From contig JAFAKX010000231.1 of assembly GCA_019234945.1 (NCBI GenBank), positions 1 through 36,824 of the forward strand: DNA of 36,824 nt, given 5' to 3'. How positions within the stretch are numbered: position 1 is the first letter of the stretch; each line of letters opens with the position of its first letter. Source of the stretch: Silvibacterium sp. (GTDB lineage: Bacteria; Acidobacteriota; Terriglobia; Terriglobales; Acidobacteriaceae). A model generated the notes under the pieces. It did not search any database, was not told where the DNA came from, and worked only from the letters and a program-made list of their open reading frames with translations. Below, piece by piece: positions 1-36,824 of this stretch. Both the position numbers and the translations under genes were made by a program.

Positions 1-193
1 AAGTCTTGCAACGCTCTCCTTTGCCGGATCAGCGATGGGCAGCGGTGGCAAGCTGCTGGGAGTGAGTGCGACCGACCCGCTGATCTATCTGGGAGCTTCG
101 CTCTTTCTGACAGGAGTGGCTGCCTTTGCAGCATATATCCCCGCCCGACGCGCAGCCAGCGTCGAACCGATGGAAGCCTTGCGCTACGAGTAA
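1..193 (+). CDS. ABC transporter permease, FtsX/MacB-like (C-terminal fragment)
   Basis: Only the last 63 codons are in the window; the 5' end lies outside. The reading frame starts at base 2 and ends with TAA at 191-193. The visible protein has a hydrophobic stretch ([20 protein letters not shown]) followed by the closing signature [17 protein letters not shown]. That pattern of a last transmembrane helix, an Ala/Arg-rich turn and a final xALRxE is characteristic of FtsX-like permeases of the MacB/ADOP type, which are common in multiple copies in Acidobacteriota. These proteins act in the inner membrane in efflux or lipoprotein-type export with an ABC ATPase. The substrate cannot be told from this fragment. 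Confidence 0.85.
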
Positions 194-252
194 GACACTG
201 TTCCCGGATGCTGAACGAGCGGGTGCAGAGGGCAGGAAGCCAGGCGAGGCGT

Positions 253-322
253 GTTGTTACCGTTCGTGATTCTACCCCCTTACCACCTAGATAAGAACGA
301 GGTAACAACTAACGTAACAACT
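253..322. repeat. Three copies of octamer GTAACAAC beside the tRNA fragment
   Basis: GTAACAAC occurs at 302-309 and 314-321 (12-bp period) on the plus strand, and as its reverse complement at 253-260. Both plus copies extend to GTAACAACT. A separate 8-bp inverted pair, TGCCGATT (334-341) and AATCGGCA (403-410), links this area to the tRNA fragment. Short repeats in mixed orientation next to a tRNA-derived core resemble the arm-type sites of tyrosine-recombinase attachment regions. No integrase gene is present to confirm this, so the function is inferred only. Confidence 0.4.
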
Positions 323-399
323 GCGCCGAAAAATGCCGATTATTGACACTTCAGCAGTGTGGGAAGCCGCTGAAATCATTGTTATTTAGCTATGGGACC

Positions 400-442
400 T
401 GCAATCGGCAGGTCACCGGTTCAAGTCCGGTCGTCGGCTCCA
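400..442 (+). tRNA. tRNA 3' fragment (probably tRNA-Thr), likely att-site remnant
   Basis: The bases fit a tRNA from the anticodon loop to the CCA end. They give the 3' anticodon strand TCGGC, variable loop AGGTC, a perfect T-arm ACCGG-TTCAAGT-CCGGT, the 3' acceptor strand CGTCGGC, discriminator T and CCA. The variable loop and T-arm match bacterial tRNA-Thr as I know it. The matching 5' half (5' anticodon strand GCCGA, D-arm, 5' acceptor strand GCCGACG) is absent upstream, and position 33 would be C instead of the near-universal U. This is therefore a fragment and not a working tRNA. Such 3' copies are what tyrosine integrases leave when an element inserts into a tRNA gene. Confidence 0.65.
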
Positions 443-988
443 GGTTCCTGGAATCAACATCCCCTGACCTGAACCACCGATTTTTCATCGCCTCTGATAT
501 CCCCTTCAAGCCAGCCCCGAGCGCGTCTTGCGCGGAGATTTGTCCACCTCTCAGCGAGGTCTTGTCGGTTGTATTGAGCGACGCAAATTTGCTTGTCGTT
601 TGGCGCTCTCGGGGGTACACTCGCTTCCGCGCCGATTCCGAATCCCGAGTTGAAAAGTAAAGGTTGAGCAATCGAATCGGCTTCGAACTGATCTTCTTCG
701 AACTGGTCTCCGCGGCGAGCATCGTGTTTGCGACGCCGATCGATCTCGCTCGAACTGCCGTGAGTGATGGGTCTTGTGATACAGACCCAGCGAACGCAAT
801 CGAAGTATAACTTCTGTCGTGCCGGGATGAGGGGGATGCGCGTGGTTTGGACAACTGCCACCGTCGCTCAATTGTTCGAACAGAAAGCTTGTGTCTTTGG
901 GATTGGTCCGCCGTGAATCCGGGGACGCCAGGCTCTCTATGGCCTGGCATCGCTGTACGAGGATCGGTGAGACCGAAGAGGTGACATC

Positions 989-2320
989 GTGATCGTCTAT
1001 GACAGCACCTTCACCGGAATGAATCCTGGGCTCTGCCAGCGGCTGAAAGCGATGGCGCCGGAACTTGCGGGGTTCGGCTGTAACGCTGTCAAATTTCCGC
1101 CTTTTTTGAACACGAGAAACCCGTTCAGTCTGGGCTATGACCCCCGCACCGACCTGGACGTCGGTCAGTGGGAGCCATTGCACATCACCGGAAGCGCCAC
1201 TGACTTGAAGGGCGCGATCGATACCCTGCACCAACACGGGATTCTCGTGATTCAGGACTGGGTAAACCGGCAATACGGCGGTCCGGCGCCCCTCAACGAG
1301 CGCGGTTCCCGGGGAAGGGTGGATCCTGCGCTGTTTCCGAAACCGCAATCATGCTTCTCCCCGCCAAAGCCCCGTGATACTCCATTTGCTCGCGATGACG
1401 GCCCGAATGACGGGATTCTTGCCAGCTATCAGCACTCCGGCGGTTACATGTTGAACGGGAAGATTCAGGCGGGGAAATGGCAACAGGATGTGCTTGGCAT
1501 CGATGGCTTTCGTCTCGATGAAGCGAAGGGGCTGCCGCCCTCGGTTGCCTCCGCCTTCGCGCGGGCCCGGCCGGGATTGAACTACGCCGAGGTCTTCGAT
1601 GGAGACCCGGCGGTGCTGGGTCAATATGTCGGTGAGACCGGCATGGCCGTCCTCGACTTCACGCGGCATTATGCATATCGCGCGGTATCGCAGGGCGCGC
1701 CGCTTTCCACGCTGGTTGGAAATGGCTTTTGCTTCCGCGATCCGGACCACGCCTACATCTACGTCGAGTCGAATGATACGGACGGCCCCGGCGGCATAGT
1801 GAATAACAAGCTCTGGTTCTACCTTGACGCCCTCACCATGCCCTGCAAAGGAGCGCTGATCTTCGCCAAGGATTACGAGGTCTATGGGCTGGCCGCGCCG
1901 ATCAGAAACATGATGTGGATCGGAACAACCTTCGCGATCGGCAAGCTGGCCTGGGAGTATGTCGATAACTCGCTGCTCTGCTGGAGCCGCGATGGCAATG
2001 GAGGCTCTACCTGGAGTGGAGGCCTCTTCTGCGGCTACAGTTCTGATCCCATCAACCATCGCAGCGAATGGATACACACGCCGTTTGGTCCGAACCGTCA
2101 CCTTCACGACTACGCAGGACACGGACCCGATGTTTGGACGAATCGTGACGGCTGGGCTTTTTTCACCTTTGGCCCCAACGTGTCTGGCTCTGCGCAGAAC
2201 TATGTTGCATATGCGCCTGCGGGCGTTCAGTTCAACATCCCGACTCCGCCCAGAGGTCGCGAGGGCAGCGGCCGGTTCACCGATTTCACATCCATTACTG
2301 TTCGCCATACCGGACCCTGA
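989..2320 (+). CDS. GH13 alpha-amylase-like protein
   Basis: A 443-residue protein with the conserved regions of the alpha-amylase (GH13) barrel. Region I is read at IQDWVNRQ (D90), region II at GFRLDEAK (nucleophile D177), region III at NYAEVFDG (acid/base E201) and region IV at ESNDTD (D263). These are the three catalytic carboxylates expected for hydrolysis or transfer at alpha-1,4-glucosidic bonds. The His that usually ends region I is replaced by Gln. The start is GTG at 989, preceded by an AGAGG ribosome site; an in-frame stop at 968-970 excludes a longer N-terminus, so there is no signal peptide even though most family members are secreted. Seventy-six bases separate it from the next gene, a secreted propeller-like protein, so the two may be co-transcribed. 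The family call is firm; substrate unknown. Confidence 0.85.
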   Translation: MIVYDSTFTGMNPGLCQRLKAMAPELAGFGCNAVKFPPFLNTRNPFSLGYDPRTDLDVGQWEPLHITGSATDLKGAIDTLHQHGILVIQDWVNRQYGGPAPLNERGSRGRVDPALFPKPQSCFSPPKPRDTPFARDDGPNDGILASYQHSGGYMLNGKIQAGKWQQDVLGIDGFRLDEAKGLPPSVASAFARARPGLNYAEVFDGDPAVLGQYVGETGMAVLDFTRHYAYRAVSQGAPLSTLVGNGFCFRDPDHAYIYVESNDTDGPGGIVNNKLWFYLDALTMPCKGALIFAKDYEVYGLAAPIRNMMWIGTTFAIGKLAWEYVDNSLLCWSRDGNGGSTWSGGLFCGYSSDPINHRSEWIHTPFGPNRHLHDYAGHGPDVWTNRDGWAFFTFGPNVSGSAQNYVAYAPAGVQFNIPTPPRGREGSGRFTDFTSITVRHTGP

Positions 2321-2396
2321 GATCCCGTCGGCCTCCATCACCCTTGAATCTCCAGCATCAGGTGCAGCACGAACCCAGGCGTACGAGAGGAATTCG

Positions 2397-4310
2397 ATGA
2401 AGAGAAATTTGTTCGTCGTAACCGCTTATTCGATTCTCGCTTTGGCGTTACACGCTCAGCAGATGCAGCCATGGCTCACGCGCAGTGCTGATTCCGCGCG
2501 GTCCGGCTGGAACAGCCAGGAGACCGTATTGACGCAGGCAAGTGTCAAAACAAAGGGAGCCTCGTTCAAAACGGTCGTGCCGCTCGTTGGCGATGCCCGT
2601 GGCATGGAGGCCCAGCCGCTGATCCTGCCAGGTGTAACGACTTCGCGAGGGGTGCGGGACGTAATGGTGCTCCCCAGCATGGCCGACGTCGTGCGGGGCG
2701 TGGATGCGCATGACGGCTCAGGCATCTGGCAGGTCACCCTGGGTACGCCCATCCAGGGAAGCGGAGCCATCGACTTCCACAAGATCAATGACAAGTGGGG
2801 CTGTCTGAGCACTGGAGTCATTGATCCGGATAGAGCCCGCTATTACCAGGTCTGCTGGGTATCTCCGGACAACAGCCAGAATCCGGGCACAGCGCGTTAC
2901 ATGATGTACGTGCTCAATGTCGCCGACGGCTCCCAGGTCGTACCTCCGGTGCTCATCGATGGGCTGGACTTCAACAAGGAGATGCGGAAGGCGCGAAGCT
3001 CGGCCGTCCTCATCACTCAGAACGGAGTCAAAACAGTCCTTCAATGCACCGGCTCCGTGCAAGAGACTACCAATGGGCCCTCCGGATACTGTTTCGCGTT
3101 CGATGTCGCGACTAACAAAGTGACGACAATGATGGCTACAAGCAACAGGAGAGGTGTCGGCATCTGGATGGCGGGCTCGGGCCTGGCTTGCGATTCAAAC
3201 CAGGATTGCTATGCGATCACCGGCAACGGTGCGTTTGACGGCGTCAGCCAGTGGGGCGAGAGTTTCATCAAGCTTCGATACACACCGCCCAAAGGAGGCG
3301 CGGCCGCCTCTCTCAAAGTAGTTGATAACTGGACTCCATGGACCGATGCGGCTCGGTCAGGAGCCGCGAATGCCCCGGCGGTGCCGCAGTTGGCGGGCGA
3401 GTCGATGGAGTCGGAAGCGATCAGGCCGGTCGGCGCGGGTATGTCGATGCCAATGGCCGACGCCCGCGTTGAAGCAAGAAAAAATGCTCAGGGCCAGCCC
3501 GTCCTGCTGGTGTGGCCACAGCTCTCGGCTGCGGCACGAGCCGATCAGGATCTCGGTTCCGGCGGCGTGGCCTATATTGCCGAACTCAACATCGTTTGCG
3601 GCGGTGGCAAGGATGGGCTGCTCTACTGCCTGCACGCAGACCACATGGGAGGAACAAAGCCCTCCGACTTTGCGAATGCGAAGGCGAACTGTGCCAAGCT
3701 TGTCGGCGGAACACCAGTCTGGGGCACGATGGATCCCGGCAAGGATTCCCAGGGTAACGGCATCGAGCAGTGCCCGCAAGACCCGCGAAACCTGAATTTC
3801 CTCCCCTTTGGCGACACCGCGCATATGCACTCCCCGCCGGTTGTCATGTTTGACCCGCTTCTGAATGCCTGGACAATCTTCGTATGGGGCGAGAACCAGC
3901 AGCTTCACAAATGGAAGCTGAGCGCGAACGCCGCGCCGCAATTCGTTGCGGAGAGCCGCGAGTTTGCTTCACCGGATGTGCGGGGTAATACTCCAGGCGG
4001 AATGCCCGGCGGTTTCTGTGCCGGATCGAGCAATGGACGGGATCCCAACAGCTACCTGCTCGTCTGCGCGGTGCCTCGCGGCGACGCAAATGCAAACCTG
4101 GTGCAGGGACACATCGTGATCTATGACCCTGTGCACATCACCCAGGACGGATTCCTGTCGAAGCTGTGGGACTCCGACGATTGGGGCTGGTCGGGTGCGG
4201 GGGCAGACGCAAAATACCGCTTCTTTAATAAGTTCATGCCTCCGGTTATCGACGGAGGCGAAATCATACTACCCAATTATGCCGGAGGTGTCTTGATCAT
4301 CGGGCAGTAG
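2397..4310 (+). CDS. Secreted PQQ/quinoprotein-like beta-propeller protein
   Basis: A 637-residue protein. The ATG at 2397 is chosen because it gives a clean signal peptide (MKRNLFVV, hydrophobic core to about residue 20, cleavage near LHA-QQ) and follows a GAGAGG ribosome site; longer in-frame starts would overlap the GH13 gene. The mature protein shows blade-like segments: short beta-rich stretches ending in Asp/Gly turns, for example DAHDGSGIWQVTLGTP, YMMYVLNVADGSQ and YCFAFDVATN. Such alternating blade motifs are typical of PQQ-dependent dehydrogenase-like and BamB-like propellers. I cannot locate the cofactor-binding Trp motif pattern clearly, nor a cytochrome c CxxCH motif, so catalytic activity is uncertain. 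It probably acts in the periplasm or outside the cell. It could equally be a structural propeller without enzyme activity. Confidence 0.6.
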   Translation: MKRNLFVVTAYSILALALHAQQMQPWLTRSADSARSGWNSQETVLTQASVKTKGASFKTVVPLVGDARGMEAQPLILPGVTTSRGVRDVMVLPSMADVVRGVDAHDGSGIWQVTLGTPIQGSGAIDFHKINDKWGCLSTGVIDPDRARYYQVCWVSPDNSQNPGTARYMMYVLNVADGSQVVPPVLIDGLDFNKEMRKARSSAVLITQNGVKTVLQCTGSVQETTNGPSGYCFAFDVATNKVTTMMATSNRRGVGIWMAGSGLACDSNQDCYAITGNGAFDGVSQWGESFIKLRYTPPKGGAAASLKVVDNWTPWTDAARSGAANAPAVPQLAGESMESEAIRPVGAGMSMPMADARVEARKNAQGQPVLLVWPQLSAAARADQDLGSGGVAYIAELNIVCGGGKDGLLYCLHADHMGGTKPSDFANAKANCAKLVGGTPVWGTMDPGKDSQGNGIEQCPQDPRNLNFLPFGDTAHMHSPPVVMFDPLLNAWTIFVWGENQQLHKWKLSANAAPQFVAESREFASPDVRGNTPGGMPGGFCAGSSNGRDPNSYLLVCAVPRGDANANLVQGHIVIYDPVHITQDGFLSKLWDSDDWGWSGAGADAKYRFFNKFMPPVIDGGEIILPNYAGGVLIIGQ

Positions 4311-4632
4311 TAATTAGCCGCTATCATTCCCAAAGCTTCCAGCCGTAACAGCATTGGCGATGAAATCGCTGTATATTTGGCCCCCGATAGGTTTATAGTG
4401 CGCTTTACTATATAGTGCGCTGTGACGCGGTGACGATGTAAAGCTTTCTGTTGGCTTCGTCACTATGGGGTATGCTCCTACGCGGTGTTTCCGCGTCGTT
4501 AATTGCGGAATTTCACAGGCTCGGAGCTGGGTGGACCATTCTCGCCTGCCTTGACGGCTTCCAGGTAAATGCTCTCTTCGTTCCTTTCTGAGCCAGGTCC
4601 CCTAGTTCATCCGAGCCAGAGGGGAATTCGCT
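4311..4632. promoter_or_regulatory. Upstream region of the large membrane protein, with 11-bp direct repeat
   Basis: This 322-base gap contains no gene. It carries a perfect direct repeat TATAGTGCGCT at 4394-4404 and 4411-4421, a 17-bp period, just over 200 bases before the next start codon. Closely spaced direct repeats of this size are commonly operator half-sites for a dimeric regulator, but no regulator can be named. I see no convincing sigma-70 promoter with both hexamers correctly spaced. Confidence 0.35.
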
Positions 4633-7600
4633 GTGAACAAAACTACAGGCGCGACGTTAAGCATTCTTGCTCTGGCGGCACTCTTATTTCGTACCCCGGG
4701 ATTCGTTTCTACAGGGCATGAGCCTTCCGGTAACCGCCCTGCTGGGGCTTCCCGTCAAGCGGGTAAGAAGGTCACAGGCGAGGGGCCCTGGAATGCATCC
4801 TGCGAGTATTGGGCGCCTGCCAGGCCGGCGGTTGAGGCAACTTCCGAAGCCGGGAATGCCGCGGCTGCTGCTTCAGAAGAAGGCACATCCGAATGCGGGG
4901 ATGACCTGCTGGGACGTTGGGGCCTGCCCGGCGCGGAGATTAAGCCTGATATCCACGCGCTGATTGCCATTGTGCCCGATCCTGCGCGGACGAACATGGC
5001 GCTCCAGTTCGATCGAATGATGGATGCGCTGATGGCGGCTGCTGGCGACAACGGATATTTCAGCAGTTACTACTGGCTACCCTGGAAAGAGCAGGCCATC
5101 CGTGTGAAAGATCTGGTGGAAGGCGGAGGTGAAAGGGGAGAAAATTCGACCGGGAGTGACGATGAACCGGGTCTGATCATTCTGAAGCACGTCCCTGGTC
5201 CGTCGGAAAAGGAGTCGGATTCATTTACGCCAGAGCACTTTAATCATGTTGTTTATCTGTTTCTGGTCGGCGAGACACCCACTACGGGAATCAATGGGTT
5301 TCAGATCCAGAAGGCCTTCAGGTATCAGGACGAATTGGCGGCTGCTAACGTAGAATTCGGCCGGTCGATCACAAATCAACCTGATACGCTCGCCATCATA
5401 GGTCCGACTTTCACCGGTTCAGCGGCTTCGCTGCGGCAGGCCATAGATACGATGCTTTCGAAGCATCCCGGCATAACCTCCGTGTTTGTAAGCGGGGTTA
5501 CTGGGACAGATTTCGCCGGCAGGCAACTGAATAATGAGGAGGCCAGACAGAAGATCCAGTACAGGTCCTTTGCCTACGATGCAGGTTTTGACCAGGATCG
5601 TCTTTTGGATTTGTTGTGCGAGAGCAGTTCGTCACTCAATCCCATAAGGGTGGCGTTCCTGGTCGAAGATGGCACCAGCTTTGGAGATGCCTCTGCGAGA
5701 CACATCGAAGTGAAAACATCCTCGCGGAAATGCACTGCAAATCGGGATTCCGGCAGTATGCTCCAGATTCGCTTCCCCCGTGAGATCTCTCTGCTGCGAA
5801 ACGCCCAGGCCGCGAATAAACAGACAACCGGCGGCGGAGAGTCAACCGATGCCGCTGGACAGCCACCCAGCCCATATCTTCGGTTTTCGCTCAAGGACTC
5901 GAATACCTACGACAGCGTACCCCACCTCTCCCGCGAAAACACGCCTCTTTCCCAGGAAGCACAGTTGATGACGATTGCCCATCAGCTGCTGAGATACCAT
6001 GCGCAGTACATCGTCATTTCCGGATCGAATGTCCTCGATGCGATTTTCCTCGCGCAGTTTCTGCATCGGGCCTGTCCGGACGCAAGACTTGTTTTTTATG
6101 TCGGCGACCTGCTTTTTGAGCGCGAAGTCGATAACGTGCCGTTTATCGGATCGCTGACTCTTACACCGTATCCCCTCATCACTAGCGGTGTGACCGCAGG
6201 CAGCAGTTGGAGACGAGCCTACCCGGACTCCAACACTCAGGGATATTTCAATGCCGCAAGCTATATCTTCTGGGACGATCCCTCCCGGTCTGGCAACCAG
6301 AGCGACACGAACGCCTTTCCAAAGCTCGCGGGTTATCGTAATTCCTTAGATCGTGAAGAAAAGAAGGCTCCTCCTCTATGGGTAACTGCCATCGGCAGCG
6401 ACGGTTACTATCCCCTTGGCGTGGCCAGTCCTCAAGCTGAGACCAAGGGCGATCCCGCAATCCTCCCCAAACTCCCGGTTCCTTCCCAAGGCGTACCGCT
6501 GCCGGTTGCTCCGGGGCGGGCGTGGGGCTTTCTTTGTGTTTTGGTTATAGTTGTTTGCCTTTTTCACATTGTTTCGATCTGGAGCGCCGACGTCTGGTCG
6601 CCGTTCACGCGGGAACTCGCAATCAGCCAGAACGATCAGCCGCGCCGTCGCGCCATGTATGTCAACATCGCAACCGCCGTGCTCTTTTGCATGGCATTCG
6701 TGATCGCTCTTCCGCCTTGGGCCACGATCCGGACTGCTCAGCCGGATCTGGCGTCCATGATATTGAGCGGGGCAACAATGCTTATAGGCTTTGCCACGGC
6801 CGTGGCCACAATATCGAGAATCGGCAAATATGTTGGTTGGACGAGCATTTCCCGCCAGCCAGGTATGTCCGGGCTGCTCCATCAGCAACATCTCTATTTC
6901 TTTTTCAATGTGATTGCGTGGGGGACCATGTTATCGGTGCCCTTGTTTTGGTCATATCTGTGCTTCAACGATGGTAGCCCCATACTGATTCCTGGAGTTT
7001 TCAATGTAGGCCTGTTTTTTAGCTTTCGCTGTGTCCACGCGTGGAGTGATGTTTCTCCGCTTATGCCTGTCCTTCTATTGCTCTTTAGCTGGTATCTATG
7101 GGCCTTTTTCAGTACCTGGCGGCTCCGGTTTTCCGACAACAGCAGACCCATGCTTCCGCGGCGTCTGAATCTTGGCACAACCTATCCGCTTTTCATTGCT
7201 GACGACGACCTCTGCTCCTGTGCTGACGCACGAGACTCGTGCCTTTACAAAAACATCACCTGTCTGTTGATCACGCGAGAGGTCTTGGGGCGGTTCATAA
7301 AGCCGTTGAGGCGATTCGGGCCTCAAGGAGAAAAGCTGTTCGACGGAGCAATCATTCTGGGATATCTGGCTGTCTTCGCAATGTTCGTTTTCTTCATCCC
7401 GGTGCGTAGTCTGGACACGTTTTTCTGGGCCACAAAAGGCCTGCCAACCCCATATGAGTTCCTTGTCACCGCCCTTTTTTTCCCATTGCTTTTCATCGCC
7501 CTCAGCGCTTGGCTGCGACTGATATTGGTGTGGGGTTCGCTCAGACGAGGACTTCTGCAGAGGCTGGAGAATCTGCCCATTCGCTATGCGTTCAGCAGGC

Positions 7601-8628
7601 TCAGAGGGTCGGGGTGGATGGCGATGTTGCGCCAGGGTGGCATGCATGAACAATGGCGCGACATGGCCCGTTCGACCGAATCGATGCGCCAAATGGTCAA
7701 CGATCCAGACCTGGAGGAATTCATCGCAAACAACGGAAAGGCCGACGCGGCTGAAGAAAATGGCAGTCCCGCGCCCGTGAATAAAGCCGATCAAGGCCCA
7801 GCGCCCAGCCGCTGGTTCCGCTGGGGATGGCACTCGGAAACGGTGGCCCCATCCGTCGTCACGCGCCCTGTCAATCCTCTCAGGACCATCCAAGACCGGC
7901 TCAACGTCTATATCAAGGCATTGTTGGAGCACATAGGTGGTACCCAGCCCGATCCGGATGTTCTTCACGCTGCAAGATGTTTGTCCGGATCCGCCGATCT
8001 TCCTGTCGCGGACAACGATATCGGTGTCGTCTTAATGCATGCCGTCGACAAGAGCTACGCAGAGTTCAGCGAGGTGCTTCTGGAAAGAGTTCTGGTTCCC
8101 TATTGGACGGCAAAGCGCAGCACCCTTGTTGAAAGCAACGAAACGGAGGTGACTTCCGAAGGCGAACATTCCGAAGGCAGCGGTCACGAGCCGCAATCGA
8201 AATCGGGCAACGACCCTGCTTACATCCGGGTCGCTGAGGAGTTCCTCGCCATTCGTTATCTGTCACTCATCCGAGTCGTCCTGGTAAACATGCGGTACTT
8301 GCTGTTGTTTGTATGCGCGTCCTTCGTCCTGGCGATCGTGGCCTGGAACTCCTATCCTTTCCAGCCGCGCCAATTTATCGATCTGGTATTCACCTGCATG
8401 CTGGCTCTTCTGGGGTGTGGCGTCATCTGGGTGTTCGCGCAGATGCATCGCGACCCCATCCTCAGCCGCATCACCCACACGAAGCCCAATGAATTGGGAA
8501 TGGAGTTCTATGCCCGGATCATCGCCTTTGGTGCGGTCCCCGTGCTCACTTGGGTGGCTTATCAATTCCCGGGAGTAGGAAGCACCATTTTCAAGTTTCT
8601 GCAGCCCGGCCTTGAGGTCGTTAAATGA
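4633..8628 (+). CDS. Very large polytopic membrane protein with binding-protein-like ectodomain
   Basis: I do not recognise the family as a whole. The 1331-residue protein starts at GTG 4633 behind a GAGGGG site. Residues 1-24 form a signal peptide or anchor. Residues about 105-600 alternate beta strands and helices with sentences such as DTLAIIGPTFTGSAASLRQA, VFVSGVTGTDF and AQYIVISGSNVLDAIFLAQF, resembling type I periplasmic-binding/ANF-receptor folds. Membrane spans follow near 631-650, 676-696, 707-727, 754-776, 804-828, 904-923 and 941-965. A soluble, charged region covers 966-1215, then three more spans lie near 1217-1240, 1249-1270 and 1292-1312. Between spans, residues 861-877 hold four cysteines (C-x-C-x6-C-x6-C), a possible metal site or disulfide knot. 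It stands alone between intergenic gaps. It may be a ligand sensor, receptor or transporter; the function is unknown. Confidence 0.85.
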   Translation: MNKTTGATLSILALAALLFRTPGFVSTGHEPSGNRPAGASRQAGKKVTGEGPWNASCEYWAPARPAVEATSEAGNAAAAASEEGTSECGDDLLGRWGLPGAEIKPDIHALIAIVPDPARTNMALQFDRMMDALMAAAGDNGYFSSYYWLPWKEQAIRVKDLVEGGGERGENSTGSDDEPGLIILKHVPGPSEKESDSFTPEHFNHVVYLFLVGETPTTGINGFQIQKAFRYQDELAAANVEFGRSITNQPDTLAIIGPTFTGSAASLRQAIDTMLSKHPGITSVFVSGVTGTDFAGRQLNNEEARQKIQYRSFAYDAGFDQDRLLDLLCESSSSLNPIRVAFLVEDGTSFGDASARHIEVKTSSRKCTANRDSGSMLQIRFPREISLLRNAQAANKQTTGGGESTDAAGQPPSPYLRFSLKDSNTYDSVPHLSRENTPLSQEAQLMTIAHQLLRYHAQYIVISGSNVLDAIFLAQFLHRACPDARLVFYVGDLLFEREVDNVPFIGSLTLTPYPLITSGVTAGSSWRRAYPDSNTQGYFNAASYIFWDDPSRSGNQSDTNAFPKLAGYRNSLDREEKKAPPLWVTAIGSDGYYPLGVASPQAETKGDPAILPKLPVPSQGVPLPVAPGRAWGFLCVLVIVVCLFHIVSIWSADVWSPFTRELAISQNDQPRRRAMYVNIATAVLFCMAFVIALPPWATIRTAQPDLASMILSGATMLIGFATAVATISRIGKYVGWTSISRQPGMSGLLHQQHLYFFFNVIAWGTMLSVPLFWSYLCFNDGSPILIPGVFNVGLFFSFRCVHAWSDVSPLMPVLLLLFSWYLWAFFSTWRLRFSDNSRPMLPRRLNLGTTYPLFIADDDLCSCADARDSCLYKNITCLLITREVLGRFIKPLRRFGPQGEKLFDGAIILGYLAVFAMFVFFIPVRSLDTFFWATKGLPTPYEFLVTALFFPLLFIALSAWLRLILVWGSLRRGLLQRLENLPIRYAFSRLRGSGWMAMLRQGGMHEQWRDMARSTESMRQMVNDPDLEEFIANNGKADAAEENGSPAPVNKADQGPAPSRWFRWGWHSETVAPSVVTRPVNPLRTIQDRLNVYIKALLEHIGGTQPDPDVLHAARCLSGSADLPVADNDIGVVLMHAVDKSYAEFSEVLLERVLVPYWTAKRSTLVESNETEVTSEGEHSEGSGHEPQSKSGNDPAYIRVAEEFLAIRYLSLIRVVLVNMRYLLLFVCASFVLAIVAWNSYPFQPRQFIDLVFTCMLALLGCGVIWVFAQMHRDPILSRITHTKPNELGMEFYARIIAFGAVPVLTWVAYQFPGVGSTIFKFLQPGLEVVK

Positions 8629-8668
8629 ATGAATTGCTCGCGGCTCAGCATCGGGCACGTCTGCCTCC

Positions 8669-8687
8669 TCCGAGTTAGTAGCTCGGA
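8669..8687 (+). terminator. Weak stem-loop after the large membrane protein gene
   Basis: TCCGAG at 8669-8674 pairs with CTCGGA at 8682-8687 around a 7-base loop, about 40 bases after the stop codon. No run of T follows, so it is at best a weak intrinsic terminator or an RNA 3'-end stabiliser. Confidence 0.25.
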
Positions 8688-8812
8688 AGAAGAATTTCGG
8701 AGAACCATCCGATATATAGGCTGTTTGCCGTCCCGAATCAGAATTGATACCTGTTTATCCACTGAAATTTCATAATCCTCCCCTTGTGCCCGCCTACGAA
8801 CACACCGATAAT

Positions 8813-8852
8813 CGCGCTTAGATACGCGTTCAGATCGATACGCGCTTAGATA
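8813..8852 (+). repeat. 12-bp direct repeat upstream of the MerR-TPR gene
   Basis: CGCGCTTAGATA is present at 8813-8824 and again at 8841-8852 with a related CGATACGCG word between them. The second copy ends about 36 bases before the GTG start at 8888. The position suits operator sites, possibly for autoregulation by the MerR-type protein just downstream, though classical MerR operators are inverted rather than direct repeats. Confidence 0.4.
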
Positions 8853-8887
8853 TTAGGAGTGACGGTCCTCTTACGAGCACAAATACT

Positions 8888-9790
8888 GTGACCCTGTACA
8901 GCCGTCAGGATGTCCTTCGCATACTTCGCATCCGCGCCAAACAACTCCGAGCGTGGGAGCGAGCCGGTTTGGTTTCCTTCTCTGACACTTACTCCTTCCA
9001 AGACCTCGTTCAGCTACGCAAGCTCCGGGACCTGCGAGCGACGCGTCTATCAGCCTCCAGCATCCGCGCCAGCGTCCACGCCATGCAGGCCGTCTCCGGC
9101 ATGATCAACCCGCTCCTCGAAGCCGGAACCGCGAAAAAGGGCTCGCGCCTTCTCTTCCGCCATTCCGGTGCCGTCATGGAGCCCATCACGCGCCAGTTCG
9201 TCTTCGACTTTGAGGGCCACCAGGACCTCGTCCGCGCAGAAAACCAGGGGATGACCCAGTCACAGCTTGTCGCTCGCACCGGCGATCTGTTCCTCGAAGC
9301 GGTTCGCTGCGAAGAAGCCGGTAAGAAGCTCGAGGCAGTCGAGATCTACCAGAACATCCTCCGGCTCGATCCCGGCCACGCTCCCGCGGCCATCAATCTT
9401 GGAACTATCCTCTACAACCAGCGCCAGTTCGCCGCTGCCGAGCGCCTCTACCGTCAGGCCGCCGAAGCCGATGCCAATTACGCTCTGGCCTGGTTCGACC
9501 TCGGCAACGTGCTCGACGAGCTGCAGCGCCTATCCGAGGCCGTCGAGGCGTACCGCAACGCCATCCGCCTTGCCCCCGGATACGCCGACGCCCACTACAA
9601 CCTGGCTCTCGCCTACGAGCGCCAGAACGAGCGCCGCAAGGCTCTTCGGCACTGGGTCGCCTATCTCAAGCTCGACCCCATCGGCCCCTGGGCTAACCAC
9701 GCCCGCGGCCAGACCCGGAAGATCCTCGACCGCGAGAAGCTCACCATCGTCTACCGCAGCCCCCGCGCTATCCGGTTAGAACCTCGCTGA
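8888..9790 (+). CDS. MerR-family HTH protein with C-terminal TPR repeats
   Basis: A 300-residue protein from GTG 8888. Residues 1-75 form a winged-helix MerR domain: YSRQDVLRILRIRAKQLRAWERAGLV, then the wing and YSFQDLVQLRKLRDLRA. Residues about 131-266 form four TPR units (near 131-164, 165-198, 199-232 and 233-266), each ending in the usual xLDP, EADA or LAPG turn. Ordinary MerR activators carry a dimerisation coiled coil and a small ligand- or metal-binding tail of about 130-150 residues in total; here that tail is replaced by TPRs, implying that the regulator is controlled by protein-protein contact. The gene is single and converges on the aldo/keto reductase with 29 bases between stops. 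The domain assignment is firm; targets unknown. Confidence 0.85.
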   Translation: MTLYSRQDVLRILRIRAKQLRAWERAGLVSFSDTYSFQDLVQLRKLRDLRATRLSASSIRASVHAMQAVSGMINPLLEAGTAKKGSRLLFRHSGAVMEPITRQFVFDFEGHQDLVRAENQGMTQSQLVARTGDLFLEAVRCEEAGKKLEAVEIYQNILRLDPGHAPAAINLGTILYNQRQFAAAERLYRQAAEADANYALAWFDLGNVLDELQRLSEAVEAYRNAIRLAPGYADAHYNLALAYERQNERRKALRHWVAYLKLDPIGPWANHARGQTRKILDREKLTIVYRSPRAIRLEPR

Positions 9791-9819
9791 GGGCGCCGGC
9801 CCCCAGCTGCCAGCATCCG

Positions 9820-10920
<1,101 letters not shown>

Positions 10921-11316
10921 CTATCTCCGGTACTGCTCGTCGCTCACCTGTTCCATCCACTCGACAACCTTCCCATCGAGCTTTTCCTGAATTGCGATGT
11001 GCGTCATCGCCGTCTTCGAAGTCGCGCCATGCCAGTGCTTCTCGCCCGGCGAAAACCACACCACGTCGCCCGGCCGGATCTCTTCGACCGGCCCTCCTTC
11101 GCGCTGCGCCCAGCCGCATCCCGCAGTCACGATCAGCGTCTGCCCCAGCGGATGTGTATGCCACGCGGTCCTCGCTCCCGGCTCAAACGTGACGCTCGCA
11201 CCTTGAACAAGCGCCGGCTCCGGCGCCTGAAACAGCGGATCGATCCGCACCGCACCCGTGAACCACTCCGCCGGTCCCTTACCGGAAGCCTGCGTCCCGG
11301 CTCTCTTGATCTCCAT
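10921..11316 (-). CDS. Small cupin-domain protein
   Basis: A 131-residue single-domain cupin (RmlC-like jelly roll). Cupin motif 1 is seen in [21 protein letters not shown], with the HxH metal ligands in WHTHP. Motif 2 follows in [19 protein letters not shown], supplying the third His. Proteins of this type (often annotated as quercetin-dioxygenase-like or with carboxymuconolactone decarboxylases) bind a divalent metal, and many have no proven reaction. The start is ATG at 11316, 21 bases after the DUF2255 gene stop, consistent with one operon. An isomerase or metal-buffering role is possible; the substrate is unknown. Confidence 0.88.
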
Positions 11317-11337
11317 CTGCTCTGTCTCCTAACTGAC

Positions 11338-11751
11338 TCACGCACCCGCATCGCGCGGCATAATGCGCACCGTTGCTGCGCGTGCTCGCTTCCCGATCAT
11401 CGGGCTGAGGTAAGGGCTGCTGTGGTACTTCTCCCGATATGCATCGTCGATGCGACTATTCAGCCGATCGTTGACCCGTCCTTCTACCGGCTCAAAGGTG
11501 ACCTCCTTCGTCATGCCGGCAGCCCTGATCCGCCCCGCCTTCTGTCGCACCGCCGCCTTGTACCAGCGGGACTCCTGCCCGTTGTAGCCGCGCGCATAGA
11601 GCGCATCGCCAACCGCAACCGACCATATCCACGTAGGAGTGCCATACGTCACGCCGTCCTCGCGGAATGGCGAGATATGCAAATCATCCGCCTGAGCGAT
11701 CTTACGGAGTTCCTCTTTCGGCCAGGCCACTCGTTCTGTCGTATTGCTCAT
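11338..11751 (-). CDS. DUF2255 family protein
   Basis: A 137-residue soluble protein of the DUF2255 family. The characteristic core is present: W-x9-I-AQADDLHISPFREDGVTYGTPTWIW, then the DALYARGYNGQESRWYKAAV segment and a late DDAYREKYHSSPYLSPMI segment. No function is established for the family; it often sits beside oxidoreductases, as here, and its fold is thought to be related to flavin- or nitroreductase-type split barrels, a relation I recall only loosely. It lies 24 bases downstream of the tautomerase gene in the same operon. No signal peptide, so it acts in the cytosol. Confidence 0.85.
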   Translation of the reverse strand: MSNTTERVAWPKEELRKIAQADDLHISPFREDGVTYGTPTWIWSVAVGDALYARGYNGQESRWYKAAVRQKAGRIRAAGMTKEVTFEPVEGRVNDRLNSRIDDAYREKYHSSPYLSPMIGKRARAATVRIMPRDAGA

Positions 11752-11775
11752 TGCAATTGTCCTTTGCTGGTGCTG

Positions 11776-12015
11776 CTATTCATAATCCGACGGCTCATAC
11801 CCGGGTTTCTTGTAGAGCTTGTCCCATTGGCCTTGAATTTCTGGTTTGTAGACCTTCTCTGTCCAATCCTGCGGTTTGACTTCTTCGATCGCTACCGAAA
11901 CCGACTCTTCTCCTGAATTCAGAATGGACATGACGTCCTTCATGATTGCTTCGGCGAGTCGACTCTTCTGCTCTTCCGACCTACCGGGAAAAAGCTTTAC
12001 GAGGACATGCGGCAT
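11776..12015 (-). CDS. 4-oxalocrotonate tautomerase-like enzyme
   Basis: A 79-residue protein of the tautomerase superfamily. After removal of the initiator Met the chain begins with Pro ([16 protein letters not shown]), the general base that defines the family. The typical beta-alpha-beta layout follows, with [17 protein letters not shown] as the helix and [13 protein letters not shown] as the second strand. Usual family members are 60-80 residues and work as hexamers or trimers that interconvert keto and enol forms. It lies in the redox operon between the lipocalin-like and DUF2255 genes (51 and 24 bases away). The actual substrate is unknown. Confidence 0.9.
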
Positions 12016-12066
12016 AGTTCTCTCCTTCGGCTCTTCTCCCGCGCCCGATCTCGGTACGAAGGCCGC

Positions 12067-12540
12067 TCAGTACCGTTCCCAGCAGACTCGCCAGTGCTCA
12101 TCCGCACGGGTCGACTTCACGATGAGCTGCCTGCCCGAAAGTTCGTACGCGCGCGGCAGGTCTTTTCCGATCAGGCTCCGCACCAGCGCGCCCTCAACGT
12201 GAAACATAAAGATGTGCGCGCCTTCGTCGACTTTGTATGTCCCGTACGACGCCTCATAGCCGCCCTGCGAATACTGCTGCGGCCCGGCAGCCGCCTGCGC
12301 CTCCGGATCGCGCTCCATCACCTGTACGGACATGTGCCCATCGCGCGTGTAGACGAGCATTCCACAACACTCGATCCTGTGCAGCTTCCCATCAGCACCC
12401 GGCTGTTCCAGCCAGGCCAGCCGCCACGCTCCGGCAAGCTGGCTCGCTGCTCCATCGTGAGTTGGCGACTGCGCCCCACCAGACGCAGCCCCCAGACCCA
12501 GCAAAACAGATAAGGCACCAATCGCAAGCAAGCTCTTCAT
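12067..12540 (-). CDS. Secreted lipocalin-like domain protein
   Basis: A 157-residue protein with a signal peptide (MKSLLAIGALSVLLGLGAASGGAQ, cleavage near residue 23). The mature part opens with LAGAWRLAWLEQ and continues with GMLVYTRDGHMSVQVMER, the hallmark GxWxL and G-x-L-x-Y-x2-G-H-M-S-V strands of the bacterial lipocalin-like family (PF13924). A later YGTYKVDEGAHIFMFHVEGAL segment and a C-terminal LIVKS strand complete the small barrel. It is likely periplasmic and probably binds a small hydrophobic molecule. Only 6 bases separate it from the alcohol dehydrogenase stop, indicating co-transcription. Confidence 0.85.
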   Translation of the reverse strand: MKSLLAIGALSVLLGLGAASGGAQSPTHDGAASQLAGAWRLAWLEQPGADGKLHRIECCGMLVYTRDGHMSVQVMERDPEAQAAAGPQQYSQGGYEASYGTYKVDEGAHIFMFHVEGALVRSLIGKDLPRAYELSGRQLIVKSTRADEHWRVCWERY

Positions 12541-12546
12541 AGCCGC

Positions 12547-13689
12547 TCACTCAGACTTCAGCGAAGCCATGTCGATCGAGAAGCGATACTTCACATCCGA
12601 CTTCACCAGCCGGTCGTACGCCTCATTCACCTTCTGAATCGGTATCACCTCGACATCGGACGTGATGTTGTTCTTCCCGCAGAAATCCAGCATCTCCTGG
12701 GTTTCCGCCAGCCCGCCGATGATTGATCCCGAGAAGCTGCGCCGCCGGAACAGCAGCCCGAACACCCCGACGGCAAGAGGCTTGTCCGGTGCTCCCACCA
12801 TCGTGAGGTTGCCGTCGCGGGCGAGCATATTGATAAACGCATTGATATCGTGCTCAGCGGCTACCGCATCGAGAATGAAGTCGAAGCTACCCGCGTGCTT
12901 CGCCATCTCATTCGCATCCCGCGAGATCACCACTTCATCCGCACCGAGCCGCAGCGCATCCTCTTTCTTGCTCGGCGAAGTAGTGAAGACCACCGCGTGC
13001 GCTCCGAGTGCATGCGCGAACTTCACCGCCATGTGCCCGAGCCCGCCCAGGCCGACGACGCCGACCTTCTTGCCCTTTGTCACGCCCCAGTGCCGCATCG
13101 GCGAGTACGTGGTGATCCCGGCGCACAGCAGCGGAGCGGCGCCAGCCAGGTCCAGGTTCGACGGCACGCGCAGCACAAACTTCTCCGTGACCACGATGCT
13201 GTCCGAGTACCCGCCGTAGGTCACGCCGCCCAGGTGCTTGTCCGGAAAGTTGTACGTCAGGACGAAATTCGGGCAGAACTGCTCGAGCCCAGCCTTGCAC
13301 TCCGGACAAGTCCCATCCGAATCCACCATGCACCCTACCGCAGCCAGATCGCCCGGCTTGAACTTCGTGACCGCCGAGCCCACCTTCGTCACGCGCCCCA
13401 CAATCTCATGCCCGGGAACGCAGGGATAAGCGGTCGGCATCACATCCTTCCACTCGTTGCGCACCTGGTGCAGGTCCGAGTGGCAGATACCGCAGAACAA
13501 AATCTCGATCTGTACGTCGTGATCCAAAAGACCGCGCCGCTCGATCGTCGTCGAAGCCAGCCCGGACGTCGCGCTGGCAGCCGAATATGCTTTCGCCTTG
13601 TATGTGGGTCTTACCTCATCCTGAACGTCGCGCGGCGCGATCGTCGTCGAACCCGCGCTGGCAGCGGAATAAGCTTTCGCGTTATCCAT
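12547..13689 (-). CDS. Zinc-dependent NADP alcohol/aldehyde dehydrogenase (YahK-like), N-terminal duplication
   Basis: A 380-residue medium-chain dehydrogenase/reductase. Catalytic zinc ligands are C69 (GICHSD), H94 (PGHE) and C189; structural zinc ligands are C120, C128, C131 and C139. The Rossmann motif GLGGLG is near 213-218. It best resembles the cinnamyl-alcohol/YahK subgroup, which reduces aldehydes to alcohols with NADPH. The family normally begins at KAYSAASATSG. Here that segment (residues 31-50) is preceded by a near copy of itself (residues 4-20, AKAYSAASAGSTTIAPRD), giving an N-terminal extension of about 30 residues. The ATG at 13689 is supported by a GAGG ribosome site 8 bases upstream, and no other start lies between the copies. 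It is the first gene of the six-gene redox operon and diverges from the broken AraC regulator. Confidence 0.93.
   Translation of the reverse strand: MDNAKAYSAASAGSTTIAPRDVQDEVRPTYKAKAYSAASATSGLASTTIERRGLLDHDVQIEILFCGICHSDLHQVRNEWKDVMPTAYPCVPGHEIVGRVTKVGSAVTKFKPGDLAAVGCMVDSDGTCPECKAGLEQFCPNFVLTYNFPDKHLGGVTYGGYSDSIVVTEKFVLRVPSNLDLAGAAPLLCAGITTYSPMRHWGVTKGKKVGVVGLGGLGHMAVKFAHALGAHAVVFTTSPSKKEDALRLGADEVVISRDANEMAKHAGSFDFILDAVAAEHDINAFINMLARDGNLTMVGAPDKPLAVGVFGLLFRRRSFSGSIIGGLAETQEMLDFCGKNNITSDVEVIPIQKVNEAYDRLVKSDVKYRFSIDMASLKSE
13542..13683 (-). repeat. Direct duplication within the 5' end of the dehydrogenase gene
   Basis: Two related segments lie at 13542-13597 and 13638-13683. Both start with the identical 14-mer CGATCGTCGTCGAA, then share CGCGCTGGCAGC and GCTTTCGC with single-base differences. 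The outer (first-translated) copy lacks about 10-12 bases found in the inner copy. The divergence suggests the duplication is not very recent. It explains the doubled KAYSAASA peptide at the N-terminus of the dehydrogenase. Confidence 0.8.
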
Positions 13690-13910
13690 GGCTTTTACCT
13701 CGGCCTTTCTCGCAGATAGTGTATTCCGGCGCGCAAAGGGCGCCGCCTCTATGCAACACTACGGAAGCGCCGCCTTCAAGCGGTATCCCGATCCTTCCTA
13801 TTTCTTGCCTGATCCTGTCGCTCGCCGGATTTTTGTGCACACCCGCCACCCATTCAGCTGTACGCTGGGGTCACCCGCTAAAGCGGCGGCCAGATATCAG
13901 GAGCAATCCC

Positions 13911-14779
13911 GTGCCTAAGCCCAACAGCGCAGCCGAACCCTCCCGCACTGCCCAACTCCGCGCCCAGCTTGCCCGCAAGGTCATGCTCCGCGCGACCGTC
14001 GAAGGAGATAACCCGACCGACATCCCCGGCCTCAGCCTTTACCGCCGCAGCGAGCCCACGGCCTGCGCCTCGGCTGCATACCAGCCCAGCCTCGTCGTCT
14101 TCGTCCAGGGACAGAAGCGCATTAACCTGGGCCGCACCGCCTACGTCTGCAACGAGTCGAACTTCCTCCTCACCTCCGTTGACCTCCCTGTCGTCAGCCA
14201 AGTTATTGCCGCCACGCCGGAAAGGCCCATCCTGTCGAGCCTTCCGATGCGCGCGGCATGACCGTCGGAGTAAGTTCAGCCGAGCTCCTCGACGCCTGCT
14301 CACGTCTCATCGACCTCCTCGACACGCCCCACGACATACCCTTCCTAGCCGGCCTCATCCAGCGCGAAATCATCTACCGGTTGCTCCGCAGCCCGCAGGG
14401 CAGGCACCTCCGCGCCATCGCCACCCTTGGTGAGCAGAGTCAGCGCACCGCCCGCGTCGTCTCCTGGTTGCGCGCCAACTACGCCCGCCCGCTCCGCGTC
14501 GAAGATCTCGCCGCCATGGCGCAGATGGGCGTCTCCACCCTGCACCATCACTTTCGCTCGCTCACCGCGATGAGCCCGCTGCAGTACCAGAAGCACCTTC
14601 GCCTGCACGTTGCGCGAGAGCGCATGCTCGCCGACGGACTCGACGCCGCCAGCGCCGCCTTCGAAGTCGGCTACGAAAGCGCAAGCCAGTTCAACCGCGA
14701 ATACAGCCGATTCTTCGGCCAGCCCCCCATGCGCGACATCAAGGCGCGCCGCCAGTCCATCGCCGCCGCTACTATGTAA
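13911..14779 (+). pseudogene. AraC-family regulator (YqhC-like), split by internal deletion and frameshift
   Basis: Two reading frames together cover one AraC regulator with an AraC_N domain (PF06719) and a double HTH domain. The first runs from GTG 13911 (AGGAG site at 13899-13903) to TGA 14259-14261, 116 residues, with the N-terminal domain ending at SQVIAATPERP. The second runs from ATG 14258 to 14779, 173 residues, beginning at GMTVGVSSAELLDAC and holding both HTH motifs (VEDLAAMAQMGVSTLHHHF and ASAAFEVGYESASQFNREY). Compared with E. coli YqhC as I remember it, roughly 30 residues between these points are missing, so a deletion with frameshift is indicated and not a single-base error. The two parts overlap as ATGA, so coupled translation of two halves is possible. 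It diverges from the redox operon it presumably once controlled. Confidence 0.85.
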
Positions 14780-14786
14780 CGTCGGA

Positions 14787-15069
14787 CTAAACTCCGGAAT
14801 AGACGTTATGGAATTCGTGCAGACCCGCCTTGTTGCCTACCGGTCCATGCCCGGGACGACGATCATGTTGTCTGTAACCATGCTTCAGGTTTCGCTGAGC
14901 GGCACGAATCATTCCGTCGATATGCCACAGTCGAGTAGTCGATAAATGGGTAGATTGCGTTCCGCCAGGTTTCTCCGACAAGGACCACGTCTGCTTCTTC
15001 AAAAACCACAGAGATATCGCTGTCGGTGTGGGAAGGATCATAGTCCTGCCCCAGTCCCGGTTGTTGATT
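14787..15069 (-). pseudogene. Decayed metallo-beta-lactamase-fold hydrolase (C-terminal remnant)
   Basis: Three minus-strand frames in succession spell the C-terminal half of an MBL-fold hydrolase. Around 15057-14934 one frame reads DYDPSHTDSDISVVFEEADVV followed by GETWRNAIYPFIDYST, matching the family's HTDxD and GDxxxNxxYPFID segments; the usual GD is GE here. At about 14924-14885 a second frame continues IDGMIRAAQRNLK. Around 14870 a third frame gives VTDNMIVVPG, and near 14853-14800 the second frame returns with PGHGPVGNKAGLHEFHN. At least three frameshifts and loss of the N-terminal HxHxDH metal motif show a dead gene. Upstream of 15069 nothing further is recognisable. Confidence 0.75.
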
Positions 15070-15214
15070 TCTTGTGCTAGAATCAGCGCCCAATGATTGC
15101 ATCGTCCTTCACCCTGGACAGTTCTGACGAGCCGGTGCGGGGGACCAGTTTGCGGGAGCTAACTGGACGGTGATCAATGAACCTCCGCCGGGAAGCGCCA
15201 GGAAGCGCTGACGA

Positions 15215-17497
15215 ATGACTGACACTCCCTTGCGTATCCTCCATCTGGAAGACAGCCTCGCCGATGCGGAGTTAACGCAGGAGACGCTTGCAGCGAACGG
15301 TATTACCTGCGATGTGACTTGCGTGGAGACGGAATCTGCCTTTCTGGCGGCGCTTCAGGAGCACTGTTTCGACCTGGTCCTGGCGGATTACGCTCTGCCC
15401 TCATTCGATGGCATCTCTGCGCTGGCGTTGGTGCGGCGGCAAAGCCCCGATCTGCCGTTCATCTTTGTGTCCGGAACCATGGGCGAAGAGGTGGCCATCG
15501 AAGCGCTCAAGGTGGGCGCTACGGACTACGTCTTGAAGACGCGGCTCTCTCGCCTTGTGCCCGCGGTGCGCCGGGCGCTGCGTGAAGCGAACGAACGCGC
15601 CGAACTTCACCACGCCGAACGTGAGCTCCGGGAACGCGACGCGAAGATCAGGCGTCTGGTCGACGCCAACATCGTCGGGGTTCTTATCTGGGATTCCGAG
15701 GGGCAGATCCTGGACGCAAATGATGCTTTTCTCCGCATCGTCGGCTACGACCGTAAGGACCTTCTCTCAGGTCGCCTGCGCCGGACAGATCTCCTTCCTG
15801 CGGAATCGCTCGAACCCGACAAAAATCCGTGGATGCCAGGGATGAAGACTACAGGCAGCTTGCAGCCCTTCGAAAAAGAGTACTTCCGAAAAGACGGAAG
15901 CCGTGTTCCCGTGCTCATCGCTCCGGTGACATTTGAAGAGACCAGCAACCAGGGTGTGGCGTTCGTGCTCGATCTCACGGAGCGCAAGCAAGCCGAAGAG
16001 GCTGCACGCCGAAGCGAAAAGCAACTCCGGGATGTGATCGAAACCATCCCGACGCTGGTGTGGATCGCCCGGCCCGATGGTTCGACCGAATTCGCCAATC
16101 GGCGCCTGGTGGAGTACACGGGGTTGTCGCAGGCGGAAGCGGCAGGATCGGGCTGGGAACTTGCAATTCATCCCGATGATCTGGATCGATATCTGCGCAA
16201 TTGGCGCGCCAGTGTCGCCAGCGGCGAGCCGTTCGAAGAAGAGATGCGGCTCCGCCACGCTGATGGAGAGTATCGCTGGTTTTTGAGTCGCGCCGTGCCT
16301 TTGCGGGACAACCAGGGCAAAATCCTGAACTGGTATGGCGTCTCCACCGATATTGAAGATCGCAAGCAGGCAAAAGAAGCACTTGAGCGTAGTGAAGCCT
16401 ATCTGGCCGAAGCGCAGAAGCTCACTCACACCGGCAGTTGGGCATTCCACGGCACTGCAACAGCAGCTTCCTATTGGTCGGAGGAAAACTTTCGCATCTG
16501 GGGCTTCGATCCACAGGGCGGTTTCCCGACCAGGGAAATGATTGAGCAACGAATGCATCCGGAGGACCGAGACAGGGCACGGAAAACTGGTGTGCAGGCC
16601 GTGGCGGCAAAAACCGACTGGGAAGGTGAGTTCAGAATCGTGCTGCCCGACGGTACAGTGAGACACATTCATGGGTTAGGGCATCCGGTTCTCAGTGCCG
16701 CGGGTGAACTGCTCGAGGCCGTTGGCACTCACGTTGACGTAACAGAGCGAAAGCATGCCGAAGCCGAACGGGAGAAACTACGTCAACTCGAGGCAGATCT
16801 GGCACACCTGAACCGCATCACCACCATGGGTGAGCTGGCTGTCTCCCTCGCACACGAACTCAAACAGCCAATCACTGCGGCAATAACGAGCGCGGATTCC
16901 TGCCTTCAGTGGCTCACTCACAGTCCGCCGAACCTCGATAAGGCCCGCGCGGCAGCCTCTAGAATCAAGGCAGACGCAAACCGTGCGGCAGATGTCATCG
17001 ACCGGCTGCGCTCGCTCTACCAGAAGGCTCCGCCAAAGCGAGACCAGGTCGCCGTGAAGGGTCTCATCGCCGAGATGGCGGTCCTGTTGCGGGGCGAGGC
17101 GGACCGGTACGCCGTTTCTATCCGCACCGACCTCGCTGCGGATCTTCCAATGGTGATGGCAGACCGTGTTCAGCTCCAGCAGGTGCTTCTCAACCTCATG
17201 CTGAACGCGATCGAGGCGATGAAGGAGACCGGCGGACTCCTTACGATTAGGTCGCAACCCGGCCCCGATGGCCAGGTGCTGATCTCCGTCACCGACACAG
17301 GCATCGGGCTGCCTGCGGAAAAAGCCAACGAGATTTTCAACGCATTCTTCACGACGAAACCGCAAGGCAGTGGCATGGGATTGACTATCAGCCGTTCCAT
17401 TGTTGAATCGCATGGCGGACATCTGTGGGCCACAGCCAACAATGGAGGCGGAGCAGCCTTCCACTTCACTCTTCCGGCGGCAGCGGCCGAGGATTGA
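15215..17497 (+). CDS. Receiver-PAS-PAS-PAS sensor histidine kinase (orphan)
   Basis: A 760-residue soluble protein, without membrane spans. Residues 6-125 are a receiver domain with acidic pocket E12/D13, phosphoacceptor D58 (LVLADYALP) and K108. PAS domains follow near 145-258, 270-385 and 398-512, each ended by the linker (L/V/I)D(L/V/I)xxRK typical of PAS/PAC units. The HisKA region holds H547 in SLAHELKQPI, of the class whose H-box reads HELxQP. The ATPase domain shows the N-box NLMLNAIEAM, G1 DTGIGLP and G2 GSGMGLTIS. With an N-terminal receiver it probably takes phosphate or a signal from another kinase. No response regulator lies beside it. Start ATG 15215, with AGGA about 12 bases upstream. 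Confidence 0.92.
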   Translation: MTDTPLRILHLEDSLADAELTQETLAANGITCDVTCVETESAFLAALQEHCFDLVLADYALPSFDGISALALVRRQSPDLPFIFVSGTMGEEVAIEALKVGATDYVLKTRLSRLVPAVRRALREANERAELHHAERELRERDAKIRRLVDANIVGVLIWDSEGQILDANDAFLRIVGYDRKDLLSGRLRRTDLLPAESLEPDKNPWMPGMKTTGSLQPFEKEYFRKDGSRVPVLIAPVTFEETSNQGVAFVLDLTERKQAEEAARRSEKQLRDVIETIPTLVWIARPDGSTEFANRRLVEYTGLSQAEAAGSGWELAIHPDDLDRYLRNWRASVASGEPFEEEMRLRHADGEYRWFLSRAVPLRDNQGKILNWYGVSTDIEDRKQAKEALERSEAYLAEAQKLTHTGSWAFHGTATAASYWSEENFRIWGFDPQGGFPTREMIEQRMHPEDRDRARKTGVQAVAAKTDWEGEFRIVLPDGTVRHIHGLGHPVLSAAGELLEAVGTHVDVTERKHAEAEREKLRQLEADLAHLNRITTMGELAVSLAHELKQPITAAITSADSCLQWLTHSPPNLDKARAAASRIKADANRAADVIDRLRSLYQKAPPKRDQVAVKGLIAEMAVLLRGEADRYAVSIRTDLAADLPMVMADRVQLQQVLLNLMLNAIEAMKETGGLLTIRSQPGPDGQVLISVTDTGIGLPAEKANEIFNAFFTTKPQGSGMGLTISRSIVESHGGHLWATANNGGGAAFHFTLPAAAAED

Positions 17498-17838
17498 CTG
17501 GCGCCTCCTTCAAGCCAGTGTTGGCCGGGGCTGGGTGCCGCATCCTTGGACCATAACTGCGACGCCCGCACAGTTCGGTCGCATATCGCGGCGATCATGC
17601 GCCTAAGACTGGAGAATGATGAGGCTCGTCATCAACTTCTTTCGAGCGTCAAGAACATAGCAGTTACCAAAGTGCAGGCTCTCGCCTCCAGAGATCGTTT
17701 GCGGGCTGGCATAACAACGCGCTTCCATGTAGCGTGGAGAAAACACAGGTCGGCGTCGAGATCGATGAAGGCCGAAACTTTTCATTAGCGCATTCCTCGG
17801 ATTTACCGTTCCCTCCAAATCAAATAGGGGAAACCCGC
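17498..17838. other. Gap of 341 bases without a recognised gene
   Basis: A 6-bp inverted repeat ACTGGC/GCCAGT at 17497-17502 and 17514-17519 starts at the kinase stop codon and could weakly terminate transcription, but no T-run follows. The phrase GGCTGGGTGCCGCATCCTTG at 17528-17547 resembles intergenic repeat phrases I associate with Acidobacteriota; this is unverified. Nothing else is supported. Confidence 0.3.
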
Positions 17839-18009
17839 ATGTCCAGAATGTCATCACTTTTGCTCCTTAGCGGAGTACTCTGCCTTTGCTGTGCATCGTT
17901 TGTCTTGGGCCGTCGTTCCGTAGAGATGGGACAGCGTGCAGTGCACGCCTCACACGAAATGAACGAACTTGACCGATTGCAGCTGGAAACTCCAACCCAT
18001 CACCAATAG
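17839..18009 (+). CDS. Small single-span membrane or exported peptide
   Basis: A candidate 56-residue product from ATG 17839 to TAG 18007-18009. An AGGGG ribosome site at about 17826-17830 supports this start over longer in-frame ones. The N-terminus MSRMSSLLLLSGVLCLCCAS is strongly hydrophobic with cysteines in its middle and fits a signal anchor or signal peptide; the rest (GRRSVEMGQRAVHASHEMNELDRL) is polar and likely helical. I recognise no family. It is followed by a 193-base gap before the TonB receptor gene. It may be spurious: the evidence is only the ribosome site and the hydrophobic segment. Confidence 0.4.
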   Translation: MSRMSSLLLLSGVLCLCCASFVLGRRSVEMGQRAVHASHEMNELDRLQLETPTHHQ

Positions 18010-18160
18010 CCATCATTAGAGCAAGCGCCTGGACCACCCCTAGACTCCCCCATCGAAGGGCGGGCTTTCTCGCAGCGAAAGTTAACGATCGCTGTGAAAC
18101 GAGACATAAGAGAGCCGAAGTCTAATAGTTTATTTATCTAATGGGTGAGTCAATGATCGC

Positions 18161-18184
18161 CGATCCATATATTGTGCGATCCAT
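18161..18184 (+). repeat. 8-bp direct repeat just upstream of the TonB receptor gene
   Basis: CGATCCAT occurs at 18161-18168 and 18177-18184, a 16-bp period, ending 18 bases before the ATG at 18203. It may be an operator or part of the leader; the regulator is unknown. Confidence 0.25.
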
Positions 18185-18202
18185 TTGGGTCCGGAGCGAA
18201 AT

Positions 18203-20443
18203 ATGCAACGGGGAAGCCTTGTATTATCCTGCCTTTTTCTTTCGATATCGGGTCTGTTGACATCTGCGCAGAGCTCGCAGTCAGCGCTGGCTTCGGGCGT
18301 TCGCGGAAATGGCGATACGGGATTACCGTCCCCCGTTACGTCGGCACCGTCGGAAAGCAACCCGCCTGCCCTGGCAATCGTTCATAGCACCGTAAACGTA
18401 GTTGCCAGCCAGCAGAAGGATCCAGCTGAGCGCGGTACACAAAAGCCCTTGCATGCGACCTCAGAGGAAATTCAGTCTTCGGCTGGCACATATGGCGATT
18501 TTTCTCGCTATTTGCAGTTGCTCCCAGGTGTTGTCTTCAATAGTGACGTAAGCGATGACGTTCTGGTGCGTGGTGGCAACCCTATCGAGAATCTATATCT
18601 TCTGGACAACCTCGAGGTGCCGAATATAAACCACATCGCGACTGGGGCGACGACCGGAGGGCTGGTGTCGATGATTGACACAGCCGCAATCGACAGCATC
18701 GACTTCCAGAGTGGCGGGTACAACGCAACCTACAATGAGCGATTGTCATCTGTAATCTCAATTCACACTCGCGAACTACAGAACGGACGGCCTTACACAG
18801 AGGCAGATGCGGGTTTTGTTGGTGCGGGCATAATTCGGGAGACGCCATTCCGGAACAATGGAACGCTCCTTCTGTCAGCCCATCGCAGTCTTCTGAATCT
18901 TTTCACCAATAACATCGGACTGAACGGTGTACCGATTTACACCAACACGCTGACGCACGCGCAATGGGATCCGAGCAATATGGACACGCTATCTGTTGAC
19001 GGGCTCGCCGGAGTCGACTCCATCAACATAACTCCGCAAGGGCTTGATGATGCCGAGACGAACACCATCGATACTCAATACAAGGGATGGCGAATGACAA
19101 ATGGCATCAGTTGGCGCCATATTTATTCGCCACACTCCTTCGGTACGATCACCTTGAGTGACTCCGAGCAGGAGCAGGACATTCGGCAGGAGGATCAATT
19201 ATTCGACTACACCGTCCCTGCAGGAAAGACAACAAAGAATCTGCCACTTACGCCCGTATATTCAGAACTAACGCACGATGCGGTGACGAATGCCCGCTAT
19301 GACGGTTATCAATTGATGGGGCCGAAATTCACGGCCCTTTATGGGGCATCAGGTCATGCTAATCGGATTGCCTATAACGTGGCGCAACCATTCGGTGAAC
19401 AATCCCCGCTCAGTAGTGATCCCGCGCGCTCAGATGCGGCCAGCTTCGCGCCACACTTCTCGACCGGAGACTCAGGGTACTACCTTCAACTTACATCTGT
19501 ACTCGGACATTGGACGCTAAGTGCGGGTGGCCGTGCCCAGACATTCGCATTTGGTGGAAACTTTACAGCCACTCCTCGGCTAAATGTAGCTTATGCGCTG
19601 TCTCCGCACGTGGGATTACATGCCAGCTTCGGAAAGTACGCTCAACTGCCCCCGTTTCTTGATCTGACGTCATATCCGCAGAACCACCTGCTTAAACCCA
19701 TGTGGGCTCGTCAGATTATCGGGGGTATGGATCTGTTCGGCTCGAAGTACGGCAGTGTCACCGTCGAGGCTTATCAAAAAAACTACACTTCATATCCTGT
19801 CTCGATTGAATACCCATCTCTTTCCCTGGCAAATATGGTTGATACATTAGGTCAGGAGTTCATCTGGCTTCCCATGACCAGCAAAGGCAGCGGTATTACT
19901 CGGGGAGTTGAGCTCTCCGGTAAGACTCATCTTGGGACCACTTTTTTTGCCCTTGCGAATGTTGCCTATGCACGCAGCCTCTTCTCCGGACTAGACGCTG
20001 TGATGCGACCCGGAAACTTCGATTATCCGTTGGTCCTGAACGCTTCTGGCAGGTATGTCCCTACCCCTCACTTTGACGTGTCGTTCCGCTACGAATACAC
20101 CTCGGGTCGTCCATATACGCCATTTCTGTTGAATGAATCGGTTGCGCAAAATCGTCCCATCTATGACCTTTCCAAAATCAACGCAGTGAGAGGTCCCTTT
20201 TACAGCCGATTAGATTTCCGGGCCAGTCACACGTTCCCTGTTGGCGCATCCCATCTTGTCGCATATGGCGGTCTTGAGAATGCGCTCGACCGGCAGAATT
20301 TCCTGGGTATCGCGTGGCTTTCGCGCTATGGCCTGGGAGGTGTCTGTAAGAGGAATGCCACTGAATGTGTCTCTTACCAGAACCAGATGGGTCTGTTTCC
20401 GAATTTCGGAGCCAGCTACGTCTTCGGCGCGGAGGGCAAATGA
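18203..20443 (+). CDS. TonB-dependent outer-membrane receptor
   Basis: A 746-residue protein. ATG 18203 is chosen over an upstream TTG because a GGAG ribosome site (18193-18196) and a normal signal peptide (MQRGSLVLSCLFLSISGLLTSAQ) then fit. The plug domain is near residues 80-190 with DFSRYLQLLPGVVFNSDVSDDVLVRGGNPIENLYLLDNLEV, the conserved plug strand with VRGG. The rest alternates aromatic-rich strands of a 22-strand barrel and closes with a FGASYVFG-type C-terminal strand. It lacks the long N-terminal carboxypeptidase-like domain of many acidobacterial Oar-type receptors and is shorter than them. It should import an unknown large substrate such as a siderophore or glycan using TonB energy. 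No substrate gene lies beside it. Confidence 0.9.
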   Translation: MQRGSLVLSCLFLSISGLLTSAQSSQSALASGVRGNGDTGLPSPVTSAPSESNPPALAIVHSTVNVVASQQKDPAERGTQKPLHATSEEIQSSAGTYGDFSRYLQLLPGVVFNSDVSDDVLVRGGNPIENLYLLDNLEVPNINHIATGATTGGLVSMIDTAAIDSIDFQSGGYNATYNERLSSVISIHTRELQNGRPYTEADAGFVGAGIIRETPFRNNGTLLLSAHRSLLNLFTNNIGLNGVPIYTNTLTHAQWDPSNMDTLSVDGLAGVDSINITPQGLDDAETNTIDTQYKGWRMTNGISWRHIYSPHSFGTITLSDSEQEQDIRQEDQLFDYTVPAGKTTKNLPLTPVYSELTHDAVTNARYDGYQLMGPKFTALYGASGHANRIAYNVAQPFGEQSPLSSDPARSDAASFAPHFSTGDSGYYLQLTSVLGHWTLSAGGRAQTFAFGGNFTATPRLNVAYALSPHVGLHASFGKYAQLPPFLDLTSYPQNHLLKPMWARQIIGGMDLFGSKYGSVTVEAYQKNYTSYPVSIEYPSLSLANMVDTLGQEFIWLPMTSKGSGITRGVELSGKTHLGTTFFALANVAYARSLFSGLDAVMRPGNFDYPLVLNASGRYVPTPHFDVSFRYEYTSGRPYTPFLLNESVAQNRPIYDLSKINAVRGPFYSRLDFRASHTFPVGASHLVAYGGLENALDRQNFLGIAWLSRYGLGGVCKRNATECVSYQNQMGLFPNFGASYVFGAEGK

Positions 20444-20497
20444 GCAGATCGGACTCGCTCGCCGGGGTGGCTAAGCGAAGGGGTGGGAAGCACTCCT

Positions 20498-20576
20498 GTC
20501 CTTTCGATAGTCCCGAATGGACGGTAGAAACGCAGCCTCGCTTTGTCGTATCGTTCGGACAGTCCCGAAAGGACGG
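20498..20576 (+). repeat. Inverted and direct repeats between the TonB receptor and BamE-like genes
   Basis: GTCCTTTCG (20498-20506) and CGAAAGGAC (20566-20574) form a 9-bp inverted pair. Within it the word AGTCCCGAA-N-GGACGG is repeated directly at 20509-20524 and 20561-20576. The layout is that of a short palindromic intergenic repeat and could also act as a 3'-end stem for the receptor mRNA. Confidence 0.45.
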
Positions 20577-20596
20577 CACAACCGAGGTGAGAGACT

Positions 20597-20920
20597 ATGA
20601 TCCATCTTTCATGGCGTAAGCTGTCCGCCGCGCTGTTGTTCGCATCTGTAGCTTCGCTCGCTGGCGGAGGCACCACAGCCGCACCGCGTCCCTCCGGCCT
20701 GCTGCCTGCCGCGCAATCTGCGGAGTCCGCACCCCCCGCTCAGAAAGACCGCACCCAATGGCGCAACCTGCACAGGAAAATGTCAAAGGACGAAGTGAAG
20801 AAGCTTCTTGGCGAACCCGTAAGGGTCTCGGTCTCTCGCTTTTACGAAGCCTGGGATTACCCCGGAGGCACTGTCATCTTCGACGGCAAAGGCCGCCTCG
20901 ACGCCTGGAGCGAACTCTAG
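20597..20920 (+). CDS. Small secreted protein with BamE/SmpA-like domain
   Basis: A 107-residue protein from ATG 20597 with an AGGTGAG ribosome site. Residues 1-28 form a signal peptide. A Pro/Ala-rich linker covers 29-50. The C-terminal part WRNLHRKMSKDEVKKLLGEP, then FYEAWDYPGGTVIFDGKGRLDAW, has the M-x2-xEVxxLLGEP plus YP-G-x-V-x-F sequence pattern of the BamE/SmpA (OmlA) two-helix, three-strand fold. That fold in BamE assists outer-membrane protein assembly, but many stand-alone copies have no known role. There is no lipobox cysteine, unlike true BamE, so it is probably a soluble periplasmic protein. It may be co-transcribed with the receptor. Confidence 0.65.
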   Translation: MIHLSWRKLSAALLFASVASLAGGGTTAAPRPSGLLPAAQSAESAPPAQKDRTQWRNLHRKMSKDEVKKLLGEPVRVSVSRFYEAWDYPGGTVIFDGKGRLDAWSEL

Positions 20921-21024
20921 ACCAATAGAATTGGCGGCATACCTCAGCGTGCCCATTTGAGCCCGGTTTTAGCCTAAGCAGGTATGAACATGGCTTAGAG
21001 GCGTGCCGTCGTCATCGAACGTTC

Positions 21025-21879
21025 TTAGTCGTATTTGTAAAAGCCGCGGCCGCTCTTGCGGCCGAGCCAGCCGGCGTCGACCATGCGAATGAGAAGCGGG
21101 CAGGGGCGGTATTTCGGGTCACCCAGGCCGTCTTCGAGGACGCGCATGATGTCGAGGCAGACGTCGAGGCCGATGAAGTCGGCGAGGGTGAGCGGTCCCA
21201 TGGGATGCGCCATACCGAGTTTGAAGACCTCATCGATGGCTTCGGGCGTGGCCACGCCTTCCATCACGGCGAACATCGCCTCGTTGAGCAGCGGCATGAG
21301 CACGCGATTGGATACGAAGCCCGGGGCGTCGTTCACTTCGACAGGAGTCTTGCCGAGGCGTTCGGAAAGGATCTTCACAGTGTCGTAGGTGGCCTGCGAA
21401 GTAGCGAGGCCACGGATGATCTCGACGAGCTTCATGACGGGGACGGGATTGAAGAAGTGCATCCCGATGACGTTGCCGGGGCGTCTGGTTTGCGCAGCGA
21501 GTTTGGTGATGGAGATGGAAGACGTGTTCGAGGCGAGGATGACATGGGCAGGCATGAGGGTGTCAAGCTCGGCAAAGAGCTGGCGCTTGATGTCGAACTT
21601 TTCTGTCGCGGCCTCGATAATGATGTCGCAACCAGCGAGTGCAGAGCGGTCGAGTGTGCCCTGAATGCGGGTGAGGGCGGCATCCATCTCGTCCTGGGTC
21701 AGTTTGGATTTGGAAACTTCGCGGGCGAGGTTCTTGCGGATGGTGTCGAGTCCTCGGTCGAGGAAACGCTGCTCGACTTCGCAGAGGCGCACAGCGAATC
21801 CGCTGCGGGCGAAGACGTGGGCGATGCCGTTCCCCATGGTTCCGGCGCCGAGGACGCCGACGGTGGTGATTTCGCTCAT
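21025..21879 (-). CDS. hbd: 3-hydroxybutyryl-CoA / 3-hydroxyacyl-CoA dehydrogenase
   Basis: A 284-residue cytosolic enzyme oxidising (S)-3-hydroxyacyl-CoA with NAD(P), or running in reverse. The N-terminal Rossmann motif GAGTMGNGIAH (residues 11-21) and the catalytic segment MHFFNPVPVMKLVEII, containing the active-site His, are intact. The C-terminal dimerisation half holds FVSNRVLMPLLNEAM and HPMGPLTLADFIGLDV. Length and order match HbdA/PaaH-type single-domain enzymes. It is a lone gene on the minus strand, convergent with the BamE-like gene, and may be involved in fatty-acid or polyhydroxybutyrate-type carbon flow. The next minus-strand gene upstream, a PP2C phosphatase, ends 104 bases away. 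Confidence 0.95.
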   Translation of the reverse strand: MSEITTVGVLGAGTMGNGIAHVFARSGFAVRLCEVEQRFLDRGLDTIRKNLAREVSKSKLTQDEMDAALTRIQGTLDRSALAGCDIIIEAATEKFDIKRQLFAELDTLMPAHVILASNTSSISITKLAAQTRRPGNVIGMHFFNPVPVMKLVEIIRGLATSQATYDTVKILSERLGKTPVEVNDAPGFVSNRVLMPLLNEAMFAVMEGVATPEAIDEVFKLGMAHPMGPLTLADFIGLDVCLDIMRVLEDGLGDPKYRPCPLLIRMVDAGWLGRKSGRGFYKYD

Positions 21880-21983
21880 TCGGTTTTACCTCAAAACAGA
21901 TGAGTCTATCAGGAGGGGCGGCGAATTCTGATGACGTGCGGTGTGTTTACGCCAGACGGCACAAAGCGTTCTCCGTTGCCGCC

Positions 21984-22706
21984 TCAGACGGCCCTCACGA
22001 GGATGGCTGTCACATTGTCGTGGCCACCCGCGACCTTGGCGGCGTCGATGAGGCGCCCACAGAGCTCGTCGACATTGCCGCCCTGGGCAAGGAGCGCGGC
22101 AATGCGGTCGTCGGAGAGCTCGCGCGTGAGGCCGTCGGAACAGAGCAGAAGGATGTCGCCGCCTTTGAGGTCGAGCTCGGCGATGTCGGCCGCGACAGAG
22201 ACCTGGGTGCCGATGGCGCGCGTGATGACGTTGCGCAGCGGGGAATGATCAGCCTCGTCCTGCGTGAGCTGGCCGAGGCGCACCTGTTCGTCGACGAGCG
22301 AGTGGTCGAGCGTCATGCGGATCAATTTGCCGTCGCGAAAGAGATAGCAGCGGCTGTCGCCGACGTGTCCGATGAGCGCGTGGTCGCCGCCAATGGCGAG
22401 GGCCACCAGCGTGGTCCCCATGCCGCGAAGAGTGCAGTCCAGTTCGGCGCGCGAGTGGACGCGTTGGTTGGCGGTGGCGATGGCCTCTTCGAGAACCTTA
22501 TGGCGGTTTTCCAGTGAGCGGGCAGCACAGAGGCGCTCGATGAGGGTGTCGACTGCAATGCGGCTGGCAACTTCTCCGGCAACGGCCCCGCCCATGCCGT
22601 CGCAGAGGGCAAAGATCCCGTCATCGACACAATATCCAAAAGCATCTTCGTTGGTGGTGCGAACCTGTCCGACATCGGTCCGGCCGGCGGCTTCAAGTTT
22701 TAGCAT
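21984..22706 (-). CDS. PP2C-type serine/threonine phosphatase
   Basis: A 240-residue soluble phosphatase of the PPM/PP2C family. Metal-coordinating motifs are visible: RTTNEDAFG (D21), ALCDGMGG (D36), HVGDSRCYLFRDGKL, LLLCSDGLTREL and the final GGHDNVTAI. All bacterial Stp/PrpC landmarks are present and the length matches that family. It removes phosphate from Ser/Thr and usually works opposite a Hanks-type kinase or in partner-switching stress circuits. No Ser/Thr kinase is adjacent. The two RsbW-like ATPase-domain proteins at 25707-27483 are conceivable partners. The 170-base gap to the divergent protease-like gene should contain both promoters. Confidence 0.93.
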   Translation of the reverse strand: MLKLEAAGRTDVGQVRTTNEDAFGYCVDDGIFALCDGMGGAVAGEVASRIAVDTLIERLCAARSLENRHKVLEEAIATANQRVHSRAELDCTLRGMGTTLVALAIGGDHALIGHVGDSRCYLFRDGKLIRMTLDHSLVDEQVRLGQLTQDEADHSPLRNVITRAIGTQVSVAADIAELDLKGGDILLLCSDGLTRELSDDRIAALLAQGGNVDELCGRLIDAAKVAGGHDNVTAILVRAV

Positions 22707-22876
22707 TGATTCGAAGTCTCGAAAAAATAGGTTTCCTGAACTCTCTTTATCAAACTGTTTGGAGTTCTAAGGCAACGATACATGTTTCTGACTGGGGCAG
22801 TATTGATTTTACGGCCAGGGATGCCAGCGTTTTTGTTTGCCTTGCGCACATTTTACAGCTAGGGTGAACGCAGATT

Positions 22877-24529
22877 ATGACCGGAACTGCTCGTCTGTTT
22901 CTGCTCCTTCCCGGGTTTGTGGCGTTGTGCCTGGCCAATCTGGGATACGCCAACGAGTGCTCCGTTAAACAACCACACCCGCTTACCGAAGAGCAGCTGG
23001 CGCTCATTCGCGGGGACCTGCCAGAAGCTGAAACGCTGTATCGGCAAAAAGTCGCCCAACAGCCGAAGGACTATGAGCTGATGGCGGGGCTGGTGCGTAC
23101 CTTGCTGGCCGAGCAGAAGGTGGACGAGGCGGAGTCGACGGTAAAGGCTGCGCTGGCTGCCGCTCCGCACTCGGTGGAGCTACTGACGGCGCTGGCGGAG
23201 GTGCAGTACCGGCAGGGTGTTCCGTGGGATATGGAGAAGCCCCTGCAGACAGCCCAGCAGACCGATGTGTGCTATCCACGCGTGCATCTGGTTCTGGCCA
23301 GGTACCTCCGCTTCAACTCGTATTACGCGTCGTCGCTCAAGGAAATCAAGCTGGCGCATCAGCTCGATCCGTATGACCCGGATATTCGGCGGATGTGGAT
23401 GAGGACTCTCCCGCTGAAGGAGAGGATCGACGAATTGAAGGCTTACCTCGCGGCGAAAGATATCGATCCGGATGCTCTGCGGCGCGGCCAGGAGGAGCTG
23501 GCGGTTCTTGAAAGCCGCGCCGATAACCAAATGAGCGGGTGCCATCTGGCGTCGCCTGTCACCGCGACGGAAATACCATTCACGCCGATTATGCGGGATG
23601 CGCAAAACATCCGGGGATGGGGACTGGATGTGTATTTCAACGACCACAAATCGCGGCTGCAGGTGGACACAGGCGCGGGCGGGCTGTACGTGAGCCGTTC
23701 TGTGGCCGAGCATGCGGGACTCAGGCCGATTACACGCTTCGACGCGAACGGGATTGGCGACAAGGGGCCGCAAGGGGGTTATCTGGCGTATGCGGATTCG
23801 ATCAAGATCGGCGGCCTGGAGTTCAGGAACTGCGTGGTTGGAGTGAGCGATCGGAGAAGTATTGTCGACACCGATGGGCTGATCGGCATGGATGTTTTTT
23901 CGAGCTTCGTGGTCACGCTCGACTTTCCCTGGCGGAAGTTGACGCTTGGACCTCTGCCGCCGTACGCGGGAACGGCAGCGGCGACTCCCTCACTGAACAC
24001 GGAGGAGGGAAGCTCATCGGAAGACAGCGGCGAAGGTTCGGCTGCGGCGAAAAGAGATTCAGCGGCGGCGAAGGGTCCGCACGACCGCTATATTGCTCCA
24101 GAGATGAAGAGCTGGACGAGCGTTTATCGCGTGGGGCACGACATGATCGTTCCGACCGCCCTCAACAACAAGCGCATGCGGCTGTTCATCATCGACACAG
24201 GAGCATTCAGAACTTCGATTTCCCCGAGTGCGGCACGCGAGGTGACAAAGGTGCATTCCGATGCCAACTCGATCGTGAAGGGCATCTCAGGTAATGTCGC
24301 AAACGTCTACAGCGGGGACAGGATCACCTTCCGTTTTGCTCACCTGCAGCAGGAGCACGACAGCGTTCTCTCGTTTGACACATCGGGGCTGAGTAAAAAC
24401 ACCGGTGTGGAAATTTCAGGCCTGATCGGGTTTGATCTGCTGGGGCTGCTGGTGGTGAAGATCGATTACCGGGATGGGCTGATGGACTTCCAGTATTCGG
24501 CGGACCGGGGATATCAGCACATACGCTAA
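22877..24529 (+). CDS. Secreted TPR protein with two retropepsin-like aspartyl protease lobes
   Basis: A 550-residue protein with a signal peptide (MTGTARLFLLLPGFVALCLANLGYA). Residues about 37-210 form TPR-like helices, starting with LTEEQLALIRGDLPEAETLYRQ. The first protease-like lobe (about 230-355) has VDTGAGG with D264 and GLIGMDVF. After a Ser/Ala/Glu-rich linker (370-400) a second lobe (about 405-540) has FIIDTGAF with D440 and GLIGFDLL. Each lobe carries the DTG active-site triplet plus the hydrophobic-GL(I)G-D flap-side motif of retropepsin-like proteases (gag-asp family). Two such lobes in one chain mimic the two-lobed pepsin plan. It is probably periplasmic. Its stop overlaps the stop of the convergent MpaB-type gene by three bases. 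Confidence 0.85.
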   Translation: MTGTARLFLLLPGFVALCLANLGYANECSVKQPHPLTEEQLALIRGDLPEAETLYRQKVAQQPKDYELMAGLVRTLLAEQKVDEAESTVKAALAAAPHSVELLTALAEVQYRQGVPWDMEKPLQTAQQTDVCYPRVHLVLARYLRFNSYYASSLKEIKLAHQLDPYDPDIRRMWMRTLPLKERIDELKAYLAAKDIDPDALRRGQEELAVLESRADNQMSGCHLASPVTATEIPFTPIMRDAQNIRGWGLDVYFNDHKSRLQVDTGAGGLYVSRSVAEHAGLRPITRFDANGIGDKGPQGGYLAYADSIKIGGLEFRNCVVGVSDRRSIVDTDGLIGMDVFSSFVVTLDFPWRKLTLGPLPPYAGTAAATPSLNTEEGSSSEDSGEGSAAAKRDSAAAKGPHDRYIAPEMKSWTSVYRVGHDMIVPTALNNKRMRLFIIDTGAFRTSISPSAAREVTKVHSDANSIVKGISGNVANVYSGDRITFRFAHLQQEHDSVLSFDTSGLSKNTGVEISGLIGFDLLGLLVVKIDYRDGLMDFQYSADRGYQHIR

Positions 24530-25497
24530 TCAGAAGACTGCGGGAAGAGAAGATGGGGCTGGCCCATCCAGAAGCGGTTGCTCTGGCGCGTGAGTGGGCC
24601 GAGAGCGCGGCCCCGCAGGCGGGCGTGGGCTTCATAATAAGGGCCGACAAAGCGGATGGCGCTCGGGATTCGCGGATAGAGGTGACGCAGATTCCGGCGG
24701 AGGCGGCGGATCGCGGCTTCGTCTACAGGCTCCAGTTCGAAACAGGGACGGAAGCGGGGCGGCATCCAGTGGGAAGTGAGCGAGCGATACCAGCGCGGCG
24801 GCCGCACCCAGGTTCCGACGCCTGACATGACGGAGCGGCCAAGGGAGCGCGCGTTGTCATCGACGCCGAGAAGCGGCGACTCGAACATCTCCGTGCAATA
24901 GCGCAAGAACTCGGACCAGTTGGCGGGCAGAGATTGCGGAGGCATGCCGAACAGGGCGGCCATGTGCTTGCCCTCGGCGTAATACTGTTCGCGCTCGGCG
25001 GGTGAGAGCGGCGGGAGCACGAATTCATAAGCGAGAACGGCGCTCTCGACCAGTGTTGCGTAAACCCAGCGGAGGGCAGTGATCTCGTTGGCTTCGTAGT
25101 GCTCGCCGCGCGTGTGAGCGCCTGTAGAGCTGGGCAACTCGCCGGTGATTCCGGAGTGGCGTTTGTAGAGCTGACGGGCGGCGGCGAGGGCCTGTGCGCG
25201 GGTTCCGAAGAGCATCGTGTAGATGACGCGGAAAGTGGAATGAAAGCGGCCGATGGCGTCGTGGAGGAGGTTGGAGTGATGAAGAAGCGAGGTGGCGACC
25301 CAGGGATGCGCCAACTGCAGCAGCGCGGCGCGTCCGGCGCCGAGGAAGACGGCGGATTCGCGGTTGATGCGCCAGCTTATGGAATCCGGACCGAAGAAAC
25401 CAGCGCGGCGATCGCCGGGCAAGGCTTCGATCCTGGCGAGCTGGGCCTCAAAGTCGGCATGGGAGACGCGGTGCCGGGTTGTGCTGTGCGTCGTCAT
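24526..25497 (-). CDS. MpaB/rubber-oxygenase-like protein (DUF2236)
   Basis: A 323-residue protein using ATG 25497 (MTTHSTT), 49 codons inside a longer open frame; the family core starts soon after it, and the longer start would overlap the divergent gene's upstream region. The DUF2236/MpaB domain (PF09995) is recognisable: SISWRINRESAVFLGAGRAALLQLAHPWVATSLLHHS, then the RFHSTFRVIYTMLFG segment and AHTRGEHYEANEITALRWVYATLVES. Members include latex-clearing oxygenase Lcp and fungal MpaB and are thought to be heme-dependent oxygenases; the substrate here is unknown. It has no signal peptide. Its stop codon (24526-24528) overlaps the stop of the facing gene. Confidence 0.85.
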   Translation of the reverse strand: MTTHSTTRHRVSHADFEAQLARIEALPGDRRAGFFGPDSISWRINRESAVFLGAGRAALLQLAHPWVATSLLHHSNLLHDAIGRFHSTFRVIYTMLFGTRAQALAAARQLYKRHSGITGELPSSTGAHTRGEHYEANEITALRWVYATLVESAVLAYEFVLPPLSPAEREQYYAEGKHMAALFGMPPQSLPANWSEFLRYCTEMFESPLLGVDDNARSLGRSVMSGVGTWVRPPRWYRSLTSHWMPPRFRPCFELEPVDEAAIRRLRRNLRHLYPRIPSAIRFVGPYYEAHARLRGRALGPLTRQSNRFWMGQPHLLFPQSSD

Positions 25498-25706
25498 TTC
25501 CGGCGAGTTCAAGAGAGACTCTCTACCATCATGACAGGTGGGGGTATGGGCAGGTGGCTGCTGATGAACGTTAACGCGCTGCCGGTAGAATGGCAATTCG
25601 AACCGCAATTCGGAAATTGGGGCGCCCCGTCGGAGTCTGCGCAAGGTCGCCGCTCCCTGTGCGCTCCACAGACCGATTCCGAAATGCGGTGGCCCCGGAT
25701 AGCGAT

Positions 25707-26573
25707 ATGAACCGGATCCTGATCATCAGCAGTGGCTGTGACATAAGCAGCGAAGTTGGCGCAGTGCTGTCGGCAATGGAGGCGCCGGTCGAGCATGCCG
25801 CAGGTCATGCCGATGCGCTGAGGCAACTGCGCCTGCGGGCGTTCGACGTGGTGATTACGAATTGCGAGAAGGGGATGAAAGAAGACCTGGCGTTGCTGGC
25901 TGAAATGCGGTCGATCCGGCCGGGGCTGAAGTGTATCCTGCTTGCCCGGACGAGTACTCCGGATGAAGTGATTGCAGCGATGCAAGGGCATGCGTTTGCG
26001 TGCTACACACCTCCTTTCAACGCCGGTGAAATCGCGCGCGTGGCGTTGAGTGCGGCGACGGATGGGGACTGGAAAAACGACATCGAGATTCTGTCTGCGG
26101 CGCCGGAGTGGGTGTCCGTTCGGGCGCAATGCCGGCTGATTACAGCGGAGCGGCTGCTGACATTTGAGCGCGAACTGAGCGCGCGCCTGCCCGAAGAGAG
26201 GCGCCGCCAGATGATGCAGGCATTCCGGGAAATTCTGCTGAATGCGATGGAGCACGGAGCGGCATTCGATCCCGAACAGATGGTCGAGGTGATAGCGATC
26301 CGGACGGCGAGGTCGTTTGTGTTTTACGTCCGCGATCCGGGGGGCGGGTTCCGGCATGAGCGGCTGAAGCATGCGGCGATTGCGAATCCGCCTGATGATC
26401 CGGTCGCGCATGTTCTGGAACGAGAGAAGGAAGGGATGCGCCCGGGAGGGTACGGTCTGCTGGTGGCGCGGGGAACTGTGGATGAGCTGATCTTCAACGA
26501 GAGCGGAAATGAGGTGCTGCTGATCAAATATGTCCAGGATGGGTATGTTCGGGACAGGGCGGGTTCAGCCTGA
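25707..26573 (+). CDS. Degenerate receiver plus RsbW-like ATPase protein, copy A
   Basis: A 288-residue protein. The start ATG 25707 (MNRILIISSG) is preferred over an earlier frame start because it aligns with the start of copy B. Residues 1-118 are a receiver-like domain, but the phosphoacceptor position is N52 (VVITNCEKG) and the switch Lys region reads YTPPF, so phosphorylation is unlikely. Residues 140-280 are an HATPase_c domain of the RsbW/SpoIIAB type, with N-box REILLNAMEHG, G1 DPGGGF and G2 RPGGYGLLVA. There is no histidine phosphorylation domain. RsbW-like proteins bind nucleotides and usually act as anti-sigma factors or Ser kinases in partner switching. Copy B follows after 61 bases. 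Confidence 0.85.
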   Translation: MNRILIISSGCDISSEVGAVLSAMEAPVEHAAGHADALRQLRLRAFDVVITNCEKGMKEDLALLAEMRSIRPGLKCILLARTSTPDEVIAAMQGHAFACYTPPFNAGEIARVALSAATDGDWKNDIEILSAAPEWVSVRAQCRLITAERLLTFERELSARLPEERRRQMMQAFREILLNAMEHGAAFDPEQMVEVIAIRTARSFVFYVRDPGGGFRHERLKHAAIANPPDDPVAHVLEREKEGMRPGGYGLLVARGTVDELIFNESGNEVLLIKYVQDGYVRDRAGSA

Positions 26574-26634
26574 TCCATGTGCTGAGGCTGGCGGGCTTGG
26601 TTAGAATCGGGGGAGCTTCGCAATAGGTCGAGAC

Positions 26635-27483
26635 ATGAGCCGGATACTGATTATCGGGGAGTGCAAGGGGTTGGGTGGCGAGATAGGCGCGGCCCTCACG
26701 GCCGCCAACCTGCCGTATGAGATGTCGTCGGGTCACGCCGATGCGCTGCTCCGGCTGGTGATGAAGTCGTTCGGGGTGGTGATTACGGACTGCGAGAGCA
26801 CGATGGAGGAGGACCTGGCCCTGCTTACGGAAATGCGCGCGATCCGGCCGGGAGTGAAGTGCATTATGCTGGCGCGCGCGAGTACTCCGGATGAAACGAT
26901 TGCGGCGCTGCGGGCACGGGTGTTTGCGTGCTTTACGCCTCCATTTGAGGCCGCTGAAATTGCGCACATTGCGGCCCATGCGGCATCGGACAGCGAGTGG
27001 CGAGACGATATTCAGGTGCTGTCGGCCAAGCCCGGCTGGGTCTCGGTTCGTGTGAACTGCAGGCTGCTCACGGCAGAGCGCCTGATGACCTTCGCCAAGG
27101 AGCTGAGTGTCCGATTGCCGCAGGACACACGGCAGGAAGTGATGCTGGCCTTGCGGGAGATCCTGTTGAATGCGATGGAGCATGGGGCTGCGTTCAATCC
27201 CGAGCAGGTGGTCGAAGTCACCGCTGTCCGCACAGCGCGTTCCTTTGTGTTTTACGTGCATGACCCGGGCGCGGGGTTCCGGAGGGAGCTGGTTACTCAT
27301 GCGGCGATTGCGAACCCGCCGGATGATCCAGCTGCGCACATTGCGTTGCGCGAAGAGGCGGGCATGCGTCCGGGAGGATATGGGCTGCTGTTGGCGTCCG
27401 GGACGGTGGACGAGCTGATCTACAGCGAGATCGGGAACGAAGTGCTACTGATCAAATATGTGGAGCCGGAGCAAAACAATTAG
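26635..27483 (+). CDS. Receiver-like plus RsbW-like ATPase protein, copy B
   Basis: A 282-residue tandem paralogue of copy A. The N-terminal domain keeps D52 (VVITDCES), but its switch position reads FTPPF and the early acidic pair is reduced to a single E9, so it is a partial receiver. The HATPase_c domain (about 138-280) has N-box REILLNAMEHG, G1 DPGAGF and G2 RPGGYGLLLA. Much of the chain, for example GHADAL, LARxSTPDE and NPPDDPxAH, is identical between the copies, so they arose by local duplication and then diverged in the receiver half. No sigma factor or anti-anti-sigma protein is adjacent, leaving the target open. Start ATG 26635. Confidence 0.87.
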   Translation: MSRILIIGECKGLGGEIGAALTAANLPYEMSSGHADALLRLVMKSFGVVITDCESTMEEDLALLTEMRAIRPGVKCIMLARASTPDETIAALRARVFACFTPPFEAAEIAHIAAHAASDSEWRDDIQVLSAKPGWVSVRVNCRLLTAERLMTFAKELSVRLPQDTRQEVMLALREILLNAMEHGAAFNPEQVVEVTAVRTARSFVFYVHDPGAGFRRELVTHAAIANPPDDPAAHIALREEAGMRPGGYGLLLASGTVDELIYSEIGNEVLLIKYVEPEQNN

Positions 27484-27518
27484 AGGTAAGTGGAAATTTA
27501 CACAGTAAACAGTCGATA

Positions 27519-28520
27519 TTAGATAGATGTTTGCTGCATTTCTAGTGCTGCGCACTCAATGCAGATTCGTGCGGATTCCCCCGGAAGATCTCGTATACTG
27601 CCGAGCAAATGTGTCACCCTACTGCCGTCTTCATGTACTTCGTCGAAGGGCGTGGTGATGGTATGGCTGCCCTTTTCTTTCAAGTAAATAAGCCAGCGGT
27701 TTAGGTTGCTAGGCTCGGAAAGAACCTCCTCGGATAGTTGAGATCGCACATTTGGGGATTTGAGCAGCATCGCGCCGGCTTGCTTCAGTAAAGCTTCGCA
27801 TATCCCATTCGGCGGACCAGCCAACCTCCAGACTGTTGTTCGGGTTGCTCCGTTCCATTGAGAGTCCGCGCGGAGATGCCGGCAACTCCCAAATAATTTG
27901 TCCGCCATTCGTTCCCAATCGGCGTTGCTGATGCGAATTTCTTCTTTGTTCAACCTCTGCTCGCCGTTCTGACGTTCTCCAGACTCGCGCAGGAACTCCC
28001 GCAAAGCTACTTTCAGTTGACTTCTCAAAGACTTGTTGGCTGACGCGATTGCTGCCGCATTCGCATTTTGGGGTAGGTTGAAGATGATTGGACCCGCCTT
28101 GGCTTGAAGGTCGAATGGAAGGTCTGACCGCTCGCCATACCAGCCATTCATAACCATTAAGAGACTTCTGCCACCGAGCTTTCCGAGTGCGTACCCGAGT
28201 TCGATCGCAACATTCGAGTTAATAAGCTTTTTGGCTGTCTTTTGACTCTTGTCTGTCACCGTCGCGCCGACTGGAGTCACATCTGCTACGAAAACAGTCG
28301 ATTGAGCAATCTTGTCGAAAATTGTACGAGCAAGGTCTGGACTGCCTGGTATTCCTTGGCGATCGTGGTCCAGGTGCAGATTCGCTGCGCTCTCTCTTAA
28401 GGATTCTTCCACCTCTGCTTCAACCTTGAGGTCTGTAATCGCATTCCCAAGAGCATCCCTCACCAAATGGCGGCCTATCTTGCCAGGCGTGTCCGACTGC
28501 CAAGACCAAAACACTTTCAC
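27519..28520 (-). CDS. TIR-like nucleotide-binding protein, possible defence effector
   Basis: A 333-residue protein starting at GTG 28520 after an AGAGG site. The N-terminal domain (residues 1-180) has a TIR-like/deoxyribosyltransferase-like layout. Strand and switch FWSWQSDTP open it; GIPGSPDLARTIFDKI and VFVADVTPVG follow; then NVAIELGYALGKLG, whose E107 sits where TIR-type NAD hydrolases have their catalytic Glu. The C-terminal 150 residues (about 185-333) are not recognisable. Base composition appears more A/T-rich than the neighbours, and the gene is wedged between the regulator pair and atpC, suggesting a transferred gene. Similar domains occur in anti-phage systems, but no cyclase, sensor or other defence partner is seen here. 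Confidence 0.65.
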   Translation of the reverse strand: MKVFWSWQSDTPGKIGRHLVRDALGNAITDLKVEAEVEESLRESAANLHLDHDRQGIPGSPDLARTIFDKIAQSTVFVADVTPVGATVTDKSQKTAKKLINSNVAIELGYALGKLGGRSLLMVMNGWYGERSDLPFDLQAKAGPIIFNLPQNANAAAIASANKSLRSQLKVALREFLRESGERQNGEQRLNKEEIRISNADWERMADKLFGSCRHLRADSQWNGATRTTVWRLAGPPNGICEALLKQAGAMLLKSPNVRSQLSEEVLSEPSNLNRWLIYLKEKGSHTITTPFDEVHEDGSRVTHLLGSIRDLPGESARICIECAALEMQQTSI

Positions 28521-28577
28521 TAAAGACCTCTTCCGGCAAGAGACAAGACGGAATTCATGCGGGTAGGTTCCTGGAGC

Positions 28578-28994
28578 TTAGCGACCCTTGGCGCTCTCAA
28601 GGCGGGATTCGGCTTCGCGGATGACGACTTCCGCCTGCTTGTATTTCTCGGGGTCGTCGCCGGCTTCGTTCCAGATCTGATGGCCGTGGTTAAGCCGAGC
28701 CTGGGCGGCGGCGGCGTCGATTTCCTCGGGACGGAGGGCGCTGTCGGCCAGAATGGTCACGCGCTCGGGCAGAACCTCGACGAAGCCGCGGCCGATGCTA
28801 AAGACACGCTCGCCAACTTCTCCGCCGTGGAAGCGTATCTCACCGGGACCGAGGACGGCGACGAGAGGGGCGTGTCCGTAGAGAACTTCGAGATAGCCAT
28901 TACGGGCAGGAACTTCGACAGCATCTGCGGACTGATCCACGAGGATGTGATCGGGAGTGACGAGCCGGACCTGTAAACGATTTGTATCTGCCAT
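28578..28994 (-). CDS. atpC: ATP synthase F1 epsilon subunit
   Basis: A 138-residue subunit with the N-terminal beta-sandwich (LQVRLVTPDHILVDQSADAVEVPARNGYLEVLYGHAPLVAVLGPGEI) and the C-terminal helical hairpin (LRPEEIDAAAAQARLN and IREAESRLESAKGR). Length and motif order match bacterial AtpC, which links the gamma shaft to the catalytic ring and regulates hydrolysis. It is the last gene of the ATP synthase operon, with atpD ending 86 bases upstream in transcription order. A large hairpin fills that gap. Confidence 0.95.
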   Translation of the reverse strand: MADTNRLQVRLVTPDHILVDQSADAVEVPARNGYLEVLYGHAPLVAVLGPGEIRFHGGEVGERVFSIGRGFVEVLPERVTILADSALRPEEIDAAAAQARLNHGHQIWNEAGDDPEKYKQAEVVIREAESRLESAKGR

Positions 28995-29005
28995 TGATTC
29001 GTCCT

Positions 29006-29073
29006 CAGTTGTTGGTTGACAGTCCCCAGTTGTGGTTGAACGCAGCGCACTGGGGACTGGTAACTAACAACTG
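29006..29073 (-). repeat. Large imperfect hairpin between atpD and atpC
   Basis: The arms lie at 29006-29030 and 29049-29073. They pair at 22 of 25 positions, including 11 perfect pairs at the top (CAGTCCCCAGT with ACTGGGGACTG), around an 18-base loop. There is no T-run, so it does not look like an intrinsic terminator. It could stabilise the atpD message or lower atpC expression by processing, or be a mobile palindromic repeat. Confidence 0.7.
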
Positions 29074-29080
29074 TTCACTC

Positions 29081-30556
<1,476 letters not shown>

Positions 30557-30562
30557 TCAGAG

Positions 30563-30645
30563 GCTAAAGCCCGGCTTTGTTTATCTGCAATCGGCACGGC
30601 TGAAGCCGTGCCCTGATACAAAACTCTATCTGATCCCGCTTTAGC
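30563..30645. repeat. REP-like palindromes between atpG and atpD
   Basis: Three palindromic units lie close together. GGCACGGC (30593-30600) and GCCGTGCC (30605-30612) form a perfect 8-bp stem with a TGAA loop. AAAGCC (30566-30571) and GGCTTT (30573-30578) form a short stem. GCTAAAGC (30563-30570) pairs at distance with GCTTTAGC (30638-30645). The phrase CGGCACGGCTGAAGCCGTGC is, from memory, typical of repeated intergenic elements in Terriglobia. In the mRNA it could mark a processing site between gamma and beta. Confidence 0.55.
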
Positions 30646-30686
30646 TCCCTGCCCGGTCGCGACGGCTGGGCACCCGCGTTTCCAGA

Positions 30687-31774
30687 TTAAATCGCGGCTG
30701 CGCCGCTCACGATCTCGATGATTTCCTTGGTGATCGCGGCCTGGCGCGCGCGGTTCATCTCCAGAGTGTACTTGTCGATCAAGTCCGATGCGTTGTTGGT
30801 TGCTGAATCCATGGCGGTCATGCGGGCGGCCTGCTCAGCGGCCACCGATTCCAGGAATGCGTGATTCAACTGCGAAATGATGTAGAGCGGCAGGATGGCG
30901 TCGAATATCTCGCGCGGCGATTGCTCGTAGATGTAGTCGACCTCTGCGGTGCCAAATTTCTGGGCTTCGTCCTCGTAAACCTTCATGGCAGCCTCCAGCT
31001 CGCCCGGGAGGATGCTGACGCCGGCGGTCATGGCGGCTCGTCCCGCCCTGGCCCGTTCTTCGGCGCTCATGGCATGTTCTTCGACGATCTCGTGCCTTCC
31101 GAATTCAAGAATGGGCAGGATGCGTTCGACAACGACGCGCTGTGTGATGACCGACTTGAACTCGTTGTAGACCAGATAAACAGCGTCGATCTCCTCGTGC
31201 GCGTAGCGTGCGGTGATTTCCTCGCCGAGCGCGCGAACGTCTTCGAGCTTGATCTTGTCGAGCATGCCGGGATGATCGCCAATGACCTCTATGCGGCCGG
31301 AGCGCTCCTGCCGCTCAGGACGGCCCTTTTCCTCAGTATCGCCGTTCTGTTCGGCAAACCTGGCAGCCGGATAGCGGCGACGAAACAGATCGCGGCCCTT
31401 ACGGCCGATGGTCTCAATATCGATCTGCTTCTCGTGGTTGTGGGTGATGAAATTCAGTGTGGCCTTGAGGATGTTCGCATTGAAAGCTCCAGCGAAGCCT
31501 TTGTCGCCCGCGACGACGACCACCAGCACATGCTTCTCTTCGCGGGTCTTGAGCAGCGGATGGCGGATCTCGCCGGTTTCTGGATCGTAAACCTCGATGC
31601 GGCGTTTAAACGAATCAAGGATACTCGCGACCAAGGCTGAGAAAGGTCGCGATGAGATGGCGCGACTCTGGGCATGGCGAAGCTTGGCCGAGGCGATCAT
31701 CTTGAAGGCGCGGGTGATCTGACGTGTGCTTTTGACGCTGCGAATGCGCCGCCGTAAATCGAGAATGCTTGCCA

Positions 31775-31775
<1 letters not shown>
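30687..31775 (-). CDS. atpG: ATP synthase F1 gamma subunit (extended)
   Basis: A 362-residue central-shaft subunit. The N-terminal helix (LRRRIRSVKSTRQITRAFKMIASAKLRHAQ) and C-terminal helix (SATNNASDLIDKYTLEMNRARQAAITKEIIEIVSGA) show the standard gamma signature. Usual AtpG is about 285-300 residues. The extra length lies in two insertions, near 141-162 (charged, EEKGRPERQERSGR) and near 227-285 (SAEERARAGRAAMTAGVSILPG and following). These sit in the globular part facing outward, not in the shaft, so rotary function should persist. It overlaps the atpA stop by one base (TAATG), a sign of translational coupling. Confidence 0.95.
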
Positions 31776-33325
<1,550 letters not shown>

Positions 33326-33379
33326 TCACGTCTTCCAGGTATGTTTGATCTTGATTTTTGTTGGGTGAACCGGTGGAGG

Positions 33380-33925
33380 TTATGCCTGACTGGCGGCCAA
33401 CTCTTCTTCCAGGCGGTCCAGGCGCCCGCGTATCGATCCGTCATACACGGTACTGCCAATGCGCACGATCGCGCCACCCATCAGCGAGGCGTCTTCATGG
33501 AAGGTGGCGAGGACACGGCTTTTCGTGAGACCGGAGATCTGCGCTTCAAGGGCGGTGCGGGAAGAGTCATCGAGCTTGTGCGCCGTCGTGACCTCAACTT
33601 CGGAGATTCCGAGCCGGCGGTTCATCTCGTGGCGGAATTCCTCGACGATCTCATCGAAGAGATGCAGGCGGTCGTGCCGTATGAGGACAGCGACGAAGTT
33701 GCGCGCTTCGCGACCCATCTGCAGGCGCGTATTCAGCTTGTCGAGGATAGCCACCTTTTCCTCGATCGGGAATGACGGATCGAGGAAAATGTCGCGCAGC
33801 GGCGCGCTTTCGTGCCATGCGGCGCCGAAGTCGGCGAGCTGGCTTTCGACCTGCGCGGCGTCGATGTTCGCCTCGGAAAGGACGTCGGCGAGGGCGCGGG
33901 CGTAGGGTGCGCCAAGGGCTGCCAT
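33380..33925 (-). CDS. atpH: ATP synthase F1 delta subunit
   Basis: A 181-residue peripheral-stalk subunit. The N-terminal helical bundle is typical (MAALGAPYARALADVLSEANIDAAQVESQLADF), as are RNFVAVLIRHDRLHLFDEIVEEFRHEMNRRLG and the C-terminal GGAIVRIGSTVYDGSIRGRLDRL signature. It caps the F1 alpha-beta ring and holds the b/b' stalk. The atpF stop and atpH start share one base (TGATG), so the two are translationally coupled. Confidence 0.96.
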   Translation of the reverse strand: MAALGAPYARALADVLSEANIDAAQVESQLADFGAAWHESAPLRDIFLDPSFPIEEKVAILDKLNTRLQMGREARNFVAVLIRHDRLHLFDEIVEEFRHEMNRRLGISEVEVTTAHKLDDSSRTALEAQISGLTKSRVLATFHEDASLMGGAIVRIGSTVYDGSIRGRLDRLEEELAASQA

Positions 33926-34629
33926 CAGTTGCGCCCTCCGTTCAGGCTCTCCCCAAATGCGCGGATCAGCGCGCGGTCGTCGTCAAGACTGATGCTGATC
34001 TGCTGGCGGGCGCGGTTGACCGCAAGCTGGGCTGCAAACCTCTTGAGGTCGCGCTGTGCGGCGGCTCCAGCGGCGTCAATCTCCTGCTCGGCGGAAGCCA
34101 CGATACGCTCACGCTCGGCCTCGAGGGACTCGCGGACGCGCTTCTCGTCCTCAGCACTGTCGCGCTCGGTCTGGGCGCGGATGGCCTCGATTTCGATGCC
34201 GAGCTTGGAGAGCCGCTCTTCAACCACAGCGAGGCGCTCATTGGCTTCGGTCGTCGCGACACGGGCCTCCATGAGCTGCTTCTGGAGCGTCTCGTTGCGT
34301 TTGCGAAAGGCCTTTGGGACAAAGCGGAACCCGAACCAGGCGATCGAGCCCAGGATCAGGGCCGAGTTGAGGATCTCAATGATCCGGGCGGTTGTCTCGA
34401 CGCTGAGATTCAGGCCGCGGGCCAGGGCTTTTACTGAATCGGAATGGCGAAACTGTTCAATCTCGGAGTGCGTCTCGGGCTCTTCCATGTGCTCCCCGGT
34501 GGATGCATTGGCGGCGGCCGAAGGTGGAGCGGAGTTGTCCTGCGCTTTGCCCTGCGCAGGCAAGGAAAGCAGCAGGGAGAGCGGGAGCGCCAGAAGCACA
34601 GCAAGGCGGAACTTGAGGGTCAGCTTCAA
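33925..34629 (-). CDS. atpF: ATP synthase F0 subunit b with N-terminal signal peptide
   Basis: A 234-residue stalk subunit, longer than the usual 155-170. Residues 1-28 look like a cleavable signal peptide (MKLTLKFRLAVLLALPLSLLLSLPAQG), followed by a polar extension rich in Ser/Ala/Glu to about 80. The membrane span is near 83-103 (IIEILNSALILGSIAWFGFRFVP) and the remainder is a long coiled coil ending ISISLDDDRALIRAFGESLNGG. The start is a TTG (34627-34629) that overlaps the b' stop as TTGA; a later ATG would lose the signal sequence. The family match is clear from the span and coiled coil. A low-efficiency TTG start may set the b:b' ratio through coupling. Confidence 0.88.
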   Translation of the reverse strand: MKLTLKFRLAVLLALPLSLLLSLPAQGKAQDNSAPPSAAANASTGEHMEEPETHSEIEQFRHSDSVKALARGLNLSVETTARIIEILNSALILGSIAWFGFRFVPKAFRKRNETLQKQLMEARVATTEANERLAVVEERLSKLGIEIEAIRAQTERDSAEDEKRVRESLEAERERIVASAEQEIDAAGAAAQRDLKRFAAQLAVNRARQQISISLDDDRALIRAFGESLNGGRN

Positions 34630-35096
34630 TGGGCACCCTCCGCGGCTGCCAGTTCGGCGGGAAGAACGGCCTTCATAATCTGACCGGCAAGCTGGTCGAC
34701 AGTACTCTCGATGTGATGCCGCGCTTCGGCAGCTTCGGCCTCAATGGCGGCGCGGGCGGAGGCGACTCGCTGCTGTGCTGCCTGACGCGCTGCAGCAAGG
34801 GCGGTCTCACGCTGGGCGTTCCATTCCTTCAGGCGCAGCTCGCGCCGGTGAAAAATCTCGGCGCGGGCGGCGCGGAGCTTCGCCTCGTACTCCTGGCTCT
34901 TGGCGTCGGCGGCGGCAATCGCAGCTTTGGCTTTTTCAAGCGCGCCCAAGGTTCGCTCGCGGCGCTCGCCGAGGGTGCGCATGAGAGGGCGATACAAAAG
35001 GACGCGGTAGGCGATCACCAAGAAAACAAAGATGATGATGGTCGGTATGGAACCGAGCGCAAGATCGCCGAGTTGACGCAGAAGCTCATCTATCAT
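34626..35096 (-). CDS. atpF2: ATP synthase F0 subunit b' (second b-type subunit)
   Basis: A 156-residue protein with one membrane span at the N-terminus (IPTIIIFVFLVIAYRVLLY, near 17-36) followed by the arginine-rich turn RPLMRTLGERRERT and a long charged coiled coil (KAAIAAADAKSQEYEAKLRAARAE to AEARHHIEST). This is the normal plan of a b or b' subunit. With the separate, signal-bearing b gene next door the peripheral stalk is a b/b' heterodimer, as in chloroplasts, cyanobacteria and alphaproteobacteria. It is the first gene of the operon, ATG 35096, about 55 bases downstream of the candidate -10 element. The symbol is mine by position. Confidence 0.9.
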   Translation of the reverse strand: MIDELLRQLGDLALGSIPTIIIFVFLVIAYRVLLYRPLMRTLGERRERTLGALEKAKAAIAAADAKSQEYEAKLRAARAEIFHRRELRLKEWNAQRETALAAARQAAQQRVASARAAIEAEAAEARHHIESTVDQLAGQIMKAVLPAELAAAEGAH

Positions 35097-35151
35097 GATT
35101 GAACCGACGGTAAGCGGTCGTAAGCTGTTGGAAGATATCGCGGAACTTATG

Positions 35152-35181
35152 TTTTTAGCAGAGGCGAAAAAGGGCTGTCAA
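35152..35181 (-). promoter_or_regulatory. Candidate sigma-70 promoter of the ATP synthase operon
   Basis: On the minus strand TTGACA (35176-35181) is a perfect -35 element, then 18 bases, then TAAAAA (35152-35157) as a -10 element matching four of six positions. The predicted start site is near 35144, giving an untranslated leader of about 48 bases before atpF'. It is the only promoter in the window with one perfect hexamer in the right place. Confidence 0.5.
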
Positions 35182-35296
35182 CGAATGCAGGTACATTGTT
35201 CCCCGGACGACTGGGGGATCGTACCGTGAATTTACCTTGACTCACCGCCACTGCGGCGTACACTTAGCGTATCACCTATGACCCGGTCCAGGGTCC

Positions 35297-35347
35297 AATG
35301 GGCCGGATGTTTGGGACCTACCTCTGCTCCCCTACGTCCGGCCCATT
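35297..35347 (-). repeat. Perfect 11-bp inverted repeat straddling the hflX stop codon
   Basis: AATGGGCCGGA (35297-35307) and TCCGGCCCATT (35337-35347) are perfect reverse complements around a 29-base loop. The hflX stop codon (35318-35320) lies inside the loop, so one arm codes for the last residues of HflX (NGPDV region). No T-run follows on the minus strand. It may be a transcript 3'-end structure separating hflX from the atp operon, or a palindromic repeat that has extended the coding sequence. Confidence 0.7.
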
Positions 35348-36754
35348 CTTATGTGCCGGCCCCCATGACTCAGCAGCTTTTGGATCGATGCGAAACTGGC
35401 GGTAGCGTCCGAGAAGCGATGCAGGCCCGGCAACGGTCATCGAGACAACATTGCCGATGAACTCCCGGTCGCGAATCAGTGCGCCAGCACCGAGCGCGGC
35501 CAGAACGCTGCCCTGCGATTGCGGGATGCGGAAGCGCTGCTCGAGGATGGGATCAGCGATGAGAGCCGTGTCGATCCGGGCGAGTAATTTGTCGATGCCG
35601 CAGCCGAGCCTGGCGGAAACGGCCAGTACGCCTCCGGCTTCAAGTGCGTCCCGTTCGGCAGCCGGGAGCAGGTCGATCTTGTTCAGCACCTCGATGCGGG
35701 GCTTCGAGAGCACGCCCAACTCGCCGAGGACTTTCTCCACCTCAGCCTTGTGCTCGTCCTGCATGGGACTTGAGCAATCGCGCACGTGCACCAGGACCTC
35801 GGCTTTCTGCACCTCTTCGAGGGTTGCACGGAAGGAAGTGACGAGCGTGTGCGGGAGATTGCGGATGAACCCCACGGTGTCGGAGAGCAGCACCTTGCGG
35901 CGGCTGGGCAGCACGATGGCTTTGAGCTTCGGGTCCAGGGTAGCGAACATGCGCGCCGACTCGACTACTCCGGCATCTGTCATGGCGTTGAAGAGCGTGC
36001 TCTTGCCGGCGTTGGTGTAACCGACCAGCGCGACGGCGGGCACGGGCACCGATTCGCGGCGCTGGCGCTGCTGGGTGCGGATGCGGCGGACGCCCTCGAT
36101 CTCCTGCCTGAGATGCTGGAGACGGCGCTGGATGCGACGGCGGTCGGTTTCAAGCTGAGTTTCACCGGGTCCCCGGGTCCCGATACCGCCGCCCAGCTGC
36201 GACATGGAGGCGCCGCGTCCGGTAAGGCGCGGCAGCATGTATTCCAGCTGCGCCAGCTCAACCTGCAACTGGCCCTCGCGGGTGCGGGCGTGGCGCGCGA
36301 AGATGTCCAGAATAAGCTGGGTGCGATCGACCACCCTGCACGGGAGCGCATCGTCCAGGTTGCGAAGCTGGGTTGGCGTGAGGTCGTGATCGAAGAGGAT
36401 CACATCGACGTGGGCCGACGAAGCGACGCCCGCCAGCTCCTGCACTTTGCCGCTGCCGATGAGGGTAGCGGGATCGGCCTTGGGCCTGCGCTGGATAACT
36501 TCGCCTGCGATGTGGGCTCCGGCGGATGTTACAAGCTCGCGAAATTCCTCAAGGGAAGCTTCAAGGTCGAGCGGAACAGAGCTGGCGGGCTCAGGGTCGG
36601 GGAAATCCAGATCGTCGGCGCTCTTCTGAGCCGCACTGGCCAGCGCTGCATCTCGGGCGAGAGCCGCGGTTCGCGTGAGTGGCCGGCGCTGCGCCGTGAT
36701 GTCGACAGCGACCAGCAAAGCGCGTTCCGCAGCGAACTGACGAGCTGTGTTCAA
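35318..36754 (-). CDS. hflX: GTPase HflX (ribosome-associated)
   Basis: A 478-residue ribosome-splitting GTPase. The HflX-specific N-terminal region ([33 protein letters not shown]) and the glycine-rich linker [30 protein letters not shown] (about 177-205) precede the G domain: G1 GYTNAGKST (245-253), G3 DTVGF (292-296) and G4 NKID (358-361). The C-terminus is extended and ends inside a palindrome. The only start in the window is a TTG at 36754; the frame stays open to the window edge without another start codon, so an upstream start beyond 36824 cannot be excluded. HflX rescues stalled or hibernating ribosomes after heat stress. It lies in tandem upstream of the atp operon. Confidence 0.94.
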
Positions 36755-36824
36755 TGCGATGAAAAATTCTTTACAGTGGCGGCTGCGAAAGAACGCAGGC
36801 GCGTACCGGCCGGACCAGCGATGG

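Follow-up and report, generated by a model that had tools for sequence, protein, structure and literature searches.

The type I periplasmic-binding-protein (PBP) fold serves many receptors, including class C GPCRs, ionotropic glutamate receptors and AmiC, while type I PBP domains mostly serve transporters. The combination of a Venus flytrap with several membrane helices is known from eukaryotic class C GPCRs and ion channels. In class C GPCRs, a Cys-rich domain is typical between the flytrap and the membrane, and is absent in GABA-B. Bacterial receptors of the 7TMR-DISM and 7TMR-HD types use other sensory domains, and many of them have recognisable output domains. LpoA is an outer-membrane lipoprotein that binds a cell-wall synthase via its PBP-fold domain.

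The window (the whole stretch of DNA that was analysed, 36,824 nucleotides from Silvibacterium sp.) contains on its forward strand, at 4633-8628, a 1331-codon open reading frame with a GTG start. This frame is a real gene, since homologues occur in other Acidobacteriota genomes; they were found in 24 of 396 sampled genomes of the phylum (own genome counted) and, within the source's own family, in 31 of 250. The GTG start is supported by two homologues with ATG starts (L003 and L049), which open with MRN/MNK at the position matching 4633, and by L012, which likewise opens MRN/MNK at the matching point, from an ATG inside its frame (at residue 21). The search beyond Acidobacteriota covered close relatives. 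A plasmid search gave zero matches, and no relative was present among nine pattern matches on viral contigs. As judged by hydropathy, the order of ectodomain and then helices was common to the 25 members compared, some of which are only 16-28% identical to the window protein. The main parts of the gene are given below, with their evidence in brackets.

4633..8628, + strand: the family gene itself, whose 1331-aa product has a PBP type I ectodomain and ten likely membrane helices (ORF, homologues)
4633..4707, + strand: hydrophobic N-terminus (residues 1-25), either a signal peptide or a signal anchor (hydropathy 7-25, homologue starts)
4951..6432, + strand: type I PBP fold, periplasmic, residues ~107-600 (model, Foldseek, VIA)
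5827..5952, + strand: ectodomain insertion, residues 399-440, low model confidence (model, alignment)
6517..7569, + strand: seven helices that make up the first membrane block, residues 629-979 (model, hydropathy)
7570..8217, + strand: cytoplasmic helical region, ~216 residues (980-1195), one of the parts that vary most (model, alignment)
8218..8625, + strand: second membrane block (residues 1196-1331), made up of three helices plus a C-terminal one (model)
8431..8502, + strand: VFAQMHRDxILSRIT-type motif (residues 1267-1290), where helix 9 ends and in the loop that leads to helix 10 (entropy)

The sequence-only reading had described the N-terminal part as PBP-like, and at the level of fold this was borne out. 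An AlphaFold2 model of residues 95-645 (pLDDT 72, pTM 0.76) showed a type I PBP fold and not an unrelated structure. Foldseek returned 61 matches to this model at E<=0.001, and the best 50 of the 61 were all type I PBP folds by name; a class C GPCR was the first row, and LpoA (5vbg, E 4.3e-4) was within the significant matches. In structural alignment, 971 of 1000 chains reached Z>=8, with LivK 3td9 as the best match (VIA Z 21.2, rmsd 3.4, 316 aligned) and AmiC 1pea at Z 19.6. Sequence comparison assigned no Pfam family to the window protein and no PBP family to any of 19 members, and hhalign against a LivJ/LivK profile gave a probability of 0.2 on a 0-100 scale. Since a sequence match to LivJ/LivK was not obtained, a ligand site could not be mapped. 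Invariant polar residues of the ectodomain are D127, E345, D427 and D469; D427, invariant in 24 members, lies inside the insertion.

The model of residues 600-1331 (pLDDT 83, pTM 0.85) contained ten likely membrane helices, arranged 7+3 about the cytoplasmic helical region, in agreement with the earlier description of seven spans, a 250-residue charged region and three more spans. Helices read as spanning were 629-651, 670-700, 706-730, 749-778, 810-830, 897-921 and 940-979 in the first block, and 1196-1239, 1246-1273 and 1290-1311 in the second. With this model, Foldseek gave zero matches at E<=0.001 against solved structures (PDB) and none that were significant in BFVD; the first row, TRAP SiaQM, was non-significant (E 0.49, TM-score 0.11). 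In a second fold comparison, the best listed rows were ribonucleotide reductase R2 at Z 6.5, below the noise stated for helical models, and GPCR rows were at Z ~4-5, also under that level.

Searches of Pfam, NCBIfam and PADLOC gave zero families that explain the window protein. Across 19 members, no ABC permease or ATPase, TRAP or other transporter or enzyme family was found in Pfam and NCBIfam, and none of the 19 matched PADLOC (anti-phage defence) at E<=0.1. Stray matches in single members were set aside; the best of these, a Clc-like match in 1 of 19 members (E 6.3e-5), was the sole one under E 0.02. Sequence searches of the PDB gave nothing useful for the protein (best rows SmpB, E 0.4, and a toxin chain, E 1), and the best row for the membrane part was a designed helical protein (E 0.0033). 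Searches of the PMC open literature listed no paper that, judged by its title and the beginning of its abstract, and for PMC8687355 by passages, describes such a bacterial protein. The earlier statement that no described family has this layout holds in the libraries searched, and no characterised family was found that matches over the full length. The family is an undescribed large membrane protein of some Acidobacteriota soil bacteria, and probably a sensor or ligand-controlled channel of a new kind, because the ten-helix part matches no solved structure found; the class proposed earlier, a sensor or transporter, is supported as the likely one.

The ectodomain is alike in fold to the type I PBPs LivJ/LivK and AmiC, with undetectable sequence similarity, whereas the window protein adds ten membrane helices and the insertion. 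With class C GPCRs (mGlu, CaSR, taste receptors) it shares a layout, a PBP type I flytrap outside and then seven helices. In contrast to these receptors, however, the protein is bacterial, adds the cytoplasmic region and three further helices, has a linker (residues 595-628) without cysteine, and has a membrane part without significant fold match to GPCRs. The likeness is one of layout, and there is no evidence that the membrane part shares descent. The 7TMR-type receptors are alike in placing an extracellular sensory domain before seven helices, but a recognisable output domain was not found in the window family with Pfam. LpoA shares the PBP type I fold in the envelope, but lacks such a membrane domain.

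The best explanation, to which we give an even chance, is a ligand-responsive membrane receptor with a new membrane part. In such a receptor, the PBP domain in the periplasm would presumably bind a small ligand and shut on it, as other Venus-flytrap domains do. Closure may then be passed through the first transmembrane helix to the seven-helix block, and from there through two long helices (~940-979 and 1196-1239), predicted to be sufficiently long to extend into the cytoplasm, to the cytoplasmic helical region and the conserved loop between helices 9 and 10. The cytoplasmic loop or region would act on a putative partner protein. The analysis shows the fold of the ectodomain, the number and order of the helices as modelled, and an architecture that is conserved across the phylum and lacks a recognised enzyme domain. 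A receptor is favoured by the PBP type I fold, which many receptors use, by the common order of ectodomain and helices in the 25 members compared, and by the lack of a recognised transporter or enzyme family in 19 members. The charge pattern also fits most loops: K+R per 100 is 19.6, 14.6 and 13.1 in the loops placed in the cytoplasm after helices 3, 5 and 7 (3-4, 5-6 and 7-8), and 7.0, 7.0, 9.4 and 0.0 in loops placed outside and 6.9 at the C-terminus, which is likewise placed outside. Against a receptor, the loops between helices 1-2 and 9-10 are not marked by positive charge (10.6 and 9.9, unremarkable values), and mapping of a ligand site failed for want of a LivJ/LivK sequence match. In genus f26, g57, a sigma-54 activator that lacks an input domain is encoded upstream and co-directionally in 5 of 5 carrier genomes, placed as if controlled in trans; this link is, however, seen in one genus only, and the gap is 18 bp in one genome and 880-950 bp in the other four. 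A receptor family, present in few and scattered Acidobacteriota, that reached the class C GPCR plan independently, with a membrane domain of new fold that is extended by the cytoplasmic region and helices 8-10, is a tentative proposal that we hold at somewhat less than an even chance. A bacterial family in which a flytrap domain is covalently joined to ten membrane helices of unmatched fold would be a new way for a ligand, or for the signal it carries, to cross a membrane, and would offer a sensory target in a soil phylum that is open to expression and testing.

The distribution of conservation also stands against a receptor. Conservation is low in the cytoplasmic region, where the output would be expected (mean entropy 2.42 with 41% gaps, and 2.46 for the linker), while residues 1267-1290 are the most conserved of the regions compared (1.54, versus 1.75 to 2.46 elsewhere), and helix 10 likewise belongs to the most conserved part, beside the end of helix 9 and the 9-10 loop. 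In these comparisons, L051, near-identical to L050, was omitted from A3-A5 and the conservation counts, and A5 additionally omitted L002, L049, L053, L063 and L064. The family alignments excluded members that are broken or incomplete (L016, L017, L048, L058, L061 and, after A1, L015), and also the later-retrieved L087 and L098-L116.

Conservation of the end of helix 9, the loop and helix 10 would also suit a pore. It favours the main rival, a transporter or ligand-gated channel with a built-in binding protein, in which the PBP domain would capture a solute and hand it over to, or gate, the ten-helix domain. The usual transporter role of type I PBP domains points the same way, and transporters such as TRAP SiaQM are among the Foldseek rows of the membrane part, though its E value amounts to no match. 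We hold such a protein less likely than a receptor: no ATPase, TRAP or other permease domain was recognised, no partner gene is shared by most loci, and all fold matches of the membrane part are non-significant.

The earlier picture of a gene standing alone needs qualification, since two co-directional genes precede it, and homologues of both lie directly 3' of the main gene in another genus (L052 and L053).

989..2320, + strand: amylase-like (GH13-type) protein, 443 aa, tentative label (sub-threshold Pfam matches, linkage)
2397..4310, + strand: propeller-like protein, ~637 aa, probably secreted, tentative label (homology)

The start of the propeller-like gene was moved from 1959 to ~2397 by homology to L012, and 322 bp separate its end from 4633; a homologue of its product had a weak PQQ_2 match (E 0.051), under the cut-off. 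No neighbour gene is common to most loci. In a post hoc linkage test, with families picked once the neighbourhoods had been seen, random placement assumed, and kinship and contig ends ignored, matches within 10 kb of a family gene numbered 4 of 26 for the amylase-like gene (0.13 expected), 7 of 118 for patatin (0.61), 3 of 17 for haem peroxidase (0.09), and 4 of 16 for C6, a small membrane protein (0.08). The test took 44 of the 47 known carrier genomes (G471, G515 and G597 were omitted), with one family gene per genome, or two in G104, G162, G449 and G517; split matches of the peroxidase, C6 and the amylase-like gene were merged by eye, and patatin rows were used as listed. The window itself contains neither patatin nor haem peroxidase. 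Two-component, ECF sigma and Ser/Thr kinase neighbours were seen but uncounted, and were set aside as partners; ECF was abundant among the matches listed.

These enriched neighbours, together with the LpoA match of the ectodomain, speak for an envelope scaffold, structural or regulatory, whose PBP-fold domain would bind a protein in place of a small ligand, as in LpoA, and which may bring together the lipases, peroxidases and glycan enzymes of nearby genes. We regard a scaffold as improbable: no single neighbour occurs in most loci, the neighbour families were chosen with the neighbourhoods in view, the source genome has its patatin matches and C6 on other contigs while haem peroxidase was not found in it, and the four invariant polar residues might rather form a ligand site. 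A component of contractile injection system islands, such as a membrane receptor or anchor, is scarcely credible: G260 and G348 each have a tail-sheath match ~2 kb from the gene (neither reaches the Pfam cut-off), a sub-cut-off sheath match in G609 lies 2 kb from the amylase-like gene, and G111 and G158 have one no more than 6 kb from C6, but 20 of 44 carriers have sheath matches, as do 8 of 36 non-carriers, and just 2 of 44 carriers, of one genus, have one within 20 kb of the gene, counts that already weaken the link.

TAG codons within L015, L058 and L111 were considered as recoding and rejected; they were read as decay or sequence error. The TAG of L015 aligns to window residue 838 and the first stop of L111 to residue 539, and none is shared; the alignment gave no placement for the TAG of L058. 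L111 additionally loses its frame close to its end.

Two further elements had been pointed out in the sequence-only reading.

7213..7263, + strand: unconserved C-x-C-x6-C-x6-C motif at residues 861-877, within a loop assigned to the cytoplasm (alignment)
4394..4404 and 4411..4421, + strand: TATAGTGCGCT, present twice with starts 17 bp apart (sequence)

The cysteine motif is present in the window protein, but its conservation across the family is absent: over 24 members, C861 occurs in 1, C863 in 9, C870 in 7 and C877 in 8, and a metal site was rejected on this ground. The 11-bp direct repeat is real, 239 and 222 bp 5' of the start, but was found at no other member examined. Its 10-base core was missing from the 450 bp upstream in 22 of 22 other members (the 24th member, L002, offered just 55 bp upstream), and a conserved operator was accordingly rejected. 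The motif and the repeat carry no weight, because the former is unconserved and the latter is found at this gene only. Rfam gave zero matches in window positions 1-12000, and promoter-like and terminator-like sites in 4250-9000 were not commoner than in shuffles. Different 11-bp direct repeats lie upstream in 3 of the 22 members (L062, L065 and L067).

The family gene, an open reading frame at 4633-8628 (+), starts with GTG and encodes a 1331-residue product; the window corresponds to contig C138 in a draft genome of 3.5 Mb with 72% completeness. Full or partial relatives were detected in 6 of 41 kin genomes, 31 of 250 genomes of the same taxonomic family, and 24 of 396 genomes drawn phylum-wide, with the source genome counted in each case. 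Thus, the gene is real, conserved across its full length, and patchily distributed. A scan of genome contigs from all phyla, with the window protein as sole query and a reach of close relatives, gave 44%-identical relatives in two MAG records (Acidobacteria bacterium and Bryobacterales bacterium). No relative was found in plasmid or viral contig searches. Three otherwise long members in homologue loci (L numbers) contain an in-frame TAG (L015:12568-12570, L058:9499-9501, L111:8830-8832), in each case inside CTAG. No common position of these codons was found, and they probably reflect decay or sequence error.

Pfam recognized no family in the window protein, and hhalign comparison with E. coli LivJ/LivK gave a probability of 0.2 on a 0-100 scale, i.e., no sequence-level match to periplasmic binding proteins (PBPs). 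A structural model of residues 95-645, based on 24 aligned members (mean pLDDT 72, pTM 0.76), retrieved 61 PDB chains with Foldseek at E≤0.001. Judged by name, the best 50 of these are PBP type I folds throughout, and include class C GPCR flytraps, the calcium-sensing receptor, LivJ-type binding proteins, AmiC, NMDA-receptor amino-terminal domains, and LpoA. A second aligner superimposed the model on Thermotoga LivK with Z 21.2 (rmsd 3.4, 316 residues). The PBP-like ectodomain proposed by the sequence-only reading is therefore supported, as a type I fold, by the predicted structure. Invariant or nearly invariant positions include D127, P150, G219, A341/E345/T348, P382, D469/F472, A541, a GP-x-x-x-G-S stretch (257-263), and D427, which sits in an insertion.

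The model of residues 600-1331 (24 members; pLDDT 83, pTM 0.85) contains the following helices (window residues):

629-651, 670-700, 706-730, 749-778, 810-830, 897-921, 940-979: long helices, first set
within 980-1195: shorter helices
1196-1239, 1246-1273, 1290-1311, 1313-1330: long helices, last set

Membrane-spanning helices were chosen by us from helix length and hydropathy. The frequency of K+R per 100 residues (24 members) was 19.6, 14.6, and 13.1 in putative cytoplasmic loops 3-4, 5-6, and 7-8, and 7.0, 7.0, 9.4, and 0.0 in putative outside loops (C-terminus, 6.9). This enrichment supports the topology, with cytoplasmic loops 1-2 (10.6) and 9-10 (9.9) not decisive. No PDB chain and no viral model matched at E≤0.001, no significant fold match to GPCRs was obtained, and the best hit of the second aligner, a soluble helical protein (Z 6.5), was under that tool's noise level for helical models. 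A sub-part may nevertheless have a known fold.

Among the regions compared, conservation peaks at residues 1267-1290, which cover the last part of helix 9 plus the 9-10 loop (mean entropy 1.54). Helix 10 together with the C-terminus ranks next (1.75). The pre-membrane linker (2.46) and the cytoplasmic helical region (2.42, 41% gaps) were among the least conserved. The C-x-C-x6-C-x6-C motif noted earlier is present in the window protein as a local feature; its cysteines are not conserved family-wide (C861, C863, C870, and C877 occur in 1, 9, 7, and 8 of 24 members).

Three features suggest a receptor: the PBP fold, two helices exceeding membrane length (about 940-979 and 1196-1239), and the absence of any recognized enzyme or ATPase domain. 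We give this reading even odds. The flytrap would close outside upon binding a putative ligand, and closure would be relayed into the cytoplasm, presumably to a partner. The main rival, a channel or secondary transporter fused to a binding protein, is favored by how strongly helices 9 and 10 and their surroundings are conserved, and we consider it possible, at clearly lower probability. A scaffold whose PBP domain would bind a protein, by analogy with LpoA, ranks third and is improbable.

Class C GPCRs share with the family protein the plan of a flytrap followed by seven helices. The likeness is of layout alone: their Cys-rich linker is missing, and the family protein has three further helices. 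PMC8687355 (2014) suggests that a PBP united with bacteriorhodopsin may have given rise to metabotropic-glutamate-type receptors; the family protein is no evidence for that idea. A literature search, chiefly of open-access papers, found no description of a bacterial protein combining a flytrap with multiple helices.

Two genes lie upstream of the family gene and are co-directional with it:

989-2320 (+): amylase-like gene, sub-threshold Pfam matches
2397-4310 (+): propeller-like gene, probably secreted

The amylase-like label also draws on the motifs GFRLDEAKG and YAEVFDG, which are presumably GH13-like. The propeller-like gene starts at 1959 according to the ORF finder and near 2397 by homology with L012. 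The two genes occur together in the window, L012, L052, and L053. They directly follow the family gene in L052 and L053 (genomes G348 and G260, one genus), and in genome G007 lie ~6 kb away on the opposite strand.

There is no universal neighbor. Other recurrent neighbors are:

L012:7474-10341, L060:12466-15366, L098:2059-4968: haem peroxidase, 955-969 aa, adjoining or near the family gene
L012:14777-15838, L049:11978-13033, L057:12428-13489, L105:17916-18992: C6, a ~353-aa membrane protein near the family gene in four genomes
L062:6950-8068, L063:6803-7903, L064:6453-7535, L065:11403-12461, L066:6087-7076: sigma-54 activators upstream of the family gene

In post hoc tests that ignore kinship, matches within 10 kb of the family gene in 44 carrier genomes numbered 4 of 26 for amylase-like genes (0.13 expected), 7 of 118 for patatin (0.61 expected; six genera), 3 of 17 for haem peroxidase (0.09 expected), and 4 of 16 for C6 (0.08 expected). 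For the three nearby haem peroxidases the open frame is 959-982 codons, a length that peroxidase matches in the 44 genomes reach nowhere except at these loci, all within 3 kb of the family gene. Patatin-like genes adjoin or lie near the family gene in L057, L060, L104, and L115, the label in the latter two resting on matches from the 44-carrier count. Those beside it in three genera (L060:5687-8398, L104:5069-7765, L115:5835-8288) encode 817-903 aa, and the L060 protein has hydrophobic stretches by eye. Two C6 members scanned against Pfam gave no match. In the window's own genome, the patatin matches and C6 are located on contigs other than the window, and haem peroxidase gave no match.

Sigma-54 activators without an input domain precede the family gene, in the same direction, in five of five carriers of one genus (18 bp away in one, 880-950 bp in four). 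ECF sigma factors lie near some members, but the carrier genomes are ECF-rich (among the matches listed). Genes that we provisionally label, from their sequence, as DUF2235-like and lysozyme-like or muramidase are also found near some members. Two of 44 carriers, both of one genus, have tail-sheath matches, below Pfam's cut-off, no more than 20 kb from the family gene. C6 lies near tail-sheath matches in genomes G111 and G158, and the amylase-like gene in G609 is ~2 kb from a sub-threshold one. Frames L067:14086-16065 and L068:10385-12055 end in a short-chain dehydrogenase domain preceded by 310-415 extra residues without an assigned family; these frames may have been called too long, the DNA being GC-rich.
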